This document shows positions 1-64,000 of a DNA stretch of 64,000 nucleotides, piece after piece. The notes below the pieces were generated by a model, which saw nothing but the letters and a program-made list of their open reading frames with translations, was not told the origin of the DNA and did no database searches. Each line of letters begins with the position of its first letter. Positions within the stretch are counted from its first letter, which is position 1. Made by a program: the position numbers and the translations under genes. Source of the DNA: a virus; the IMG/VR virus record IMGVR_UViG_3300035703_000053, positions 1 to 64,000 of that record; one strand, written 5' to 3'.

Positions 1-1591
1 TTGTATTGCGTCTGTGAAAAATACGTTCAGCCCCAGCGCCTTCGCTTAAGTCAAAAATGCCTTGAGCAATATTTGCCACAGGCGCTGTATTAATATCCGC
101 AAACACCGTCCCCTCATCCTGCCGGTAGAAGCTACTAAAATTAGTCCCCGTGATGCTTACCACGTCAGCACTGCGGGTGACCGCTGTGCCAGAAGTCGGA
201 ATGACGCTCGTAGCAAACGCGCCCTGCTCTAGCTGGGGCAGGCCGATGCGGAGGGTGAAGTCAGCAACCCCTGTAGCCGTTGCGACGATTTGACTGGTCA
301 CACGCTCAATGGTTGCGCCTGAAGCCGTAAACACATTTACAGATCGCTGAGTAGCAAGCGAAGCGGATGTAGGGATAAAAGAAACATCATTGCTAGCCAC
401 TGCTACTCCTGTAACTGTTCTATATTGCAATCGATGTATAAAACTTACATTATTTAATGTGCCTCCAGATAGTTTTAGGTAGGCAGAGCTTGTCCAGGTT
501 TGTCCATTTGCGGCAACAATCTGAGTGGATGTTTCAAAAAGAGAAGCCAAAAAAGTCGCCGACCCGTTTGTTACATACCGTACATCGATGTAGTTAATTC
601 CGTTTTCGGATCCAATAGCAGTGATTTCGCTTGAAGCAATGTTTCCGGCAACTGCTGCTTGACTCCAATTCGTCGGCAGCGTCCCCGGGGTCCCCGCCAC
701 CGCACCCACCATCGTGTTGTTGCGGATGCTGTTTGTCCTCTGCTCCTCCACCAGCAGCCCCAGGCTTTCGCCGGTCGTGGGGTTGTGGTCGAAGCGGGGG
801 GCCGAGTTGATCGTGCTGGTGGTGGGGATGTACTCTCCGACCGTGCTGGATTGCTCTAGTTGGGCGCCCCAGAGGTAGATGCCGCTGGTGCCGTCGCCGG
901 TATAGGACTGATTGTTTGAGTTATCTAGAACGTAACAGTGAGCCCGAACTGTTGCGCCAGAAGACGCAGGGATTCCGATCAAAATGCAACGGTACCAACC
1001 ATTCCCAACAGAAATGACAGAAGCCGTTGCACCCGATCCAGTGCCCGCGTTTGTTGCCGAAATTACTGCTCCGGTGCTCAGGTTAAATATGCCTGAAATT
1101 GCGTTGGCTCCAGTATCGCTTACATACAACTGAAAACGGCTGCGCTGATTTGCTTTTGCGTAGACAGAAAAGGTTTGCGTCGCCGAGGCACTGGTAGATA
1201 CGTTTTGGAACGTAACGTGTGTTCCAGCAACAGCAGATTCGACCAAAGAGTCTGCGTTGCTTGATCCATCAGGTGTGGTCGTTACATTTGCAGAAACAGT
1301 TGCCTGAAACTTGCTCCAACTCGCATTATCAAACTCCTCACTCCTTAGCAGCAGGTTAGTCGTCGCCGTCCGCAGCACCCCATCACTGCCCACGTACGTG
1401 CCGCTGCTGGCGCGGGTGAAGGTGACCAGCGACTGCCCGGTAACGGCGTCGGTCAGGCTTTTGTTATCCGCAAACCGCAGGTCAAGACTAGGTACTGCAC
1501 GTGCACGGCGCCATAATTCGTTTTTTACCCAAGGACCAGCAAGGACACCGCCAGGTGCTACTCCTGTACGAAATACTGCAGAACCACGCAT
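1..1591 (-). CDS. Phage fibre/adhesin-like protein, 3' end beyond window
   Basis: An open frame runs from an ATG at 1591 down through base 1, so only the N-terminal 530 residues are present. Its start shares one base with the stop of the upstream gene (TGATG), which suggests coupled translation. After a leader containing AGPWVKNELWRRARA come repeated lectin-like stretches. One reads TNLLLRSEEFDNASWSKF and is followed by a PDGSSNADSL segment, the pattern of phage head-spike or tail-fibre carbohydrate-binding domains. The later RTNSIRNNTM and SAYLKLSGGT stretches fit a second such domain. Binding of the host surface is inferred from the family; the true C-terminus is not visible. Confidence 0.8.
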   Translation of the reverse strand, partial: MRGSAVFRTGVAPGGVLAGPWVKNELWRRARAVPSLDLRFADNKSLTDAVTGQSLVTFTRASSGTYVGSDGVLRTATTNLLLRSEEFDNASWSKFQATVSANVTTTPDGSSNADSLVESAVAGTHVTFQNVSTSASATQTFSVYAKANQRSRFQLYVSDTGANAISGIFNLSTGAVISATNAGTGSGATASVISVGNGWYRCILIGIPASSGATVRAHCYVLDNSNNQSYTGDGTSGIYLWGAQLEQSSTVGEYIPTTSTINSAPRFDHNPTTGESLGLLVEEQRTNSIRNNTMVGAVAGTPGTLPTNWSQAAVAGNIASSEITAIGSENGINYIDVRYVTNGSATFLASLFETSTQIVAANGQTWTSSAYLKLSGGTLNNVSFIHRLQYRTVTGVAVASNDVSFIPTSASLATQRSVNVFTASGATIERVTSQIVATATGVADFTLRIGLPQLEQGAFATSVIPTSGTAVTRSADVVSITGTNFSSFYRQDEGTVFADINTAPVANIAQGIFDLSEGAGAERIFHRRNT

Positions 1592-2187
1592 CAGAGACTT
1601 GCCTCTAAAGTAGCAACGCGAATATCAATAGTACTAGCTGAAGCAGGTGTATATGCACCACGGGTTTCAAGCTCTGCGTATAGCGTTGTGCTTGCACTTG
1701 CAAGTTTAACTAAACGACCGGCGTAATCAGTTTGTGTGTATAGACTGCTACCAAAGTCTAAGGGTGCAGACAAATCAATATACCCCATGTAGTTAGCGCG
1801 TTCGCCACTCATTAAGTCAAATGGTGCATTATCTGCAATTGCATTGGGAGTTGCACTATATAAATGCAGTCGGAATGCACCCATGCCGCTGGGTACAGAC
1901 GTATCACTAAACACAAGACTAACGGATTGAATTAATACGTAGCCACCACTTGGGCCAATGTTGGATAAGGTAATAATCGCAGAGCCGCCTGTATCACCAA
2001 CAACATCACCTGCTGTATACGCAGTTGTGTTAGATGGTCTTGTTACCGTGACAGTGCTTCGATATGCTTTACCATCAACAGTAATAGCACTGCCACCGTC
2101 GCTAACAGTAACTGTTCCTGTTACAGACGCAGGGTTGGAGGAATCATTTGTAATTCTTACTTTCCAACCTTGATTAATATCTGACAT
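1591..2187 (-). CDS. Virion structural protein (beta-rich, 198 aa)
   Basis: The 198-residue protein contains the stretch TRPSNTTAYTAGDVVGDTGG and a C-terminal ETRGAYTPASASTIDIRVAT segment. This arrangement recurs in a widespread family of phage structural proteins of unknown position in the particle. No signal peptide or membrane segment is seen. It overlaps the start of the fibre gene by one base, so the two are probably co-translated. The exact role (tail, neck or capsid decoration) cannot be told from sequence. Confidence 0.75.
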   Translation of the reverse strand: MSDINQGWKVRITNDSSNPASVTGTVTVSDGGSAITVDGKAYRSTVTVTRPSNTTAYTAGDVVGDTGGSAIITLSNIGPSGGYVLIQSVSLVFSDTSVPSGMGAFRLHLYSATPNAIADNAPFDLMSGERANYMGYIDLSAPLDFGSSLYTQTDYAGRLVKLASASTTLYAELETRGAYTPASASTIDIRVATLEASL

Positions 2188-2249
2188 TTTGTTGTTTTAT
2201 TTTTTATTTTAACAGGCTTTTGTTTAGGTGCGACAAGCAAAAGTCCCGG

Positions 2250-2275
2250 TTGCTCAAGCCGGGATTTGGTACTAA
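2250..2275 (-). terminator. Possible weak terminator hairpin
   Basis: On the minus strand TCCCGG pairs with CCGGGA around a 9-nt loop, followed by CTTTTG. It sits in the 154-bp gap between the lysine-rich gene at 2342 and the structural gene that starts at 2187. The U-tract is poor, so it could be a partial terminator or an RNA stability hairpin. Confidence 0.4.
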
Positions 2276-2341
2276 CTACATTCCGCCAATGCCTACGCCA
2301 CAAGACGTTAACATTGAGCCTTAGAAATATAGCAGAATACC

Positions 2342-2512
2342 TTATTTATTTTTAGTGTTGTTTTCTTTTTTCTTTGCAATCATTTCTTTGAATTTGTCAC
2401 GGGCTTCTGTCTGCTTGGCAGATGCGCCGCCTTTGCCTTTAACAGGGGGAGCAGCTTTGCCTTTGGTAGGAGGTACAGCTTTCTTGGGGGGAGTAGCCTT
2501 TTTCTTTTCCAT
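2342..2512 (-). CDS. Small Lys/Pro/Ala-rich basic protein (56 aa)
   Basis: ATG at 2512 and TAA at 2342-2344 give 56 residues, beginning MEKKKATPPKKAVPPTKGK and ending in a lysine-rich helix. The composition is histone-tail-like and suggests nucleic-acid binding or packaging, but no family is recognised. It is the last of a run of five closely spaced small basic or charged genes on this strand. Confidence 0.6.
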   Translation of the reverse strand: MEKKKATPPKKAVPPTKGKAAPPVKGKGGASAKQTEARDKFKEMIAKKKENNTKNK

Positions 2513-2545
2513 GATGATCAGGAATCTTCATTAAGTATACGTGAA

Positions 2546-2755
2546 TTACTTATCTTTGTAACGTTTGGATGCGCGGGCTGCTTTACCAGCTTTCTTTGCT
2601 GTCTCTGTGTTAGGCACAAATTGTTTACCTTCTCTGCTACCAGCGCGTTTCTTGCGATCGGTCTCCTCTCTTTCTTCCCTAGATAAAGAAGCCCATGCTT
2701 TTTCTGGTAAGTAGCGTTTAGTGTAACCAGGTTGAATTGCTTTATCAGTTGCCAT
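2546..2755 (-). CDS. Small basic viral protein, RYLPEKAW type
   Basis: The start at 2755 (MATDKAIQPGYTKRYLPEKAW) is preferred over one 51 nt upstream because homologous viral proteins begin near here. The KRYLPEKAW...EETDRKKR...KQFVPNTETAKKA pattern is found in cyanophage and large eukaryotic-virus proteins, often fused to the PELR...GKPGQWSARKAQL module that is the next gene upstream here. The C-terminal KAARASKRYKDK closely matches the end of that neighbour. The function is unknown; the charge suggests nucleic-acid binding. Confidence 0.6.
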   Translation of the reverse strand: MATDKAIQPGYTKRYLPEKAWASLSREEREETDRKKRAGSREGKQFVPNTETAKKAGKAARASKRYKDK

Positions 2756-3029
2756 CTTTATACCTTTTGGCCGCAGCTTTAGCTTTAGATCTTTTTTCAT
2801 ATTCATCTTTGGTTTGCCACTTTTCTTTTCCCCACTTTTCTAGCGATTTTTGTTTTTCTCCCTTGCCTCCCTTGTATCCTCCACCTGCTTTTTTATATTC
2901 TTGTGCTACAAGCTGCGCCTTACGTGCAGACCACTGACCTGGCTTGCCGCCTTTAGAGCCAGCCATGACGCGATCTTTAATACTCTCTCTTAACTCAGGT
3001 TTTGAGTATTTAGTGTCGTCTTGCGCCAC
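2745..3029 (-). CDS. Small basic viral protein, GKPGQWSARKAQL type (DUF5872-like)
   Basis: The 94-residue protein starts MAQDDTKYSKPELRESIKDR and carries MAGSKGGKPGQWSARKAQL and KKAGGGY, a module shared by cyanophages and large algal or amoebal viruses (a DUF5872-like family from memory). It ends in KAAAKRYKDGN, echoing the tail of the overlapping downstream gene. The 11-nt overlap suggests coupled translation. The role is unknown; DNA compaction is a guess from charge. Confidence 0.65.
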   Translation of the reverse strand: MAQDDTKYSKPELRESIKDRVMAGSKGGKPGQWSARKAQLVAQEYKKAGGGYKGGKGEKQKSLEKWGKEKWQTKDEYEKRSKAKAAAKRYKDGN

Positions 3030-3173
3030 TTATCCTTTGTTTTTTTCTTTTAATATTTTAAGCCACTTACATTCTTTTGCAGATTTTGCCCAGTCCTTTC
3101 CAGGGTTGGGCATAATCCTCTCTAGTTGCCAAAAGTATTCTTCGAGGCGTTCAGCCTCGGTAGGAATCTTCAT
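3030..3173 (-). CDS. Hypothetical protein (47 aa)
   Basis: The frame beginning MKIPTEAERLEEYFWQLERI fits better than a longer version starting 45 nt upstream inside the previous gene. It has an amphipathic, charged N-terminal helix and a lysine-rich end (LKEKNKG). It overlaps the upstream gene by 23 nt, and its stop abuts the ATG of the next gene. I recognise no family. Confidence 0.5.
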   Translation of the reverse strand: MKIPTEAERLEEYFWQLERIMPNPGKDWAKSAKECKWLKILKEKNKG

Positions 3174-3357
3174 TTGTTTTAGCACCAAACTTTTGCATAA
3201 TGTCTTCCATGGCTTCAAGGGATTCCAAGCGAATCAGTAGGTCTGCCAGTGTGTTGATGGTGATCGGATGCTCATCACGTGCAGCAAACGCAAGGGCATC
3301 ACGCAAACTTGTCGTTGCCTGCTGTACAGACTCTTTGACTTGGCTTGAAAGGGACAT
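3151..3357 (-). CDS. Hypothetical helical protein (68 aa)
   Basis: The likely start is MSLSSQVKESVQQATTSLRD; an ATG 66 nt upstream would add an atypical basic leader. The rest is predicted to be helical, with the leucine-rich segment TLADLLIRLESLEAMEDI. It is the first gene of the small-gene run. An inverted repeat lies 70-100 bp upstream. The function is unknown. Confidence 0.5.
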   Translation of the reverse strand: MSLSSQVKESVQQATTSLRDALAFAARDEHPITINTLADLLIRLESLEAMEDIMQKFGAKTNEDSYRG

Positions 3358-3423
3358 CTCGGATTCTTTGGGTAGCCTTACTATAACGGTTGCCGGACGC
3401 ATGCGCACGCAAAACGGAATCAT

Positions 3424-3458
3424 ATATAAAACAGTATGACAAACACACCGTTTTATAT
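3424..3458. promoter_or_regulatory. Inverted repeat ATATAAAAC-N17-GTTTTATAT
   Basis: Two 9-bp arms match exactly across a 17-bp spacer in the intergenic gap between the methyltransferase gene and the small-gene run. The AT-rich arms resemble paired -10 boxes or a dimeric operator. As RNA the same arms would make a hairpin. No regulator can be assigned. Confidence 0.35.
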
Positions 3459-3490
3459 GTGTAAAAACCCTAACAATACAGTGCGGAAAA

Positions 3491-4075
3491 CTAATCTTCT
3501 TCCCAGACCCAGGCTACTTGATAGTCGTTGATGTACGGTTTAACGCCCAAGGATTTCATTAATTCAAAAATCAACCGCCCCTTACCAAGGCGACGACCAA
3601 AGTTGTCAATGATATTGTCATCCACAACAATCAAGGTCCCGTTCTTGATAATGTTTTTGGCAGCGAACAACTCTTTGAGATGGTGTGCCGCAGGCGCCCA
3701 GTCATCAAACCAGTTCTTGATGTTGTATGAATCCAAGTACAGAAGGTCGGCTTTGCCGGTTAGTTCTCCTAAGGCTTCAACAGAATCTGAACAGATGACC
3801 TCTGCCCATTCCGTGCTTTTTTCTGCTAGCTCGCAAGCTTTTGGATCGATGTCGATGCTAATGAGTTCGCCGCCGTGGAACTCAACGTAGTTATCAAACA
3901 AAAGTGTGGAGCAACCATCGCCTGCGTAGTTGTTTTCCTCTCGGTATGTACCAGTTTCGATAATGACTGGACGATCAATCTTATCGAGGTAATCAAAGAT
4001 TGCTTGAAAACCCTTCTGTCGGTTACCCAGCTTGGGTTTGGTTTGGTAAAAATAATCTGCCCAGGAGTCACTCAT
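3491..4075 (-). CDS. Class I SAM-dependent methyltransferase
   Basis: The 194-residue protein has the Rossmann-type order of a class I methyltransferase. Motif I is IIETGTYREENNYAGDG near residue 38, the acidic end of strand 2 is ISIDIDP near 72, and ADLLYLDSY (near 110) and TLIVVDDN (near 148) follow. This resembles the Methyltransferase_24/cephalosporin-hydroxylase-like group, which often acts on sugars or small molecules. No DNA-target domain is present, so modification of a glycan or small molecule is likelier than DNA methylation. The substrate is unknown. Confidence 0.75.
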   Translation of the reverse strand: MSDSWADYFYQTKPKLGNRQKGFQAIFDYLDKIDRPVIIETGTYREENNYAGDGCSTLLFDNYVEFHGGELISIDIDPKACELAEKSTEWAEVICSDSVEALGELTGKADLLYLDSYNIKNWFDDWAPAAHHLKELFAAKNIIKNGTLIVVDDNIIDNFGRRLGKGRLIFELMKSLGVKPYINDYQVAWVWEED

Positions 4076-4078
4076 GGC

Positions 4079-4240
4079 CTATAGGTCGACACGAATGTAG
4101 GTAATGTCATCTAACTTTAGCTGCTCTTCATGTTGATCTGCATCCAGTGTCTCGATGTCTTCATACACGCGACCATTAAAACAGCCTGTACGGCAGTCCT
4201 CGTCTACGTCGTAATAAAACCGAGTCAAATTAATAGACAC
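4079..4240 (-). CDS. Hypothetical acidic protein (53 aa), GTG start
   Basis: A GTG at 4240 opens a frame MSINLTRFYYDVDEDCRTGC, ending at TAG 4079-4081. GGGAG lies 7 nt upstream of the GTG, inside the end of hli, and the two genes overlap by 11 nt. The C-terminal half is rich in Asp and Glu. I recognise no family. The tight overlap with hli and the following methyltransferase argues for one operon. Confidence 0.6.
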   Translation of the reverse strand: MSINLTRFYYDVDEDCRTGCFNGRVYEDIETLDADQHEEQLKLDDITYIRVDL

Positions 4241-4469
4241 CAATAAACTCCCAAATTGATTTATGGGTGATTAGCTCCCACTGCATGATGAAGATTACTG
4301 CAAGCATGGCGGCACGACCATTAACTCGCTCTGCGTACCAGAGGTAATCGGTAGGGTGCGTCGGCATATCATACAGGTTTAGGTCTGGACAATACTCCTT
4401 AACAAGTTCGTACACAAACCAGGAAATGCAAGACCACATCCCTTGAAGCCAGAGGATTGATTTTTTCAT
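4230..4469 (-). CDS. hli: High-light-inducible protein (Hli)
   Basis: Residues 46-69 contain AERVNGRAAMLAVIFIMQW, the ExxNGRxAM chlorophyll-binding helix of high-light-inducible proteins: E47, N50 and R52 are the pigment-ligand positions. At 79 aa it is longer than many phage Hlis, because an extra hydrophobic N-terminal segment (ILWLQGMWSCISWFVYELV) precedes the helix and may add a second membrane contact. Family members sit in thylakoids, bind chlorophyll and protect photosystem II. Cyanophages carry them to keep photosynthesis running during infection. Its start overlaps the stop of a tiny membrane-peptide gene (ATGA). Confidence 0.85.
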   Translation of the reverse strand: MKKSILWLQGMWSCISWFVYELVKEYCPDLNLYDMPTHPTDYLWYAERVNGRAAMLAVIFIMQWELITHKSIWEFIGVY

Positions 4470-4570
4470 TGGCGCGTGACGGTTTTGGTAATAATGAGGT
4501 AGGCATCAATGCCGACTACCGATAGCATAGCCAACAAAATCGCTCCGATAGCAACTTCAAAATTGTCCAC
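4466..4570 (-). CDS. Single-pass membrane peptide (34 aa), GTG start
   Basis: The frame runs from GTG at 4570 to TGA at 4466-4468 and overlaps the hli ATG by four bases. It encodes MDNFEVAIGAILLAMLSVVG followed by IDAYLIITKTVTRQ: one transmembrane helix with a short basic C-terminus. Size and context resemble small photosystem subunits, but I could not match it to any Psb, Psa or Pet peptide, so a photosynthetic role is inferred only from the neighbour. Confidence 0.55.
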   Translation of the reverse strand: MDNFEVAIGAILLAMLSVVGIDAYLIITKTVTRQ

Positions 4571-4622
4571 GCGCAATTAGTTACTTTATGGTATAGGATA
4601 AGAATAATATATAAACCTTTTA
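4571..4622. promoter_or_regulatory. Divergent promoter region between hli operon and replication operon
   Basis: This 52-bp AT-rich gap separates the minus-strand hli operon from the plus-strand nuclease/replication operon. It contains TATAGG, TAAGAAT and AATATATAAA stretches that could act as -10 boxes, but no clear -35/-10 pair is seen. The position is the main evidence. Confidence 0.35.
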
Positions 4623-5477
4623 ATGGTTGCTAAAATTAAAGAAGGCGATCATTGGTCGCTGAAATACCAAGAGCAACCAGAGTTGATGCGGGAGCTGAAC
4701 AGCCGCCCCGCCCGAATTACAATCAACGGGAAACGACATTACCATACACCGTTTGTAACTGGGCCGGCGCCCTCGGTAACTACTATAATTTCGGAAACTG
4801 CATCTGAAGCAAACAAGCGCAAGCTTGAGATGTGGAGTAAGAATAATCCAGGTGTTAAAGAAGCTGCTGCCGAAAGGGGTACTGCCATCCACTATGGGAT
4901 GGAATGTTACTTAAAAGGGGATAAAAACCCAGAGATTCCAGAGGAGTATAAAGAATTTTGGGTAGGTATGCCAGGGATTCTTGATCAATTTGACGAGGTG
5001 TTGTGGGCGGAAACTCCTTTGCTTGATCGGCATCAGTTCACATTATCAGACGATGGGATTGGTAGGGTATGGGCTCATGATGAGGAAGGGAGGGCGTGGG
5101 TTGGTTCTCCTGACATCATTGGTGTTGTAGGAAACAAACTGACGCTTGCTGACTTGAAAACCAGTGTCAAACCTTACAGCAGGAAGTGGCCCAAAGACCT
5201 GGAAAAAGGGTCTATGGAGTGGAGAGATCTGTTGGGTGGTCACATGAAATTTAAAAAAACATGCAAACAGCTCGCAGCTTACGACATTGGTATCGAACAA
5301 ACTCTTGGGATGAGGGTCCAGCAGGCAGCCATTCTTGTTTCAACACCCTTGCGTACTCAAGTTTTTAAGATTTCCAGGGGATTTCTTGATTGTTTGAGGG
5401 ATGACTGGTTGAAAGTGGTGGCTGAATACTATGCACAAATTGAGAATAGCAATGAGTATGATGCTGATTTGATCTGA
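4623..5477 (+). CDS. PD-(D/E)XK exonuclease, RecB/Cas4-like
   Basis: Motifs appear in the order expected for a RecB-family nuclease: SVTTIIS near residue 51, AAAERGTAIHYG near 81 (the His-containing motif), VGSPDIIG near 159 (catalytic Asp), TLADLKTS near 173 (the D/E-x-K pair) and CKQLAAYDIG near 213. At 284 aa it is a normal size for phage single-domain enzymes. It probably degrades or processes DNA ends during replication, recombination or host DNA breakdown. It is the first gene of the plus-strand replication operon. Confidence 0.8.
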   Translation: MVAKIKEGDHWSLKYQEQPELMRELNSRPARITINGKRHYHTPFVTGPAPSVTTIISETASEANKRKLEMWSKNNPGVKEAAAERGTAIHYGMECYLKGDKNPEIPEEYKEFWVGMPGILDQFDEVLWAETPLLDRHQFTLSDDGIGRVWAHDEEGRAWVGSPDIIGVVGNKLTLADLKTSVKPYSRKWPKDLEKGSMEWRDLLGGHMKFKKTCKQLAAYDIGIEQTLGMRVQQAAILVSTPLRTQVFKISRGFLDCLRDDWLKVVAEYYAQIENSNEYDADLI

Positions 5478-5481
5478 AAGT

Positions 5482-5712
5482 ATGGCGTGGAATCCTAATG
5501 ATCCGATGGAATTACGCAAGAGGATTGCTTGGTCTGTCGCAACCTCGTCTTGCATTGAGACAAGGAAAGATCCGGTGACTGTCTACCAGCAGATCATGGA
5601 CGAATGGGATGAAGAAGATAAGAAAAAGTTATGTTCTACAGATGAGACTAATGAATCTAAAGAAAGTTCACGAAGATTGAAGGGTTCCTTTGGATTGGGC
5701 ACCCTAGGATAA
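5482..5712 (+). CDS. Hypothetical protein (76 aa)
   Basis: It starts five bases after the nuclease stop (MAWNPNDPMELRKRIAWSVA) and has a helical, acidic middle (MDEWDEEDKKK) and a Ser/Glu-rich then Gly-rich tail. No domain is recognised. The position between nuclease and primase suggests a replication accessory, but nothing in the sequence shows it. Confidence 0.6.
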   Translation: MAWNPNDPMELRKRIAWSVATSSCIETRKDPVTVYQQIMDEWDEEDKKKLCSTDETNESKESSRRLKGSFGLGTLG

Positions 5713-5736
5713 GAAGACACACAACCGAGACCTCCG

Positions 5737-5925
5737 ATGGAAATCCACCAGGTTTCCGTTGGTGAGTGGATGAATACGCTCCAAAGCCTCATGATGAATG
5801 CGGCGGATGGGGATTGTTTTTGTCTGCCCACCACGATGCATCTTCATGCATTTTTACTATTAAAAGAGGAGGTTTTCCCCACGCGAGATTTTAAAGTAGA
5901 AGTCAAACAATCAACGGAAGCATGA
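5737..5925 (+). CDS. Hypothetical protein (62 aa)
   Basis: The small protein (MEIHQVSVGEWMNTLQSLMM) ends in ATGA overlap with the primase-helicase start, so translation is probably coupled. The WMNTLQSLMMNAADGDCFCL region could be an amphipathic helix followed by a Cys-containing turn. The family is unknown. Confidence 0.6.
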   Translation: MEIHQVSVGEWMNTLQSLMMNAADGDCFCLPTTMHLHAFLLLKEEVFPTRDFKVEVKQSTEA

Positions 5926-8549
5926 CCAGCAAGAACAAGTTATCCCTTAAGCCCGGAGAAGTACGTCTTGACTACATCCCCAAGGACTGGCCCCTCACTC
6001 CTCTCGGCGCTAACAAAAATCCATATGTATCCGGCTGGCAGAACAAACCGTTTGATGCGCAACAAATTGAGGAAGAAATACTCACGGGAAAATGCAAGGC
6101 TGTCGGTTTGGTTGGCGGGCCTGTTTACAACTATCCTTATGGTCTGGTCTGGGTTGATGTTGATGGACCAAGTGTATATAAACTCATTGAAGAGCTCTCG
6201 GGACTCCCATTTAATGAAGCACTGCCCCCAACCCTGACTATCTTCAGTGGAAGAGAAGGAAGGGAGCGGAAACTATATCGTTTGGACAGGGAGAAACATA
6301 AAAATTTTGTAAGGAATAAATACACCTGGCTTGGTGACGAGAACAAAGAAAAGCTAGAGATTCTTTGGAAGAGGTGCCAAGGGGTGTTGATGGGTCTTCA
6401 CCCTGATACCGATGGGTATTACACAGGGGAAGACCAAGGATTTGAGTGGGTGGATGAACTGCCTGAATTCCCCGACTGGTTGATGAACGCAATCATCAAC
6501 AAAAATATTCGGGTCGGTGTTCCAGCAAAGGAGGTGACTCGGGTTATTGGTCCGGGGTTTGCTGTCAATATTCAAATTGATCTTGAACGTGACATGAAGC
6601 TGGCAAAGGAGGCAATGTGGGCTATGCCTCCAGAAGCTGCTGATGACTACGACATCTGGATTGCGGTTGGCCAGTCGCTACATTCACTGGATGAATCGCT
6701 GGTGGATGAATGGGATAACTGGTCCAAGCAGTCAGATAAGTATAGGGATGGTGAATGCCACAAGCGTTGGTTATCTTTTAGTGGAAGTGGAGGCCGTGGT
6801 GTTGGATCACTTATCCATATTGCAAAAGAGCAAGGATGGACTCCACCCCAAGATCACAAAGTAATGTGCGTTGATAATGAAACACTGGAGCATGTGTCCA
6901 AAATGTTAGAAACGATTGAGAATGAAATGCCTGCTCCAGAAAAAACTGAGGAAACAAAACCAAAACAAGAAGTAAATAAAAAGAACAGCTGGTTTGAACC
7001 AAAAGAGGAGCCAGAGAAAAAGAAAAAAACAAGCAACAAAAATCCGCCGTCTAACCAAATTACAGAGACCTTGGTTCAACTTTATGAAGGAAACGTGAAA
7101 TACAGCCTGGGCCACGGGCAGTTTTTCATGTACCAGAAAAGGAGTGGGTATTGGGCTCCGGTTACCAAGATTGAAATGCTTGGTGATGTGCGTGAAAAAC
7201 TTGGATTACTTGGTGATCACTACCTGCCCAAAGGGTTTTCAATCAATTTAATGAACGATATTTATGCACAACTTCAATCGGTTTTTACGTTTAATGACTG
7301 GTATGACGGTAATGATTACCTTCTTTTCACCAATGGTGTGTTGCATGTTTCTTCTAAGGAGCTGCTTCCTTTTGATAAAGATTTGAATTTGTTGCAAGCA
7401 ATGCCGTATGAGTATGACCCAGGGGCATCTTGTGAACCAATCATTAAATGGTTGAAACATACTCAGCATGGAAGCTGGGAACGTGCTCAGGTTCTAAGAG
7501 CATGGTTGCGTGCAACACTTCTTGGTTGCTATGACATTCAAAAGTTCATTGAAATTGTTGGCCCAGGAAAGTCGGGTAAGTCCACCTATGCAAACCTGGC
7601 CGTAGCATTGGTTGGCAAACAAAATACTTATTCAACAGACTTTGAAAATCTGGAGAAGAATAGGTTTGAGGCGGCTAGCTACATGGGTAAAAAGTTATTG
7701 CTGTTCCAGGATGCAGACCGATGGGGCGGTTCAGTTTCTCGCTTAAAAGCAATTACTGGCAATGATTGGATTCGTTCTGAACGTAAGTACCAGACAGAAA
7801 GTCAAGATCCCTTCCAGTATCACGGGATGGTAATGATTACAGCCAATGAAGCAATTCAATCAACCGACTATACGTCTGGTCTTGCTCGTCGGCGTTTAAC
7901 CGTTCCATTCGATAGGCCGTTTGATGGGAGCCAAGCGGAACAGAAGGAACTGATTAAGTTTGATACGAAGGGTAATCCGCAAGGTGTTTTTGCTCCAATG
8001 CTGCCTGGTTTGGTGAACTGGCTATTGGACATGCCAGAACAGGATATGCGTAGGTACTTAATGGAGACTGGGCAAAATGTAAAATTCTTCCAGAAGTACG
8101 AGAAACAGCAAAGCCTACGTTCTAATCCTGTGCTGGACTGGTTAGATCACAAGGTTGTGTTTGATCCAGGTGTGAGAACTGCTGTTGGTTACTGCAAGGT
8201 GGTTGCAGGTGGTGGGTCTGGATACTACATGAACTGGAACCAGTGGTTGTACACCAGTTATGCAGAGTTCTGCCGCAGCTGTAATGTCAATATTATGTCG
8301 CGTGCCCGATTTGAACCCCTGTTCCTTGACATCTGTAAGCACCAGCTAAAAATTAATGTCTATGGTGTCAAGAGCAAGAAAGGCATGCAGGTATTTAACG
8401 CTGCTGTGATGGAGTCAAATCAAAAGTATGAGGTGTATCCATCCATTGTGGAAGTTGCATCCAATCCAGAGAAGTACAAAGAATTTTATGGAATGAGCAT
8501 TAATCAAATTAAAGATGAGACAATAGAAGATAATGCATCAGAACAGTGA
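5922..8549 (+). CDS. Primase-helicase (prim-pol + PriCT_2 + D5-type SF3 helicase)
   Basis: The 875-residue protein looks like a fused replication enzyme. Residues about 20-130 (PLTPLGANKNPYVSGWQNKP, then VWVDVDG and FSGREGRERKLYRL) match the bifunctional primase/polymerase N-domain; VDVDG supplies acidic metal ligands. Residues about 225-310 (MWAMPPEAADDYDIWIAVGQ ... SGGRGVGSLIHIAKEQGW) match a PriCT_2-type domain. A Lys/Glu-rich linker (340-375) leads to a D5_N/SF3 helicase with Walker A GPGKSGKST near 547, LLFQDAD near 588 and the ITANE motif near 644. It should prime and unwind phage DNA. It overlaps both neighbours by four bases. Confidence 0.88.
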   Translation: MTSKNKLSLKPGEVRLDYIPKDWPLTPLGANKNPYVSGWQNKPFDAQQIEEEILTGKCKAVGLVGGPVYNYPYGLVWVDVDGPSVYKLIEELSGLPFNEALPPTLTIFSGREGRERKLYRLDREKHKNFVRNKYTWLGDENKEKLEILWKRCQGVLMGLHPDTDGYYTGEDQGFEWVDELPEFPDWLMNAIINKNIRVGVPAKEVTRVIGPGFAVNIQIDLERDMKLAKEAMWAMPPEAADDYDIWIAVGQSLHSLDESLVDEWDNWSKQSDKYRDGECHKRWLSFSGSGGRGVGSLIHIAKEQGWTPPQDHKVMCVDNETLEHVSKMLETIENEMPAPEKTEETKPKQEVNKKNSWFEPKEEPEKKKKTSNKNPPSNQITETLVQLYEGNVKYSLGHGQFFMYQKRSGYWAPVTKIEMLGDVREKLGLLGDHYLPKGFSINLMNDIYAQLQSVFTFNDWYDGNDYLLFTNGVLHVSSKELLPFDKDLNLLQAMPYEYDPGASCEPIIKWLKHTQHGSWERAQVLRAWLRATLLGCYDIQKFIEIVGPGKSGKSTYANLAVALVGKQNTYSTDFENLEKNRFEAASYMGKKLLLFQDADRWGGSVSRLKAITGNDWIRSERKYQTESQDPFQYHGMVMITANEAIQSTDYTSGLARRRLTVPFDRPFDGSQAEQKELIKFDTKGNPQGVFAPMLPGLVNWLLDMPEQDMRRYLMETGQNVKFFQKYEKQQSLRSNPVLDWLDHKVVFDPGVRTAVGYCKVVAGGGSGYYMNWNQWLYTSYAEFCRSCNVNIMSRARFEPLFLDICKHQLKINVYGVKSKKGMQVFNAAVMESNQKYEVYPSIVEVASNPEKYKEFYGMSINQIKDETIEDNASEQ

Positions 8550-8905
8550 GCAATGGTCGGCACTTAATTTTAGATTTATATGAGTGCGACTCAGCGCTCT
8601 TAGATAACTATGAGGAGCTTCAACGATTGCTTGAGGCTTCTCTTGTTATGGCTAAAGCTAATATCTTACGGATTATTGGGGAGAAGTTTCAACCGCAAGG
8701 GGTAACTCTACTGGCTTTGTTGGCTGAGTCCCATGCATCTTTGCATAGCTGGCCAGAGATTGGGTATTGTGCTATCGACCTTTACACCTGTGGTGACACA
8801 ACGCAAACGCATAAAGCTGCTGAATTTCTAAAACTAAAACTTAAGGCAAAAATTTCCGAACAAAAAGAGCTGACACGTTCGATTACCCCTACAACACTTG
8901 TATAG
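8546..8905 (+). CDS. speD: S-adenosylmethionine decarboxylase (SpeD), prokaryotic type
   Basis: Residues 4-15 (GRHLILDLYECD) and LLAESHASLHSWPEIG near 58-73 match bacterial AdoMet decarboxylase. Self-cleavage is expected between E61 and S62, giving the pyruvoyl group on S62. H67 and C82 (in TCGD) match the catalytic His and Cys of the family. The product is decarboxylated AdoMet for spermidine synthesis. speD is a known auxiliary gene of cyanophages; polyamines may aid DNA packing. At 119 aa it is full length and overlaps the helicase gene by four bases. Confidence 0.88.
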   Translation: MSNGRHLILDLYECDSALLDNYEELQRLLEASLVMAKANILRIIGEKFQPQGVTLLALLAESHASLHSWPEIGYCAIDLYTCGDTTQTHKAAEFLKLKLKAKISEQKELTRSITPTTLV

Positions 8906-8931
8906 TTAATCGAGGGCTCTCAATTAATTAA

Positions 8932-10206
8932 ATGAGTAACAAACCAAAACTGCTTTGGGTGGGGGACTACCCAGCAATGACTGGCTTTGGCCGGGTATCT
9001 GATGCAATCCTGCCACGCCTCCGGGATGAATATGAAATCATTGTGCTCGGATGCAACTGGCATGGAGATCCTTGCAAAGAACAAGAGCTTTTTAAAATTT
9101 ATCCGGCATCCAATCGATTTCAGCAGGCACCTTTTGGTGAAGATCGTATTCGAGAAGTTGTTGAACGTGAAGAACCAGACATTGTCTGCACACTAAATGA
9201 TCCGTGGATTGTTAGTGAACAGTATCGTCGAATTGAAGATCTACATAAACAGGGTCGATTTAAGTTCTGTGCCTATCTCACCATGGATAGCTACAACTGG
9301 ATCGGCGGTATTGAATCGCACATCAATGACTGGGATGCAGTGATTGCATTTACAGAATTTGGTGCGCAAGAGTTTGTTAAAGGTGGGATGCGTAATCCAA
9401 TCGCTGTCATCCCCCATGGGTTGGATACTGAACGTTTCTATCCTGTAGATAAAAAAGCTGCACGAAAGGCACTGAATCTTTCTGATGACATTTTTATTGT
9501 CCTGAACGGAAATCGTAATCAATTCCGTAAGCGAATTGATATCACGATCTCTGCTTTTGCCAGGTTTGCCGTAGATAAACCGGATGCACAACTTTACCTT
9601 CACATGGGCTTGAAGGACCAGGGCTGGGATTTGATGGGGCTTTTTGCCAGGGAAATGCAAAAAGTTGGTCTTGATCCAAACGGTCGAATCATCTTGACTT
9701 CAAACACGCCCAACCCACCGAATGTTTCAGTTGAGATGTTGAATAACATTTACAACTGCGCTGATGTGGGTGTTAATACCTGCAAAGGTGGGGGCTGGGA
9801 ACTAGTCAATTTTGAAAATGCTTCCTGCCGCGTAGCTCAAGTAGTGCCGGATCATACCAGCACCAAAGAAATTTTTGAGGGTGCTGGAAAACTGATCCGC
9901 TGCGACCACGTAGATGTAGACGTCAACTACGCTAGGGAGATGCCCTGTCCTTCGGTTGAGAGCTTGACGGAGATCCTCAATGATTTGTACCAGGACCGTG
10001 GGGAGCTGGAGGCTACAGCACAGCGCTGTTATGAACGCGTGACGGAAGAGCGGTTCTCCTGGGATGTGATCGCCAAGCAGTTCGCTGGTGTGTTCCAAGA
10101 GGTGCTGGAGGGTCGCTTCCAGGATCATGCGGTGCCTGTGGAGGAGACGGAAGAAGAGCCGATTAAGGAAAATAAAAAGAAAAAGAAACGTGTGATCGGT
10201 AAATGA
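8932..10206 (+). CDS. Glycosyltransferase, GT4-like (GT-B fold)
   Basis: An N-terminal Rossmann segment (KPKLLWVGDYPAMTGFGRVS) and the C-terminal half, with VIPHGLDTERFYP near 160, FIVLNGNRNQFRKRID near 188 and CKGGGWELVNFENASC near 285, form the usual GT-B family 4 order; GWELVNFE stands for the E-x7-E donor-binding region. The C-terminus is a Lys/Glu-rich tail (EENKKKKKR-like). It may glycosylate phage DNA, virion proteins or host surface glycans. A strong terminator follows, closing the operon. Confidence 0.82.
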   Translation: MSNKPKLLWVGDYPAMTGFGRVSDAILPRLRDEYEIIVLGCNWHGDPCKEQELFKIYPASNRFQQAPFGEDRIREVVEREEPDIVCTLNDPWIVSEQYRRIEDLHKQGRFKFCAYLTMDSYNWIGGIESHINDWDAVIAFTEFGAQEFVKGGMRNPIAVIPHGLDTERFYPVDKKAARKALNLSDDIFIVLNGNRNQFRKRIDITISAFARFAVDKPDAQLYLHMGLKDQGWDLMGLFAREMQKVGLDPNGRIILTSNTPNPPNVSVEMLNNIYNCADVGVNTCKGGGWELVNFENASCRVAQVVPDHTSTKEIFEGAGKLIRCDHVDVDVNYAREMPCPSVESLTEILNDLYQDRGELEATAQRCYERVTEERFSWDVIAKQFAGVFQEVLEGRFQDHAVPVEETEEEPIKENKKKKKRVIGK

Positions 10207-10230
10207 CCCTCGGGTAATTGAAGGGTAAGG

Positions 10231-10256
10231 CCCCGCTGAACAGGCGGGGTTTTTTG
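10231..10256 (+). terminator. Rho-independent terminator after glycosyltransferase
   Basis: CCCCGC pairs with GCGGGG around TGAACAG, followed by TTTTTT. It starts 25 bp after the glycosyltransferase stop and marks the end of the replication operon. Confidence 0.9.
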
Positions 10257-10420
10257 TGGGTATCGAGTCTCACATTGAGACTAACTGAGATTAGAGCCAG
10301 GGGTTTGGGCGTTTTTAGGTCTGGTTGGTTTGGTGGATTGAAGCAAGAGTCTTGACTGAGACTTGTTTTAAGACGGTAAATGGGGAAGAAAGTTGTGTAT
10401 ACCGGGAAAAGATAGCGGAA

Positions 10421-10484
10421 AAAAACCGGTATACCTATGGTTTTATCCTTAGATAAGCAGATTGACATTGTGATCAAAATGTCG
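10421..10484 (+). repeat. Left arm of 64-bp inverted repeat
   Basis: Compared by eye with the reverse complement of 10667-10730, 57 of 64 positions match, including an unbroken first 18 bases (AAAAACCGGTATACCTAT) and the segments ATAAGCAGATTGACA and TGATCA. Arms are separated by 182 bp. Confidence 0.85.
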
Positions 10485-10666
10485 GTTTGGTCTGGAGGTT
10501 GTGTCCTGAAAGTGCTGTATACCCGTAAAGTCCTACCAAATCTCAAGACGCATGAGTCGTAAGATTAGACTGCGTATTGCCACGGGGGGTGCGGGGGGAG
10601 ACACCAAAAACCCCCGGATAAGACCGACCACTTTCCGGGTAGACATGCACACTCAAACGACGAAAA

Positions 10667-10730
10667 CGACATTGTGATCAAAGTGTCAATCTGCTTATAT
10701 AAAGATAAAAGTATAGGTATACCGGTTTTT
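10667..10730 (-). repeat. Right arm of 64-bp inverted repeat
   Basis: Partner of 10421-10484. The arms could extrude as a cruciform or bind the same protein in opposite directions. The sequence ends with GGTATACCGGTTTTT on the plus strand. Confidence 0.85.
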
Positions 10731-10848
10731 ATCGCAGCAGAGCCCTCGAAACTGATGTATGTCGGTGGTATAGTTGGTTTCCGTACTGCCCTGGACCGTG
10801 GCCCGCAGCTACACAAAGCTTTTACCTTTGTGGTTTCTCAAGTCCAAA

Positions 10849-11163
10849 TTGAGACTCAGTGATAAATACCCCAGTGGTTTGGAGTGGGCCGACAGCTCCA
10901 ATGGCCACAAGGAGGGAGAGATGGCTGGCTACTGGAAAGAGCCCATTAAGCGGTACGTGCTGCACCTTGCGGGAGACTTCCTGTACGCCCACCGCGTGGT
11001 CTACTACCTACGCACAGGAGAGGACCCAGAGAACAAGGACGTCAGACATGGGGACGACAACTTAGAGCGCGACAACCGCAAGGAGCTAACTCTCTACGCA
11101 CGCAAAGCAACCAAGCAGCGCACTCGTCGCAATCGCCGCCAATCCGACTACGTGGGGTTTTGA
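10849..11163 (+). CDS. HNH-type homing endonuclease, degenerate DH motif
   Basis: The protein follows the HNH_3 plan: PSGLEWADSSNGHKEGEMAG, then FLYAHRVVYYLRTGEDP and a DVRHGDDNLERDN segment ending in KATKQRTRRNRR. Where active members have a VDH-x-(N/D)-G-(N/D) core this one has VRHGDDN, so activity is uncertain. The start is unclear. The N-terminal half matches the family only if translation begins near the TTG at 10849. The best ribosome site (AAGGAGGGAG) instead serves an ATG at 10921, which would give a truncated 80-aa protein. It sits next to the origin-like repeats. Confidence 0.6.
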   Translation: MRLSDKYPSGLEWADSSNGHKEGEMAGYWKEPIKRYVLHLAGDFLYAHRVVYYLRTGEDPENKDVRHGDDNLERDNRKELTLYARKATKQRTRRNRRQSDYVGF

Positions 11164-11169
11164 CTCAAC

Positions 11170-11856
11170 ATGGCAAACCTGAAGAACAAGCCCAGCCATC
11201 CCGTCTACCAGACAGAGCTTCGCTTTGTCTCAAGCATAGACTCACTTGATACAACTAAACTTAGCTCATTTGGTTACTACCGGGGTTTCCCTTGTCCCCA
11301 TGGCCACACCATCCGAGACAGCACCCACCACTGGTGCTATCACTGCGTAATGAAAATCAAAAGTAATGTCTGCGGTTTTGACGTTAACTATCTGGACGTC
11401 AACTACAAACAAAGCTATTACAAGCTATGGAAAAAGATTGAGGTGTTACATCCAGATGATTGCTGGCCCATTAGAGATGATGATGACAAAACACCCCAAC
11501 GTATAAGCCTTCCTTCGTATCGAAACCATTCAATCACCGATAAAAAGGATAATGTCAATGTACATAAGGCTATTTATCAAGTTGCTTGGGGCGATGTTGG
11601 TACCATGGTGGTTACACGTACGTGCAAAAATTTAAACTGCGGCAATCCCTTGCATATGGTATCAAGCTGGAACAGGCTTTACCCTCCGTCTAGACTGGCG
11701 TTTTTTGATGTTGAATTCAATGCCAAGAAACTAATGCAATACACACAATGCTGTATGAATAACACTGTTAATGCTTTACTTGAATCACAGTACATAAATA
11801 CGATCAAGCATCCGCTTGAAGCTCCCGATGCACCTTATTACAGCGAAGAACAGTAA
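11170..11856 (+). CDS. Zinc-finger HNH-like protein of cyanophage type
   Basis: Residues 40-62 (FPCPHGHTIRDSTHHWCYHC) form a C-x-H...C-x2-C zinc knuckle. The C-terminal half has VHKAIYQVAWGDVG and CKNLNCGNPLHMVSSWN, which resembles the zinc-binding NPLH part of HNH nucleases. Cyanophages carry several such genes between other genes, so a homing endonuclease is likely, but no complete catalytic DH-N-H set is clear. It follows the previous HNH gene by six bases. Confidence 0.6.
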   Translation: MANLKNKPSHPVYQTELRFVSSIDSLDTTKLSSFGYYRGFPCPHGHTIRDSTHHWCYHCVMKIKSNVCGFDVNYLDVNYKQSYYKLWKKIEVLHPDDCWPIRDDDDKTPQRISLPSYRNHSITDKKDNVNVHKAIYQVAWGDVGTMVVTRTCKNLNCGNPLHMVSSWNRLYPPSRLAFFDVEFNAKKLMQYTQCCMNNTVNALLESQYINTIKHPLEAPDAPYYSEEQ

Positions 11857-11905
11857 GCAGATTGCTCCAGAGTAAGATGGTATTACCGAAATAGTTATAC
11901 GAATA

Positions 11906-12823
11906 ATGAGGGTATCCGCCCAACAACGGCAGAGAACCCAGGACAGCCCTTTGGACCTGGGTACGTTTGATACAACTTCTTTGCGTTACCTGAAGGGCAG
12001 CCTTGGACCTAAGAATCAAGTTGTCGGTAGGCGTGATACTAACCAATATTCAAATGGTGGCTTTGGCGGCGGAACATACAACCACTGGTTCAAAGTAACA
12101 CTTAAAGTTCCTGCTTGGATTATTACTGTAAAGGGCCCGCCGCGTCCTAAGTATATTCAAGTATCTGCTTATAGCTTGGATCAAAATCCAATTGAAGGGC
12201 GTAGTATTTTTGACGCCGACAGTGTTGTTCAGTTAAATAGTGGCGAAGTACAACATCCATATGCAGGGCACATAATGAGTGCTCAGTCTGATCTGTATAA
12301 TAATTTTGCTGTTAAACGTTTAGATCGCGGTGATGATCGTTATTTCACACTGAATCCAGGCAGCTATTTACTGTGTATTTCTACTACTCGCAACGAGCCT
12401 CTTGATTATGAAGTTGGTTTAGTTGTAGAGATTGAAAATACAGAAATTCAATTACTACTGGAAACTGGTGGCACTAATAAATTTGTATATGAAAATTCAA
12501 TTGATCTTAGCAATACCCTGGTAATTGGCCCAGATTTTTTTGTTAATTACACGTTACCAACAGGGCAGAATGGCTATACAAATACATTGGCCACTGTATC
12601 CACAGGTGTAACGGTTACAATACCTTCAGGAAGCGCGTGGTTCATTGATAACAATACCGTGTCAGCGTCCCAAGATTTTATCCTGCTTGACCTAACAGAA
12701 AACTATACTGGACAAGATGAACACCAACACTCCTTATCTGAATGGCAACAAGCATGGCAAAGAGACCACCAGCAAGATGACCGCTTTCCAGATGTATTTG
12801 TCCCATTAACTACTACGTCATGA
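11906..12823 (+). CDS. Conserved cyanophage virion-like protein (305 aa)
   Basis: The protein contains YSNGGFGGGTYNHWFKVTL near residue 48 and a PRPKYIQVSAYSLDQNPIEG segment near 78. I remember this pattern from conserved cyanophage proteins of unknown function, several of them virion-associated. It is beta-rich, lacks a signal peptide, and has a Gln/His/Asp-rich C-terminal region. Its stop overlaps the cp12 start (ATGA), so the two are co-translated. The role is not known. Confidence 0.65.
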   Translation: MRVSAQQRQRTQDSPLDLGTFDTTSLRYLKGSLGPKNQVVGRRDTNQYSNGGFGGGTYNHWFKVTLKVPAWIITVKGPPRPKYIQVSAYSLDQNPIEGRSIFDADSVVQLNSGEVQHPYAGHIMSAQSDLYNNFAVKRLDRGDDRYFTLNPGSYLLCISTTRNEPLDYEVGLVVEIENTEIQLLLETGGTNKFVYENSIDLSNTLVIGPDFFVNYTLPTGQNGYTNTLATVSTGVTVTIPSGSAWFIDNNTVSASQDFILLDLTENYTGQDEHQHSLSEWQQAWQRDHQQDDRFPDVFVPLTTTS

Positions 12824-12960
12824 AAAAGTTTTCTGTCTGGTTTGTTTCTTGGTTTTTAAAACAGTTTTCAAATAAAACAACAAAACCCAAACAAATGTCT
12901 TTTCAAAAATATTGCGAAGAAAATCCCTGGGCAATTGAATGCCGAATTCATGATGTTTGA
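12820..12960 (+). CDS. cp12: Minimal CP12-like protein (46 aa)
   Basis: The last 20 residues, SFQKYCEENPWAIECRIHDV, match the C-terminal GAPDH-binding module of CP12: C-x2-NP-x4-EC-x3-(D), with two cysteines that form the redox loop. The classical N-terminal half and the central AWD_VEEL motif are missing. A basic/aromatic segment (MKKFSVWFVSWFLKQF) replaces them and could be a membrane or protein anchor. CP12 shuts down the Calvin cycle by binding GAPDH and phosphoribulokinase. Cyanophages use it to divert carbon to NADPH and pentoses. The ATG overlaps the previous stop. Confidence 0.75.
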   Translation: MKKFSVWFVSWFLKQFSNKTTKPKQMSFQKYCEENPWAIECRIHDV

Positions 12961-13035
12961 TAGTCCATGTCATACAGAATACAGAGGAAAAAGAAAACAA
13001 AAACAATTGTATTACCGCACAATCAAATCTTTAAA

Positions 13036-13398
13036 ATGCGCTTAATCCCTTGGATTCGCACCGAAAACGGTTGTGTATGGTTGGCTAGCCTTGCAGTTGC
13101 AAAATCTAAACGACAACTAAATGATTGGCTATACAAGCGCCCCAAGAAATCTACGGTGCGGCTAAGCGCGTCTTTGACAGGTCAACATGGTCCAGGGATC
13201 CAAGCAATTGGAATCCGACAACTTCGACAGTGGCTAGAAGATATTCCAGCCGGAGATTCTATTTGTATGCGTTGCGAGTCAGCACTTCCTGACAAACAGT
13301 TTTCTGTGTGGAAAAAATGGTTTCAACGTCACGAAGACCCCCGTTGGGAAATATGTGAAGAAAATAAATCTTTTTTCTTTTACAAATCAAGACTGTAG
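13036..13398 (+). CDS. Conserved hypothetical protein (120 aa)
   Basis: The conserved part starts MRLIPWIRTENGCVWLASLA; an in-frame ATG at 12967 would add 23 very basic residues. The C-terminal region (RQWLEDIPAGDSICMRCESA and FSVWKKWFQRHEDPRWEI) reads like a conserved cyanophage protein of unknown function. It is soluble and mixed alpha/beta. It shares the plus-strand operon with cp12. Confidence 0.55.
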   Translation: MRLIPWIRTENGCVWLASLAVAKSKRQLNDWLYKRPKKSTVRLSASLTGQHGPGIQAIGIRQLRQWLEDIPAGDSICMRCESALPDKQFSVWKKWFQRHEDPRWEICEENKSFFFYKSRL

Positions 13399-13422
13399 AA
13401 TAAAAGAAACGAAATACATCCC

Positions 13423-13587
13423 ATGGCACACCTTAACCAGTATTTGGAAGTTGCTCTCGCAATTCACGCAGCTTGTTCTGCTGTCTGCGCACTGACCCCG
13501 ACTCCTCGTGACGACCAGTTTCTGCGCAAAGTTTACAAGTTGTTTGAAATTGGTGGCTTGGTGATTGGTCGCGCCAAGATGCGTTGA
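13423..13587 (+). CDS. Small holin-like protein (54 aa)
   Basis: The frame MAHLNQYLEVALAIHAACSA then VCALTPTPRDDQFL and a hydrophobic EIGGLVIGRAKMR end resembles a common short phage protein of the form LAxHAAxxAxxxLTPTPKD, usually found near lysis genes. Two short hydrophobic helices and the position just before the convergent endolysin gene make a holin or holin-like role plausible. This is inference from size and context. Confidence 0.5.
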   Translation: MAHLNQYLEVALAIHAACSAVCALTPTPRDDQFLRKVYKLFEIGGLVIGRAKMR

Positions 13588-13749
13588 TTAATCAGTTAAC
13601 ACCTGCGTCCAGAAGATAGCACCATCGTTGTCTTCAACCCATTTTTTTGTTGCGTAAGCCTCTTCTTTACTGAGGGTTGCGCACTTTTTTTCGTCGTTAA
13701 CTTCCCAGCACATATTGATGCGGTGGCTATAATTTCTCTTTTGTTTCAT
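13588..13749 (-). CDS. Hypothetical protein (53 aa) coupled to endolysin
   Basis: The start MKQKRNYSHRINMCWEVNDE overlaps the endolysin stop by four bases (ATGA). The protein is short and charged, with two cysteines (MCWEV and KKCATL). Co-translation suggests a lysis accessory, but no family is recognised. Confidence 0.5.
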   Translation of the reverse strand: MKQKRNYSHRINMCWEVNDEKKCATLSKEEAYATKKWVEDNDGAIFWTQVLTD

Positions 13750-14852
13750 TTTGATACCAAAATAGCCCAACCAGTGTTAGCACCATCGCATTCCCAACGG
13801 CGTAACCAATTTTTTTTGCTGTATTTAACCTTATTGCCACGTGATGCAGCATTACTAACGTAACCGCCGTTTATCATATCTGCTTCACCATTCGGGTCTA
13901 ATTGAACAAATGCATCCGGTGTAAAACCCACACAACAAGTCCAGTGTCCACCACCAGAAGGATTGTTTACATTTCCTTTATGTAACCAACCAACACCTAC
14001 GGGCCTGTTGTTACGAATTTCATTTTCCAATAATGCAGCATTTCCATTGGTAATAAACGTTGGCTTAAGTCCCAGGGCTTTCAATGCTGCTAACTGAGCA
14101 TCCTTATCAGTTGTGTCTCCGTATTTGGCGCGGATTTTATTGTACTCATCATCTGTTTTGACTTTGCCGTAATAAGCAGCAATCATTGCGCAAGTGGAAG
14201 AAAAACACTCGCGGTAACCAGTGCCAGATTGATTATCTAGTTGATAAAAGTATGGAACATCTAATGTTTTAGAGCTAATGATACCTGTTGAATTACCTCC
14301 TGGCGTACCAAGCTGTTGATCCATGATTTGGATTAACTTGGTACTGTAGTTAGGATCTGTAGCATATTGCTCGGTAACCAAGAGCTGAGCACATTCATTC
14401 CGGTTTGTAGCTCGGTTAACACCTTTGTAAGTGCCGTAGTCTTTGTACCAACGATCAACTAGATAACAAACACACGTGTATAAATCAGGAAAATCAAGGA
14501 ATCCAGCTTTGATTGTTACCCATTGACCGTTAATAAACTCTTTAGTATTGGCCTTAGTTCCTGACCCTTTCAGACCAAAGAAATTATTCTTACCTGACGT
14601 TGCTGCTCCCCAGCCAGATTCAAGCGCCCATTGGGCTGCCACAACTTCAGGGTATTTAGCCCCACTATTTTTTGCTGCTGCTACCACGCCGTCCCATGTA
14701 TTTAGATATGCGCTGTTAATCGGTGTGCGGTATTTAACAGCAAAAGACTCCAGGGCCTCAGGAGACACCTGAGCCTGGAGCCAACTCCACGCTTCAATTT
14801 GATGCTGTTTTTCTACAAAGAATTTTGCAGCATCAACTAATTTTATTGTCAT
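13746..14852 (-). CDS. Bimodular endolysin: GH73-like glucosaminidase + C39-like peptidase
   Basis: Residues about 35-180 (YPEVVAAQWALESGWGA, GKNNFFGLKG, LYTCVCYLVDRWY) match a LytG/FlgJ-type N-acetylglucosaminidase, with E77 or E80 in WALESGW as catalytic candidates. Residues about 195-360 (DVPYFYQLDN, ECFSSTCAMIAAYYG, GGGHWTCCVGF, QLDPNGE) match a peptidase C39-like domain; Cys in CFSSTC, His in GGGHW and Asp in LDPNGE form the likely triad. The enzyme would cut both glycan and peptide parts of peptidoglycan. There is no signal peptide, so a holin is expected to release it. Confidence 0.82.
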   Translation of the reverse strand: MTIKLVDAAKFFVEKQHQIEAWSWLQAQVSPEALESFAVKYRTPINSAYLNTWDGVVAAAKNSGAKYPEVVAAQWALESGWGAATSGKNNFFGLKGSGTKANTKEFINGQWVTIKAGFLDFPDLYTCVCYLVDRWYKDYGTYKGVNRATNRNECAQLLVTEQYATDPNYSTKLIQIMDQQLGTPGGNSTGIISSKTLDVPYFYQLDNQSGTGYRECFSSTCAMIAAYYGKVKTDDEYNKIRAKYGDTTDKDAQLAALKALGLKPTFITNGNAALLENEIRNNRPVGVGWLHKGNVNNPSGGGHWTCCVGFTPDAFVQLDPNGEADMINGGYVSNAASRGNKVKYSKKNWLRRWECDGANTGWAILVSK

Positions 14853-14890
14853 GGCTCTAGATCTTTTTTACAAATCTAGACCAGAGAATC

Positions 14891-15196
14891 TTACCAAGGC
14901 ACACCAGCTGCTTTTGAAGGCGCGTGTTTTTCATCAAGTTGAGATTGAAGAGCAGCTTCAATTTCTTCAACTTTTTCTGTGCCAAATTTATCCTTCACCC
15001 ATTGCACTACAATTTCTTCCGTAAGAGAATCAAACGGAATCAATTGACCTTCAGGCCGCTCAAGACCAATAGATCCATAGGCACCAGCGGAGTATGTGCC
15101 ATCGTTAGAGTCAATCACATAATGAGCAGTAAAAACATAACCGTCAGCAGTTTCCCGCTCCAGGTTTGCAATTTTCCAGGTGGTTGTGGTGGTCAT
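14891..15196 (-). CDS. Conserved cyanophage protein (101 aa)
   Basis: The protein begins MTTTTTWKIANLERETADGY and has a beta-rich N-terminal half followed by an acidic helix (EEIVVQWVKDKFGTEKVEEI). It resembles a short protein found next to tail-fibre genes in cyanophages. The role may be in virion assembly, but nothing in the sequence proves it. Confidence 0.6.
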   Translation of the reverse strand: MTTTTTWKIANLERETADGYVFTAHYVIDSNDGTYSAGAYGSIGLERPEGQLIPFDSLTEEIVVQWVKDKFGTEKVEEIEAALQSQLDEKHAPSKAAGVPW

Positions 15197-15256
15197 AGGA
15201 CAAACGTTTTTTAACAGTATACCGTATCTAAGTAGTAGTGAGTAGGATTACTGGCT

Positions 15257-17260
15257 CTAGCAAGCCATCAGCACGCAGGGCACGCAGTAGCTTCCATCGT
15301 CGTAGGTGCAGGTGACATGGGTCGAAGTCACCTTGGCGACGGTTTTGCTGCGGATGATGTCGTCGTCTTGGGGTTTGGCGGTGCCATCACCAGCAGACAT
15401 CAGCAGATCACCCCGCTGCACTGTGACGCCTTCGGCAATGCGGATGATGAAGTCACCCGTCATTGCACAGTAGAAGTCATCGGTGTAGGTGTCGTCGTCA
15501 TCGTCCCAGTCTTGAAACACGCCAGACACGTTGGGGTCGCCTTCAACGTCGCTCACTTTCATACGGTTAAGCTGTTCGTTTTCTTCTTCACCCCAGTCGC
15601 ACATCTCATCGATGTTGCTTAGCACGGTGCCGCGCAGGATTTCTTCACGAGTAGCGCCACCAGGAAGTTGGGACCAGCGAGACAGGTGGGCACCGTTGTA
15701 GCTGACCGTGGTGCCGGATACGGAAATACTTCCCTCGTCGGTTCCATCTTGCCTAAATACAACCAATCCTCCGTCATTTGTATTTCTGCCAACAAACAAA
15801 CCGATGTCGCTGTCTCTAGTAAAGCCAGCGGTCCCAACACTGTTAATTAAAGATCCAGCAACATTAATGTCTGTGCTTGTTTTACCGACAAGAACAAATC
15901 CCTCGCTCGTAATCCTCATCCGCTCCGCCGGACTTGCAGCTCCGTCGGCGGTTGTGCTGAAGACAAGCCTGCCCGGCATGTCGTTGGCGCCGGGGGTGCC
16001 GTCTACAACCCCTTCAATAGCCGCCGCTACAAGTTGTTGAGTGCCATCGGTTCCAATAAACTGGAAATTTCCAAGACCATCGCCATTTGATACTAATGCT
16101 TGTGATCCAACACTGGTGCCGCGTGACTTTATTAACTGAAAATACGCTGGCGAAGTGTTGGCAGAGTTATTTGTAATTGTGCCAAGGGATGTGCCAAAGG
16201 TGGTGCCTTCGATTTGAAAGGCAGCACTTGTACGATTACTAGACGTCCCCACCAGCAGCCTGCCGGAGCTGTCGATGCGGGCGCGTTCGGCTTCTGCTGA
16301 ACCAGTGTCTGTGTAAAATGAAAGGAATTTACTTCCAGATCCTCCAAGGCGTTTGGCCGTCAGGCGAGCTTCACCTGTTGAATCGTTTGTATAAAGATCA
16401 ACACCGGTGTTGTTGTGCGAACCTAAAAAGACAGTATTAGCAGAAGAGACTTGAGAATGAAGTAATTGACTTGGGCTAGTAGTGCCAATCCCTACGTTGC
16501 CTGTAGGGGTGATAACTAGACGAGTTGATAACGTTGCGCTTGCATCTGCGCCACCTGTGTTCTGTGGTGCGGTTTCAAAACTTACGAATCCAGCGCTATT
16601 CGCAAGCTTAAACGCAGCAGCGTAACCATTATTGATGTATTTCCAAGCGCCATCAAAATACAAGTTGGAAGCTATGTAGGAGTTAGCTATATTGCTGTGA
16701 TCACCCGCTACATGAAGTAACGATTTAGGACTACTAGTCCCCAGACCTAACCTGCCGGAGCTGTCGATGCGGGCGCGTTCATTGCTATTAGTTGAGAGAG
16801 CTACTTGGTCTGCGCCAGGGCTGTAAATGCCGGTGTTTGGATCTGAAACAAAACTAATTGAAGGGTTGGTTGCAGTACCTGATGCAAATACCCCTGATGT
16901 GACCGTGCAAGTACCACCGCTAATACTGGTAAAGTTACCACTGGTAAAGTTTGCAGTTGTACCGGTTACGGTTGCGCCTGAGATTTGATTTGTAAAAATA
17001 CCAGACACAAAATTAGCATTTGCACCTGTAACAGTAGTTCCCGTTAAAGACGTGAACGTACCCGTGGTACCAATAACGGTAAGTCCTGATACCTGAGAAC
17101 TAAAAGTTCCTGTAGCAAACGTTGCCGTTACGCCTGAAACAGTTCCGGTAACCGTTAAGTTACCTGAGGTAGACGCAAATAATCCAGAAACAGTAATGCT
17201 TTTATCTACGCCACCATTGGTAAACGTAATCGTATCAACCCTGATTTCTCCGTACGGCAT
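15257..17260 (-). CDS. Tail fibre with TGT-repeat shaft and conserved C-terminal domain
   Basis: The N-terminus MPYGEIRVDTITFTNGGVDK is typical of cyanophage fibres. Residues 25-135 are short beta repeats of the GTFTSLTGTTVTGANA kind. Next come several copies of ERARIDSSGRL-type units (about 165, 305), known from phage fibres as GTSSPxxxLH repeats. The last about 130 residues (REEILRGTVLSNIDEMCDWG to the end VPCVLMAC) form a conserved domain that may be the trimerisation tip or a G2-like chaperone. It would contact the host surface. Confidence 0.8.
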   Translation of the reverse strand: MPYGEIRVDTITFTNGGVDKSITVSGLFASTSGNLTVTGTVSGVTATFATGTFSSQVSGLTVIGTTGTFTSLTGTTVTGANANFVSGIFTNQISGATVTGTTANFTSGNFTSISGGTCTVTSGVFASGTATNPSISFVSDPNTGIYSPGADQVALSTNSNERARIDSSGRLGLGTSSPKSLLHVAGDHSNIANSYIASNLYFDGAWKYINNGYAAAFKLANSAGFVSFETAPQNTGGADASATLSTRLVITPTGNVGIGTTSPSQLLHSQVSSANTVFLGSHNNTGVDLYTNDSTGEARLTAKRLGGSGSKFLSFYTDTGSAEAERARIDSSGRLLVGTSSNRTSAAFQIEGTTFGTSLGTITNNSANTSPAYFQLIKSRGTSVGSQALVSNGDGLGNFQFIGTDGTQQLVAAAIEGVVDGTPGANDMPGRLVFSTTADGAASPAERMRITSEGFVLVGKTSTDINVAGSLINSVGTAGFTRDSDIGLFVGRNTNDGGLVVFRQDGTDEGSISVSGTTVSYNGAHLSRWSQLPGGATREEILRGTVLSNIDEMCDWGEEENEQLNRMKVSDVEGDPNVSGVFQDWDDDDDTYTDDFYCAMTGDFIIRIAEGVTVQRGDLLMSAGDGTAKPQDDDIIRSKTVAKVTSTHVTCTYDDGSYCVPCVLMAC

Positions 17261-17304
17261 TTTTTTAAATACTTTTTACGATTCTAGCTTTTTAAAGCTT
17301 ATAT

Positions 17305-19278
17305 TCAAAGAATGATCAATGGACCTTTGATTATAAAACCACTTGCACTACCAGATACTACGCCAGAACAAACAATGGCTGGAGTTGTACCAGACGGTGT
17401 TGTGATTGCAAGCGTAGCCCCAGTAATGTTTGTAATGCTTGCATTGGTTCCGGAAATATTTGCACCCGAAAGAGTGCTGGTAAACGTACCAGAAACACCA
17501 GTGATGCTACTGAATTGACCAGTGTTACCAGTGATTGTTGCACCTGACAATTGAGTTGTGAACGTGCCGCTAACACCCGTTGCATTACTGAATTGTGCCG
17601 TGTTACCCGTGATTGTTCCACCTGAAAGGTAGGTGTATATACCGGAAACACCAGTGATGTTTGAAAATAATGCTGTGTCACCGGTAATAGTTGCACCTGA
17701 CAACCTTGTAGTAAATACTCCAGATACTCCTGTGACAGAAGTAAATGCAGCAGTTGTTCCTGTAACTGTTTGACCACTGATCGTTCCGGTTACAGATAGA
17801 CCCGAACCAATAAAACCAGAACCAACAACAGTTAGATCACCTGAGACTGTTGTATTGGTGAAGCTGAGGTTGGTTGCTTGAAGTGTAGTAAAAACACCTG
17901 TTGCCGCGTTGACCGTAACACCCGTGATCGTAGTGCCAGTGACGTATGTGAACGTACCAGTGGCTCCGGTAACCGTTGTACCGACAACAGTGGCACCTGA
18001 AACAGAAGTGGTAAATACAGCAGCAATACCTGTTACATTCGTAAACAAGCCTGCATCGCCTGTAATAACCGTTCCAGAAACATTGGTAAACTTCCCTGTT
18101 CCAGCTGTCAGCTGACTAAATAAACCCGTTGCACCTGTAATGGTTACGCCTGAAACTTGAGTTGTAAATACACCGGAAACACCTGTAACAGTAGAGGCCA
18201 GGATTGTGTCACCTGTAATGGTTGCTCCTGAAATACGGCTTGTAAATACCCCAGAGACACCAGTAATACTAGAAACATTTACTGTATTACCAGTAATAGA
18301 TCCACCGGATAAATTACTGTAAACTCCCGAAACACCTGTTACCGCAGTAAACTGTCCAATGCCGCCTGTAATAACAAATCCCGAAAGAAACTGAGAAAAG
18401 ACGCCAGAAATTCCACTTACGTTACCAAAAGACGCATTATTACCTGTAATAGTTGCACCAGAAACTCTGGCAGTAAAAGTCCCAGAAACTCCGGTTAAGT
18501 TGCTAAATAAACCTGTATTACCAGTAACGGTTGCACCTGATACGGATGTAGTAAATGTCCCTGAAACGCCTGTAACTGTAGAAAATGCTGACGTTGTACC
18601 TGTTATTGTTGTGCCTGATAGTGTGCCAGTGACTTGAACACTGTTAGCATATTGAGCAAGACCAGATACGGTCAAGCCACTACCAACGGTTAAATTGCCA
18701 GTTACGTTAAGAACAGGCGTACCAAGAGATTGGAACGTGCCGGTGGTTGCATTGATGTTTGTGCCGGTAATTGTCGTCCCGCTTAATGCAGAAAAAACGC
18801 CGGACGTGCCAGAGATCGTGTTTCCTGTGATTAATGCACCAGACAGAAACTGGAACTGGCCACTGGTAAAGTTTGCACTCGTTCCTGTTGCGGTGACAGT
18901 CGTTAATGTATTCGCATTTACGTTAGTGCCTTGAATATTTGTACCAGTTAACGTGGCACCACTTACGGTTCCGCTAACGGTTGTATTGGATTGAACAATA
19001 ATTCCACTGAAAGTAGATGTATTTGCAGCTGTAATGCCAGATGTGACAAGGTTTCCGGATACAACCAGACCACTTTGAATGGTCACATTGCCGCTGATGG
19101 TTCCTCCCGTTCGGGGAAGGTAGTAAACATTCAAGTAAACCTTGGTACCAGATACGGTAAGCTTTTTATTTTTTAACGCAGGATCAACTTCATTTACGTG
19201 AACGAGCGTAAATAGATCGACGTCATCAATGTCGCCTCCAGCAAGTTCCGGAAGGTCGCTGATCCTTCTATTTGCCAC
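17305..19278 (-). CDS. Highly repetitive tail fibre/adhesin shaft (657 aa)
   Basis: The N-terminus MANRRISDLPELAGGDIDDV is an adapter found in cyanophage fibres. Almost all the rest is more than 20 imperfect repeats of about 27 residues with the core (T/I)TGVSGxFTxxxSGATxTGN. These predict a long triple beta-helical shaft. The protein ends in TTPAIVCSGVVSGSASGFII without a bulky tip domain, so the receptor-binding part may be a separate chain. The DNA repeats could drive length changes by recombination. Confidence 0.8.
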   Translation of the reverse strand: MANRRISDLPELAGGDIDDVDLFTLVHVNEVDPALKNKKLTVSGTKVYLNVYYLPRTGGTISGNVTIQSGLVVSGNLVTSGITAANTSTFSGIIVQSNTTVSGTVSGATLTGTNIQGTNVNANTLTTVTATGTSANFTSGQFQFLSGALITGNTISGTSGVFSALSGTTITGTNINATTGTFQSLGTPVLNVTGNLTVGSGLTVSGLAQYANSVQVTGTLSGTTITGTTSAFSTVTGVSGTFTTSVSGATVTGNTGLFSNLTGVSGTFTARVSGATITGNNASFGNVSGISGVFSQFLSGFVITGGIGQFTAVTGVSGVYSNLSGGSITGNTVNVSSITGVSGVFTSRISGATITGDTILASTVTGVSGVFTTQVSGVTITGATGLFSQLTAGTGKFTNVSGTVITGDAGLFTNVTGIAAVFTTSVSGATVVGTTVTGATGTFTYVTGTTITGVTVNAATGVFTTLQATNLSFTNTTVSGDLTVVGSGFIGSGLSVTGTISGQTVTGTTAAFTSVTGVSGVFTTRLSGATITGDTALFSNITGVSGIYTYLSGGTITGNTAQFSNATGVSGTFTTQLSGATITGNTGQFSSITGVSGTFTSTLSGANISGTNASITNITGATLAITTPSGTTPAIVCSGVVSGSASGFIIKGPLIIL

Positions 19279-19330
19279 CCGTCATTCACATATATGTCTT
19301 AAATCAATTATAGTTCTACTATTTCAACAG

Positions 19331-19663
19331 TTACTTGACCTTGATTTCAAGGCGAGGAAGATTGCTTGAAATAAAGTTCCAGCCTGCTTGCGCTGCTGTT
19401 ACCAAACCACAGGAAAGGAGAAGAATCAAAACAAGTTCAGCAACCGTCAAGTTGCGTCGCACATAAATAATCTGAGGTTGCTGCTGGGGTACTTGCTGTT
19501 GAATAGCAGCTTGTTGGGCCATGGTTTGCTGAATTGCAAGTTCACGAGCCCTTGCCTTCATCTCTTCCAGTTGCTCAGGTGTGACTCGGTTTGTAAAGGG
19601 ATTTACACCAGTGGCTTCTGGTATTTGCACAGGCATTTGGCTTGCGGGTACTTGGTCTTCCAT
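19331..19663 (-). CDS. Conserved cyanophage membrane-anchored protein
   Basis: The 110-residue protein has a Pro/Gln-rich N-terminal half with a helix (PEQLEEMKARARELAIQQTM), then YVRRNLTVAELVLILLLSCG, a single membrane helix near residues 72-92, and a basic C-terminus. A similar protein is found in marine cyanophages beside structural genes. It may be a virion or inner-membrane protein; its function is unknown. Confidence 0.65.
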   Translation of the reverse strand: MEDQVPASQMPVQIPEATGVNPFTNRVTPEQLEEMKARARELAIQQTMAQQAAIQQQVPQQQPQIIYVRRNLTVAELVLILLLSCGLVTAAQAGWNFISSNLPRLEIKVK

Positions 19664-19716
19664 GGATAGACAAATTAGTTACACAAAGGTTAGCATCTAA
19701 CAAAACGTATTGCAAA

Positions 19717-20139
19717 ATGAAAACAGGAATAGTTAAGGCGCTGGAAGACGTCGCCTGGGAATTAAAAGGGATCAAGAATGTCCTTTCGTCTTTGTGGGAA
19801 TTTCGTTACAAAAACGGAGAAACAAACTTGTTGCACCCCGAAGCGTTTGCCGATGAGTATATCTCAATTGAGGAATGTGGTAAACGGTTAAATGTGTCCG
19901 AGCAAACTATTAGAAATTGGATTGCAATTGGCAAAAAAAATCCAGCTAAAGGCTGGAAGGAAGGTGTTCACTATGTCAATGTCGCCCCAGAGGAAGCGCG
20001 AAAAGTCGGAGTGCGTGTCCCTTGGAACCAATTGGTTCGTTCCTTCTCCCAAAACGAGAAAGTTACCAATGTTGACTTCCTGAATGGTGCAGCTTACGTT
20101 CCCAGACACAACCGACTTGACAATGGCTCACCGTTTTAA
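19717..20139 (+). CDS. Helix-turn-helix DNA-binding protein
   Basis: The preferred start is MKTGIVKALEDVAWELKGI; a longer frame begins inside the divergent gene. Residues about 50-90 (YISIEECGKRLNVSEQTIRN then WIAIGKKNPAKGWKEGVHYV) match an excisionase/MerR-like winged helix. It may regulate transcription of the adjoining genes. Its end overlaps the next gene by 17 bp. Confidence 0.65.
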   Translation: MKTGIVKALEDVAWELKGIKNVLSSLWEFRYKNGETNLLHPEAFADEYISIEECGKRLNVSEQTIRNWIAIGKKNPAKGWKEGVHYVNVAPEEARKVGVRVPWNQLVRSFSQNEKVTNVDFLNGAAYVPRHNRLDNGSPF

Positions 20140-20575
20140 AAACATTGAAGTTCATCAAGTAACTCTTGATAACTACAGGGAAACATTAACAACATCTCTT
20201 GCGGATCAAGTTGAAATGTTTCTGCCTCCGGAGGGCTCGTTTGATGATGGTTGCCTGCAACGGTACTTAGAAAATGTCTTTAATTACGAACAGGAAGACG
20301 CAAACTCGAGCATGACGCTTGCAAATCGACTTCGGTTTGCGTTTCAAGACATGCAGCCGGACACAATTTGCGGCAAGTTTCCTTCTGCTGAACTTCCTTT
20401 GAAAAGGCGACTGAGGTGTGTTGCCGAATATCTTATTCGCTCAGGTGAATTTGATAAGCTGCGCGACGAAAAAGGACGACTCGTAAAAAAACGAGGTATT
20501 CTCGGTAAAATGGTGGTAATTTATACACCACTACCAAAGCTCATGGAATCTTTAATTCGTCAAGGATTGGTTTAA
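20123..20575 (+). CDS. Hypothetical protein (150 aa)
   Basis: MAHRFKNIEVHQVTLDNYRE is the likely start; an in-frame ATG at 20084 lies deeper inside the upstream gene. The C-terminal part is basic and helical (LPLKRRLRCVAEYLIRSGEF, RGILGKMVVIYTPL), possibly a winged-helix fold. No family is recognised. It shares an operon with the HTH gene. Confidence 0.55.
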   Translation: MAHRFKNIEVHQVTLDNYRETLTTSLADQVEMFLPPEGSFDDGCLQRYLENVFNYEQEDANSSMTLANRLRFAFQDMQPDTICGKFPSAELPLKRRLRCVAEYLIRSGEFDKLRDEKGRLVKKRGILGKMVVIYTPLPKLMESLIRQGLV

Positions 20576-20577
20576 CA

Positions 20578-20967
20578 ATGAATAGGCGCGAAAAATTGCT
20601 AGCTTCAGCTATTGGTCCAGAGTTAAATGAGACCAAAGCCATGATGCTTGATGCCACCATAAAACTAGTTCTTGGTGACATGGGGCAACATTATGTCAAA
20701 ATGTGGCAGGCAGAGGGACCTGGAATTATGGTTTTTCAGCCGGACAGAAAGGACCGTTCAATGTTTTTTATGACCCTAAAAGAACTTCATGCTGCACAAG
20801 AAAGTTGTGAAAAAGAAAATAATGGAGACATGGCAGAATCTTTTAGGCGTATTTTATCAGCGGCACAAAAAATTAACCCAATGGAAAAAGCTGGGTATGT
20901 AATCAACGATTCAGAAGGAATTCGGTATATTGAAATTGATTACAACCAAGAGACTGACAAAAAATGA
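20578..20967 (+). CDS. Hypothetical protein (129 aa)
   Basis: The start follows the previous stop by two bases, and the end overlaps the next ATG. The mixed alpha/beta protein contains GPGIMVFQPDRKDRSMFFMT, a beta hairpin with charged turn. The pattern resembles a conserved cyanophage protein of unknown function. No catalytic motif is visible. Confidence 0.6.
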   Translation: MNRREKLLASAIGPELNETKAMMLDATIKLVLGDMGQHYVKMWQAEGPGIMVFQPDRKDRSMFFMTLKELHAAQESCEKENNGDMAESFRRILSAAQKINPMEKAGYVINDSEGIRYIEIDYNQETDKK

Positions 20968-21551
20968 GCCTGAAGGGTGCCAGGGTCAAGCGCGAAGATG
21001 TTGAGTGGATTAGCAATGCGGATCTTGTAGCTTGTGCTCATGAGTTAATGGGTGGAATTGACCTAGACCCTGCAAGCTCTAACCTTGCAAACGAGTATGT
21101 CCAAGCTGAAAAATACTACACGCCAACAGACGATGGTTTAAATTCTCAGCAGTGGCATGGAAAGGTTTATCTGTTTCCACCCTCCGGCGCTTACTTCTGG
21201 GACAAAAAGCAAGGGCGATGGAAGATGACAAGGACTTCTGCAATTTCCTTAACATCTTCACATGCAGTGTGGTTCCGCCGTTTGTACCACGCCTGGTTGA
21301 CGCGTGAAATCAAAGAGGCACTTTATTTTACCAACTGTCCCGACATGATTCGTTATGATCAACGAATCTTTGATTTTCCTGTGTGTATCTTCAGGACAAC
21401 ACCAATGCTGGTACGCAGGACCAAAGACGAGGTGTCTTCTTATAAGACTTGCACGTCTATTGCTGTATACATGCAACCCCATGAAAACCCAAGTGAGGCA
21501 ACGGAAAAATTTGTTGAGATTTACTCGCCTAGGGGTCGGATCCTCTATTGA
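20964..21551 (+). CDS. Dam-like phage DNA adenine methyltransferase homologue with altered catalytic motif
   Basis: Residues 30-57 (GGIDLDPASSNLANEYVQAE then YYTPTDDGLN) match the phage N6-adenine methyltransferase family, where IDLDPAS lies in the SAM/active-site region and DDGL follows. The catalytic (D/N)PPY of the family should come next. Here the sequence is VYLFPPSGAYFW (71-74 FPPS), losing both the Asp/Asn and the aromatic residue. It may be inactive or have a new use, such as DNA binding. The 195-aa length and the C-terminal part are otherwise normal. Confidence 0.65.
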   Translation: MSLKGARVKREDVEWISNADLVACAHELMGGIDLDPASSNLANEYVQAEKYYTPTDDGLNSQQWHGKVYLFPPSGAYFWDKKQGRWKMTRTSAISLTSSHAVWFRRLYHAWLTREIKEALYFTNCPDMIRYDQRIFDFPVCIFRTTPMLVRRTKDEVSSYKTCTSIAVYMQPHENPSEATEKFVEIYSPRGRILY

Positions 21552-21584
21552 ATTGCGTATACTAAAAAACGAATTGGAATCAGC

Positions 21585-22172
21585 ATGAGCATCCTTGCCG
21601 ATTGGGAGATCAAAAAGCTTGCCGAAGAAGAAGGTATGATTGATCCGTTCGTGGATCATCAAGTCAAACGAGAAGATGGCAAGCGACTTCTTAGCTATGG
21701 ACTCAGCTCATACGGCTATGACATCAGGTTGTCTCCAAAGCAATGCCTTATTTTTGGCAAGGTGCAGGCTGGTGATTGCGACCCAAAAGACTTTGATCCC
21801 GATATTCTCAAGCCAGCGGAATTACAAGAAGATTCAAAAGGAAAATACTTCGTGCTTCCTCCGTACGGTTATTGCCTAGGCGTTGCAATGGAGCACATTA
21901 AACTTCCTCCAGACGTCACTGTTGTTGCTGTGGGTAAATCTACGTATGCCCGATCGGGAATACTGGTAAATATCACCCCAGCGGAGGCGATGTGGCAAGG
22001 ACATCTCACCCTTGAAATCAGTAACTGCACAGGGCTCTTTAACAGGGTTTATGCCAATGAGGGTATTACGCAGCTCTTGTTTTATCGCGGTGAACCCTGC
22101 AAGGTTACCTATCAAGATAGGAAGGGCAAGTACCAGGACCAGCCTTACGAAGTTGTTTATAGCAAAGTGTAA
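21585..22172 (+). CDS. dcd: dCTP deaminase
   Basis: LSSYGYDIRLSP near residue 40, VGKSTYARSGILVNITPAEA near 116 and WQGHLTLEISN near 137 are the signature blocks of the dCTP deaminase/dUTPase superfamily; E144 in TLEISN corresponds to the catalytic Glu of Dcd. It converts dCTP to dUTP for thymidylate synthesis and works as a trimer. The 195 aa is full length. It stands alone without a visible dUTPase or thymidylate synthase in the window. Confidence 0.88.
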   Translation: MSILADWEIKKLAEEEGMIDPFVDHQVKREDGKRLLSYGLSSYGYDIRLSPKQCLIFGKVQAGDCDPKDFDPDILKPAELQEDSKGKYFVLPPYGYCLGVAMEHIKLPPDVTVVAVGKSTYARSGILVNITPAEAMWQGHLTLEISNCTGLFNRVYANEGITQLLFYRGEPCKVTYQDRKGKYQDQPYEVVYSKV

Positions 22173-22384
22173 TGAAAGCTGAATTGCCTGACATTGCCGA
22201 AAGACTCGATATTGTCGAGTTAATTTTTAATCTTGTTATCAAACAGGAAAGTGAAGAGTTTTCAATTGTGCTTGATCAGTTCAAAGTAGAAAATGTGCAG
22301 TGGGTTTTGACTCAACTTTCCGATCCCATCGAACAACTTTTTGATTCTCTTGAACTGGAATACGAAAAGGCTGTAGATTATTAA
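22172..22384 (+). CDS. Small acidic helical protein (70 aa)
   Basis: Its ATG overlaps the dCTP deaminase stop by one base. The protein is strongly acidic and helical, with the segment LDIVELIFNLVIKQESEEF. It could be a protein-protein interaction or DNA-mimic protein; no family is recognised. Its stop converges with the minus-strand gene at 22381. Confidence 0.5.
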   Translation: MKAELPDIAERLDIVELIFNLVIKQESEEFSIVLDQFKVENVQWVLTQLSDPIEQLFDSLELEYEKAVDY

Positions 22385-22752
22385 AAACTACGTCCAAATG
22401 ACGGTAGTGGTTTCCTGGCATAGCCTGTGCTTCCCACCTGTCCGTATGTATCCCCAAGGCTAGGCAACTCGGTTCCATCGATGTTTGCCTGACGCCTTGG
22501 GGTTTTGCCACGAATTTGTGGCTCATCTATCGCAGCTTTTTGCCTGAACTTTCCTGCGGTTTTGGCTGCCCTGAAATATTTCTCTACACGCCCCTGTTTG
22601 TCATTAACAGACTCTGCGGACGACCTGTCCCCTGGAGCAACACGGCGTAAATCAGTGTCATACGCTTGCTCGGGACGCAAGTCTGATACCTCAGCTCCAG
22701 AGGTACCCGAGAGTTGCCGTGGATCGTAGAGCGGGTTAAATAAATCAGCCAT
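22381..22752 (-). CDS. Hypothetical basic protein (123 aa)
   Basis: MADLFNPLYDPRQLSGTSGA is the sensible start; upstream in-frame codons are AT-rich and hydrophobic. The protein is low in hydrophobic residues, rich in Arg, Gly and Pro, and ends ARKPLPSFGRSF, a disordered style shared with virion-interior proteins in the 44-53 kb block. It lies alone on the minus strand between plus-strand genes. Confidence 0.5.
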   Translation of the reverse strand: MADLFNPLYDPRQLSGTSGAEVSDLRPEQAYDTDLRRVAPGDRSSAESVNDKQGRVEKYFRAAKTAGKFRQKAAIDEPQIRGKTPRRQANIDGTELPSLGDTYGQVGSTGYARKPLPSFGRSF

Positions 22753-22792
22753 GATAATATTGTAATAGGAATAAATCAAGACAATAAGTATC

Positions 22793-23134
22793 ATGCACGG
22801 CGCTGCAGGATTCCTTGATAGCTTTGTTCAAGACGAACTTAAGTGTCGTTGTTTAACTGAAGAGACTTTTGGTCAGCCTATTGACAATGCTGAAAATGAC
22901 GTGCCACTATACGACCAGTACAACCGTGGTTTAGTTGCATGTCAGCAAGGTTTGGAGAGGAACCCATTAAATCTCGAGGGGCAACGTCCCGGAACGACGG
23001 GCTATATTCCGACAATGGAGCAGGGTCTTCAGATGGGAGCCTCGCCAAAACCCAAAGCCCTGATGCTGGAGCTGGAGGGGCCGAGCGAGGAAATGCTGGA
23101 AGAATCCCGCAAACGTCGTGGTTTACTGCGATAG
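22793..23134 (+). CDS. Hypothetical protein (113 aa)
   Basis: The N-terminal part (MHGAAGFLDSFVQDELKCRC) is followed by an acidic and then Gly/Pro-rich region and a helical end (MLELEGPSEEMLEESRKRR). Another frame is also open through its last 196 nt. The codon pattern fits this frame better there. The function is unknown. Confidence 0.5.
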   Translation: MHGAAGFLDSFVQDELKCRCLTEETFGQPIDNAENDVPLYDQYNRGLVACQQGLERNPLNLEGQRPGTTGYIPTMEQGLQMGASPKPKALMLELEGPSEEMLEESRKRRGLLR

Positions 23135-23430
23135 AAGAAGACACTGAATGCCCTGGTGGAGTATGCCCAGTACCCTGGGCCACACAAGAAACTTCTCCTG
23201 TGGTCCAAGAGGATGTAGTCAATCATCCCTCGCATTACACAGAGGGTGGTATTGAATGTATTGACGCCATTGAAGCGGCATTAACCAACGAAGAGTTCCG
23301 TGGTTACTGCAAAGGTAATTGCATCAAATATATTTGGAGAGAACGCCACAAAAACGGTACCGAATCACTGAAAAAAGCTCAGTGGTACTTGGATCGCCTT
23401 ATTGTTCTTGACGAAAGTCAGAACGGCTGA
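22939..23430 (+). CDS. DUF3310 protein (T7 gp1.7-like), start uncertain
   Basis: The C-terminal 75 residues match DUF3310: VVNHPSHYTEGGIECIDAIE followed by FRGYCKGNCIKYIWRERHKN and SLKKAQWYLDRLI. T7 gp1.7 of this family has nucleotide kinase activity. The true start is unclear. The first about 65 codons overlap the upstream gene in another frame and are low complexity. A start in the 23135-23205 stretch (for example GTG at 23200) or a frameshift from the upstream gene is possible. Confidence 0.7.
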   Translation: MSARFGEEPIKSRGATSRNDGLYSDNGAGSSDGSLAKTQSPDAGAGGAERGNAGRIPQTSWFTAIEEDTECPGGVCPVPWATQETSPVVQEDVVNHPSHYTEGGIECIDAIEAALTNEEFRGYCKGNCIKYIWRERHKNGTESLKKAQWYLDRLIVLDESQNG

Positions 23431-23726
23431 CACTCTTCTTCATCTTCACCATCGTCCTCGTCGTCGTATACGCATGCGGCGGCGAGTTCTTCTAGTTCAA
23501 TATCAGTGGGAATATCAAAATCAAGCTCAATATTCTCTGATGCCATAATCTCTTTAACTGCGTGCCACTCCATCAGGCGTTGGTGATACAAGTTCAAAAG
23601 TGCTGCGTACAACTGCTCCCAAGTCATTTCTTGGGCATGCAACTCTGCTTTGCGCATGGAGAATTGAAGCTCCAAAGGAAGCTCAAACTCCCGTGGTTCA
23701 ACTGAACGCTCCATGCCGCTTTGCAT
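23418..23726 (-). CDS. NblA-like phycobilisome degradation protein (candidate)
   Basis: Residues 13-62 (FELPLELQFSMRKAELHAQE, then MTWEQLYAALLNLYHQRLME) follow the NblA/Ycf18 plan: an ELxxEQQFxLR-like first helix and an M(S/T)xEQ...LxxLYxQxM second helix. NblA (about 60 aa) is an adaptor that leads phycobilisomes to Clp protease, and several cyanophages carry it. This one has an extra C-terminal part with a very acidic end (DDEDDGEDEEECQPF). The family call is by eye; a coincidental two-helix match is possible. Confidence 0.5.
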   Translation of the reverse strand: MQSGMERSVEPREFELPLELQFSMRKAELHAQEMTWEQLYAALLNLYHQRLMEWHAVKEIMASENIELDFDIPTDIELEELAAACVYDDEDDGEDEEECQPF

Positions 23727-23750
23727 GTTTGTAATGCAACTATTCTAATT

Positions 23751-24425
23751 CTACCTGTCAAAGACAGCATTAAAGTCGTTTTCTGGGTACTCTTCTGGCG
23801 GGTATTCCTCCCACCAATTTTCAGCCACTTTGAAGTCATTAGCAAACCGAGAAAGCACATAAGGGTTGATGCGCTCTTCCAAGTTTTTAATTGCTTGTAT
23901 TTCGTAGGGTGCTCCAGCATAGATGCGGAATGCTGTGAGCAAAATCTCAGACGAAGGTGGCATCAGCTCTCCGGAGTCCTGGAGCAACAAGCTGATTTCT
24001 TCTCTGCGCCTGTCAAGAAGGTTCCCGATGACGTTATGGTCTACATCAAAAACCCACCGCGACATCTCTGCCGTAATTTCTGGCAGGTCGTCGGTTTCCA
24101 GGTTATCAACAATACTGCTGTAGAAAAAAGACTCCCATCCAATTGAATGGATAAACGAAATCAACGCCTGCCGTACTGAGTGCGTCAACACAATATTCAA
24201 TTTTGTTAGCTGCGTATCAATTACGTCAACTTCGTGAAACAAATATTCCAACGCTTTTTCTTTACTGCAAAGTTGACCACGCTTTACAGGTGAACCATCG
24301 GGATAGAACTGTGTTCCGTAACCAATGGTGTACGGCTCTCCACCTGTAAACGGATCAGGATAAGCCTTCTCGTTGAACCCCGAATACTTACAAATTAAAT
24401 TAATTGAATCAGTGTAATCAGTCAT
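23751..24425 (-). CDS. T4-type lysozyme (GH24 muramidase)
   Basis: Near residue 20 the sequence GFNEKAYPDPFTGGEPYTIG followed by YGT gives the E-x8-(D/T)-x5-T arrangement of GH24 lysozymes, with Glu in FNEKAY as catalytic acid. HSVRQALISFIHSIGWESF and RRREEISLLL fit the helical C-lobe. Its end is acidic and Pro-rich (WWEEYPPEEYPENDF), perhaps a virion tether. It is a second cell-wall lytic enzyme besides the 13746-14852 endolysin. The ATG at 24425 directly follows a GC-rich hairpin. Confidence 0.8.
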   Translation of the reverse strand: MTDYTDSINLICKYSGFNEKAYPDPFTGGEPYTIGYGTQFYPDGSPVKRGQLCSKEKALEYLFHEVDVIDTQLTKLNIVLTHSVRQALISFIHSIGWESFFYSSIVDNLETDDLPEITAEMSRWVFDVDHNVIGNLLDRRREEISLLLQDSGELMPPSSEILLTAFRIYAGAPYEIQAIKNLEERINPYVLSRFANDFKVAENWWEEYPPEEYPENDFNAVFDR

Positions 24426-24448
24426 AGGGGGCAACAAGCGTTACCCCC
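24426..24448 (-). promoter_or_regulatory. Hairpin at lysozyme start
   Basis: On the minus strand GGGGG (24444-24448) and CCCCC (24427-24431) pair, with an inner AAC/GTT helix, and the lysozyme ATG follows within two bases. It could occlude ribosome binding or act as an RNA end after the preceding small gene. No U-tract follows, so it is not a standard terminator. Confidence 0.4.
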
Positions 24449-24459
24449 AATATACACAA

Positions 24460-24588
24460 TTATTTTTTACCTTGTCCTCGATAAGCTTTTCTGCCTTTGC
24501 GGCGAGGGCGACTATTAATGCCGTGGCCAATAGAAGTTGTCTTGGGCTTGGACTCAACGTGAACAGAAGTTGACTTTGGTTTTGCCAT
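24460..24588 (-). CDS. Conserved small Arg/Lys-rich cyanophage protein (42 aa)
   Basis: The frame MAKPKSTSVHVESKPKTTSI continues GHGINSRPRRKGRKAYRGQG and ends in two lysines. This short basic pattern is conserved in cyanophages as far as I recall, usually among structural genes. It is probably a nucleic-acid-binding or virion-interior peptide. The function is not known. Confidence 0.7.
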   Translation of the reverse strand: MAKPKSTSVHVESKPKTTSIGHGINSRPRRKGRKAYRGQGKK

Positions 24589-24593
24589 GGTTT

Positions 24594-24881
24594 CTACCAG
24601 GTCGCGTTACAGCTCCACCACCCCGGAGTAAGTTTGTTTTTCTTATCCGAGCAGTTGTGGCGGGCCTTAAAGTTAGCACGGCGCTTCTCGTCGTGGTGTT
24701 GTGTGTAGTCTTCGTAACCCCTGGCACCAAAGCGCACAATCGCCTCCTTGCCGTTGTCACAAGCCTTGACCACGTACTTGTGCTTATCCCCAGCAGGGGC
24801 ACGCTGTGGCTTATTACAGGCCATCTTATCTTTTTGATACCGCTTAGAAGCAGCAGCGGCTTTTCTATGTTTTTCAGCCAT
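24594..24881 (-). CDS. Small basic Cys-containing cyanophage protein (DUF5754-like)
   Basis: The core starts at residue 20 (MACNKPQRAPAGDKHKYVVK) with ACDNGKEAIVRFGARGYEDY and KRRANFKARHNCSDKKNK, matching a conserved cyanophage family (DUF5754-like from memory). The extra N-terminus MAEKHRKAAAASKRYQKDK resembles the C-terminal tails of the 2546-3029 proteins. If the shorter start is used the gene begins at 24824. The function is unknown. Confidence 0.65.
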   Translation of the reverse strand: MAEKHRKAAAASKRYQKDKMACNKPQRAPAGDKHKYVVKACDNGKEAIVRFGARGYEDYTQHHDEKRRANFKARHNCSDKKNKLTPGWWSCNATW

Positions 24882-27580
24882 TAAAGTCCTTTAAACATTG
24901 AGGTAAATTCACCAAGAATTTGTTGTCCAGTTTTAGATTTGTAATCCTGGTCTTCCTCGTTCTCTGTATCAAGTTTAAAATAACTATCCAAACCTGTAGT
25001 TGATTCTTTTTTACTGGAAGTTGTACTGTCTTCTTCAGTATCAAAGAAACTTTCAATAGTACCAAGGGAGGCGAAGGGGTCACTGAAGTCAAGCTTGTTC
25101 AACTTTAGCGCTTCATTCGATCCTGACTTAGTAAGCACAGCCTGCTCTGAACGATCTAAATCAGGGAAGAAGTTATTGTAAAACTCATCCTCTGATCCCT
25201 GAAATCCAGCAGATTGAAACACTTTATACAACTCGGTCTCTGGCTTTGCAGCTTCATCTTTATAGTCTTCTGCTCGCTCAATGTAAGTTAAGCCAAGCTT
25301 CTCTTGTGTTGGTCTTTGTTTTTTCTCATTGAGATATTTAATCTCTTCCCTGATTTTTTGAGCGGATCCCGTACGCAATGTCTCAGCTACGTACTCTTTC
25401 AATTCATCAACTGTGCCTTTAAAATCGGTAATGCCATAACGCTTAAGTATCTCATTCCAACTGTCCTTGTCGTTGGGATTCAGGCCTTTAAGAAGTTCGT
25501 CTGCAAACTCCTCTGGCTTAATAAATTGACCGAAGATCGTGCCCTGCTTCAAGGCTTCTTCTTTAAGTGCGGGAAGAATTTTTGTATAGATTTCATTCTG
25601 TACTTTGCTTGCATTTAAGATATCATCAGCTGCGTCATACCCCTTCCCTTGACCTTTCACCTGGAAGTGCATGCGGGCAAACTCTTCTTTGTTGTTTAGA
25701 TCAACACCAAACCTGTATGCCTGCTGAGTCCAATACCCATCGCCTTTCTTGGCTGCTTCCCAGTCTTCGGAGACGGTCTTAGCCTGGTCCAAATACGCAC
25801 TCTCTCGTGCCTTATCCCCGGTGGGGTTAAAGTAAAACTCAGAATCAAAATAACGATCACCTGTATTCTTCAATTGATCAAGATATTGTTTAGCCCTTAG
25901 TTCAGCGACAAGAGTCGCTGCATTAACCATGTCTTGTGTTTGGAAGGGGTTTTGTTCTTTCTGTCGCACATCAAGGTAGTCAACAAATTCATCCATCGAG
26001 CGAGACGTGTTAAAACGAGGAATTAAATAAGTGTCAATAAAGTTGCGTGCAAATTCTCCATCAATTTGCACCATCTGCTGAGCTTCTCCATCCGAGTAAC
26101 CAAGCTCAATAGCCTCATCATATTTATCTTTTAGTTTTGTATCAAACCATTGCTGCCAGTTATACGTTGCATTATTGTTTATACCAGTGATTCCTTTTAA
26201 ACTTTTCTCCAGGGATTCCTCAGCTTTTCCTCCTGACGTGAAGGAAAGCATGCCGCCTACCCCCGTGTCTCCAAGGATTGAGTTGGTTAGTTCTTTGTTG
26301 ATATTTGAAATTTCTGCGAAGCTATCAAATCCATTCAGCAGGCCAAGCATCTCTTCTTTCTGCTTTGCCTTCTTCATTTCGGCAATGGTATCCTTTAAAA
26401 CGTTCTGAGCTAATGCACCGAAACGTTTTACATCAACAGTAGCCTTCTCACCAACAGCTTGATTGATTGCATCTTCTAGTTCAGTGACGCCATACCCAGC
26501 GTTGATGTTGTACTTAAGACTTACCTGCTTGTCCTCTGGTCGATCAGACAACCTAAACAACGCAGCAAATTCATCTTTTTTGTCAGGGTTTAAAAACTTT
26601 TCTTTGGCTAATTTGCTCCAGTATGGATCTCCGTTTTTAGCTTTTTCCCACTCAGCAGCAATCTCTGGAACATTAATGAGACGATCAGTTTGTGTTGTGG
26701 AATCAACACCTAGTTGTAGATTTCGTACGTCCTGAAGGTCTCGATCAGTGGGAGCGCTTTCTTTATAAAGCTTGGCCGCAGCTGTTTCTTCGGTTGGATT
26801 TCCGCGTTTACCAGCGGGCTTGCCTTGTGTTGTGTAGTGTTGAAGATAATAACCGTTTTCACCGTATCGCTCTGTTATATCAATGTCATCATTTGCTACA
26901 GCATTTTTCCATGCTTCAGCAACTTCTGGATTTTGTTCTTTGTAATATTTAGGGTCAAAATTTCCATATTGAGGCTTTGACCCTAACGCAACGTCCCAGC
27001 CTTGAAGCTTTTCTGTTCTATAAAACGTTTTGTAATATTCCTCTAGTGTTTTCTTTGTGTCTTCCTCGATATCTAGTTTTCTAATTTGATCACGCATTTG
27101 AACGTAATCGCCACCCTTGGTCACACCAGCAACAGAAACGACTGTGTTATATGCGTTGTTATTTTTACTAGCTTTTGCGTTATACTCTGTACCTTTTTGA
27201 TTTAATTGTTCATTGTATTTGTTTGTTTCGCGTGTATCTTCTTGGGCCTGTTTTAGTGCATTTTCAGCTTCCCATGGATCGGGATTTGGTATGCCAGCGG
27301 CAATTAAAGAGTTGATGATATCCCAGTAGCTGTCATTAATGTCAACAGTGGCTGTACGTTTGTTTGTGACTAGTTGCCATTCATACTCTGGCTCGGCATA
27401 TGGGCTGTATACGGGTTCTCCATTCTCCCAATCTGTTTTTGGTGGTAACTGAACACGAACCCAGTCGCCAACATCCCGAGTTATAGATACGGTTTGAGCA
27501 ACTGGACGATCAGTTTTGTGATCAGTTTTTTCGTATTCTACTTTCCATTTTTTTGTAACAGGATCATATTCGATTCCCAT
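24881..27580 (-). CDS. Large internal virion-like protein (899 aa)
   Basis: The protein is hydrophilic and helical with no membrane segment. Around residue 213, FDPKYYKEQNPEVAEAWKNA followed by HYTTQGKPAGKRGN matches the DPxYY..NPDV...HY...G.xEGR repeat seen in cyanobacterial surface and secreted proteins. Two distant segments look duplicated: EWEKAKNGDPYWSKLAKEKF (about 318) and DWEAAKKGDGYWTQQAYRFG (about 625). Size and position at the end of the virion block suggest a minor structural or ejected protein. No enzyme motif is seen. Confidence 0.65.
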   Translation of the reverse strand: MGIEYDPVTKKWKVEYEKTDHKTDRPVAQTVSITRDVGDWVRVQLPPKTDWENGEPVYSPYAEPEYEWQLVTNKRTATVDINDSYWDIINSLIAAGIPNPDPWEAENALKQAQEDTRETNKYNEQLNQKGTEYNAKASKNNNAYNTVVSVAGVTKGGDYVQMRDQIRKLDIEEDTKKTLEEYYKTFYRTEKLQGWDVALGSKPQYGNFDPKYYKEQNPEVAEAWKNAVANDDIDITERYGENGYYLQHYTTQGKPAGKRGNPTEETAAAKLYKESAPTDRDLQDVRNLQLGVDSTTQTDRLINVPEIAAEWEKAKNGDPYWSKLAKEKFLNPDKKDEFAALFRLSDRPEDKQVSLKYNINAGYGVTELEDAINQAVGEKATVDVKRFGALAQNVLKDTIAEMKKAKQKEEMLGLLNGFDSFAEISNINKELTNSILGDTGVGGMLSFTSGGKAEESLEKSLKGITGINNNATYNWQQWFDTKLKDKYDEAIELGYSDGEAQQMVQIDGEFARNFIDTYLIPRFNTSRSMDEFVDYLDVRQKEQNPFQTQDMVNAATLVAELRAKQYLDQLKNTGDRYFDSEFYFNPTGDKARESAYLDQAKTVSEDWEAAKKGDGYWTQQAYRFGVDLNNKEEFARMHFQVKGQGKGYDAADDILNASKVQNEIYTKILPALKEEALKQGTIFGQFIKPEEFADELLKGLNPNDKDSWNEILKRYGITDFKGTVDELKEYVAETLRTGSAQKIREEIKYLNEKKQRPTQEKLGLTYIERAEDYKDEAAKPETELYKVFQSAGFQGSEDEFYNNFFPDLDRSEQAVLTKSGSNEALKLNKLDFSDPFASLGTIESFFDTEEDSTTSSKKESTTGLDSYFKLDTENEEDQDYKSKTGQQILGEFTSMFKGL

Positions 27581-27581
27581 G

Positions 27582-27944
27582 TTAAACAGCCACCGATAAG
27601 GTATCTACTTGATAAACAAAAACATCAATAGGTTCTTGTTTGATCCAAGAGTTGATTCTATCCATCTTAGCTTGCGTAAAGAATTCTTGTTTTTCAAACC
27701 ACTCTTGTACTTTGCTGCTCGCTTTGGATGCATTACACTTGCGACAAGCTGGAACAAGATTGTTTCTGTTACTGGAACCAGATCTAAAGCGGGGGATGAC
27801 GTGGTCTAAGGATGTTGCCTGTTCGTCGCAATAAGCACATTTAGAGCCCCAGGCATCGTATATAGATTGGCGATATCTTTTCTTGGCTAGTTTAGGAGTT
27901 AGTTCAATGAGCAGGGCGAGAGGTTCTTGCTCGCTGTTGAACAT
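27582..27944 (-). CDS. HNH endonuclease (McrA-type)
   Basis: A complete HNH site is visible: C36 and C39 (CAYC), D47-H48 in SLDHVIPRFRSG, N62 in NLVPA, and C67/C70 (CRKCN). In phages this compact form is either a homing endonuclease or a packaging-associated nuclease. It lies two bases from the 899-aa gene, far from the terminase genes, so a selfish role is likelier. Confidence 0.82.
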   Translation of the reverse strand: MFNSEQEPLALLIELTPKLAKKRYRQSIYDAWGSKCAYCDEQATSLDHVIPRFRSGSSNRNNLVPACRKCNASKASSKVQEWFEKQEFFTQAKMDRINSWIKQEPIDVFVYQVDTLSVAV

Positions 27945-28026
27945 ACTATTAGCAGCCGTTAACTAATTTTAAGTCCGCCTTACATTGACCAGAATAAATA
28001 AAGAGATAAAATTTTGCTTAAACCTC

Positions 28027-28054
28027 TTGACAGGCTCTTGCAGTCCTGTAGGTT
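28027..28054 (+). promoter_or_regulatory. Candidate sigma70-type promoter
   Basis: TTGACA at 28027-28032 and TAGGTT at 28049-28054 are 16 bp apart, 25 bp upstream of the plus-strand HTH gene. The gene is an isolated plus-strand gene inside a minus-strand block, so it needs its own promoter. Confidence 0.45.
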
Positions 28055-28079
28055 ATGTGTGTACACGACTTCTCTAGTC

Positions 28080-28298
28080 ATGGCCAATCACCCTGGGTGG
28101 GTCTCCGTTCAACAAGCGGAAGAACTCCTTGGTATCGACCGCAAGCTTCTCTTCAAGTACCGCGACAATGGTACCCTGAAACTGGGTCCGCATTATGCAG
28201 CCTTCCCTGAGACCCGTTCACGTGATAGCTATCGCTGGAACGTAAGCGCCGTACGCAAACAACTGCAGAAGATGAACGCTTGTGAAATGGCGTCCTGA
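28080..28298 (+). CDS. Small helix-turn-helix protein (72 aa)
   Basis: The start MANHPGWVSVQQAEELLGID fits better than an upstream ATG because the promoter lies between them. QQAEELLGIDRKLLFKYRDN is a classical excisionase/MerR-type helix-turn-helix, and RDSYRWNVSAVRKQLQKM completes a winged-helix fold. It is monocistronic with its own promoter and terminator, as expected for a regulator. Confidence 0.7.
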   Translation: MANHPGWVSVQQAEELLGIDRKLLFKYRDNGTLKLGPHYAAFPETRSRDSYRWNVSAVRKQLQKMNACEMAS

Positions 28299-28317
28299 GG
28301 CTGCTCACAGATGACAC

Positions 28318-28341
28318 AAGACCCCTTCGGGGGTCTTTTTT
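28318..28341 (+). terminator. Strong rho-independent terminator
   Basis: AGACCCC pairs with GGGGTCT around the stable TTCG loop, followed by TTTTTT. It ends the HTH gene. The minus-strand gene at 28340 ends at the same spot. Confidence 0.92.
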
Positions 28342-28561
28342 ATGCTGGGCCGATGCCGCTGGCATAGGCTGCCCACGCATTACCTAGGGCTTGCATCGTT
28401 GAGGTTTCCCCTGTTTCGTATGGAAGATTTACTACGTCCCCTGGAGAATACAAAGTAGGACTTCCGCTGTAGTAAACTTCACTAAAACCAAATTTACTTG
28501 CCGCAAGTTGTTCTGCGGATAATACATAACGCGTTTCAACAACTTCACCAAAGTCAGCCAT
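28340..28561 (-). CDS. Hypothetical virion-block protein (73 aa)
   Basis: MADFGEVVETRYVLSAEQLA is the preferred start, just after the 504-aa gene. The protein is small and acidic with a Gly/Tyr-rich middle (YYSGSPTLYSPGDVV) and ends near the convergent terminator. No family is recognised. The context suggests a minor structural or assembly protein. Confidence 0.5.
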   Translation of the reverse strand: MADFGEVVETRYVLSAEQLAASKFGFSEVYYSGSPTLYSPGDVVNLPYETGETSTMQALGNAWAAYASGIGPA

Positions 28562-28562
28562 G

Positions 28563-30077
28563 TTAATTTGCTGGGTACTCACCTGCACTCGGATTGTAAA
28601 AAGCGCCGGTCTTATCCTGCATTCTAAAATTCTCTAATCTAATAAAAGAAGCTGGAACGTTCAATAGTTTTTGCATCATTGGAAGCATTACTGGTGATTG
28701 AAAATTCTTTGGTGGCACATCCATTAAGGCCATGCCTCTTACAGCTTGCATGTCATTTATGTGTTTATTTGTCACTGACATTTCATACACTAACCTTTGT
28801 TCCCATTCCGTAATACTTTCTTCTGTTGCAAAGGGTAGATCAGATGGCTCTGGCGGTAGAATACCTTCTTCAAAGCGAAGAGCGTAAATATGTTTGCAAT
28901 AACGCATTTCATCTAATAACGGTGACCAGTAATCCGTATACGACGTTATTTGATTATTTTTTGCCGTGTAGTCCACAAATGTGGTAGGACCTTCCGCTCT
29001 GCGTGCTGCACTAAAGTTGCGAAGATAACGTCCACCAAAGTCATTGTATACACCAGGGTTATCAATAGATTGCGTTGCAAGTGCTAAGTCTCTGTTTTGA
29101 TTGGCATCCGTCATGGCGCTGTTGTTAACAGAACCAGTATTAGGGTCCGTTAATACTTCAGACCGTCCGTATTTTAAAAGTGCTGGTCTTGTAAAAGGAA
29201 AGCGTTTTTTCTCACTGCCTTCTAGATTCATCATAAAACTATAACTACGACGGCTAAAATCCTGGCATGTGCATGCATAACGTGTGCCTACTGTAAAAAA
29301 CCTCCCAACCGAAAAAGTTTTAGTAGCGGGAGTTAAATAAAGATTGTCCGGACTAGCTTCAAACGAACTGCTTTTTTGAAGTTTTAGAATCCCATTAGGA
29401 CCATCAACATCAATTAAAATTGCCTGAACGTATCCATATCTTTTTGATGTGGAGGGGTCTAGCGTGTCTTTGGTGATAGGTGACCCACCAACAGCAAGAA
29501 TTCGATCTTCTAAGATTTCACCCAGCAACGGCTTAATAGGGTCGCCGGATGGGTTTGGAACGTACAAAGGAGGGGGTAGTGGATTTGTTGTACTCCAGCT
29601 ACCAGCTAATTGTACATACCAAAATTCATCATCTTCTGTAATTGATGCAATTGTTGCAGGGGTACCTATTGAATCCCTGACGTTATCAAAACGCAAAATA
29701 GATCCAATACGACAACCTACCCAGTGAACTCCAAATTCTTTTCCTGCTGTAAAAAATCCTTGTACAACACCAAGAATTAAAGGTTGTCGGCCTTCAGCAG
29801 GCGGGGTCCCGTCTGGGCTGGGTATCTGATATTCAAACGGATATGTCAATGCATGCTGAATACCAACAGCAGTTGAAATCTCGTACCCACGGCGCCATCT
29901 GCTCCAGGCTGATTCCCGGTCCATGCGTACAATAGAGTTTGGAACGGAGCCCTTTGAAAACTCTGTTGTAATAGGCTTTATTTTATCAATGTCAGGTATG
30001 TCTTGCGCACCAAAGGTGCCAAAAGCTGTTCCTTTGTTTTTAAACGCACCAAAGGAATTACCCCCTTTGATTGCCAT
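28563..30077 (-). CDS. Large virion structural protein (504 aa)
   Basis: The soluble, beta-rich protein starts MAIKGGNSFGAFKNKGTAFG and has SRWRRGYEISTAVGIQHALT near residue 60. CTCQDFSRRSYSFMMN near 268 has the first half of a SWIM-like CxC motif but lacks the later Cys-x-His, so zinc binding is doubtful. A late DYWSPLLDEMRYCKHIYALR segment is helical. The position between capsid-type genes suggests a head or tail structural part. I do not recognise a named family. Confidence 0.6.
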   Translation of the reverse strand: MAIKGGNSFGAFKNKGTAFGTFGAQDIPDIDKIKPITTEFSKGSVPNSIVRMDRESAWSRWRRGYEISTAVGIQHALTYPFEYQIPSPDGTPPAEGRQPLILGVVQGFFTAGKEFGVHWVGCRIGSILRFDNVRDSIGTPATIASITEDDEFWYVQLAGSWSTTNPLPPPLYVPNPSGDPIKPLLGEILEDRILAVGGSPITKDTLDPSTSKRYGYVQAILIDVDGPNGILKLQKSSSFEASPDNLYLTPATKTFSVGRFFTVGTRYACTCQDFSRRSYSFMMNLEGSEKKRFPFTRPALLKYGRSEVLTDPNTGSVNNSAMTDANQNRDLALATQSIDNPGVYNDFGGRYLRNFSAARRAEGPTTFVDYTAKNNQITSYTDYWSPLLDEMRYCKHIYALRFEEGILPPEPSDLPFATEESITEWEQRLVYEMSVTNKHINDMQAVRGMALMDVPPKNFQSPVMLPMMQKLLNVPASFIRLENFRMQDKTGAFYNPSAGEYPAN

Positions 30078-30080
30078 TAT

Positions 30081-30866
30081 TTAGAAGAAACCACCTTGTG
30101 CAATTACGTGAGCACCAGGAATGTAACCAGAACTGTTAGGACCGTCTGGAAATACGCCCACATAGACACGATCACCCCGCTCTAGATAAATACCCTTGTT
30201 GCGGAGGGGAGATGTTTCACCTAAGCCATTGGTATTACCTGCATGCATGACGGGCGCAGCAAGTTGCGGCATCACGTCTGAGCAATCAACTGTTTGTGTG
30301 TTGGCCGGTACCGTCTTGGCAAACAGTAGGCGATAATCCCCAGAAGCAGGAATGGGTGTGGTCGTGCCGCGAGTGTGATAAAACACAAACGTTACTGCAG
30401 GTTGATTACCGTAAGCAACGCCGTTATACAGAAAACCAGAAGCAATACCACCGGAATAGTTAAGTGCTGTATTTACACCGGTGAGAGTACCCGAGCCTGT
30501 ATAGGTGTAATAACCATAGCCACTGAACGGAGCGCCACCGCCAGTCAACACGCCGGTTTGTTGAACAAACACTACTTGTCCGCTGACTAATGAGATGGGA
30601 GTACCTGAAGTACCTGAGGCCACTGTGTAGTCTGTCGCACGATAAAAATCATTGCGTGTGATAGTGATTGAATCAACTACACCACCAGAATTATTGTCTT
30701 CGCTTAAGTTTGCATCCATGTCCACCAGTATGGACGGCGCCTGCCCACCTTGCACAAACAAGGTATTAGTAGCGGCGGCACCTACGGTTTGAGTGGTAAC
30801 ACGAACCGTATCAAGTAATGGCCGATCAGAAAATACGGGGGACTTGTTGGTTCCAGTAGAGCTCAA
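30081..30866 (-). CDS. Virion structural protein, beta-rich (261 aa)
   Basis: The Gly/Ser/Thr-rich beta protein (VTTQTVGAAATNTLFVQGGQ, TYTGSGTLTGVNTALNYSGG) ends with ERGDRVYVGVFPDGPNSSGY and AHVIAQGGFF, typical of phage capsid decoration or tail proteins. No signal peptide. Sequence style resembles the 34604-35407 protein in the capsid cluster. The exact position is unknown. Confidence 0.6.
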   Translation of the reverse strand: MSSTGTNKSPVFSDRPLLDTVRVTTQTVGAAATNTLFVQGGQAPSILVDMDANLSEDNNSGGVVDSITITRNDFYRATDYTVASGTSGTPISLVSGQVVFVQQTGVLTGGGAPFSGYGYYTYTGSGTLTGVNTALNYSGGIASGFLYNGVAYGNQPAVTFVFYHTRGTTTPIPASGDYRLLFAKTVPANTQTVDCSDVMPQLAAPVMHAGNTNGLGETSPLRNKGIYLERGDRVYVGVFPDGPNSSGYIPGAHVIAQGGFF

Positions 30867-30899
30867 AATTCTTACCCAATCTTTTTGTCAATTATAGCG

Positions 30900-31220
30900 T
30901 CAGGAATCAAGCCCAGGAGCTACTGCCAAAGCCTGAGTAAATCCTGCGGGCAACCTTAACTTGCCCTCAATAAGACTTTGCGGGTTTCTTTGGATGTTTA
31001 AAAACCGTTCAAACAAAGTAGATGGATCAGCACTTTTGGATTCAAAAGCGCTTTTCTTGTCAAAGATAGCCCCTATCAACGTTGGACTTTTTCTTCCAAG
31101 TAAACCGGATGCGGCTCCTGTTGAAACAAAAGGATTGGATCTTGATCCAGTGCTGTATTCCAGCCACTCACTTGGAAGTGAGGATTCAAGGTAAGACCGT
31201 CGTTGAGAGGGGCGTATCAT
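30900..31220 (-). CDS. Hypothetical virion-block protein (106 aa)
   Basis: It begins MIRPSQRRSYLESSLPSEWL and includes GLLGRKSPTLIGAIFDKKSA, a short hydrophobic stretch among charged residues. Its start overlaps the stop of the hydrolase gene by one base. Function unknown; perhaps an assembly or linker protein. Confidence 0.5.
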   Translation of the reverse strand: MIRPSQRRSYLESSLPSEWLEYSTGSRSNPFVSTGAASGLLGRKSPTLIGAIFDKKSAFESKSADPSTLFERFLNIQRNPQSLIEGKLRLPAGFTQALAVAPGLDS

Positions 31221-31936
31221 TAAGAGAACAGCTCCATGTAATCAGACAAGTACTGCTGGGGCATAGGCAGCGCTGTACTGATCGCACCAAGATTTAAATC
31301 TTGTGGATCAAAAGCACTCCGCTGTCGCAATACAGCCGGAACCATGTTTTTCAGAATGTCCTGAAGGAAATTGCCACCTAGAATATTGCCCTTTTGGCGT
31401 GAGCTTGCAGGAGCTTGTGCCGCATTTGAATTAGGGGAACCAGCTTGATTTAGAAGCTGTAACCCTTTTTGATATTTTTGTGGGTCCAGGGGATCAAAGT
31501 AGAAGTTACTTTGACCAGGGACTGGCATATAGTCGCCTGGCTTGCGTGCGCCATAAGCGCTGGTGCCCCTAAAGGACTGTGCACCCCTAGACTTGCGAAA
31601 CTGCTCACCAACAAATTGAGGATTGTTGACAATGTTGCGCAGTCGATTGAATTCACTTTCACCGCCTAAGACCTTTGCGCCAAATGCCGGATCGGCAAGT
31701 TGTTGCATGTTATAGCCTTTAACGGCTTCATACTGACCTGGTGCTGTGGCAATGTTTCTTACATCAATTCCGCCCCAGTTTCCTTTCAGACGCCTGGAAA
31801 GAACGTTTGCGGCAACGGCGGCAACATCAGGAGAGTTCTGCCCGCCGCGAAAACCTTCAAGGCCAGATAGGACGGTCAGAGCATTAAGCTCTTCTGGTTT
31901 AAGGTTAAAAAGCTCTTGAACAGTTCTTGGTGCCAT
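31220..31936 (-). CDS. Virion-associated cell-wall hydrolase, SleB-like
   Basis: With start MAPRTVQELFNLKPEELNAL, residues 20-100 read LTVLSGLEGFRGGQNSPDVA, AAVAANVLSRRLKGNW, IATAPGQYEAV and a long helix. This follows the SleB/hydrolase_2 order: a catalytic Glu in SGLEGF, then V..NR..., then QF/QY..V. These lytic transglycosylases cut peptidoglycan glycan strands. Placed inside the virion block it probably helps DNA entry. The rest is a Gln/Asn-rich tail. Confidence 0.6.
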   Translation of the reverse strand: MAPRTVQELFNLKPEELNALTVLSGLEGFRGGQNSPDVAAVAANVLSRRLKGNWGGIDVRNIATAPGQYEAVKGYNMQQLADPAFGAKVLGGESEFNRLRNIVNNPQFVGEQFRKSRGAQSFRGTSAYGARKPGDYMPVPGQSNFYFDPLDPQKYQKGLQLLNQAGSPNSNAAQAPASSRQKGNILGGNFLQDILKNMVPAVLRQRSAFDPQDLNLGAISTALPMPQQYLSDYMELFS

Positions 31937-31938
31937 GG

Positions 31939-32850
31939 CTACATTTGTTTCAGTCGCAACATCTCGCGGTAAGCAAGTCCTGGGTTGGCTTTCACCCACT
32001 GCTGGAAGTTCTCGGGCGCCATGCCCGTCCCTGCACCCAGAGCTTGGAGCTCGCTCGCTAGGTTTCCTTTCTGCATCATACTCCTACCCAATTGCTGCTG
32101 GCCCTCATAGAAGGAAGAAAGAGGGACATTTGTAGGAGCAGAGTACTGCTGAGCAGCATTAAGTACTTCCTGAGAGAGTGTGCGGTTAAGAACATTTTCA
32201 CGTTGTGCGGGAACACCGGCCCCGTTAGACAAAACTCCAGTTCCAATTGGTGAAGGAGGTGGAGGTGTCTGTTGTCCGGCTTGCGGCCCGCTAAAAAGAC
32301 TTGAATTCAAGTCAGGGGCCGAAGGGGCTGGTCCAGGGGGAGCAGCACCCTCAAGATTGTATTGATAACGGTACTGCGTTGGTCCGTACCTGCCCCATTG
32401 CCCTGACCTGCCTGCAGCTTCTGAAACTTTTTGAGCACGACCTGCAGATGCTCGTTGTGGAGTATCTCCTTCAATCTGTCCCACTAAAAACATTGCTCCA
32501 GCCAAGCCTGTTGGTACTCCAGCAAGGCCGGCAACATTAGAAACAACTGGGTTGCGTAATCCAGGTACAGAAGAAAATACACTGGAAGGCTTGAATAAAG
32601 GTGCAGCTGCTGCTGGAACTCCACTGAGATTTCTTAAAACACCACGAGAGGTGTCAAGTATTGCACCAGGGATATTTCCTGCTTGACGAGTTAAATACTG
32701 CGCTTTTCCCTGCAGTAAACGCATAGGATCATCAAAAGGAACCGGTGGGGAGTTGGGGCCAGGGCGTAAACGACCTCCCAGAAAAACACGGGGAATGGGT
32801 GCTGCCGCTCCTTTTGATTGATTGAGTAGTTTTAAAAATGCTTTTAGCAT
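31939..32850 (-). CDS. Ala/Gly/Pro-rich internal virion protein
   Basis: The start MLKAFLKLLNQSKGAAAPIP is chosen over one three codons upstream. A VPFDDPMRLLQGKAQYLTRQ segment near residue 38 parallels LNPLDDPLTLLGARTRYYQR of the 47194-48060 protein, so the two look paralogous. A hydrophobic stretch (VAGLAGVPTGLAGAMFLVG) could insert in membranes. Proteins of this composition in phage virion blocks are often ejected. The function is inferred. Confidence 0.55.
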   Translation of the reverse strand: MLKAFLKLLNQSKGAAAPIPRVFLGGRLRPGPNSPPVPFDDPMRLLQGKAQYLTRQAGNIPGAILDTSRGVLRNLSGVPAAAAPLFKPSSVFSSVPGLRNPVVSNVAGLAGVPTGLAGAMFLVGQIEGDTPQRASAGRAQKVSEAAGRSGQWGRYGPTQYRYQYNLEGAAPPGPAPSAPDLNSSLFSGPQAGQQTPPPPSPIGTGVLSNGAGVPAQRENVLNRTLSQEVLNAAQQYSAPTNVPLSSFYEGQQQLGRSMMQKGNLASELQALGAGTGMAPENFQQWVKANPGLAYREMLRLKQM

Positions 32851-33314
32851 TATCGCCACACCTCACGTAAGTACAGCCGAGAGCCGATTGCTGTATCTGC
32901 TGGACCCGGCAGTGCCTGAATAAATTCAGCACCAGAACGTTCGTAACGATAACGTGCCTGGAAAGGATCTTTGTAATTAGGTACGTAAAGAATACCAGCT
33001 AAACGATTTGTTTCGTATAGATAAATTTCGTCCCAAACTTTAAGGGCCTCTTTAGCATTGCTGGAGCGAATTGTACGATCAACGTCACCAGCAATACTTT
33101 CAAGACGCGTGGAGGGCGATGTAGCAACTTCCGTTTTCTTTTCGGCTGTGTCGCAACGACCAAGTTGAATTGAAATCTTATCGTAAAAATAAGAATCCGG
33201 CACTGTATTCATAGCCTCTTCCAGCCTGGCGTAATCACCAGCTGGTACAGAGACAACAAAGTAACCCAGGTGATACCTTACTCTGCTTTTATCGTAATCG
33301 CTGAGCTGCATCAA
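32850..33314 (-). CDS. Head-tail or virion assembly protein (154 aa)
   Basis: The acidic/basic balanced protein (MMQLSDYDKSRVRYHLGYFV) is mostly helical and contains DYARLEEAMNTVPDSYFYDK and AKEALKVWDEIYLYETNRL. Length and style resemble phage head-completion or connector proteins, but no diagnostic motif was seen. It overlaps the start of the Ala/Gly-rich gene by one base. Confidence 0.5.
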   Translation of the reverse strand: MMQLSDYDKSRVRYHLGYFVVSVPAGDYARLEEAMNTVPDSYFYDKISIQLGRCDTAEKKTEVATSPSTRLESIAGDVDRTIRSSNAKEALKVWDEIYLYETNRLAGILYVPNYKDPFQARYRYERSGAEFIQALPGPADTAIGSRLYLREVWR

Positions 33315-33348
33315 TACCTCCGCGTTTTTTCATTATAAAGCCGTGTAA

Positions 33349-34089
33349 TCACATAAACTCATCTAACATTTCAGGCCTCAAAATATATTGGGAATACGGG
33401 TCACTTGTCCCAGCAAGAATAGAAGTTGGAATAAAACTATTCTTCTTGGCTAAAGCTTGTTGCAACAGGCTACCAACTAACGACTGAGCAAGGGTCTCTT
33501 TATTATCTTCTTTTGTGTTTGTTCCGAATAAGGATTGAAGCATAGTTAATGTGCGTGCATCATTTACACTTTGCTGTGGGTCACCAGGTAACACAGGGGC
33601 TGCGGGAACAGTGGTATCTCCTACCCTTGCTGTACCAGGGGCATTCTTTAGGTGAAAGACATCAACTTGGTAGCGGTTATCACCTGTGCGCAGCCTAGCT
33701 ACATTACCCGCATTCCCGTAGTTTGAGAGACCCTCAACCGAGCCTGAGCCAAGAAAACGTAAATCAGTTCCTTCGGGAAGACTGTAATCTTCTCCTGCAT
33801 GATAAGCCTGCCTTCCAGTAACAGGATGGGTGCGGTCTCCAACGGGACTCGTCAAAGGAGCATTTGGATTGGCCGCAAACTGGCCAGGTCCGGTCTGTCT
33901 GTATAGCTGCTGCCATTCTTGAGAACCTGGCAAACGAAATTGAATACGCTGACCAACATCAGTGCGTGCTTGTGATAATGGAATTAACTTATTTGTTTTT
34001 ATATCTCTAATTTCAAAATGCGCATGAGGACCAGTAACGCGACCGGTTCTGCCTACTTGATTTAAATATATTGCGGGACCAATTGACAT
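33349..34089 (-). CDS. M23-like peptidase with permuted motif order
   Basis: The usual M23 endopeptidase order is H-x3-D first and H-x-H second. Here TGRVTGPHAHFEIRD, with the H-x-H ligand motif, is at residues 12-28, and the HAGEDYSLPEGTDLRFLGSG half follows near 116, ending with QVDVFHLKN near 160. The two halves are therefore swapped or come from two incomplete domains. It would cut peptide crosslinks of the wall and is probably virion-associated, given its location. The C-terminal region is helical, ending PEMLDEFM. Confidence 0.65.
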   Translation of the reverse strand: MSIGPAIYLNQVGRTGRVTGPHAHFEIRDIKTNKLIPLSQARTDVGQRIQFRLPGSQEWQQLYRQTGPGQFAANPNAPLTSPVGDRTHPVTGRQAYHAGEDYSLPEGTDLRFLGSGSVEGLSNYGNAGNVARLRTGDNRYQVDVFHLKNAPGTARVGDTTVPAAPVLPGDPQQSVNDARTLTMLQSLFGTNTKEDNKETLAQSLVGSLLQQALAKKNSFIPTSILAGTSDPYSQYILRPEMLDEFM

Positions 34090-34114
34090 CTGACTTTTCT
34101 TTTTATTTTAAAAC

Positions 34115-34139
34115 TAAAAAACCCCTGAGATCCAGGGGC
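34115..34139 (-). terminator. Rho-independent terminator, minus strand
   Basis: Read on the minus strand, CCCCTG and CAGGGG pair around GATCT, followed by TTTTTTAG. It lies 13 bp after the stop of the HhH gene and before the M23 gene. Confidence 0.85.
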
Positions 34140-34152
34140 GTTAGGAGATGGT

Positions 34153-34563
34153 TTAGACGCGGATTAGATCAGCGGCAAACACTGCATCCCAGTCAATTTT
34201 TTTGATTTGCTTGAGCTGCTCAAGATTATTAAACCTTTCACCCGATAAGGACATTTGAAGGTCTTTAATATCTCGGGCTGTTTTCAAACCAATCCCCTTG
34301 ATATGGTCTGCGATCATTTGGGCCGTGGCCGTATTGACGTTTAGGCGGTTATCAGGGGGAAACGAACGGGGCGTCTCTTTTGCTGCTTTGTCTTTTACTT
34401 GAAGAGTTTTAACTTTTTTAGTTGCCTCTTCATCGGGCTCAAGCTCACTTTTGTAAGCAGTGAAAATGCGATTGTCCTGGTCTTCAACCATGAACCATTC
34501 GCCGTTGTCAAACTCACTTACAATCCTGACACGAGCACCGTTCTTCTTGTGTTTGTAAAGCAT
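34153..34563 (-). CDS. Helix-hairpin-helix domain protein (136 aa)
   Basis: Residues about 72-133 (LNVNTATAQMIADHIKGIGL, TARDIKDLQ, LEQLKQIKKIDW) match a ComEA/PsbU-like helix-hairpin-helix unit: N-x-AtxxxL..lpGIG..A..I. The N-terminal 55 residues form a small beta domain (GARVRIVSEFDNGEWFMVED). Non-specific DNA binding is expected. It lies inside the capsid cluster with a terminator after it, so it may act in packaging or nucleoid structure. Confidence 0.7.
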   Translation of the reverse strand: MLYKHKKNGARVRIVSEFDNGEWFMVEDQDNRIFTAYKSELEPDEEATKKVKTLQVKDKAAKETPRSFPPDNRLNVNTATAQMIADHIKGIGLKTARDIKDLQMSLSGERFNNLEQLKQIKKIDWDAVFAADLIRV

Positions 34564-34603
34564 AAGGACCAGGGATTAAATCTCTGGTCCTAGTTTACCC
34601 TAA

Positions 34604-35407
34604 TCAGCTAACAGTGCGACCAGTCAGGTAGCCGTCAATGTCTTCGTAACCAGGAGCTTCATCGGGCTGGATGTAGCATACTTCCACAACCAGGTAACCA
34701 GTACGGCCAGCAGAGGCATCGCCACTGGAGATGTAGAAACCACCAGAAGTCGTGGTGCTGTTAGCAGTTTCCTTCGCAAACACCTTCAGGGTGGTAGCAG
34801 CGGTGGCAGCGTAGTTAACCACGGCACCAGACACACCTGCAGCACCGGTAGCAGTCAGGAAGGGGTTAGCGCTATAGCCTGCGGTGCCAGCGGCGAAGAA
34901 GATTTCGCCTGCCTGGGTACCAGAGGTGGTAGAAGTAATGTTGGCCTGAATCACGGCCTCACCCACGCCAGAAGCGGCGGTGGGGTTGTTGGAGCTAACA
35001 CGACCGAACGAAATAACATTACCGGTAGCGGCATACACACCAGAGGCCACGCGACCATCGCCCCAGCCAGAGGCCACGGAAATAGTGGAGCGGTACACGT
35101 AAGCAGGCAGGGTGGAGCTACCAGAAATCACCATGCCGGTGATATCGGGGCGAGTGTCGTCCTGGCGATAAGGCGAAGGAACGATCACATTGGCAGAAGA
35201 AACTGCACCAACGCCAGAGGTGGCGGTTACAGGGACGTAACCACGCTGCTGGAAATAACGATAACCAGGGATGGCCAACACCGAAGTGGGGCCTCCCTTA
35301 GAACCGTCATCAGTACCGTCTTGGGTGTTATCGATGTTCTTATACCAGCCGTTCAGGGGCTCAGCCCAGTTGCCGGGATAAATTTTCTTGGCGGACAAAT
35401 AAGTCAT
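34604..35407 (-). CDS. Abundant virion protein near capsid gene (267 aa)
   Basis: The Gly/Ala/Thr-rich protein (MTYLSAKKIYPGNWAEPLNG) has beta repeats such as SGVGAVSSANVIVPSPYRQD and a late TGYLVVEVCYIQPDEAPGY. Codons are strongly GC3-biased compared with most of the window, as are those of the capsid and scaffold genes, which suggests high expression. It is a candidate decoration/cement protein or tail subunit next to the major capsid gene. Confidence 0.6.
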   Translation of the reverse strand: MTYLSAKKIYPGNWAEPLNGWYKNIDNTQDGTDDGSKGGPTSVLAIPGYRYFQQRGYVPVTATSGVGAVSSANVIVPSPYRQDDTRPDITGMVISGSSTLPAYVYRSTISVASGWGDGRVASGVYAATGNVISFGRVSSNNPTAASGVGEAVIQANITSTTSGTQAGEIFFAAGTAGYSANPFLTATGAAGVSGAVVNYAATAATTLKVFAKETANSTTTSGGFYISSGDASAGRTGYLVVEVCYIQPDEAPGYEDIDGYLTGRTVS

Positions 35408-35442
35408 TTATTTTTTCCTGTGTTTTAGTTATTGTTTAATGA

Positions 35443-36354
35443 TCAAACAGCACCGTCGTCTTGGATAAAGCTGAACGCGGTGGTCACGAAGTCCTTGTTC
35501 AGGATTTCAAAACCAGCGTACAGTTGCCAAATCAGGATGATAAAGCGGCTGAAGTCATCGTTGTTGTTGATAAGCACCTGAGCGTTCGGGCCACCAATAC
35601 CCACGCCAATGGCCTGAGGACCAAAGAAGTAACCCTGGGCGACTTCCTTGGAAGCATAGCTGGAGCCACCATCAAAAGAGGCACTCACACTCTTGATCGG
35701 GAAGTTGGTTGACTCGAAGAACTTGACGCCTTCAAACTGAACGCCAGTCGGCATCACAGGCTCACCAGCCACAAAATAGGCTTGGCCAGCCTGGGGACCC
35801 ATGTAGAAGCTGGAGTTGTTAGGCATCATGGGGTTACCCATGTACATGCCTTGACCAGGGTTGCCAGCGTAACGGGCAATCTCACGGAAGTCCTGATCAC
35901 GACGCAGATGCATCATGAAGGTAGGATCGCAGATGCAGCGATACAGACCATCAGCGTAGGTCGGAACGTTACGCTTACGGAGATCCTTAACAATGGTCAG
36001 CAGGTCGGTACGCACCTGGAACTGCTGAACCTCATTTCCGTACTCAGTGGAAGTGTAAGAAACACGACCGGAAGAATCCTTAGTCTTTCCACCAGCGAAG
36101 TAGTAGCCGCCTTGGGTAGTCGAGGCAGCACCGTTAGCTTCAGCTTTGGACAGTTCGTCAATGAAGACGCGGTCGCGCCAACGACGATAGTCGTCCAGCA
36201 GCGTCAGACTACCGATCGACTGGTGGAACATATTAAGGTTGCCGGTATCCAGCAGCAAACGCTGGGCGGTGACCAGGGTCTCACGAGCAATCTTGAAGGT
36301 CGAGGGCTGGGTCGGATCGCCCGGATCAGCAGGGCCGGTGTCAGTTTTGTTACC
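35443..36354 (-). CDS. Major capsid protein, exon 2 (HK97 fold candidate)
   Basis: The frame continues upstream of any start codon as GNKTDTGPADPGDPTQPSTF, so it needs an upstream exon. FHQSIGSLTLLDDYRRWRDR, RTDLLTIVKDLRKRNVPTYA and YRCICDPTFMMHLRRDQDFR are typical of this phage capsid family. Exon 2 supplies 303 residues. Joined in frame to 37306-37599 it gives a 401-residue protein. The splice point was inferred from the P1-like pairing and preserved frame (294 + 912 nt). Confidence 0.8.
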   Translation of the reverse strand, partial: GNKTDTGPADPGDPTQPSTFKIARETLVTAQRLLLDTGNLNMFHQSIGSLTLLDDYRRWRDRVFIDELSKAEANGAASTTQGGYYFAGGKTKDSSGRVSYTSTEYGNEVQQFQVRTDLLTIVKDLRKRNVPTYADGLYRCICDPTFMMHLRRDQDFREIARYAGNPGQGMYMGNPMMPNNSSFYMGPQAGQAYFVAGEPVMPTGVQFEGVKFFESTNFPIKSVSASFDGGSSYASKEVAQGYFFGPQAIGVGIGGPNAQVLINNNDDFSRFIILIWQLYAGFEILNKDFVTTAFSFIQDDGAV

Positions 36355-37305
36355 CCAAGGGCTCTTTATCCCTTGGTTCTACAGCTTTACCATTGCTGCA
36401 GCTCAGACTATATCATCACCCTTCAATTAACTATTGAGTTGGGTGCGGGGCACTCGTGTCGCCTTATCGTCCATTTCAGGTATCTGAAGTTTGGACTCGC
36501 TTAACCATTCAGAAACAGTTCCTGTTCGGTTAAGGTCGGCTTTGTATCCTAAGCAAGGAAGAATGTAAGGTTGTATTTTCTCAATTAAGTTTTTGCACTG
36601 TTGAGAATGCCACCTTAGATAATAACTTCCCGACACATGACGAACTTTTGTATATTTTGAGCCTGTTAAAGACTGAATCCAATCACCAACATTGTTGGTT
36701 TTTTCTTCATCTTCACAGACCGCAAGCCATGCTGACTTTTCAATTCTTATAGCCCCCGTTGGCCTGGTACGTTTTCGAACCTCAAGAGATCCGTCGTCCA
36801 TCCAAAATAGAGCAAGTTCTTGAAGTCCAAGACCATCGAGAACTTTGGGTGAAATGATCTTCTTGCCTATCGGATAAAGAAGTTCATACACTGGGGTCAG
36901 TATTTTCTTGTTTGTAACACCAAAACGAGCTGCCGGATATTTGCCTTTGTCAACAAAGCATTTAATACTTGCTTTGGTTCCAAGAATTGCATTTAGCTTT
37001 TCCAGTTGCCAAACAGCATAGGCAAGGTGTTGCTGCTTCCTTTGAATATGTAGCGTTACGGATCCAGATCTTTTACATCTAGACAAACACCCATCACCAA
37101 GGGAGCATCCAATCAAGAATCTTTGGCTTTCAAGGTTCGTCATGGGGCCGACAACGTTAGTCGTTGAACCTTCCATTTATTACTAAATGGCTTGGCTGCT
37201 GATTACCCTACCAGTATAGCTCTTTAGAGTACTGGCTGGGGGGCTTCCAGCAATTCACCCCGTTTTCGACGCAGATTACGCTGCGAAGGAGCTTACCGGA
37301 GTACC
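36355..37305 (-). mobile_element. Group I intron in the capsid gene (951 nt, ends inferred)
   Basis: The insert splits the capsid gene. At the 5' end TTGCT|GG pairs with CCGGTAA across TACT, a P1-like helix in which the last exon U pairs with G. Near the 3' end lie TGATGATATAGTC, a P7-like strand, and the hairpin CCAAGGG...CCCTTGG, a P9-like stem, ending in G. The intron contains a LAGLIDADG endonuclease gene. The exact ends are not proven, but they restore one continuous capsid frame. Confidence 0.78.
36427..37176 (-). CDS. LAGLIDADG homing endonuclease, intron-encoded
   Basis: Two LAGLIDADG-type helices are present: LIGCSLGDG (21-29, catalytic D28) and LALFWMDDGSL (121-131, D127/D128). The 249-aa length fits a monomeric two-motif enzyme. 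Segments such as KADLNRTGTVSEWL lie in the C-terminal domain. It would cut an intron-less capsid gene at the insertion site and drive intron homing. Confidence 0.88.
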   Translation of the reverse strand: MEGSTTNVVGPMTNLESQRFLIGCSLGDGCLSRCKRSGSVTLHIQRKQQHLAYAVWQLEKLNAILGTKASIKCFVDKGKYPAARFGVTNKKILTPVYELLYPIGKKIISPKVLDGLGLQELALFWMDDGSLEVRKRTRPTGAIRIEKSAWLAVCEDEEKTNNVGDWIQSLTGSKYTKVRHVSGSYYLRWHSQQCKNLIEKIQPYILPCLGYKADLNRTGTVSEWLSESKLQIPEMDDKATRVPRTQLNS

Positions 37306-37599
37306 AGCAAAAGCACTGGTAATGACGGATGTCAACTCTTTAAGCACAACAAGCACCTTTTCTTTGGTGATGTTGCGGCTGTTGGCGGTACCAATCGTTT
37401 GGTCAGCCACACGCTCGCGGCTGTCCTTCGTACCAGGGGTACCCCAGAACTTATAGCGGTCCAGCTGAACGGTTTGACCAGGCTGGCGGGTAAAGTCGTG
37501 GACCACCACGGGCTCTACCGCCATCTCGGCAATGTAAGCAGGGTGGGGACGGTAAAGTTCCGCACCAAGAATCTTTGGAAAGTCGGTATCAAGAAACAC
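37306..37599 (-). CDS. Major capsid protein, exon 1
   Basis: The N-terminal 98 residues (MFLDTDFPKILGAELYRPHP, PGQTVQLDRYKFWGTPGTKD) show the typical start of this capsid family. The frame would stop after nine intron-encoded codons (GTPVSSFAA) if unspliced. The proposed last exon codons read SAFA, followed by GNKTDTG of exon 2. Confidence 0.8.
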
Positions 37600-37699
37600 T
37601 TTGGTTTATCCTCCAGTGTTTGAACAATTATCGGGTGAAAGATTCGACATGTCAAATGTCTTATCTAACACAAATTTTAGCAGTTGGTAATTTATTTAA

Positions 37700-38329
37700 T
37701 TACATATACTGCATGGTGGGCGGCTTAACACGCGCACCAGGGGAATTACTAGAGCCGTAAGATTCGGGATCTGTGATTTGTTGCTGTTGGAAACCAGGGA
37801 CACCCATAGCTCCGGGGATGGCGCCAGCAGCAACACCACCTAGTCCGGCTAGACCAGCAGCAGCCGGAACTGCAAGTCCTGCAAGGCCGTATTTAAGACC
37901 TTGTCCAACCGCTTTTGCACCGGGAGCTTCTAGACCTTGAATAGCTCCTGCAAGACCACCTAACGCAGCTGCACGTTTGCTTTCACCAGCCATTTGTGCA
38001 CGAAGCTTATTAATGGCTTGTGCTTTAGCCGTTACCTCTGGAGTAGGCACCACGCCTGTATGCTCCATTTGTAGTGGCGGGTATATATTTTGCGATGCCG
38101 AGGTTAACGCATTTACCACAGACTTTTGGCCTGTTTGTAATGCAGATGCTACAGGCTCCGCATACTTGCCAGCTAACTGGCGAGCCCCAACCAAACCTGC
38201 TGCTGCACCAGCGCCACCGGCAAGACCAGCAAGAAGTGCAGTACCTGGATCTTCGCCTTGGGAAGCAGCGTACCCTGCAGTAGCTAAACCACCAACAATG
38301 GGTACGCCGTATTTAAGAAGAGGGCGCAT
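37700..38329 (-). CDS. Gly/Ala-rich hydrophobic virion protein (209 aa)
   Basis: The protein begins MRPLLKYGVPIVGGLATAGY and has GTALLAGLAGGAGAAAGLVG and GLAVPAAAGLAGLGGVAAGA, two glycine-zipper-like hydrophobic regions. It lies between the scaffold and capsid genes. It may be a head-internal or membrane-penetrating ejected protein. No enzyme motif is seen. Confidence 0.55.
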   Translation of the reverse strand: MRPLLKYGVPIVGGLATAGYAASQGEDPGTALLAGLAGGAGAAAGLVGARQLAGKYAEPVASALQTGQKSVVNALTSASQNIYPPLQMEHTGVVPTPEVTAKAQAINKLRAQMAGESKRAAALGGLAGAIQGLEAPGAKAVGQGLKYGLAGLAVPAAAGLAGLGGVAAGAIPGAMGVPGFQQQQITDPESYGSSNSPGARVKPPTMQYM

Positions 38330-38333
38330 GACC

Positions 38334-39308
38334 TCACTCCATCACAAACAGTTTGTTTGCAATCACGTTCGGCTGAGCCTGGTTGATAACACGCCAGGCA
38401 TTCTGGGGATCACGCGCCATCATTTCGTTGAACGTGTTCCAGAAGTTTTCAGGTTGTTGAGGAGCAGCGGCAGCAGGCGGTGCAGGGAACTGACCCATTT
38501 CAGGCTGAGCCACTTGAGTGGGATAACCACGCGTCTCAAGCTGGGCTTCGTTTTCGTATACAGGGTACGGACCTTCGGGACCGAAGAACTTCAGCGTGTA
38601 ATCACTGAGTACATCAGGGTTGGTCAGAATCTCGTTATAAGCCAGATTCTCTTGGTGCTCGTTGACAGCAAAGTTGGCGTAGCCGGTGATTACGTTAGCG
38701 GCTTGATTTCCCCACGCGACGGCGCTGTCCAGCATTTGCTCCAGGTTTAGAGCGTAGTTGTTCAGCAGGGCCGGAGCCTCCAGTCCGAACGCGTCCATCA
38801 CCTGGCGGCTTTCCTGGCTCATTCCCACCAGATCCGCGATTTGCTCCAAGGAAGGAGTCGAGGAGGTTTGGGAAGAGTTGGGCGAGTATGCCTGGTTGGG
38901 AGACCAGGTCTGCGGAGCCGATTGTTGCGTAGCTTGGCTGCTGGCCAGACCGTAATTGGCCGGGGAATACTGAGTCGTCGGTGTTGACGACTGACCCTGG
39001 AACGGGGACTGGACTGGTGCGCTCAGCAGGTTCACCACCTTGTTGAACGCCGACTCCCAGGGATTCCCCGCCGAGGTTTCCGCCGGTTGGGATTGGGGGG
39101 CGTACTGAGTAGGGCTGGATTGGTAGCTGGGGCTCGCCTGAGGTACCGCTTGGGGGTAGCTGGTACCCACTTGGTACGCCACCGGACCCGCCTGGTAGCT
39201 GGCCGGAGCTGCTTGAGGTGCCGGAGCTGCCACCACGTAGCTGCTCGGAGCGACGGCCGCTGGCGCTTGGCTCGTCTGTGGGATCGATTGGACGGTAGCG
39301 TCCTGCAT
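38334..39308 (-). CDS. Scaffold protein candidate (324 aa)
   Basis: An excellent ribosome site (AAAGGAG, 8 nt upstream) precedes ATG 39308. The N-terminal 150 residues are Pro/Gln/Ala/Ser-rich and disordered. The rest is helical (SLEQIADLVGMSQESRQVMD, LLNNYALNLEQMLDSAVAWG) with FWNTFNEMMARDPQNAWRVI near the end. Position between portal and capsid genes and the coiled composition fit a capsid scaffold. The first 614 nt overlap the end of the portal gene in another frame. Codons here are strongly GC3-biased, as in the capsid gene. Confidence 0.7.
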   Translation of the reverse strand: MQDATVQSIPQTSQAPAAVAPSSYVVAAPAPQAAPASYQAGPVAYQVGTSYPQAVPQASPSYQSSPTQYAPQSQPAETSAGNPWESAFNKVVNLLSAPVQSPFQGQSSTPTTQYSPANYGLASSQATQQSAPQTWSPNQAYSPNSSQTSSTPSLEQIADLVGMSQESRQVMDAFGLEAPALLNNYALNLEQMLDSAVAWGNQAANVITGYANFAVNEHQENLAYNEILTNPDVLSDYTLKFFGPEGPYPVYENEAQLETRGYPTQVAQPEMGQFPAPPAAAAPQQPENFWNTFNEMMARDPQNAWRVINQAQPNVIANKLFVME

Positions 39309-41058
39309 AACTCATCTCCTTTTGTAGAGCTTCTAATGTGCGATACAGATATGGGGTTAAATCCAATCTCGGATCCGCAGCCATCGGTAAGTCCGGTGAT
39401 TGCGGGTGGGGGGTCTGCATCATTCCACCCACTAGGCGAGCAAATTGAGAGTATGCACCCTGCAATTCGTTCACCATCCTGAAGGGGAACCCCGATAACA
39501 TCGCGGCCCGCTCCTCATCCGTTTTTGAAGGGAAGAGGTATTTCAGTGCTTCAATGCTATCAACACCTAATTCCTGCAGATTTCGTACCACGATGGAGTT
39601 GTTGAGGATGTCTTGGGTTGAATCCTCATAAACAGGGCCCAACCAACGCCAAAGCATGGTCACATCACCATCTGGGATTAATCCCAAAACTCCGGGAGGG
39701 ATTTGTTGTGTACGGAGACAAGCCATCATTAACTGCTTGACTCGATCTTCAAAAACATTAAGTGCTTCTTCATAAGCATTGATGTCTTCATCAGATGCGT
39801 TTTCCGGTAGATCCAGGGGGCGCTCTAATCCTGCTGCTGCGGCAAGCGTTTGACGGAATAACTTTTCTTCTTGGAAAATGATTAATTCAAGACAACGACA
39901 AACACCATAGGTGTACACCGCGTTTGCTTTTTTCTTTGCTGTGGCGGAAACGCGACCAAACAGAGATTTGTATTCGGTTGCCGTCACGCCAGCAGAGATA
40001 GAAAGTTCGTCAACACCGCCAAGTGCTGTGCGAATTTCTTCTCGATATTGACGAGCAAACGAGTTCTGGTCCCCTGTAATAGCATCCGGAACAATATAAC
40101 CAACACGGTCGTTAGGTTCCAGGTTTGCAATGACGCGGGGGACCCTGATAGTACCGTCAACACCACGACTAATTGGATCTTGCTTGAATGTAGAGCGGCT
40201 CAACGCCGACATGCTGTTAAAGCCTGAGTTGGCTGCGATAGACGGCCTTTGAACAACAGAGTCGCCTCCGGTCTCAATAAGGTCAGTTTTTGGACGAGAG
40301 GAAAGAAGTGTTGGATTACCAAAGAATGTGATGTTTTTCCGCATGGTGCGGACAATTTCATCATGCGTGACGATGTGATTAGCGAGTGCATCAAACTCTC
40401 CCACGCCTTCGTTTGAGAAGCCTTTGGGATTGTTAAAGATTTCTACGCAAGGAATGAATCCGAGAGTGTTTTTAAATGTCTTGGTTTTGCCAGGGATAGC
40501 CTGATGGTTAGTATCAAAAGAAATCTCGCCTTCCGAGTGGGTTTCTTCGATTGTTTTGCGCTTGATTGAAAGTCTGATATAACGTTTAATGCCTTGATTG
40601 CCAAGTGTAGCCATACCGGTAAGACTACTGGATGCAACATCTTGCTGATAACCAAAGCCATTACGCACCTTATAGCTATAGATGATTACAACTTCATCTA
40701 GCTCTCCGTCAATGTTGTAGAAACTTCTGTATTCGTGCTTGCGGAAGAAATAGAGGCGATAGTTGTTTTCTGTTGGACGAATATAAAAAATTCCTTGACC
40801 ATCACAAAGGAAATAATCCCAGATGGAATCTAAGCGCGTATCTAGTTGGTTGTATTTAATTATACGGTCGATGAAGTCTTTGCGTTGATTACCAAAGTTA
40901 TCTTGAGCTGGAAAAAATTCAACCCCTTGGCGAATACCAAACAGTTTCATCTGCGAAAGATGAGAGGCGACAATGCCCGTATCAATCATTGACCCACCGT
41001 CTTTTTCAAGGTAGGAGTCAATAATTTCTTTAAGTCGGGATTTAGCGTCGCCTGCCAT
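38695..41058 (-). CDS. Portal protein (787 aa) with dual-coded C-terminal tail
   Basis: Order and size match a portal. Near residue 30 it reads LSQMKLFGIRQGVEFFPAQD, then LDSIWDYFLCDGQGIFYIRP (about 78), IPCVEIFNNPKG (about 200) and the clip/stem region around 330-470 (DELSISAGVTATEYKSLFGR and CLELIIFQEEKLFRQTLAAA). The last about 205 residues are Gly/Pro/Ser-rich and out of frame with the scaffold start. No earlier stop exists, so ribosomes must read through this tail. Portals form the dodecameric DNA gate. Confidence 0.85.
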   Translation of the reverse strand: MAGDAKSRLKEIIDSYLEKDGGSMIDTGIVASHLSQMKLFGIRQGVEFFPAQDNFGNQRKDFIDRIIKYNQLDTRLDSIWDYFLCDGQGIFYIRPTENNYRLYFFRKHEYRSFYNIDGELDEVVIIYSYKVRNGFGYQQDVASSSLTGMATLGNQGIKRYIRLSIKRKTIEETHSEGEISFDTNHQAIPGKTKTFKNTLGFIPCVEIFNNPKGFSNEGVGEFDALANHIVTHDEIVRTMRKNITFFGNPTLLSSRPKTDLIETGGDSVVQRPSIAANSGFNSMSALSRSTFKQDPISRGVDGTIRVPRVIANLEPNDRVGYIVPDAITGDQNSFARQYREEIRTALGGVDELSISAGVTATEYKSLFGRVSATAKKKANAVYTYGVCRCLELIIFQEEKLFRQTLAAAAGLERPLDLPENASDEDINAYEEALNVFEDRVKQLMMACLRTQQIPPGVLGLIPDGDVTMLWRWLGPVYEDSTQDILNNSIVVRNLQELGVDSIEALKYLFPSKTDEERAAMLSGFPFRMVNELQGAYSQFARLVGGMMQTPHPQSPDLPMAADPRLDLTPYLYRTLEALQKEMSYAGRYRPIDPTDEPSASGRRSEQLRGGSSGTSSSSGQLPGGSGGVPSGYQLPPSGTSGEPQLPIQPYSVRPPIPTGGNLGGESLGVGVQQGGEPAERTSPVPVPGSVVNTDDSVFPGQLRSGQQPSYATIGSADLVSQPGILAQLFPNLLDSFLGANRGSGGNEPGKPPGDGRVRTGGSGPAEQLRSKPGANAGQRRRVGKSSR

Positions 41059-41095
41059 TATCGTGATCGTTTAATAGAATACTAACAAAATATTT

Positions 41096-41617
41096 TTAAA
41101 TTGCGCCTGTTCCTAACTCGCCTTGTAAGCCAGGTCCTTGATAAGGACCAAAATACGGGCGGATACCGGGGCGCATTGGTTGGGTCATGCCTTGCGGCCA
41201 CCGATAATTTCGCAGAGGATTTACAGAATTGTTTTTACTTGGATCATACGGCATCCGTTCATCTAAAAGATTAGTGCGTGCTGCGCCAGGTATGTCAGTC
41301 CAACTTTCTTGCGTGCCGCGATCTAAAATTTGTTGCCACGAAGGTTTTGCTTGTGCAATCAAGCCGTCTACGTTACCAATTCCCGCAAGTGGAAGTTGCG
41401 GTCCAGTGCGGCGAAGAAAAATTTCTTTTTCGTTTGGGTTATCTGTTTTTATCCCTTTGTTATAAATTTTTTGCTGTCGTTGATCACGTTTGAAGGCTTC
41501 GGGATCAATAGCACTACCTTCTCCACCAATAAAATTTCCGCCGGCCAAAAAGTTGCTATTGGGGAGGGCTCCAGCATTGCCCATGTCAACTGGTTGGCCG
41601 CCGTAAACCCTATACAT
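41096..41617 (-). CDS. Hypothetical virion-block protein (173 aa)
   Basis: The protein starts MYRVYGGQPVDMGNAGALPN and is rich in Gly, Pro and Gln, with RRTGPQLPLAGIGNVDGLIA in the middle and MRPGIRPYFGPYQGPGL near the end. It looks disordered and may be a virion-interior protein. No homologue is recognised. It precedes the portal gene in the same transcript. Confidence 0.5.
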   Translation of the reverse strand: MYRVYGGQPVDMGNAGALPNSNFLAGGNFIGGEGSAIDPEAFKRDQRQQKIYNKGIKTDNPNEKEIFLRRTGPQLPLAGIGNVDGLIAQAKPSWQQILDRGTQESWTDIPGAARTNLLDERMPYDPSKNNSVNPLRNYRWPQGMTQPMRPGIRPYFGPYQGPGLQGELGTGAI

Positions 41618-41640
41618 ATTTCTTAAAAGTTTTTTTTATT

Positions 41641-41823
41641 CTACTCTTCTAAAACTTCATAACCAAACGAATCATGGACTTTGGTTAGCACAACTCCTTC
41701 GCCACGCAAATCCCAATTCAAAACATCGCCTTCTTGCCAGCCAAGCTCTTCAATCAATTCTTCGGGAAATGTAATGAACTGATCTCCGTTTTCGTCTTCC
41801 TGTACTTCAACAATGTAGCTCAT
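41641..41823 (-). CDS. AbrB/MazE-like small DNA-binding protein (60 aa)
   Basis: The fold pattern is a swapped-hairpin AbrB type: MSYIVEVQEDENGDQFITFP then EELIEELGWQEGDVLNWDLR. The turn F-P-E-E-L-I-E-E-L-G-W-Q-E-G-D matches the AbrB core P..l....g...gd. Cyanophages often encode such proteins. It may regulate late genes or act as an antitoxin, but no toxin partner is visible. Confidence 0.6.
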   Translation of the reverse strand: MSYIVEVQEDENGDQFITFPEELIEELGWQEGDVLNWDLRGEGVVLTKVHDSFGYEVLEE

Positions 41824-42122
41824 TTTGACAAAAGCTTTTCCATTAGCTTATCAAGCTTAATATTGATCTGCTTGAAGTTATCGTGCATTTCTTGGATTTC
41901 CCTTAGAAAGTCCACCTTAAGAACATACTCCAAAGGCATGCGATTGATTTGGTTTTCCAGGGAGTTAACCCGGTTTTCTTGTGCAGACAACATTAGATGA
42001 ACCTGCTTGATCCGTTCGTGTGCACGGCTTAAGATTCTGTTGGCTACCCAGGAACCCCCGGTAAAGGCAGAAACAGCAGCCGTAAGCCCGAGGGCTAGGT
42101 ATTCTGGGCCCACAAGTAACAA
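41820..42122 (-). CDS. Membrane-anchored coiled-coil protein (holin-like candidate)
   Basis: An N-terminal membrane helix (LALGLTAAVSAFTGGSWVAN) is followed by a charged coiled coil (KQVHLMLSAQENRVNSLENQ, INIKLDKLMEKL). This single-span plus coiled-coil design occurs in some phage holins and spanin-like proteins. The location directly after terminase also fits a packaging accessory. It overlaps the AbrB-like gene by four bases. Confidence 0.5.
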   Translation of the reverse strand: MLLVGPEYLALGLTAAVSAFTGGSWVANRILSRAHERIKQVHLMLSAQENRVNSLENQINRMPLEYVLKVDFLREIQEMHDNFKQINIKLDKLMEKLLSK

Positions 42123-42144
42123 CGCATTTTTTTAATTCTAAAAC

Positions 42145-43671
42145 CTAGTAATCAAGATGTAACTCGCCCTTACGCATAAGACCATTAACCAACCAGACCA
42201 ATGCATCAACGCAGTCGTCGTGACTGCTAACACCAAAGTTGGTCAATTCTTCAAACATTGCAGTAAAGTTTCTAAACCGATTGAAAATAATTTTGCGATC
42301 TTCAAACATACCAATAATGCCTCTGAAACGAGCAAGTTTATCAGCCCTGAAACCTTTAACCGGGTGCCAATGCAAGTTATACAAGCTTTCATTGGTTAAA
42401 CAAATTCGTTTGAAATCGGCCTCCAGGGATGCCTGGTATGCAACTGCTTCACTCCAGATGTCACACGTTGAATAAGTAGGGAAATAATTACCTGCTTCAT
42501 CTCGACCAAGAATTGACCAATCATTAAGCAATTCTTTAAGAGCATCAAGTTTTTCCAGATTACCCATGACGCGCAACCGGCGATAATCAATAATATGTAT
42601 CTTGTCTCCAATGCGTCCACCAAGAATCATCACTGTATAGTCATTTTTTTCCTTTGTTCCAACAGAAAGGTCAACGCCAATACCAAGAGTGTCAAACTCT
42701 GTTGCAATTTCAGCTTTAACAATTAACTCTGGTGCCAGGGAGAGTTCATTTTGCCTGACAATTTGATTCATGTACTGGAATGAAAAAGCAATAGGAGCTT
42801 GCCGTTTCTTTTCTTTTAAGTACTCTAATGACCACATCTCTGGCCAATAAGACAGCTCATCCCCTGTTACTGGATCTGTTTTAATGGCAGGAAGAACGAT
42901 TTGCTGCCAGTTGTTTTGTTCATTGAAAGTGGTTGCATGAATATCGTCGTGACGGAAGCGAGTACCGAGACAAATCGCCCGCCCGCCTTCAAACATAGTT
43001 GGCGAGATCACAGCATTCCAGTTGTCCTGCATCATCTTTCTGATGTCAGGGTTGGCAATATCCGCAGAACTTTTAATAGCGTCGTCAATACAGATTAAGT
43101 GACTACGCTTAGAAGTCACTGAACCTTTTAGGCCTGCGGCACATAATGTAAATTGTTCGTCACCGGTAACATCAATGCCGGCAAACTTGTGATCAATAGA
43201 CCAATACTCGTTGCTAGTAACGTTTTTTAAAAGACGGACTGTTGGAAATACTTCTTGATATCGTTTGCTTTCAATGATTCGTTTGATGGTTGCAGACTTT
43301 GAACGAGCAATGTCAACGGTATATGACAGGTAAAGCACCTGCAAGGGTTTCTTTGCTGTTGTGTGGACGCCTATAGCCCAAGCGGCAAACAAGCCCAGTA
43401 CGGTGCTCTTGGCTGAGCCCCTAGGAGCTAAAAGGTCAATGTTTGGCCCAGCAATTTTTACCAGGCAAGAACTGTCTTGTCCTGTTACAAACTTATGGTG
43501 CCACTCTTTGTGGTGTTCTGCGGGAGGCTTATCAGCTACGTATTCACAAAAGTATCCAAAGTCTTCGCGTGCCCTCTGGATATCTTTAATATTTTTGGGA
43601 TCTTTAATTAACTTCCTTTGTGCAGCTGCTTTGGCGTTACGGCGATGTGCTAGGTGTACGTAAGCAGGCAC
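42145..43671 (-). CDS. terL: Terminase large subunit
   Basis: Walker A is LLAPRGSAKST (residues 80-90). A LICIDDAI block near 193 is Walker B with the following acid, and LGTRFRHDDIH near 237 fits the coupling motif. The C-terminal nuclease has GIGVDLSVG near 330, a TCDIWSEAVAY block near 406 and DDCVDALVWLVNG near the end, supplying the three acidic metal ligands. The 508-residue enzyme would pump and cut DNA concatemers. The small-subunit candidate is the gene at 43921. Confidence 0.9.
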   Translation of the reverse strand: MPAYVHLAHRRNAKAAAQRKLIKDPKNIKDIQRAREDFGYFCEYVADKPPAEHHKEWHHKFVTGQDSSCLVKIAGPNIDLLAPRGSAKSTVLGLFAAWAIGVHTTAKKPLQVLYLSYTVDIARSKSATIKRIIESKRYQEVFPTVRLLKNVTSNEYWSIDHKFAGIDVTGDEQFTLCAAGLKGSVTSKRSHLICIDDAIKSSADIANPDIRKMMQDNWNAVISPTMFEGGRAICLGTRFRHDDIHATTFNEQNNWQQIVLPAIKTDPVTGDELSYWPEMWSLEYLKEKKRQAPIAFSFQYMNQIVRQNELSLAPELIVKAEIATEFDTLGIGVDLSVGTKEKNDYTVMILGGRIGDKIHIIDYRRLRVMGNLEKLDALKELLNDWSILGRDEAGNYFPTYSTCDIWSEAVAYQASLEADFKRICLTNESLYNLHWHPVKGFRADKLARFRGIIGMFEDRKIIFNRFRNFTAMFEELTNFGVSSHDDCVDALVWLVNGLMRKGELHLDY

Positions 43672-43704
43672 AGTATTAATTCAGTGTATTAACTGAATCG
43701 TAGC

Positions 43705-43869
43705 CTATTTAGACTTAGATTTGGAACGTTTACTCTCTTGGTACTTACGGGCCTTGTCAAGAGCAGCTTTACGCTTTTCTTTGTCCGACATCTCAGTACC
43801 GTCTTCGTTCTTGGCTTCTTTTTTCTTGAGGTATTCAAGAAATTGAGGTGGCATTTTGCTACTAGCCAT
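43705..43869 (-). CDS. Small Lys-rich protein (54 aa)
   Basis: The frame MASSKMPPQFLEYLKKKEAK is followed by a charged helix and ends RKYQESKRSKSKSK. High Lys and Ser content suggests nucleic-acid binding. It lies between the two terminase-related genes. Similar basic tails appear in several small proteins of this phage. Confidence 0.6.
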   Translation of the reverse strand: MASSKMPPQFLEYLKKKEAKNEDGTEMSDKEKRKAALDKARKYQESKRSKSKSK

Positions 43870-43920
43870 CAGCAAATAATCTGCAGAAGTTAAATTACTT
43901 TATGTTTATTTTAACTGGGA

Positions 43921-44538
43921 CTACTCTTCTAACTGCATTCGAGACCAAACGCTCATTGAAGCTTCTTCCAAGGGACCTTCGTAGGGGTCATCTTTGAAAA
44001 TCATAAGCAACTCACGGATGGCACGATCAGCACCAGCCATCAGCAAGCCCTTGCGATCTTTAGTAGATGTAAATTGCTCAACCTGTGCAATAGTCCCTCG
44101 TAACTCTTTTTGTAGTGCTGCGATACGTGCAACACCTGCATCTCGTTTTACGATTTTGTTTTCAATGTCTTCCCGAAGTTTTCGCATATCTTCCAGCATC
44201 TCCTCAATTTCCCCCAGTAGGGTTTTGCGGTGATCTGGTTTTCTATAGTTTTGTTTGATCCAAAGGTCGCACGCTGTGATACTACCGGTGTAACCAAGGA
44301 ACCTAGCGTAAAGATAAATTTCTACAACCGAATAATTGTCTTCGGCAAAATAGCAGAAAGTTTCTTGTTCTGCTGCATCTAAATTATCGACCCAGTGCTC
44401 AAAGAGCTCAATATCGATAAGCTCGTTGGGCCTGATTGTAGTCTCGCTCTTCGTCTCTTTGTCTGTACTGCTGTTGCTGCTCGGCAGAGGTGCGGGACTC
44501 TTCTGCACCTTTACCGATGGTTTCTCGCTCTTGTTCAC
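43921..44538 (-). CDS. Terminase small subunit candidate (205 aa)
   Basis: The protein has a disordered N-terminus, then FEHWVDNLDAAEQETFCYFA and TGSITACDLWIKQNYRKPDH, which could be a helix-turn-helix. A long coiled coil follows (LLGEIEEMLEDMRKLREDIE, KRDAGVARIAALQKELRGTI). This DNA-binding plus coiled-coil plan and the place upstream of terL fit TerS, but no signature confirms it. Its start overlaps the preceding gene by 131 nt in another frame. Confidence 0.5.
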   Translation of the reverse strand: MNKSEKPSVKVQKSPAPLPSSNSSTDKETKSETTIRPNELIDIELFEHWVDNLDAAEQETFCYFAEDNYSVVEIYLYARFLGYTGSITACDLWIKQNYRKPDHRKTLLGEIEEMLEDMRKLREDIENKIVKRDAGVARIAALQKELRGTIAQVEQFTSTKDRKGLLMAGADRAIRELLMIFKDDPYEGPLEEASMSVWSRMQLEE

Positions 44539-44656
44539 CAGCAGTCTCCATTTTTTTCTTAGAGAATTCGTAAGCCACGCCAGCAGCCTGACGATATTTG
44601 TCTAGATCAAACCAATCATCAACATCGGTTTGCCCTGCGGGAACGGTGCTAGCCAT
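44408..44656 (-). CDS. Gln/Glu/Arg-rich small protein (82 aa)
   Basis: MASTVPAGQTDVDDWFDLDK is followed by helix-forming charged repeats (KGAEESRTSAEQQQQYRQRD). The last 131 nt overlap the TerS candidate in another frame; either start could be later than shown. Related acidic DIDxFD-like phrases occur in the two genes upstream. Unknown function. Confidence 0.45.
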   Translation of the reverse strand: MASTVPAGQTDVDDWFDLDKYRQAAGVAYEFSKKKMETAGEQERETIGKGAEESRTSAEQQQQYRQRDEERDYNQAQRAYRY

Positions 44657-44702
44657 GGCTTGTAAATCTTACAAAAAGTAAAAATTTTAACTATGCAAAA
44701 AT

Positions 44703-44849
44703 TTAAACATAATTAATGGGTTTGTTTTCCAGGGAACTTTGGCGCTGTTGTTCGTTTTTGGAACTAGTAAGTCGCTGGAGCAACTGTTCAAACTTATTGA
44801 TATCAAAGGAATCGTTTCCTTCAGGCTGTGAGGCAGAAGTAGATAGCAT
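44703..44849 (-). CDS. Small paralogue of the 44855 gene (48 aa)
   Basis: FDINKFEQLLQRLTSSKNEQ followed by QRQSSLE aligns with FDIDRFDTLLQRLEGSKGRQ and QRQKSVE of the 44855-45151 protein. This small gene is therefore a duplicate of its neighbour's C-terminal module, without the N-terminal part. Its role is unknown; the short helix may dock onto a shared partner. Confidence 0.6.
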   Translation of the reverse strand: MLSTSASQPEGNDSFDINKFEQLLQRLTSSKNEQQRQSSLENKPINYV

Positions 44850-44854
44850 GGTTA

Positions 44855-45151
44855 TTAGAAATTACTCATCATAGAAGCAAGGCCTTGGGCAAAAATGTCA
44901 CGACGGCCTTCAACGGATTTTTGACGCTGTTGGCGACCCTTGGAGCCTTCCAAGCGTTGAAGAAGCGTATCAAACCGATCAATATCAAAGTCATCAGCAC
45001 CAAACTGCTTTTCTGCAGCTTGCTCTTTTAACGCATTGCGCTTAGCTTCATTGATTTCACCACGCTTGAATGCGTCTTCAATAGCACTTACTTTACCTGC
45101 ATAGACATTGTAATCCTCTCCTTTGCCAGTTTCCCACCAATTGCGAGCCAT
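44855..45151 (-). CDS. Hypothetical helical virion-block protein (98 aa)
   Basis: MARNWWETGKGEDYNVYAGK is the probable start. A helix-rich middle (AFKRGEINEAKRNALKEQAA) leads to the FDIDRFDTLLQRLEG module that is duplicated downstream, then GRRDIFAQGLASMMSNF. No known family. Probably a virion-assembly or interior protein by context. Confidence 0.55.
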   Translation of the reverse strand: MARNWWETGKGEDYNVYAGKVSAIEDAFKRGEINEAKRNALKEQAAEKQFGADDFDIDRFDTLLQRLEGSKGRQQRQKSVEGRRDIFAQGLASMMSNF

Positions 45152-45203
45152 GTTGATAACCAATTAAGTGAACTTCTTGTTTATTATAGCAAATGTACCA
45201 ATA

Positions 45204-46097
45204 TCAAGAAAAATTAAACGAACCAATAAGAGCCTTGTACATATCACCGCTTGAGGAAATACGCTGAACTTCTTTAGCACCTTGATTCCTAAGGTCTTGT
45301 ACCTCTTTATCAATAGCACCTTGTAAACCAGTCAAACCAGCACTATATAAGTACTGCCTGGTATCACGGATGTTTTGAGTTTGCTCTTCAATTTCAGCAG
45401 GTGTACCAGTAAAGCTGTCACCAATTTGCGGAAGTTCGACACCAGCCCTGGACGCAATCTCGCCTTTATAAGTAGGAAGAAGATTTTGGGAAAATTTAAA
45501 CGCACGCTTGCCGGTTCTCTCTCCGGCTTGATCGGTCGTTTGTTGTCCATACATTGTGTCGTAATAGTTGTCGAGATAACTTTTATTGAATTTTTTTTGA
45601 AACTCGGGACTTTTAAGGATCGAATCCCGAAGGTCATCGTTACTTTTGTAATAACCCTGGTTAAAGCGTTCCAGGGCCTTTTGTTTTTCTTCTGCTGTTG
45701 CAGAGCGCCCCAGGTTTTCTTCGTATGCTGCTTCAATGGCCGTTGAACGCTGACCAGGAAGCAGTTCTTTGGTATAGATGTCAGTCAGCGCTGTAATATC
45801 TTCCTCAGGAGGATTTAGACTGTATTTAGATGCATAATCACGAAGTTGTGAAGTTGCATCTTGATAGTTAAGAAGACCCTGGCGCATTTGCGATTCAATG
45901 CCGCTACGCAAACCACCGTAGGCAAGTTGTGCCGACGCTTTTCTTGCCGCTTCTTTATTTATTGCTGCTTCTTTTTCTTCCTGCGCACGCTGATCAGCAA
46001 GACTTTCTTTTTCTTGTTGATACCTCAAATATTTCTCAAAGGAGTCATCCTTTGGAATATTGGGTGGTTGATAGTTAACCGTACGACTTCCGCCCAT
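45204..46097 (-). CDS. Virion-block protein with DUF4214-like segment (297 aa)
   Basis: After a charged coiled N-terminus, residues about 125-185 (YEENLGRSATAEEKQKALER and LRDSILKSPEFQKKFNKSYL) match the DUF4214-type plan: Y...LGR.a......(W/F)...G.....l...il.SPEF. That domain is common in cyanobacterial secreted and surface proteins. The rest is helical. It is probably an ejected or tail-associated protein. Confidence 0.55.
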   Translation of the reverse strand: MGGSRTVNYQPPNIPKDDSFEKYLRYQQEKESLADQRAQEEKEAAINKEAARKASAQLAYGGLRSGIESQMRQGLLNYQDATSQLRDYASKYSLNPPEEDITALTDIYTKELLPGQRSTAIEAAYEENLGRSATAEEKQKALERFNQGYYKSNDDLRDSILKSPEFQKKFNKSYLDNYYDTMYGQQTTDQAGERTGKRAFKFSQNLLPTYKGEIASRAGVELPQIGDSFTGTPAEIEEQTQNIRDTRQYLYSAGLTGLQGAIDKEVQDLRNQGAKEVQRISSSGDMYKALIGSFNFS

Positions 46098-46109
46098 TTT
46101 TACCTCCTG

Positions 46110-46604
46110 TTAGACAACCATAGAACTAACATTTGTTGGAGCTTTAGGCCCAAACATTGCAGCCATGCCGCCTTCAATTTGTGCCTGGTTGCGCTTCATA
46201 TTAAGCAGGTTTTCAAACCTTTGAGCAGCTTGTGCCTCAGGACTGATTTTGGCAAAACGCGAACGACGCGCTCCTTCTGTAATGCCTGCAAGTTCTTTTT
46301 CAAACCCTGGACCTAACTCCCACTCACGCCCGCGTTGCTGTCGACCAAATTCAAGGTCAGCAGCTGTTTGGCCAAAGACTCGTGCGCCGAGGTTTTCACC
46401 GAGTTGAGCATACATGCCCTCTCGGTTAAGCATTGCACTTGTTTCAAGTGCGGAGTTTTGTGCCCGGAGTTGTGCCTCCAGACCGGAGCGCATAATATCT
46501 TGCTGGCGCTGCTGGCTAGCAATCTGAAATGGCAAGCCAACTAGGCCAATACCTGCTGAAACCAGCGGACCACCAGCTCCTGACCAAAATCCCGATGCCG
46601 CCAT
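46110..46604 (-). CDS. Internal virion/ejection protein candidate (164 aa)
   Basis: A hydrophobic start (FWSGAGGPLVSAGIGLVGLP) is followed by a long amphipathic Gln/Arg-rich helix (QQRQQDIMRSGLEAQLRAQN) and another near the end. This resembles short podovirus internal core proteins, though no homologue is recognised. It shares the minus-strand late transcript. Confidence 0.5.
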   Translation of the reverse strand: MAASGFWSGAGGPLVSAGIGLVGLPFQIASQQRQQDIMRSGLEAQLRAQNSALETSAMLNREGMYAQLGENLGARVFGQTAADLEFGRQQRGREWELGPGFEKELAGITEGARRSRFAKISPEAQAAQRFENLLNMKRNQAQIEGGMAAMFGPKAPTNVSSMVV

Positions 46605-46651
46605 TTAATCGACCTTAATTATTTGTATTTTAATACAGGTATTCAAGACAA

Positions 46652-47191
46652 CTAACCAAAGTAACGAGAGATGGGAACTCCGTAGCTCGCGCCTTGGATT
46701 TGTTGACGAGGGAATGTGCGATACGTTTCAGACACAACACCCGGGATATCTCCGTACAACCTAGCCATTAACTCGCGTTCACCAGCACCACCAAAGGCTG
46801 ATGCAATAGTTCCAGGGAGTTTATTAATTTGATTGTACATTGATGTGATGCCCAGACTTTCTTTACCTAGTTCCTGGGCACGTTTTGCATTTTCATATTG
46901 AATATCGGCGTTCATTTTTAAAAGTTTTTGGTAATCTTCCGGAGATGTCTTTTGAGATTCAGCAATAAGGCCGACTAGTCCAATAGCTTTTTCGTCGGGA
47001 GTTGCGTCTGCGTATCCAGGTGTATTACGGAGCTCGGCAATCTTTTCGACCAGGGTTTTGTTTTGTGTGGGTTGTGCAGAGCCAGGTGAAACAAGCTGAG
47101 GTGTATTAGCACCAAGGCCAAACATGCCTAATTTTTCTCCCGCAGACCAGCGGAAGTTATTTGGATTGAATGCTTGTTGATAATATCCCAT
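46652..47191 (-). CDS. Virion-block protein (179 aa)
   Basis: MGYYQQAFNPNNFRWSAGEK is the likely start. A helical centre (LVEKIAELRNTPGYADATPD, KTSPEDYQKLLKMNADIQYE) and a Gly/Arg-rich end (FPRQQIQGASYGVPISRYFG) follow. No recognised domain. Context suggests an internal or tail protein. Confidence 0.5.
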   Translation of the reverse strand: MGYYQQAFNPNNFRWSAGEKLGMFGLGANTPQLVSPGSAQPTQNKTLVEKIAELRNTPGYADATPDEKAIGLVGLIAESQKTSPEDYQKLLKMNADIQYENAKRAQELGKESLGITSMYNQINKLPGTIASAFGGAGERELMARLYGDIPGVVSETYRTFPRQQIQGASYGVPISRYFG

Positions 47192-47193
47192 GA

Positions 47194-48060
47194 TCAACCA
47201 AAGCTAATGGACGGCGCTTGCAGGGTTGAGCCAGAGTATGGGTTGGCGCTGATCGCAGTACGAAGAGTAGCGCCTGCTTCAGCCATGCCTTGACCAGCTA
47301 ACTTAAACGAGCCGGCTTGCCGTCCCAGGGTCTGATAGGCAGCTGACTGAGTGTTAATTAAAGCTTGTTGATTGATCAGCTGTTGACGCATTGTGCGTTC
47401 AGCTAAAGGCTGAAGAGATTTCTGGAGTTGAATATAGGAATTAACTTGATCTTGCATTGCTTGGCGATCAAGCCCTAGCTGGGACTGACCAATTGCACCT
47501 TGCCGTTGAACCTCATACTCAAGGTCGCGCTGACGCTGAATACGCTCGCGGGCCGCATCTGAAACAGGAATTTCAGGCGTTAAAGGAGTTCTGGGTACAG
47601 AAATATCGGCACCACCAGCGCCTTTCTTGCCTTCTTCTGCAGCCCCAAACAAAGATGCAGTACCTGCTTGTGCAGCGGCAGGAGCAAGTAATTGCAGTGC
47701 ACCACCAGCTAGCTTCATTGGCAGGCTACCTTTCATCAGTAAATTACTGAAGGGCGCCGTAATGGCTGCTGCACCAAGACCAGCGGCGGTACTAGCAATA
47801 CCTGGTACAAGCCCTTGTTGCTGGAAGGTTTGCAGTGCGCCAGGGGCAAGACCAATGGCCGTGGCACCATAGCCGGCAGCGGCACGCATTCTGCCTTGCG
47901 CAGCGGGGGCATCTAAGTTCTGCAGACCTTGCTGAAGATATTCACCTGCACCTCCCATGGCTTCACCCAGACGACGCTGGTAATAGCGCGTACGTGCGCC
48001 TAATAAAGTCAGTGGATCGTCTAAAGGGTTTAGCCTAGAACTAGGAGCCTGATCCGCCAT
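47194..48060 (-). CDS. Ala/Gly-rich internal virion protein (288 aa)
   Basis: An N-terminal LNPLDDPLTLLGARTRYYQR parallels the 31939-32850 protein. A long Gly/Ala membrane-prone region (AAGYGATAIGLAPGALQTFQ, STAAGLGAAAITAP) follows, then a Gln-rich coiled region (QRQRDLEYEVQRQGAIGQSQ). This composition fits a protein that is ejected with the DNA and crosses or coats membranes. The function is inferred. Confidence 0.55.
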   Translation of the reverse strand: MADQAPSSRLNPLDDPLTLLGARTRYYQRRLGEAMGGAGEYLQQGLQNLDAPAAQGRMRAAAGYGATAIGLAPGALQTFQQQGLVPGIASTAAGLGAAAITAPFSNLLMKGSLPMKLAGGALQLLAPAAAQAGTASLFGAAEEGKKGAGGADISVPRTPLTPEIPVSDAARERIQRQRDLEYEVQRQGAIGQSQLGLDRQAMQDQVNSYIQLQKSLQPLAERTMRQQLINQQALINTQSAAYQTLGRQAGSFKLAGQGMAEAGATLRTAISANPYSGSTLQAPSISFG

Positions 48061-48103
48061 ATCTAACTGTATTTATATGTTTAAATTCTATCAGTATTGA
48101 TAT

Positions 48104-49063
48104 TTAATACATTGGAAGTTGTGTATCATTTTGGCTAGCTGCAATAGCTTGGTTTGCAAGCACACCAGCGATTGCACCAGCTGCTCCACCTAATAAACCA
48201 CCGACCGTGCCACGGACTCCTTGGCCTTTGGGATGGATTTTTGTAGGAATGTTTTCGGGAATATTAGACAGCAAGGCCATTTGTTGTGCTTGCGGGGGAC
48301 GCGGTGCAGAAGCAAGTGCTGTACGTGCGCCAATTACGCCTCCAACCGCTGTCGTGACCGTAGGTATGCTGACCGGATATCCAAAGAGCCTAGCTTCGGG
48401 TACCCCTTGTAAATTCTCTGGTGTTACTTTGGCAACTCCCAAAATACCCGCTTGGTTGTATAAGAAGTCCATATAGTTTGCATAACGTTTTTTTGTGAGT
48501 GTTGGGATTTCTTCTTGTGCTTTTTCGTAAGCCAACGGACGCCCCTGTCTGCCTTGGATAAAACGTTCGAATATTTCTGTGCCCGGTTCAATTGATTGGG
48601 TTGGATCTTCTGAGTCGGGACGATTTTGTTTAAAGCCTTTTGGTCTGCCTAGCTCAGAGATATTAGTTGGATCGTATGCACCAGACAGGGCAAATGCTGG
48701 TGTAAGTATTGATGCACCGATGGCTGCTGACGTATATCTAGGAAGAGTTTTATTTGGGTCAATAAATTTTTGCGTTGCTTTTTCGGCAATAGAAATGGGA
48801 TGGTTGTAACGCCAATACACACCTCGCGTTTCATCTGCAACAATGTCACCTAAAACTCGCGATGCATACGCACCTAAAAATGCCTTAGGTGTTTCTTTAA
48901 AATTAATACCTTGAGCCTGGAGAATTTTTTGAAATTCTTTGTCTTGAATAGTGTTGACGCCGTAGGAAGGATTGACTTCCGCAGCTTGATACATGGCCCT
49001 TTTTCCGGCCCGAAAGCCGGGTATAAAGCCTTTAGTAGCTTGGCCTGGGAGCTGTGATGTCAT
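48104..49063 (-). CDS. Virion-block protein (319 aa)
   Basis: The protein starts MTSQLPGQATKGFIPGFRAG and has hydrophobic Gly-rich segments (AAIGASILTPAFALSGAYDP, GGLLGGAAGAIAGVLANQAI). A KRYANYMDFLYNQAGILGVA stretch is helical. Its stop region is followed by the 47194 gene, and its ATG overlaps the next gene's stop. Probably internal; no family recognised. Confidence 0.5.
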   Translation of the reverse strand: MTSQLPGQATKGFIPGFRAGKRAMYQAAEVNPSYGVNTIQDKEFQKILQAQGINFKETPKAFLGAYASRVLGDIVADETRGVYWRYNHPISIAEKATQKFIDPNKTLPRYTSAAIGASILTPAFALSGAYDPTNISELGRPKGFKQNRPDSEDPTQSIEPGTEIFERFIQGRQGRPLAYEKAQEEIPTLTKKRYANYMDFLYNQAGILGVAKVTPENLQGVPEARLFGYPVSIPTVTTAVGGVIGARTALASAPRPPQAQQMALLSNIPENIPTKIHPKGQGVRGTVGGLLGGAAGAIAGVLANQAIAASQNDTQLPMY

Positions 49064-49605
49064 TGCATTGACTGCAGGAGTTCCAGGGTTTCCGGTGGCA
49101 AAGTAATGCCTGGATAATGAAACTCTTGGAATTGAGTTCCAGGGGAAAGGGGTTGTGCGTTGATGAGATTATTTACGCGTTGCCGTTGAGCTACTTGTTG
49201 GTTGATTTGACGCTCTTGTGATTGTTGCGCTGGTTGCAACTGCTGTTGCTGCTGGTATAGCGCACCTTGAGTGACGTAATCAACCAAGGGCATTGACGCA
49301 AGTGAAGCAATTAAATTAACACCTGTTTCAACACTGGAAGGAGAATATGGAATTTCACGTTTGGTGACGACGCCATCTTTTCCTTTAATTGTGGCCATAC
49401 CCCCTGGCGTACCAGGAAACATCTTGCGAGTTGCACCAACCAAAGGATAGTTAAGCAAGAAGTCGCCTGCGGCATACGCAGCACCAGCAGCTGGGCCACC
49501 CGCCATGGTACCAACAGCAAAGTTCAGTGCTGCTCCAGGGAGCGCTGCTTTTGCTGCTTGTCTTGAAGTTTGGCTTGTTAGTAACCGCCCCAGCTCCTTA
49601 AGCAT
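49060..49605 (-). CDS. Virion-block protein with hydrophobic region and Gln-rich tail (181 aa)
   Basis: Residues 17-60 (AAKAALPGAALNFAVGTMAG, GAAYAAGDFLLNYPLVGATR) are hydrophobic. A Gln-rich coil (YQQQQQLQPAQQSQERQINQ) follows. It overlaps the 48104 gene by four bases. It is probably an internal or membrane-interacting virion protein. Confidence 0.5.
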   Translation of the reverse strand: MLKELGRLLTSQTSRQAAKAALPGAALNFAVGTMAGGPAAGAAYAAGDFLLNYPLVGATRKMFPGTPGGMATIKGKDGVVTKREIPYSPSSVETGVNLIASLASMPLVDYVTQGALYQQQQQLQPAQQSQERQINQQVAQRQRVNNLINAQPLSPGTQFQEFHYPGITLPPETLELLQSMQ

Positions 49606-49634
49606 ATATCCTCCTTTGTCTCTTTATTTTAGCT

Positions 49635-50300
49635 TTAGCTATTCAATGTTTTACCTGGGGAGGTATTTGTTTCTACACTTGTATCATCAGCAGTTGTCTC
49701 GCCAGCGCTCTCTTCTTTTTTAGCGGTATCTGATTGAACTTTAAATTGTCCTTTTCTGTCAAGCAACTGTGCAATAGACGGTTTATCTTGTACTTCATTC
49801 TCTGCACGTTTTTCCGCCATTGCCATTAAGTAGCCATTAGGATCAGGATTGCGCATCCGTGGCATAGGGTTTTTAGCTACTTTGCCAGGATTTAAAGTTG
49901 GACTAAGTTTATATGCTTCGATCCACTGGGGATTGAAATCTGGTTGGTCTTGTGGACGTTGCTGTGTGCGTGCACGACCTTCGTTAAAGTCATAATCTTC
50001 TGGGCGGTTGAATCGACCAAGACCGTCAAACAGCTCGTACTCAGGGGTTACTTTTTGATTGTCATCAAAAAAAGGAGAGTTACTTACAAAATTAAGAGTT
50101 GGGTTGAGTGTTGTTTTGCGAGTCATTGCTCGCTTGGTTAGGTCCTCAGAACTAAACCTTGACGGGTTCCAAGGGTAAGCACCAGAGCTTGGTTTAGATC
50201 TAAACAGTTCATCAAAATCTAACCGCTTAGGGATTTCTCCTTGACGATTAAATGGGTTTCGGATGTAACGTCCAAGATCTAAGCGTGGGTCTTGAGCCAT
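49635..50300 (-). CDS. Disordered virion-block protein (221 aa)
   Basis: The Arg/Asn/Pro-rich chain (MAQDPRLDLGRYIRNPFNRQ, RTQQRPQDQPDFNPQWIEAY) has few hydrophobic residues and an acidic Thr/Ser-rich end. It is one base from the next small gene. It may bind DNA or act as a linker. No family recognised. Confidence 0.5.
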   Translation of the reverse strand: MAQDPRLDLGRYIRNPFNRQGEIPKRLDFDELFRSKPSSGAYPWNPSRFSSEDLTKRAMTRKTTLNPTLNFVSNSPFFDDNQKVTPEYELFDGLGRFNRPEDYDFNEGRARTQQRPQDQPDFNPQWIEAYKLSPTLNPGKVAKNPMPRMRNPDPNGYLMAMAEKRAENEVQDKPSIAQLLDRKGQFKVQSDTAKKEESAGETTADDTSVETNTSPGKTLNS

Positions 50301-50518
50301 TAGTTTTTAGCTTTTTCTTTTTTGTTTTTATGTAAGCCTACAAGCGTTTGACGCAACCTGGCTTGTTTCACCGTTTTTTCATCATATTTATCTGGGTTAG
50401 ACAAGACGTTCTCTTGTAATTGCGCGGTGGTAATACCCTTCTTTTTTGCTTTAGCAGTAAAAGCACCTTCTTGAATATCGGCACCTTGAATCCATTTTTT
50501 ATCTTTTTTTTCAACCAT
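50300..50518 (-). CDS. Small Lys-rich protein (72 aa)
   Basis: MVEKKDKKWIQGADIQEGAF precedes a helix (KAKKKGITTAQLQENVLSNP) and ends in Lys/Asn (HKNKKEKAKN). The phrase GAFTAKAKKKG..T..Q is seen in small cyanophage proteins of unknown role. The stop and start of neighbours touch, so it is co-transcribed with the 1095-aa gene. Confidence 0.6.
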   Translation of the reverse strand: MVEKKDKKWIQGADIQEGAFTAKAKKKGITTAQLQENVLSNPDKYDEKTVKQARLRQTLVGLHKNKKEKAKN

Positions 50519-50520
50519 GA

Positions 50521-53500
50521 TTAACGACGCAAAGCAGAACGCATTAATTGTTGAATCATCCCTTCAGATGGCGCTTGATAAGGCCGAAGGGCATTTTGTC
50601 CCACTCCCTTGAGTTTAACACCTTGAATTGATGCGGGTCCTTCCATGCGCTCTGCTGCAGCTGAGATATAGTTGCCGATATGACGTGCAACGGCATCAGC
50701 ACGTGCTTGTTCTGGTGAAATTCCCTGAGGGATGGTAGCGTTACGGCGAGCGTAACCAGCCATTTCAGTACTCATAGGGGTTTTACGTTCTGTGGGCATC
50801 GGTGCTGGCGCTTGAAGAGGAGGGCTAGAAGGGCCTTGCTGGGGAGGAGGAGTGGCCGAAGTGGGCCCAGGTTGCATGCCACGTTTGTATGCTGCTTGTG
50901 CCATCAAGCGATTACCCGCTTCTTGTAATTGAGACCCTGTTACACCATAACGTGAAATTGTTTGTGATTCAGATAAAGTTCCAACACCTGCTGGGATTGC
51001 ACCCATTCCTCCTCCAAGTTGTAATCCACCCCTGGACACACGGCCACCAGGTGTGAGGTTTGCAGTTAATGCAAATTGATTAAGTTGTTCCAATTGAGAG
51101 CCGGAACGGGGTTCTAAATTAACGCGTAACTGTTGATTTGGATATTGATAGTCACCTGTATTGACGCGAGAAGCGGGACCCATTGCTGCTGCAGCAGCTC
51201 CTGTGTACGGATTTTGAGTACGTGCAAAAGAACCGGGAGACTTAACAGGAAAACCAACCGGAGGCGTTTCAAGATAAGGACGCGACCCAACAGAGCCTGG
51301 CTCGTTTACAGCAGGCCTTCCCGCACCAGGCTGAAGACGTTGTGGCGCCATCTCATTACGTTCAGCAAAAAATGTAAGCGGGCCTTCATATGTTTCTGTA
51401 TCAACTTCTTGTGCGGAAACTCCACCCGCGCCGCTCACCTTTGTTTTACCTGGTAATGGAACCGCTTCCATGTTGATATATTCTGGGTCAACAATAGGCG
51501 TTTCACGGATTTGACCTGTTTTAAAAGTTTTGCGATTTACAAGGGGGCGACCTTGTTCGTTAACTTTTGCCGGTTTTACATAAATGTTTGTTTCTTTTAA
51601 CCCAGGTTGAATGTTGTTAATAAAGTCAAAAGCTGCAGAAGATAAATATCTTTTTTCATTTTGCTGAAGAACAGGAAGTGTTATTTGTTTAGACGTTTTT
51701 AAATAGTTATCTAAACTTTGAATCAAATATGTTTGGCGTTCCAAGGCGGAACCACCACCTTGTGCCGACCACATTTCTGCGGCATTGTTTAAGACTCCGT
51801 TTAGTTCATTCCTGTTTAAAGAAATGTCACGAAGATTGGGATCAGCGCCGACACGACCTCGTAACGGTTGTTCGCCAGCAACTTTAGTTTTTGCTTGATT
51901 TACATACCAATTACCTTTTTCGTCTTGAATGAGACGTTCTTGGGCTGTCATGTATTTAGTTACAGGTTGAGTTGTGATTTCAGAGGAGGGTTCGGAGGTT
52001 GCTGGTTGATAACGACCCAGCAGTTTACCTCCTGAGGTAGGGTCATAGCTTGGATCATCAACGGTGATTGAACCTTGATAGGAACCTAAAGAACGCACTC
52101 GTCCTGTTTTTGTATCAACAATACGAATTGGTTTACCTGCAATATTGGTACGTGTTTCTTTGTTGCGTGTACCAGTGCCAGTTAAATAAGCTCTTCCGGT
52201 TTGTGGATCAAAAGTCCAACCAGCTGCCGGATCGCCTTCTAAAGTTTCACGCGCCGGAAGTACACGGTCAATTTCTCGTTCTTGGCGCATGGATCCAGGT
52301 AACGCACCACTGGACTCTGATATTTGTCCAGGAACTGTTGTTGTGCCGCTTTTTGTTCTTTCTTGGAACCCTTTAGTTAAAACAAATCCGCCAGGACCTT
52401 CTACATCTCCGTAATCAGCTGCATTTGCTTCGTAGTCTGTACCACGGCCACGATTAAGGTTTAAATCTTCTAAGTCAGCAGTAGTATCAATTTCAAATTG
52501 ACCGGTAGTTGGGTTATAAGCATATACATCACTACCAAACTCACCAACAATTCCCTCGCCTGCATTGCGTTCGGTCATGCCGCCGCCTTCGGCCATTACC
52601 TCGTAATCTAAATTCCTACCTACACGTCCACCACGAACAGCAAGCGTTGTACCAAGTAGGTCTTTAACGTTTTTAGTAGGAACAGTAGGGTCAAGTAAAG
52701 CAGCAACATCGAGTTGAGTTAATGGCTCCATAGAACCAGGGCGGTAGTCGCTAGCTGAAGCTGAGATACGATGGAAAATTTCTTCTTGCGTTAAGCCATG
52801 ACTTGGACCCATTACTTGTAAAGCCCTTGCGTTTTTAGGTGCTTTACTCCTTTGAGTTGCGAGTGCCCAGGCAGCGGCCTTTTGTGCCGCAGCCTCAGCT
52901 GAAATAGCTTCGGCTTGTTGGCTAAAAGTTTTAAACCCGCTGATTTTTCTTTGTTCTGCGCCAGGGGATTGAGCAAAATTTTCAATTTGATCGGTTGGTA
53001 ACCCATCTGGTAATTGAGAGGCAACTTGATTAATTGCTGTACCAGGTTCGTAGCCACTCATTTGAGAGGGCTGAGCCTCTTGCATCATTAAATGTTGTTT
53101 TTCAGCGACGTCGTCTTCAAGTGTTTCAATTTGAGACATGTCATAATCTTCATTACGTTGAAGTTGTGTTTTAATTCGACCAGTAACTTGGTCTTCCCCG
53201 GATTCAACTGCATTTGCAAGTTGGTCACGTGTTTGGGCTAATAAGTTGTTTTGGATTTCCGTAAGATCAGCAAATGATCCAGGTTGGTTTGCACGTTTAG
53301 GTAGTTTTGTTGCTTGGCCTTGAGGAATTTCTGCTAAGGAGCCAGTAGATTCAACGTATGCGCGTGGGCTAAAGCCTTCGGCTGGTTGCCTGGATTGAAT
53401 GCGAGGAGCAGGAGGTGGGGTAGATGGCCTCACTACAGGCAGACCAGCTGATTTGGTAGGTGCGGGCGCTTGGGGAATAGGCTCTGCTGCTGCACGCCTC

Positions 53501-53808
53501 ACTGCAGCACCACTGAGGTCAACAGTGGCTGGTTTTACGGCAGAGGCTGCAGCTTGAGCAGGGGGAGTACCGCGTAAAAAACGAGTGGCGCCATACGCAC
53601 CAGCCCCTAAGCCAGCTAAAGCAGCTCCTACGCCCAGAGCTTGGGCCAAATTAAAACCTTGGTTTTCCTCTTGGGACGGAGATTTGAGTTGATTACGACG
53701 AAATGCCAGGACCTCAGGGGCCATTTGAGCCTGTTCTTCCGGATCACGGGGGATTGGTGCTCCAGTGGCGCGGCTATATGCGTAGAAATCGGCCTGAGAT
53801 AACGCCAT
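50521..53808 (-). CDS. Giant disordered virion protein (1095 aa)
   Basis: The first gene of the minus-strand late block. The N-terminus has FNLAQALGVGAALAGLGAGA, a possible membrane helix near residue 55, followed by a Pro/Ala-rich linker and a largely hydrophilic body with many Gly, Pro, Gln and Arg (GGGMTERNAGEGIVGEFGSD; LEPRSGSQLEQLNQFALTAN). No catalytic motif was seen. Its size rivals podovirus ejected core proteins, to which I tentatively compare it. A tape measure is possible but the heptad coil expected there is missing. Confidence 0.6.
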   Translation of the reverse strand: MALSQADFYAYSRATGAPIPRDPEEQAQMAPEVLAFRRNQLKSPSQEENQGFNLAQALGVGAALAGLGAGAYGATRFLRGTPPAQAAASAVKPATVDLSGAAVRRAAAEPIPQAPAPTKSAGLPVVRPSTPPPAPRIQSRQPAEGFSPRAYVESTGSLAEIPQGQATKLPKRANQPGSFADLTEIQNNLLAQTRDQLANAVESGEDQVTGRIKTQLQRNEDYDMSQIETLEDDVAEKQHLMMQEAQPSQMSGYEPGTAINQVASQLPDGLPTDQIENFAQSPGAEQRKISGFKTFSQQAEAISAEAAAQKAAAWALATQRSKAPKNARALQVMGPSHGLTQEEIFHRISASASDYRPGSMEPLTQLDVAALLDPTVPTKNVKDLLGTTLAVRGGRVGRNLDYEVMAEGGGMTERNAGEGIVGEFGSDVYAYNPTTGQFEIDTTADLEDLNLNRGRGTDYEANAADYGDVEGPGGFVLTKGFQERTKSGTTTVPGQISESSGALPGSMRQEREIDRVLPARETLEGDPAAGWTFDPQTGRAYLTGTGTRNKETRTNIAGKPIRIVDTKTGRVRSLGSYQGSITVDDPSYDPTSGGKLLGRYQPATSEPSSEITTQPVTKYMTAQERLIQDEKGNWYVNQAKTKVAGEQPLRGRVGADPNLRDISLNRNELNGVLNNAAEMWSAQGGGSALERQTYLIQSLDNYLKTSKQITLPVLQQNEKRYLSSAAFDFINNIQPGLKETNIYVKPAKVNEQGRPLVNRKTFKTGQIRETPIVDPEYINMEAVPLPGKTKVSGAGGVSAQEVDTETYEGPLTFFAERNEMAPQRLQPGAGRPAVNEPGSVGSRPYLETPPVGFPVKSPGSFARTQNPYTGAAAAAMGPASRVNTGDYQYPNQQLRVNLEPRSGSQLEQLNQFALTANLTPGGRVSRGGLQLGGGMGAIPAGVGTLSESQTISRYGVTGSQLQEAGNRLMAQAAYKRGMQPGPTSATPPPQQGPSSPPLQAPAPMPTERKTPMSTEMAGYARRNATIPQGISPEQARADAVARHIGNYISAAAERMEGPASIQGVKLKGVGQNALRPYQAPSEGMIQQLMRSALRR

Positions 53809-53850
53809 TTGGTTTTATTACGTATATTTTGATCTGTTGTCATTCTATTG

Positions 53851-53882
53851 TTGACAAATCTGGGGAATAGAGGAGTTATATT
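53851..53882 (+). promoter_or_regulatory. Candidate early promoter of the plus-strand small-gene block
   Basis: A consensus TTGACA (53851-53856) and TATATT (53877-53882) lie upstream of the ATG at 53911. The 20-bp spacing (19 to TTATAT) is longer than ideal. The gap separates the divergent late block from the early block, so a promoter is expected here. Confidence 0.45.
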
Positions 53883-53910
53883 AAAAGAAATAGCTTTGAT
53901 TACGCACCAG

Positions 53911-54126
53911 ATGGACGCTGGTACCAGGCAAAAACGAATTGAAGCCCTAGAAGCGATTAAAAACAACGCTCTTAAGTTGGCACGTGAGGGGCGTGACTCG
54001 TTGGAAGTGCGTGATTTTGTAACAGAAGCTAAAAAAGAATTGGCATATGAGCTTCCCGATGAAGAAGCTTTTGTAAAAGCAAAGAATGCAACATTGGCCT
54101 ATAAGAGGGCAAAAGAGGAAAAATAA
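53911..54126 (+). CDS. Hypothetical helical protein (71 aa)
   Basis: The start MDAGTRQKRIEALEAIKNNA lies after the candidate promoter; an in-frame ATG at 53848 lies before it. The protein is charged and helical throughout (LKLAREGRDSLEVRDFVTEA) and ends RAKEEK. No family recognised. It is followed by an AT-rich stretch and a terminator. Confidence 0.55.
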   Translation: MDAGTRQKRIEALEAIKNNALKLAREGRDSLEVRDFVTEAKKELAYELPDEEAFVKAKNATLAYKRAKEEK

Positions 54127-54245
54127 AATTTTTAAAATTTGTAAAAAATAAAAATAAAACAAGGGCAAGTTAGGGTTTAAAGTTAGGGAATATTGGATAT
54201 TTTACCGACATAAATTAGTTTTTAGTTAATTTTTAATGTTGTGCG
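54127..54245. repeat. AT-rich leader with AGTTAGGG repeats
   Basis: No gene is seen. AGTTAGGG occurs at 54168-54175 and 54181-54188 (13 bp apart) and again at 54279-54286 beyond the terminator. The copies could be operator or promoter elements for the small-gene block. Confidence 0.35.
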
Positions 54246-54266
54246 GCCCAAGTATGGGCTTTTTTA
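54246..54266 (+). terminator. Rho-independent terminator
   Basis: GCCCA and TGGGC pair around AGTA and are followed by TTTTTT. It ends the first early gene at 54126 and separates it from the array that follows. Confidence 0.85.
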
Positions 54267-54398
54267 TTACCTATTTGTAGTTAGGGCGGCCCCTATAGGG
54301 CCCAAATAGGATTAAAAATTACCTGACGCTTCTCCAACCAGCTAACCGAAGTGGAATGTGGGAAGAAAAAAAAGAATAGGTGAGTGGTTGAATATTGT

Positions 54399-54428
54399 AC
54401 GGGGGCTGCGCATCCGTTAATAACGCAG
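54399..54428 (+). ncRNA. Mini H-type pseudoknot, copy 1
   Basis: Stem 1 ACGG (54399-54402)/CCGT (54414-54417) and stem 2 CTGCG (54406-54410)/CGCAG (54424-54428) interleave. Loop 2 ends in AT and loop 3 is TAATAA. The start codon of the next gene is 22 nt downstream. The same architecture recurs at seven more places in this block. Confidence 0.7.
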
Positions 54429-54450
54429 AGTTCTACCACAGGTTAGTTCA

Positions 54451-54687
54451 ATGACTGAGCGTGTGAAGCGTTTTGAGAGGGCAGCGAGCATGTTGGTTGC
54501 TGGCTGTAAGGTTAGCGTGTTGGTAAGTGAGTTACCGCAGGGTAACGTGCAAGCATGGCTAGCTGAATTGAAAGGTTACGTAATGTTTGGTCACACTGAT
54601 CCAGGGGATGAGTGGATTTATAAAGTTTACGTTACTGTGAAGAACGGTCGAGCAGTAGCGCAGGCGAAAGTAGTGTACGTTAATTGA
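54451..54687 (+). CDS. Hypothetical protein (78 aa)
   Basis: The protein begins MTERVKRFERAASMLVAGCK and has a beta-rich end (WIYKVYVTVKNGRAVAQAKV). The fold may be a small alpha/beta domain. No known family. First gene of the array with structured intergenic RNA. Confidence 0.6.
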   Translation: MTERVKRFERAASMLVAGCKVSVLVSELPQGNVQAWLAELKGYVMFGHTDPGDEWIYKVYVTVKNGRAVAQAKVVYVN

Positions 54688-54689
54688 GG

Positions 54690-54810
54690 ATAAGTTGGTT
54701 TAATCCGACATTATCTGATAAGTAATTGTACTTACTTGTCAATTGTCAGCGTTTCCTGACACGACTTTTCGGCTACCCGGCGCGAGGCTTGCGGGAAAGA
54801 CCGTGTGACA
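54690..54810 (+). ncRNA. Structured 3' region with several hairpins
   Basis: GATAA...TTATC with GTTGG/CCGAC makes one hairpin (54693-54718). AAGTA/TACTT and GTCAG/CTGAC form others. From about 54757 ACACG pairs with CGTGT (near 54805), enclosing CTTTTC/GGGAAAG. GTCAG/CTGAC and ACACG/CGTGT overlap, so folds may be alternative. No coding sequence is seen. It is not one of the recurring families. Confidence 0.4.
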
Positions 54811-54820
54811 GCTGGTAGTA

Positions 54821-54848
54821 ACGGGGGCTGCGCATCCGTACAACGCAG
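54821..54848 (+). ncRNA. Mini H-type pseudoknot, copy 2
   Basis: ACGG/CCGT (54821-24, 54836-39) and CTGCG/CGCAG (54828-32, 54844-48) repeat copy 1 exactly in stems, but loop 3 is ACAA. The next ATG is 23 nt downstream. The shared stretch ACGGGGGCTGCGCATCCGT is identical in both copies. Confidence 0.72.
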
Positions 54849-54871
54849 AACATTCCATCGCATTCAACGCA

Positions 54872-55048
54872 ATGATTTATTCGGTATGCATTAAGAGTTC
54901 GTTGTCGTATCAAGATTTCTTGTTTGCCAAAACATTGTATAGCTCAGTAGAGAAAGAGTTTTCTACTGAGCAACAAGCTCAACAATATATCCAATCTTTT
55001 GAAGATTGGGAGCGTAACTATTTACATATAGAAGTGTTTCCGTTCTAA
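54872..55048 (+). CDS. Hypothetical protein (58 aa)
   Basis: ATG 54872 to TAA 55046-55048 encodes MIYSVCIKSSLSYQDFLFAK followed by an acidic helix and the end HIEVFPF. Pseudoknot copy 2 sits just upstream and a tRNA-like element just downstream. No family recognised. Confidence 0.6.
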   Translation: MIYSVCIKSSLSYQDFLFAKTLYSSVEKEFSTEQQAQQYIQSFEDWERNYLHIEVFPF

Positions 55049-55056
55049 GTTTTAAC

Positions 55057-55095
55057 GCCTGATGGTGCAGGAAGGGTTCGACTCCCTTCCCAGGC
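55057..55095 (+). ncRNA. tRNA-like element 1 (acceptor/T-arm minihelix)
   Basis: GCCTG (55057-61) pairs with CAGGC (55091-95). Next to the 3' strand, exactly as in tRNA, is a 7-bp T-arm GGAAGGG/CCCTTCC (55070-76, 55084-90) with the canonical T-loop TTCGACT. No anticodon arm fits in the 8 nt between the 5' strand and T-arm. It begins eight bases after the upstream stop codon. Confidence 0.65.
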
Positions 55096-55098
55096 ATT

Positions 55099-55122
55099 GC
55101 CCCCAGCGGAGATGGGCACCGC
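55099..55122 (+). ncRNA. Mini H-type pseudoknot, copy 3
   Basis: GCCC/GGGC (55099-102, 55114-117) and GCGG/CCGC (55106-109, 55119-122) interleave. It follows tRNA-like element 1 by three bases and is identical to copy 4 over about 30 nt. Confidence 0.7.
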
Positions 55123-55124
55123 AC

Positions 55125-55139
55125 AACAGGAGTTTCCTG
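55125..55139 (+). promoter_or_regulatory. Shine-Dalgarno-containing hairpin
   Basis: ACAGGA and TCCTGT pair around GTT; the loop and stem hold AGGAG, the ribosome site for the GTG start at 55139. A matching hairpin (CATGGA/TCCATG) stands before the gene at 55626. Pairing would hide the ribosome site. Confidence 0.5.
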
Positions 55140-55234
55140 TGGACTACACACCAGTCGGTCAGGTTATTGCACCTTACGTTTCACTGGTTGCAATATTCAT
55201 TGCTGCCTTTGTAATAGGTTACGTAACCGACTGA
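55139..55234 (+). CDS. Membrane peptide (31 aa), GTG start
   Basis: The GTG at 55139 has AGGAG nine bases upstream. The peptide MDYTPVGQVIAPYVSLVAIF continues IAAFVIGYVTD, one transmembrane helix. The stop lies inside tRNA-like element 2. Tiny membrane peptides in early regions often act on host membranes, but this is not shown. Confidence 0.55.
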   Translation: MDYTPVGQVIAPYVSLVAIFIAAFVIGYVTD

Positions 55235-55275
55235 TCCGTATAAGCGGGTGACCAGGTGCAAACCCTGGTCCAGTT
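55229..55275 (+). ncRNA. tRNA-like element 2
   Basis: GACTG/CAGTT (55229-33, 55271-75) encloses hairpin ATCCG/CGGGT (55234-49) and T-arm GACCAGG/CCTGGTC (55250-56, 55264-70) with loop TGCAAAC. The three helices abut without unpaired bases. The upstream stop codon is inside the 5' part. Confidence 0.7.
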
Positions 55276-55278
55276 ATT

Positions 55279-55302
55279 GCCCCCAGCGGAGATGGGCACC
55301 GC
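55279..55302 (+). ncRNA. Mini H-type pseudoknot, copy 4
   Basis: GCCC/GGGC (55279-82, 55294-97) and GCGG/CCGC (55286-89, 55299-302), identical to copy 3. The next start codon is 17 nt downstream. Confidence 0.7.
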
Positions 55303-55319
55303 ACAATCCACTGCAAAGC

Positions 55320-55535
55320 ATGTACATCATCTTTGTTAATGGCGAACAGCATAGCTGCTATGGCTCTAACGAATACGTTGAGGCCATAGAAGAAGCTGCT
55401 CAGCTGGACCACATGTACAACTCACCTGAGTTGAACGGTGGCGTCCAGGGCGCCACAGCGGTCGAGATTCTGACTGTATCAGGCAGGATACTGTCTGATG
55501 CAGAGCTTGATGCTCGTGCAGCTATGGCTGACTAA
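55320..55535 (+). CDS. Hypothetical acidic protein (71 aa)
   Basis: The start MYIIFVNGEQHSCYGSNEYV is after the pseudoknot; an in-frame ATG at 55248 lies within the structured RNA and is unlikely. The protein ends DAELDARAAMAD. The N-terminal beta strand and the following helix may form a small domain. No family recognised. The stop is the first base triplet of tRNA-like element 3. Confidence 0.6.
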   Translation: MYIIFVNGEQHSCYGSNEYVEAIEEAAQLDHMYNSPELNGGVQGATAVEILTVSGRILSDAELDARAAMAD

Positions 55536-55581
55536 CTGATCCGTACACACGGACTGGGAGGTGTGAGCCCTCCCTCAGTTA
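55533..55581 (+). ncRNA. tRNA-like element 3
   Basis: TAACTGA/TCAGTTA (55533-39, 55575-81) is a 7-bp acceptor-like stem. Hairpin TCCGT/ACGGA (55540-53) and T-arm GGGAGG/CCTCCC (55556-61, 55569-74) with loop TGTGAGC follow. T-arm and 3' strand are contiguous, as in tRNA. The stop codon TAA opens the element. Confidence 0.72.
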
Positions 55582-55583
55582 TT

Positions 55584-55609
55584 GCCCGACCGTAGGGATG
55601 GGCTCCTAC
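55584..55609 (+). ncRNA. Mini H-type pseudoknot, copy 5
   Basis: GCCC/GGGC (55584-87, 55600-603) and GTAGG/CCTAC (55592-96, 55605-609). Stem 2 differs completely from copies 3 and 4 yet still pairs. Confidence 0.72.
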
Positions 55610-55612
55610 ACA

Positions 55613-55628
55613 CATGGAGTTATCCATG
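55613..55628 (+). promoter_or_regulatory. Shine-Dalgarno/start hairpin
   Basis: CATGGA and TCCATG pair around GTTA; GGAG in the 5' arm is the ribosome site for ATG 55626, which is part of the 3' arm. It parallels the hairpin at 55125. Confidence 0.5.
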
Positions 55629-55910
55629 GATTTGACTACAGGTTGGCAGCAACATCCCAACGTGCCTGGTGGTTACCACCTGGTTTACGTTGATGATCTG
55701 GTCGGTGACTTATCCATTGTTACTGGACCGAGAGGTTCAGGGCTAATGGCATCTAACGACCCAGGTCAGGAACCTACTTATGAAGTGTGGTTTCCAGGGA
55801 TGGCTGATCCAACCGGTCACCTAACACTTGATGAGATCAAAGGGATCATCAAGTACATGCGTCAACGTGAGCAGGAGCGTATGAACTACTGCTACAACGA
55901 AGACAACTGA
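55626..55910 (+). CDS. Hypothetical protein (94 aa)
   Basis: The start MDLTTGWQQHPNVPGGYHLV has GGAG nine bases upstream; an in-frame ATG at 55614 would overlap that site. The middle (RGSGLMASNDPGQEPTYEVW) is loop-rich and the end is helical. No family recognised. The stop is inside tRNA-like element 4. Confidence 0.6.
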   Translation: MDLTTGWQQHPNVPGGYHLVYVDDLVGDLSIVTGPRGSGLMASNDPGQEPTYEVWFPGMADPTGHLTLDEIKGIIKYMRQREQERMNYCYNEDN

Positions 55911-55951
55911 TCCGTATAAGCGGGAGGCAGGGTGCAAACCCCTGCCCAGTT
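55905..55951 (+). ncRNA. tRNA-like element 4
   Basis: AACTG/CAGTT (55905-09, 55947-51), hairpin TCCG/CGGG and T-arm GGCAGGG/CCCTGCC (55926-32, 55940-46) with loop TGCAAAC. The upstream stop codon TGA is at 55908-10. Confidence 0.7.
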
Positions 55952-55954
55952 ATT

Positions 55955-55973
55955 GCCAACCACTGAGGTTGGC
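55955..55973 (+). ncRNA. Hairpin in the pseudoknot position
   Basis: GCCAACC pairs with GGTTGGC around ACTGA. It follows tRNA-like element 4 at the place where a pseudoknot follows the others, but a second stem is not visible. Confidence 0.5.
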
Positions 55974-55984
55974 TTGCAAACACA

Positions 55985-56158
55985 ATGGGCATTCGCAAAA
56001 CTTTGGCCAATGCACTTAACTCGACAGCAGCAATGCTGGAGAGTGACACATCTAAAGAGTACATCAGCGCCAAGCTGAGTGAGTACCGTATCCGTGCGGC
56101 AGCAATCATGATGCCAAAGGATATGGCATTCATCATTACTCCTAAGACAGACATTTGA
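55985..56158 (+). CDS. Hypothetical protein (57 aa)
   Basis: MGIRKTLANALNSTAAMLES is followed by a basic helix and the end MAFIITPKTDI. It is helical and slightly basic. No family recognised. It is the last gene of the tRNA-like segment. Confidence 0.55.
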   Translation: MGIRKTLANALNSTAAMLESDTSKEYISAKLSEYRIRAAAIMMPKDMAFIITPKTDI

Positions 56159-56189
56159 TCTCAACAGTCAACTTAATTCAATTCAGCTT

Positions 56190-56417
56190 ATGTTTATCTA
56201 TCAACCAAAGGATGCACTTGATCGTGTCGTATGGTATGGAGGTGAATCTACTCAGCTCCACTATGAGCAGGAAGTAGATGGATGGGACGGCAATCCTGAT
56301 TGGATTGAACGTTCAGTTCGTACTCTTGGTGGTGGTATACCAGCGGGAGTATCTGAACTACAAGCCGAGCTTGTGGATTATTACAACTACTGTCAGTGCG
56401 CAGTTAACTACGATTGA
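56190..56417 (+). CDS. Hypothetical acidic protein (75 aa)
   Basis: The protein MFIYQPKDALDRVVWYGGES ends in SELQAELVDYYNYCQCAVNY plus Asp. It is rich in aromatic and acidic residues. No family recognised. The bistable RNA element follows the stop. Confidence 0.55.
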   Translation: MFIYQPKDALDRVVWYGGESTQLHYEQEVDGWDGNPDWIERSVRTLGGGIPAGVSELQAELVDYYNYCQCAVNYD

Positions 56418-56419
56418 CT

Positions 56420-56476
56420 CCTGTAATTAACCCTTTGCTTTGGCAGAGGGTTTCCTACAGGATTCAACAATCCTGT
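56420..56476 (+). ncRNA. Bistable intergenic RNA element, copy A
   Basis: CCTGTA/TACAGG (56420-25, 56456-61) encloses a 10-bp hairpin starting AACCCT (56429-52, loop TTTG). The strand ACAGGATT (56457-64) can instead pair with AATCCTGT (56469-76). The two forms exclude each other. Confidence 0.65.
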
Positions 56477-56501
56477 CACTCAACTCAACTAGGACTCAAC
56501 A

Positions 56502-56741
56502 ATGACTCCTGCATACGTTGAACGGCTACTTACACAAGATGCTCGACTGCTTGCCAGGAGAGATTCCCCTGCCATTGACCAAGATCTTGAGCAGCAGCGT
56601 CAAGCTGCACTCGAAATCTTTTTCAAATGGCAGGATGATGCCTGTCAATTTGAAGACGTTATACCGTTCTGTGTTGTGCTCCAGCGCAAAGTAAATCTCA
56701 ATCGAGATTTGCTACGTTGGGAACGCCAGAACGCAGACTGA
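56502..56741 (+). CDS. Hypothetical protein (79 aa)
   Basis: MTPAYVERLLTQDARLLARR is followed by helical Gln/Asp-rich sequence and FEDVIPFCVVLQRKVNLNRD. Predicted all-alpha. No family recognised. Confidence 0.55.
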   Translation: MTPAYVERLLTQDARLLARRDSPAIDQDLEQQRQAALEIFFKWQDDACQFEDVIPFCVVLQRKVNLNRDLLRWERQNAD

Positions 56742-56742
56742 C

Positions 56743-56813
56743 TTCTGTACTTAACCTTCCGTTGATATGAATTCGTATCGGCGGTAGGTTTTCTACAGGA
56801 CTCAACATCCTGT
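56743..56813 (+). ncRNA. Bistable intergenic RNA element, copy B
   Basis: TTCTGTA/TACAGGA (56743-49, 56794-800) encloses AACCT/AGGTT and a longer inner arm. ACAGGA (56795-800) can alternatively pair with TCCTGT (56808-13) across CTCAACA. The inner hairpin differs from copy A in sequence but not in outline. Confidence 0.65.
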
Positions 56814-56856
56814 CACCAGTACATACGTACTACCAATCCAATTCAACACAACGGTC

Positions 56857-57276
56857 ATGTTTAGCAACACCATTATCGGTCGCGTTGTTTACATGGAGCC
56901 TGCCGTGCATGAAGGTAGGGAATTCCTGGCTATCAAGCTGGCAGTATCCGATATCTCTGGCAACGAGATCCGTATTAAATTCAACAACTCGAACGGGTTG
57001 TTTACTGCGTACAAGAATGGCACACTCGTTATTGGTCACCAGCTAATCCTTACTCAGTTCGACGTTCGTCTTAATAGCATTCGTACGCATTACCTCAAAG
57101 ATGGCCTGCTTCATCAGCTGAGGTATCCGGAGATTGCACTGACGAAGGTCAGAGCTTTTATGGGTTCAGCTCCAAGGCAGAAGGCAGAAGTGCCTCATGC
57201 CTACACCGATAACCAACAGGTGGAAGAGCTGACACCATACGGTGGCGAACCAACGCTAGAGACTGTACCGTTCTGA
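56857..57276 (+). CDS. OB-fold/SSB-like protein candidate (139 aa)
   Basis: IIGRVVYMEPAVHEGREFLA then IKLAVSDISGNEIRIKFNNS resembles the first strands of a single-stranded DNA-binding OB fold (N.x.GR...P..R...G......LAV). The C-terminal PTLETVPF is acidic-hydrophobic and ends in PF, like the SSB tail that recruits partners. Single-stranded-DNA binding is thus possible, but the match is by eye and the core is divergent. Confidence 0.45.
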   Translation: MFSNTIIGRVVYMEPAVHEGREFLAIKLAVSDISGNEIRIKFNNSNGLFTAYKNGTLVIGHQLILTQFDVRLNSIRTHYLKDGLLHQLRYPEIALTKVRAFMGSAPRQKAEVPHAYTDNQQVEELTPYGGEPTLETVPF

Positions 57277-57277
57277 A

Positions 57278-57343
57278 GTCTGCACTTAACCCTTCTGTCG
57301 AGAGACAGTGGGTTTTCTGCAGACATCTCACCGCAGGTGTCTG
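57278..57343 (+). ncRNA. Bistable intergenic RNA element, copy C
   Basis: GTCTGCA/TGCAGAC (57278-84, 57318-24) encloses AACCC/GGGTT with inner CTGTC/GACAG and a GNRA-type loop GAGA. CAGACA (57320-25) can instead pair with TGTCTG (57338-43). The outer stem differs from copies A and B yet pairs fully. Confidence 0.68.
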
Positions 57344-57364
57344 TACTATCCATCAGCTCAACTT

Positions 57365-57568
57365 ATGAAACATGTAATCAAGCTCAAGCCTAAACACTAT
57401 GTTCACCTCGATTCTTACGGTGAGTCTCATGAGACTCGCGGTAGTGAGGTGATTGTCCTGGCCTTGGGTATACTCATCAGTGCACTCACCGTAGGTGCAT
57501 TACTTGGCACTGATATTACTCAACCTACTCAACAGAACCATGGCAATTCACATCGCACTGATCGTTGA
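57365..57568 (+). CDS. Membrane protein (67 aa)
   Basis: MKHVIKLKPKHYVHLDSYGE is followed by a clear transmembrane helix, VIVLALGILISALTVGALLG, and a short Thr/Gln/His-rich tail. The start at 57365 follows the RNA element. It overlaps the next gene by 29 nt. No family recognised. Confidence 0.55.
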   Translation: MKHVIKLKPKHYVHLDSYGESHETRGSEVIVLALGILISALTVGALLGTDITQPTQQNHGNSHRTDR

Positions 57569-57767
57569 TGCTACTGGCCGCTATGCCCATGTTTGGGGAG
57601 AAGCTTCAAGTTGGGATGACTTCATTGACCAACTTGAAGAACTAGGCGCAGAAGTAATTGAAGAACAAACTTCTGATTGGGAAGGTTATACCAAGGAAGA
57701 GATAGATGAAGATTGTATTTCAATTGGTAAGTTATTAATTGATACAGACTTTGTACCTTATGAATAG
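57540..57767 (+). CDS. Hypothetical acidic protein (75 aa)
   Basis: MAIHIALIVDATGRYAHVWG then a very acidic helix (SSWDDFIDQLEELGAEVIEE) and acidic end. It could mimic DNA charge. No family recognised. Its start lies inside the previous gene's end. Confidence 0.55.
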   Translation: MAIHIALIVDATGRYAHVWGEASSWDDFIDQLEELGAEVIEEQTSDWEGYTKEEIDEDCISIGKLLIDTDFVPYE

Positions 57768-57778
57768 GCCACCCATAA

Positions 57779-57798
57779 CTGGAGTGGAATGACTCCAG
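57779..57798 (+). ncRNA. 7-bp hairpin after the 57540 gene
   Basis: CTGGAGT and ACTCCAG pair around GGAATG. It begins 12 bp after the stop codon and has no U-tract. Confidence 0.45.
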
Positions 57799-57813
57799 AT
57801 TTGAGTAGGCTCC

Positions 57814-57856
57814 CCCTGGCCCCCGGCCAACAGCCAGCACCAGGGATATGGCTGTT
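57814..57856 (+). ncRNA. C-rich pseudoknot, copy 1
   Basis: CCCTGG/CCAGGG (57814-19, 57840-45) and AACAGCCA/TGGCTGTT (57829-36, 57849-56) interleave. The loop contains CCCCCGGC. A second copy lies at 58771-58807. Confidence 0.6.
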
Positions 57857-57922
57857 TAGTGTTTGACTTTACTTTATTAAGTATTTGAGTATTTGAAGTT
57901 TATTCAATTTACTTATATGGAT

Positions 57923-57949
57923 GGACCTGAGCATGTCCTTAAACTGCTC
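57923..57949 (+). ncRNA. Mini H-type pseudoknot, copy 6 (TTAAAC type)
   Basis: GGAC/GTCC (57923-26, 57935-38) and GAGCA/TGCTC (57929-33, 57945-49) interleave, with loops CT, T and TTAAAC. The start codon is 23 nt downstream. Confidence 0.75.
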
Positions 57950-57972
57950 AGCAAACTTATCTATTACACACC

Positions 57973-58245
57973 ATGACTACACTTGAAGATTTTGCACAAG
58001 AAAACGCTATATATCCTTGGCTTGCCAATGATTGTATGGCGGATAATGCTTTAGATCAGAACTACAACGCTGACTTGCTTGATTCCATGGCTGACATGGC
58101 CTACGAACAAGAGCAAGCCATGCGTGAATCAAATGAAGATGACTGGACCCTTGTAGATCGAACCGATGGAATTGTATCGGTAGATCTACTTAATGGCTAT
58201 GTAAACTTATTTGAAGACATTATCCATGATGACGAAACACACTGA
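57973..58245 (+). CDS. Hypothetical acidic protein (90 aa)
   Basis: MTTLEDFAQENAIYPWLAND begins a strongly acidic protein (AYEQEQAMRESNEDDWTLVD). It has no recognised domain and could be an inhibitor of a host DNA-binding protein, but this is a guess from charge. Pseudoknot copy 6 precedes it. Confidence 0.55.
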   Translation: MTTLEDFAQENAIYPWLANDCMADNALDQNYNADLLDSMADMAYEQEQAMRESNEDDWTLVDRTDGIVSVDLLNGYVNLFEDIIHDDETH

Positions 58246-58624
58246 TCCCACAATGGATGACATAATTATTGTCATCCTTGCAATCATTTCAATCATCATT
58301 ACTGAACTAATCTCATGCTTCACCCCATCACTCAAGAAATCGCTGCAACCTTCGGGTACCAACCCTTCGACTCAGAAGAAGGTCAGCAGCAGTACCAAGC
58401 AGAGTGCGACTTCCAGAACGCACCAAAGGGAGCAATCCCCTGCACTGGTAACGTCTACAGAAACAAGCAGGGAGTCCTGCGTTGTTACTGGATTCCAGCC
58501 GGAGGTAACTACTCGGCCCAAGACAAGGAGGAACTCGAAGGCTGGTACGACATCCCAAGCAACGAAGATATCGAGGAGTGGGTGTTCGACAGCATCTGTT
58601 TCACACCAGCAGATGATGAAGTAG
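58229..58624 (+). CDS. Possible membrane-anchored overlapping protein
   Basis: A frame MTKHTDPTMDDIIIVILAII plus SIIITELISC gives a clear hydrophobic helix, then continues out of frame through the 58315 gene with Ser/Thr/Lys-rich sequence until 58624. If used it is dual-coding over 310 nt. The GGATGACA/TGTCATCC hairpin inside it suggests instead that this strip may be non-coding RNA. Low confidence. Confidence 0.25.
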   Translation: MTKHTDPTMDDIIIVILAIISIIITELISCFTPSLKKSLQPSGTNPSTQKKVSSSTKQSATSRTHQREQSPALVTSTETSRESCVVTGFQPEVTTRPKTRRNSKAGTTSQATKISRSGCSTASVSHQQMMK

Positions 58625-58671
58625 AACCAGACCACCCTGATAGCTGGCTCTCAATCCTTGGATTGATTTAA
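58315..58671 (+). CDS. Hypothetical acidic protein (118 aa)
   Basis: MLHPITQEIAATFGYQPFDS, then CYWIPAGGNYSAQDKEELEG and a Trp/Asp-rich end (DSWLSILGLI). The reading frame is GC-rich compared with neighbours, with protein-like codon use. It may be a small globular protein. No family recognised. Confidence 0.6.
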   Translation: MLHPITQEIAATFGYQPFDSEEGQQQYQAECDFQNAPKGAIPCTGNVYRNKQGVLRCYWIPAGGNYSAQDKEELEGWYDIPSNEDIEEWVFDSICFTPADDEVEPDHPDSWLSILGLI

Positions 58672-58674
58672 CCT

Positions 58675-58765
58675 ATGTCATATAACGCAAGTGTAATGAT
58701 GACATATGCCATTCGCGAATAGCGAATATGTAAGTACCAGGGGTATTGCCAGATAACCACTGGCC
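58675..58765 (+). ncRNA. Structured gap after the 58315 gene
   Basis: TATGTCAT and ATGACATA pair across 17 nt. ATTCGC/GCGAAT forms a second hairpin. CAGGGGTA pairs with TACCCCCTG enclosing GCCAG/CTGGC. No gene fits here. A C-rich pseudoknot follows directly. Confidence 0.45.
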
Positions 58766-58770
58766 TACCC

Positions 58771-58807
58771 CCTGCACCCCCGGCAGAAGTACCAGGAGAT
58801 AACTTCT
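58771..58807 (+). ncRNA. C-rich pseudoknot, copy 2
   Basis: CCTG/CAGG (58771-74, 58793-96) and AGAAGT/ACTTCT (58785-90, 58802-07) interleave, with CCCCCGGC in the loop as in copy 1. Stem 2 is completely different from copy 1 but still pairs. Confidence 0.55.
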
Positions 58808-58840
58808 ATTAGTAAATAACCTAACCAATGCATTAAGCCA

Positions 58841-59173
58841 ATGGCACAAACCAAATCATCTCAACGTAAACAACAACCATCTCCTGATTACCCTCAAGGT
58901 AAGCACACAGTTACATTCACAGACATAGATGAAGAAGATTGGTGGTTAATCACAAACTTATTCAAAGGACGTATTGATTACTTTAATCAACGTTTACAAG
59001 AAATTCAACATTCTAAAGATCCGGATTTAATACGGAGAAACACAGAGTGGCTAGAAGAAACAATAGAACGTTTGGAGATTAGACTACATCAGTTCGAAGA
59101 TCAGATCAGTCCTACATACTTTAAGCGTAAGCGTGCAGAACATGCCGCTCGCATAAAGCAACCAAACATTTAA
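58841..59173 (+). CDS. Hypothetical coiled-coil protein (110 aa)
   Basis: MAQTKSSQRKQQPSPDYPQG precedes helical, coiled-coil-like sequence (FNQRLQEIQHSKDPDLIRRN, EETIERLEIRLHQFEDQISP) and a basic end. Helical DNA- or protein-binding adaptor by composition. No family recognised. Confidence 0.55.
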   Translation: MAQTKSSQRKQQPSPDYPQGKHTVTFTDIDEEDWWLITNLFKGRIDYFNQRLQEIQHSKDPDLIRRNTEWLEETIERLEIRLHQFEDQISPTYFKRKRAEHAARIKQPNI

Positions 59174-59176
59174 ACA

Positions 59177-59212
59177 CTGGGCATTCATGTATATACATGT
59201 TGTAAGTCCCAG
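59177..59212 (+). ncRNA. Intergenic stem-loop
   Basis: CTGGG/CCCAG closes a structure that contains the self-complementary CATGTATATACATG. It lies four bases after the stop of the coiled-coil gene. Confidence 0.4.
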
Positions 59213-59244
59213 GGGGTTTAGAAATTACTCAACACACTCTTGTC

Positions 59245-59571
59245 ATGACAAACAAAGTCTTGAAGTTTGAACCAACCATCTATAAGAAATCAGATGGTAC
59301 AGAGGTTGTATTCCAAGTCAATGATTCCACACGCATTGACATGATCATTACAGAACTACAAGCTATCTATGCACGTGAACAGAAACGTGACTTGATGGCA
59401 CTGCACCTTCCATATGAAGCACCTGAGCTGCTGCTGGAAGCCATTGGTCTGCTTGAGAAAGCAACTGAGTGGGGTGAACCAACAGACGATGATCTATGTG
59501 GTGAGCCACCAGTGACCATGGCTGAGATGCACTCAGCTGCATGGAAGGAACATCAAGAAGCACACCGGTAA
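59245..59571 (+). CDS. Hypothetical protein (108 aa)
   Basis: MTNKVLKFEPTIYKKSDGTE, then helical EALxLLEKATEWG-like sequence and the end MHSAAWKEHQEAHR. Slightly acidic, soluble. No family recognised. Confidence 0.55.
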   Translation: MTNKVLKFEPTIYKKSDGTEVVFQVNDSTRIDMIITELQAIYAREQKRDLMALHLPYEAPELLLEAIGLLEKATEWGEPTDDDLCGEPPVTMAEMHSAAWKEHQEAHR

Positions 59572-59609
59572 CCATTCACATACCGCAAGGTTAAGAACTG
59601 GTTAACACA

Positions 59610-59652
59610 GTGGTCATGGCTTGACACCACCCGGTAGACTGGCCGTGACCAC
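59610..59652 (+). ncRNA. Strong intergenic stem-loop
   Basis: GTGGTCATGGC pairs with GCCGTGACCAC (11 bp, one T-G). The loop includes ACC-ACCC-GGT. It is not a terminator because no U-tract follows. Confidence 0.5.
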
Positions 59653-59681
59653 ACACTCAACCTCTACAAAACCTACATTAA

Positions 59682-59885
59682 ATGTCCGACAAAATCAGCA
59701 TTCCAAACTCAATCAACTCCAACAATCTTGCTGCAATGCAACTTGTAGCCAAGATGAAAGAGTCTGCAGACAAGCATGGTATTGGCTTCATTGGGGGATT
59801 TATATCTCCCGATGGAGAGAAATTTATTATGACGAATATGGATGATGAAGATTCCCAGGCCTTGCTGCCTGAGAATCTTAAGTGA
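59682..59885 (+). CDS. Hypothetical protein (67 aa)
   Basis: MSDKISIPNSINSNNLAAMQ, then FIGGFISPDGEKFIMTNMDD and the acidic end DSQALLPENLK. Pattern suggests a short alpha/beta domain. No family recognised. Confidence 0.55.
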   Translation: MSDKISIPNSINSNNLAAMQLVAKMKESADKHGIGFIGGFISPDGEKFIMTNMDDEDSQALLPENLK

Positions 59886-59910
59886 ATCTTAAATTACACA
59901 CTTGAAAACA

Positions 59911-60207
59911 ATGGATGATCGTGAAGCAATGATTGATGAAATCATTGATAAATTCAATTTTGAGAAAGTGCACATTGCTATGACTGCACTTGATTGGAAA
60001 TGGAAACCAACAGTTAGTAACACACCAGCTGTTCCATCAATCTCCAGGCTTAAGGAGATGGCTCGTCACTTGTTAAGTGAAGCTATCAACCATAAGGTTG
60101 TAGGTAGCGGAGGTTTCGAAGCTAAGTACATACCTAAGGTTGATAATGATCCAGAGTATTTCCATTTGAAATTCATTCTTTGCGAAGCTGATTCCTACGA
60201 TGACTAA
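59911..60207 (+). CDS. Hypothetical protein (98 aa)
   Basis: MDDREAMIDEIIDKFNFEKV starts a helix-rich chain, followed by ALDWKWKPTVSNTPAVPSIS, HLLSEAINHKVVGSGGFEAK and FHLKFILCEADSYDD. The SGGFEAKY..D...F.LKF... part is a beta-rich end known from small phage proteins. Function unknown. Confidence 0.55.
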   Translation: MDDREAMIDEIIDKFNFEKVHIAMTALDWKWKPTVSNTPAVPSISRLKEMARHLLSEAINHKVVGSGGFEAKYIPKVDNDPEYFHLKFILCEADSYDD

Positions 60208-60523
60208 TCAAGAACACAACGGCAACCGTACGTGTATCTCGATGACTGACCTCTCCCCCGCCGCTGCTGCTGTCAGGGCCGCTTACTCGGAAGGCTGCTA
60301 TTTGCTGATGCCGCACCGCAAGCATCAACTGGATGGCATGGCTTGCCCTGGGCTAACCTCCGCCATCCGCGCTATTGCGGATCAGGTGGTGCCAGAGGAA
60401 CCGGAGCCAGATCAATCAGCTATGACGTTTTCAGATTGGAATCTCAAAACTGAAAGCTGGGATGCCCGCATGGCTACTCGCTCCGCGATCCTCGCCATTG
60501 CCTACGAGCTGGAGGCTGTTTGA
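60200..60523 (+). CDS. Host-derived-looking protein (107 aa), GC-rich
   Basis: The chain contains SPAAAAVRAAYSEGCYLLMP, AIRAIADQVVPEEPEPDQSA and RSAILAIAYELEAV. The pattern AAxxAVxxA...L..ALRAAADQVVPE....LLAIAxELE is common in picocyanobacterial short proteins of unknown function. Its GC content is visibly higher than that of its neighbours, which suggests transfer from a host. The ATG overlaps the previous stop. Confidence 0.6.
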   Translation: MTNQEHNGNRTCISMTDLSPAAAAVRAAYSEGCYLLMPHRKHQLDGMACPGLTSAIRAIADQVVPEEPEPDQSAMTFSDWNLKTESWDARMATRSAILAIAYELEAV

Positions 60524-60723
60524 TGATTAAACCTAAATCACCCATCAACTTCGATAAAACTATTGCAGGATTTAATATCACGGAACATGGTATCAAATCA
60601 TTTACTAAGTCAATTAAACTTGGTCCGTTACAAGTAACATTTAACGCCAGAGAATCTGGTGTACGTGCATCTGTATCATTACCTGGTACAGGACTATCAC
60701 GTCGTAACATCAAGTTACTTTGA
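60523..60723 (+). CDS. DUF4236-like small protein (66 aa)
   Basis: FTKSIKLGPLQVTFNARESG followed by VRASVSLPGTGLSRRNIKL matches the DUF4236 plan: F..si.LGP....N.s..G...SvGlPGTGLS. The function of that family is unknown. The start shares a base with the previous stop. Confidence 0.6.
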   Translation: MIKPKSPINFDKTIAGFNITEHGIKSFTKSIKLGPLQVTFNARESGVRASVSLPGTGLSRRNIKLL

Positions 60724-60729
60724 TTGACT

Positions 60730-60756
60730 CGTCCTGGGCATGACGTTAAACTGCCT
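60730..60756 (+). ncRNA. Mini H-type pseudoknot, copy 7 (TTAAAC type)
   Basis: CGTC/GACG (60730-33, 60742-45) and GGGCA/TGCCT (60736-40, 60752-56) with loops CT, T, TTAAAC. The start codon is 22 nt downstream. Confidence 0.75.
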
Positions 60757-60778
60757 ATGTTCACTCAACTTAAATCAC

Positions 60779-60955
60779 ATGGAACCAGGACTTACTTTCT
60801 TTGACAGGCTGTCAATTGCGAATTGCGCCAAGCAACGAGCAGAACAGAACTGTTGCGACAGACGTCGTTTTACCGACGAGTTTTTCACTGCGCGCATGTG
60901 GGCTCGCTATCGGTGCTACATCACACGTGAGATTCAATTCGTGGAGCCTGATTGA
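60779..60955 (+). CDS. Hypothetical basic protein (58 aa)
   Basis: MEPGLTFFDRLSIANCAKQR starts a basic chain with two Cys and an Arg-rich core (DRRRFTDEFFTARMWARYRC). The pseudoknot upstream rules out a longer start at 60740. Its stop overlaps the next ATG. No family recognised. Confidence 0.55.
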   Translation: MEPGLTFFDRLSIANCAKQRAEQNCCDRRRFTDEFFTARMWARYRCYITREIQFVEPD

Positions 60956-61203
60956 TGTCTGTACTTGCAGTCGAACACACTACTATTGATGGTAACGATG
61001 TTACTGTTACAGCAGTTGTTGATGAGATGCGTTTGCTTTATCGAGCAACACATCTTGATCCTGAAGAGTATGCTCCTGCATTGTGCCAGGTATATTTCAC
61101 AGTGGATGAGGGAGAACAAATCCCTACTGACGAAGATGGCTTCTGTCAGTATCTTGATTCACTCAATCTTGACTGGCAACTACTCCCTATAGAGAACGAC
61201 TGA
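60955..61203 (+). CDS. Hypothetical protein (82 aa)
   Basis: MSVLAVEHTTIDGNDVTVTA, beta-rich, then an acidic C-terminal half ending SLNLDWQLLPIEND. It starts with TGATG overlap and ends overlapping the next ATG. No family recognised. Confidence 0.55.
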   Translation: MSVLAVEHTTIDGNDVTVTAVVDEMRLLYRATHLDPEEYAPALCQVYFTVDEGEQIPTDEDGFCQYLDSLNLDWQLLPIEND

Positions 61204-61433
61204 TGATTGGATTATCAATTGAATTCAAACGCTGGTACATTGTTATCAGGGGCCCCAAGGGTAGAATTTATTTGGCCACTGGATTTGCCAGAAGCATGCC
61301 TGTGTTTATGCCAACAGGTACACTGACTCTTGGCGACCATATAGATGACAGTCACTCTGCAATCCTTGCAGATGAATGGAGAGAAGATGAAACGGATGAG
61401 GAACTGTTACAACAGTTAAAGGACATCCGTTGA
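61203..61433 (+). CDS. Hypothetical protein (76 aa)
   Basis: MIGLSIEFKRWYIVIRGPKG begins with beta strands and the end EEDxxEELLQQLKDIR-like tail is acidic and helical. The Cys-free chain could be a small beta-barrel. No family recognised. It is followed by pseudoknot copy 8. Confidence 0.55.
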   Translation: MIGLSIEFKRWYIVIRGPKGRIYLATGFARSMPVFMPTGTLTLGDHIDDSHSAILADEWREDETDEELLQQLKDIR

Positions 61434-61438
61434 TCACA

Positions 61439-61465
61439 CGTCCTGGACATGACGTTAAACTGTCC
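61439..61465 (+). ncRNA. Mini H-type pseudoknot, copy 8 (TTAAAC type)
   Basis: CGTC/GACG (61439-42, 61451-54) and GGACA/TGTCC (61445-49, 61461-65) with loops CT, T, TTAAAC. Both stems pair fully. The start codon of the PcfJ-like gene is 30 nt downstream. Confidence 0.78.
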
Positions 61466-61495
61466 GCTACACTACGAACTTACTTCGAACTCACC

Positions 61496-63175
61496 ATGGA
61501 ATTTCAACTGCCATCTAACCTCAAGACTGAGCTAATCCCTTATGATGCCACGCTTAAGCAGCTGGCTAAACTTACCAAACAACCTGGTACTAAAGCAGCT
61601 AAGCCTAAGTACCCACTTGGTAATGTTAACGATTTAATTCCTGAAGACATTGTTGATCCTGCTGTATTGCAACAAGTTGTTGATCGCATCAACAATGTTT
61701 ATGCACAAGATCGTTGCCATACGTTTAGACCAACAGACGAAGGTGTTAAATCAACAGCTATCTTGTATCACTACGAACAACTGTGGATAGCTGCGTGGCT
61801 ACCACCTGAGGGTGAAGAGAATGTATATGTATATGGATATGCTTATGCATTTAAAGATACAGAATCTGCACGTAAATTAAATCGTGACTTGATTGCTAAT
61901 AATCAAATTGATACATTTAACAAGGTTAGTTACGGTCGCAGTCAATTCTTTGTACGTAAACGTTACGTCACTGTAGATGATATTAAGAATGGTGATGACA
62001 TACGTAATTGGAATCATAAATATATGTCATATGGTAAAGGTATAAACATTCGTCCTACTGTTATTTACTTTGAGAACGCATTGCGTCAAACAATTCCGCA
62101 ATGGCAGGACTCACGTTATATTTTTGAGCGTCTTAAAGATTCATCTATTCTTAATGTGTTGTTTGAAGGTAGGGGACAAGTTGATTCATACTTTAAAGAT
62201 AAGCGTAATAGCTGGTTGCCTAGTGCCAGTGCAGTCATTGATCTGCTTGACAACAATATTATTAACTTATCTCCAGCACCTGCTAATACTATTCGTCACA
62301 TTGTAGATAAACCATTTTTCCGTAAGTGGATTCAACAACAGTGTGATGAAGTGCTAGCTATTTATAACAACAAAGATAATAAATCACGCAAGGCTATTCA
62401 ACGTCCGTGGAACATAATTACTTTATTGTTTAATCGTCTTGCATATGTCAATAGGATTTGGCCTGACTGCCCTATTGATTACTACCAAAATAATATTGAT
62501 ACACTACTGACAATAGACTTTGGTTATTTTTCCAATAGGGCAGTTGATTATTGGCTGAATACATACATGCCAGTTGCTTCATTCTTTAATATTCTTAACA
62601 AGTTTAAAGAACAGAATACTAGTAACGGTTATACAAACAATGAGACAGGTTTGACAATTGCCACTCTATATAATTGGCGTGACACATATCAAATGCTTGG
62701 TCAGATTCTTAGCGCTGACAAAACTATTGAACCACCACGTCGTTGGCGTCTCAATGAATTCCATGATCATGTACAAGCAGAAGCATGGAAAATCCAACAT
62801 CCTAATAGTTCATTGCCCCAGGATTTATTCCCTGCTCCAGTACGTATTACATACAACGAACAGACCTGGTCATTCTTTCAGCCTATTGATACACATCAAC
62901 TATCTAGCTGGGGTCAGGCTGTACGTAACTGCGTTGGTAATGCATCTAGCTATGCAGAAGGTGTACGCAAGAAGAAACACTTTATTGTTCTGTGTATCAT
63001 TGATGGCAAACCAACATTTACTGTGCAGCTCACCGTTGATAACGGCATGATGTCTGTCACGCAGATTGTTGGTACATCTAATGCCAGGCTTAGCTCTGAT
63101 CAGCAAGCTGAATACACAGAAGCCTTCCGCCTTGCCTTGCAAGCACGGGAATCTGAGCTAGGATCAAAGGGTTGA
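61496..63175 (+). CDS. PcfJ-like protein (559 aa)
   Basis: The start MEFQLPSNLKTELIPYDATL follows the pseudoknot. The C-terminal domain (residues about 465-550: LSSWGQAVRNCVGNASSYAE, GKPTFTVQLTVDNGMMSVTQ and IVGTSNARL) matches the PcfJ-like family, with an invariant NCV and a Q-x-x-G-x-x-N block. This domain occurs in plasmids and phages with unknown function. The N-terminal 450 residues are helical and not recognised. Confidence 0.7.
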   Translation: MEFQLPSNLKTELIPYDATLKQLAKLTKQPGTKAAKPKYPLGNVNDLIPEDIVDPAVLQQVVDRINNVYAQDRCHTFRPTDEGVKSTAILYHYEQLWIAAWLPPEGEENVYVYGYAYAFKDTESARKLNRDLIANNQIDTFNKVSYGRSQFFVRKRYVTVDDIKNGDDIRNWNHKYMSYGKGINIRPTVIYFENALRQTIPQWQDSRYIFERLKDSSILNVLFEGRGQVDSYFKDKRNSWLPSASAVIDLLDNNIINLSPAPANTIRHIVDKPFFRKWIQQQCDEVLAIYNNKDNKSRKAIQRPWNIITLLFNRLAYVNRIWPDCPIDYYQNNIDTLLTIDFGYFSNRAVDYWLNTYMPVASFFNILNKFKEQNTSNGYTNNETGLTIATLYNWRDTYQMLGQILSADKTIEPPRRWRLNEFHDHVQAEAWKIQHPNSSLPQDLFPAPVRITYNEQTWSFFQPIDTHQLSSWGQAVRNCVGNASSYAEGVRKKKHFIVLCIIDGKPTFTVQLTVDNGMMSVTQIVGTSNARLSSDQQAEYTEAFRLALQARESELGSKG

Positions 63176-63182
63176 AGCCAAC

Positions 63183-63208
63183 AGCCAGCATCCTCGTCAC
63201 TGCTGGCT
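63183..63208 (+). terminator. Possible terminator hairpin
   Basis: AGCCAGCA pairs with TGCTGGCT around a 10-nt loop, followed by TTCATTCTT. It lies after the PcfJ-like gene. The U-tract is interrupted. Confidence 0.45.
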
Positions 63209-63217
63209 TTCATTCTT

Positions 63218-63469
63218 ATGTCAGGGTCCATTGCTCCAGGTGCAGACGATGATCAACAGCCACTATCAGTGGAGGATCAACGGCTGCTTGCAATGGCCCT
63301 GGCCAACCTTGGTCAATACATTCATGACAACTCACCACACTATGAGTTGATTGAAGATCCAAGGAACGATGATGACTATGACACCTGGGAGGTGGGTATG
63401 GAACCACTACCAGGTGATCATACTTGGCGGTCTAATTCCATAGACGTAAGTCCAAGTAACGGGGTGTGA
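63218..63469 (+). CDS. Hypothetical acidic protein (83 aa)
   Basis: MSGSIAPGADDDQQPLSVED precedes a helix and an acidic DPRNDDDYDTWEVGMEPLPG segment. Its last codons overlap the 5' end of the tRNA-Leu gene, so reading frame and tRNA share ten bases. No family recognised. Confidence 0.55.
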   Translation: MSGSIAPGADDDQQPLSVEDQRLLAMALANLGQYIHDNSPHYELIEDPRNDDDYDTWEVGMEPLPGDHTWRSNSIDVSPSNGV

Positions 63470-63545
63470 TGAAATTAGAAACCATGACTGACTTAAAATC
63501 AGTTGGCCTTTGGCCTTGCAGGTGCAAGTCCTGTCACCCCGACCA
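63460..63545 (+). tRNA. tRNA-Leu(UAA), CCA encoded
   Basis: Acceptor CGGGGTG/CACCCCG closes the molecule, anticodon stem ACTGA/TCAGT (63487-91, 63499-503) carries loop CTTAAAA with anticodon TAA. A long variable arm (GGCC TTT GGCC) marks a class II tRNA. T-stem GCAGG/CCTGT has loop TGCAAGT, unusual in having G at position 55, as in tRNA-like elements 2 and 4. A 3' CCA follows the discriminator A. The D-arm is short (ATG/CAT) and lacks the usual GG. It reads UUA (and UUG). Confidence 0.85.
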
Positions 63546-63566
63546 CTTACATACTTAACTCAAACC

Positions 63567-63929
63567 ATGAACATCTTTGCTTGTTTCAAACACATTGTTC
63601 CAGAGTTCCATGCATACAGTGATGAAGACAAACGCTACAACATCGGTGCTACATGGACTGGGCAAGATGGTTTGCATGACTATCATAATATTGAATTGAA
63701 GTATGTCCATAACTCTGAGCGTCTTGCGCTTCAGGGTGATCCACAACCTGATGGTAGCTGGAAGTATGTAGAACCCAATGGCAATGTCCATATCATTAGC
63801 GCTGAGCGTGCCAAGCATTTCATGGAAGCTACGCAACACAACGCAACAATCATGTGCAACATGCTTGACCGCCTCAGAGACTTAGGTGTGACTGGTGAGA
63901 CACTGGACACCAGTGCTGAACCCGTCTAG
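63567..63929 (+). CDS. Hypothetical protein (120 aa)
   Basis: MNIFACFKHIVPEFHAYSDE follows the tRNA; an in-frame start at 63510 lies inside it. The beta-rich middle (RYNIGATWTGQDGLHDYHNI, LALQGDPQPDGSWKYV) and helical end are not recognised. A terminator follows 20 bp after the stop. Confidence 0.55.
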   Translation: MNIFACFKHIVPEFHAYSDEDKRYNIGATWTGQDGLHDYHNIELKYVHNSERLALQGDPQPDGSWKYVEPNGNVHIISAERAKHFMEATQHNATIMCNMLDRLRDLGVTGETLDTSAEPV

Positions 63930-63948
63930 TATTCATGTGGAATGTTCA

Positions 63949-63975
63949 GGCCCCGGTGCAAGCCGGGGTCTTTCT
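63949..63975 (+). terminator. Rho-independent terminator at the end of the early block
   Basis: CCCCGG and CCGGGG pair around TGCAAG, followed by TCTTTCT. It ends the transcript that starts in the early block. Confidence 0.75.
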
Positions 63976-64000
63976 CTATGACACAACCCAACTTAAAACC

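Follow-up and report, generated by a model that had tools for sequence, protein, structure and literature searches.

The question raised by this locus is why structures resembling one half of a tRNA should stand at the borders of tiny phage genes. The window, the whole 64 kb stretch of DNA that was analysed out of a virus record of 83,753 bases, comes from a phage related to Synechococcus phage S-EIV1, the sole annotated phage resembling the element region. A preliminary description had placed four tRNA-like structures in a run of very small genes, and all four were confirmed in the sequence itself, by a geometric scan and with a covariance model. The T-loops reported for elements 1 to 4 (TTCGACT, TGCAAAC, TGTGAGC and TGCAAAC) match the sequence, the outer stems pair as GCCTG/CAGGC, GACTG/CAGTT, AACTG(A)/(T)CAGTT and AACTG/CAGTT, and the T-arm does abut the 3' strand of the acceptor stem. 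The structures had thus been drawn correctly but incompletely: a D-arm-like hairpin in three elements, a nearly invariant A-UU behind the acceptor stem and, two bases beyond it, a pseudoknot or hairpin had all been omitted.

All four elements lie on the plus strand. Elements 2 to 4 are composed of three helices: an acceptor-like stem P1 (NNCTG/CAGNN), a D-arm-like hairpin P2 (UCCG...CGGG, or UCCGU...ACGGA in element 3) and a T-arm of 7 bp, which in element 3 consists of 6 bp plus a mismatch. Element 2 (55229-55276) has a P2 of UCCG, 6 nt and CGGG and a 7-bp T-stem; element 3 (55534-55581) has the P2 UCCGU-ACAC-ACGGA and the T-stem GGGAGG/CCTCCC; element 4 (55905-55952) has the P2 UCCG/CGGG and the T-stem GGCAGGG/CCCTGCC. 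The discriminator is A in each. Element 1 (55057-55096) is a form without the D-stem, in which GCCTG (55057-55061) pairs with CAGGC (55091-55095) ahead of the discriminator A at 55096, the T-stem (55070-55076/55084-55090) encloses the loop at 55077-55083, and the spacer ATGGTGCA retains a GGTG resembling a D-loop remnant. As had also been claimed, the upstream stop codon lies within three of the four: TGA 55232-55234 falls in P1 of element 2, TAA 55533-55535 overlaps P1 of element 3 and TGA 55908-55910 falls in P1 of element 4. Behind each discriminator come UU and a further structure. This is an H-type pseudoknot after element 1 (55097-55122; S1 GCCC/GGGC, S2 GCGG/CCGC), element 2 (55277-55302) and element 3 (55582-55610; S1 GCCC/GGGC, S2 GTAGG/CCTAC, recognized from its sequence as of the same family as the covarying pseudoknots described below); after element 4 (55953-55973) the downstream domain takes its other form, the plain hairpin GCCAACC-ACTGA-GGTTGGC. 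The neighbouring plus-strand ORFs run from 54872 to 55048 (58 aa), 55139 to 55234 (starting at GTG 55139 or an earlier codon), 55320 to 55535 (71 aa), 55614 to 55910 (starting at 55614 or 55626) and 55985 to 56158 (57 aa), and a search of the small ORFs around the elements found no protein family. The start of the last one resembles the gene behind the second S-EIV1 element (MGIRKxxA).

The geometric scan required a T-loop of the form G-T[GT][CT]RANN-C and a 12-bp stack of T-stem and acceptor, and nothing else. On both strands of the 64 kb it returned exactly these four elements, with 0.1 expected per 64 kb from shuffles. The covariance model, built from 17 copies with element 1 left out, recovered element 1 at E = 4e-6, element 3 at 4.6e-15 and element 4 at 8.5e-21; an additional match at 60340-60389 (E 0.0065) has no T-arm and was taken as chance. 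Folded alone with RNAfold, only elements 2 and 4 adopt the tRNA-like fold, and because elements 1 and 3 have a competing minimum-energy fold, the case for these two rests on comparison. Rfam 15, at gathering and relaxed thresholds, gave nothing but chance matches at the elements. Neither the Rfam tRNA model RF00005 nor ARAGORN reports a tRNA there, ARAGORN places no gene at an element in the homologous loci, and the only tRNA that the two detect in the window is a tRNA-Leu at 63460-63545.

Sequence comparison places elements 2 to 4 in a conserved RNA family of viral contigs, with relatives in more than 100 of them, S-EIV1 included. The strict consensus pattern CTGATCCG..AGCGGG..GTGCAAACC occurs in at least 119 viral stretches and has no match in 84,980 prokaryotic genomes. 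Two copies are found in S-EIV1 and one to four in each of 19 long related records out of 19. Within the fetched related loci, the 17-copy model finds about 250 matches with diverse T-loops (TGCAAAC, TTCGATT, TTCAATG, TTTAAGT, ATCGAAT), and the geometric scan finds 199 matches in 1.04 Mb versus 1 in shuffled sequence; in 103 kb of other phage contigs the scan finds none. A 15-mer search was less useful, returning mostly chance matches, and of its 16 contigs only L001, L005, L009 and L015 bear the element. No earlier description of such phage elements was found in Rfam or in the open-access literature searched, in line with the initial statement that no phage array of this kind had been described, though RNase P does cut other phage RNAs (PMC11143913).

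Covariation in related phages had been named at the outset as the check on the fold, and it was strongly passed. Across the helices of a 17-sequence alignment, 96.7% of cells hold a standard pair and 52 cells are changed on both sides, which no shuffle equals; P2 contributes little to this because it is nearly invariant. The elements share the T-loop consensus and the 12-bp acceptor/T stack of tRNA: among 183 distinct copies, 173 have 12 nt between T-loop and discriminator and two have 13, with the measuring motif missing from the remainder, and A58 is kept by every T-loop and U54 by nearly all. In most copies the acceptor is separated from the T-stem by 8-17 nt and the anticodon arm is absent, an anticodon-like arm being seen only in phage S-RIP1. 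A tRNA-like fold at gene borders is therefore well supported by comparative sequence evidence. The homologous copies also hold 203 G.U pairs versus 14 A.C mismatches on the top strand, and therefore it is the transcript (coding) strand that folds, as RNA. This bears on the proposal that the element is a recombination site that shuffles small genes, either through folded single-stranded DNA like integron attC or by plain homology. One upstream gene does meet different downstream genes across phages, with 22 of 116 upstream gene clusters pairing with two or more partners. However, an integron attC folds from the bottom strand of single-stranded DNA, whereas the excess of G.U over A.C points to RNA of the transcript strand, and plain homology has no need of covarying stems. 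We consider a recombination site highly improbable; the shuffling of small genes may be a by-product.

The position of the element is tied to the ends of genes. The upstream stop codon overlaps it in 153 of 182 copies, compared with 9% of random windows, TGA stands at the identical P1 position in 111 copies, and a downstream ORF begins no more than 110 nt away in 179 of 182. A riboswitch was dropped as an explanation because the same element stands before many unrelated genes, and a terminator with a promoter was dropped as well, as no intrinsic terminator (a GC hairpin followed by a U run) or promoter-like site was found at any of the four elements. Stop-codon readthrough, in which a structure behind UGA lets ribosomes pass the stop, would account for the use of UGA (139 of 175 cases) with a structure after it, but in 34 of 130 UGA cases, elements 2 and 4 among them (TGA TCC GTA TAA), the element itself contains another stop in frame, and we give this explanation next to no weight.

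Stop codons also bear on classical tRNA punctuation, in which RNase P would cut 5' of the acceptor stem and RNase Z 3' of it to excise a small tRNA-like RNA, as the preliminary description had proposed. RNase P accepts minimal substrates of this kind, made of a T-loop and a 12-bp stack of acceptor and T-stem. The enzyme cuts phage M3 RNA, the phage-derived C4 RNA, T4 gene 32 mRNA and some operon mRNAs (PMC11143913). Here, though, a 5' cut would strip the upstream message of its stop codon, because this codon overlaps the element, mostly as a TGA in the acceptor stem; in 153 of 182 copies it would be cut off or broken, leaving non-stop messages. Excision by both enzymes is thus unlikely, while gene punctuation by a tRNA-like structure stands as the best available reading of the elements. 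Since the RNase P cut would remove the stop codon, a 3'-only cut of the RNase Z type fits better.

On the 3' side of the element, 151 of 178 copies have A as the discriminator, 172 have UU directly behind it, and none has CCA there; the phage's own tRNA-Leu encodes ACCA. The elements thus have the 3' context of an RNase Z substrate, with no CCA after the discriminator and a U adjoining it. Directly behind the UU, a structure is present in 179 of 182 copies (88 H-type pseudoknots and 91 plain hairpins), and of the three copies assigned neither by script, one is a pseudoknot by eye. Both stems of the pseudoknot covary among 20 homologues (99.4% paired, 25 double changes), and the A-UU and the downstream pseudoknot or hairpin belong to one unit with the tRNA-like element. 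Such a unit could also work uncut: a stable structure in the mRNA where a gene ends could block exonucleases or aid ribosomes in restarting on the next gene. Its place between a stop and the next start, the pseudoknot or hairpin that follows, and the location of some starts inside hairpins that also hold an SD-like GGAG are consistent with this. These roles leave unexplained the exact tRNA geometry, the T-loop rules and an A-UU motif that lies outside the helix, and we regard an element that stays uncut as rather doubtful.

The explanation that we favour, at roughly one chance in two and from sequence comparison, is that a host RNase Z-type enzyme cuts polycistronic phage RNA once, at A|UU of each element. 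The T-loop and the 12-bp stack are what tRNA enzymes measure. Acting in cis where two genes of one transcript meet, and mimicking the half of a tRNA that holds acceptor and T-arm, the element would allow a host tRNA 3'-processing endonuclease to gauge the 12-bp stack from the T-loop and to make a single cut behind the discriminator. The upstream message would retain its stop codon and end in a compact tRNA-like structure resisting 3' exonucleases, and the downstream message would begin with UU and then a pseudoknot or hairpin, a 5' end expected to resist end-dependent RNases. Gene order would then be of little consequence, which would suit the shuffled small-gene arrays that hold the elements. 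We infer the cut from its fit to every conserved feature, and what is known of the enzyme is compatible with it. RNase Z cleaves immediately 3' of the discriminator and is able to leave a U at the 5' end (PMC8549757), in B. subtilis the maturation of tRNA is reported to be activated by a uracil close downstream (according to a title cited in PMC11649783), and RNase Z and RNase P are both present in the host group (PMC10989914). In the phage record, one beta-lactamase-fold model (PF12706) and one CCA-enzyme model (PF01743) gave no match.

Several points count against RNase Z. The enzyme often favours substrates that have been matured at the 5' end beforehand, and the uncut 5' side may slow it. 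The acceptor stems are short (5 bp) and their outermost pair often fails, the tRNA-like fold of elements 1 and 3 is not the one that RNAfold prefers, and a ribosome terminating in P1 would open P1. The near invariance of P2, with little covariation of its own, also weighs against this reading.

Among known systems, the plant mitochondrial t-elements would be the nearest analogue in function. These are intergenic tRNA-like structures that define endonuclease cleavage sites, according to a statement in PMC8003010 that cites Forner 2007 and Hanic-Joyce 1990. The phage elements likewise place a tRNA-like structure at a gene border, but t-elements belong to an organelle, whereas the phage elements are a compact, repeated and covarying family that overlaps with stop codons and is followed by a pseudoknot or hairpin of its own, with cutting as the presumed outcome. 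Animal mitochondria also use tRNA structure at the borders of genes in polycistronic RNA, although they punctuate with complete functional tRNAs and the phage elements have no anticodon arm. The cleavage by RNase P of phage C4 and M3 RNA and of E. coli operon mRNAs is a further case of tRNA-like folds serving as substrates of tRNA enzymes (PMC11143913), but those substrates are single RNAs and the phage elements are a conserved family at many gene junctions. The tRNA-like domain of tmRNA and the 3' tRNA-like structures of plant viruses share the mimicry of acceptor and T-arm; they differ from the elements in position and role, in their CCA end and in aminoacylation. Promoter-early-stem-loop (PeSL) cassettes of T4-type phages are, like the elements, repeated intergenic stem-loop modules in shuffled small-gene regions, but PeSLs carry promoters, whereas no promoter-like site was found at the elements and their fold is tRNA-like. 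The RNase III sites of phage T7 are comparable in that a polycistronic phage RNA is cut between its genes at structured sites, but they are long hairpins with no T-loop.

The elements form a conserved RNA family, new to Rfam, that is found at the borders between genes in common cyanophages of fresh water and the sea; in the model phage P-SSP7 it stands just before the capsid gene. If they are processing sites, phages use tRNA maturation enzymes as mRNA processors, a use known mainly from mitochondria; cyanophage transcriptome maps would need to be reread with cuts in mind, and the free shuffling of tiny phage genes would be explained. With somewhat less than even confidence, we suggest that cyanophages, and perhaps other phages, divide their messages through host tRNA enzymes by means of dedicated anticodon-less tRNA mimics. 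One cut would then provide a tRNA-like 3' cap upstream and a structured 5' cap downstream, such that any gene placed between two elements could still be expressed.

The mini form, represented by element 1, is found in 60 viral stretches from several phage groups. In 14 sequences from several phage groups its 12 pairs covary, with 167 of 168 cells paired (99.4%) and 34 double changes. Six genome contigs match the mini pattern, of which only a Prochlorococcus and a Synechococcus single-cell contig (L333 and L334) look genuine, and these may be phage DNA from infected cells. The GC-rich viral contigs L145 and L158 also have two distinct mini tRNA-like elements on their minus strands, arranged in tandem or at a short distance. 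In the T7-like cyanophages P-SSP7, P-SSP2, S-TIP37, S-SBP1 and S-RIP1, a tRNA-like element can be seen by eye between a short ORF and the capsid gene. The fold persists while the sequences differ between phages, and only S-SBP1 passes the strict scan, which the others miss by roughly a base or a pair. The S-RIP1 element (L207:1069-1130) includes one more hairpin, which resembles an anticodon arm and has a 7-nt loop, and it stands midway between tRNA and mini form.

Other T7-like cyanophages have an unrelated hairpin in the pre-capsid slot; its loop is CACCUCAGAGUCGGA, and behind it come UU and the same capsid-gene leader. The loop of this hairpin is invariant and its stem covaries (L201:864-900, L202:864-900, L203 and L206); it occurs in at least 120 viral stretches and has no Rfam match. 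In several of the records scanned (L195, L196, L202, L206 and L207), a glutamine-II riboswitch (RF01704) was observed behind psbA and upstream of the short pre-capsid ORF, which ends in the tRNA-like element or its substitute.

Other structures were noticed close to the elements. Directly behind the stops of the next three genes (56417-56464, 56741-56802 and 57276-57326) stands a second element type, with an outer stem of the CCTGCA/TGCAGG type enclosing AACCC...GGGTT; it has 28 distinct copies in the window and related loci and is possibly another gene-border element. Start codons lie inside hairpins together with an SD-like GGAG at 55125-55141 (CAGGAG..TCCTGTG) and 55611-55628 (CATGGAG..TCCATG), and in homologous loci the sequence of these hairpins is varied yet paired. 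A repeated leader hairpin, GGGGCTGCGCATCCGT...ACGCAG, precedes small genes at 54401-54431 and 54823-54851 and is also present in S-EIV1 (L017:3657-3685). Elsewhere in the window, a minus-strand ORF at 36427-37176 resembles a LAGLIDADG-type homing endonuclease and adjoins a capsid-like ORF, a possible intron or intein.
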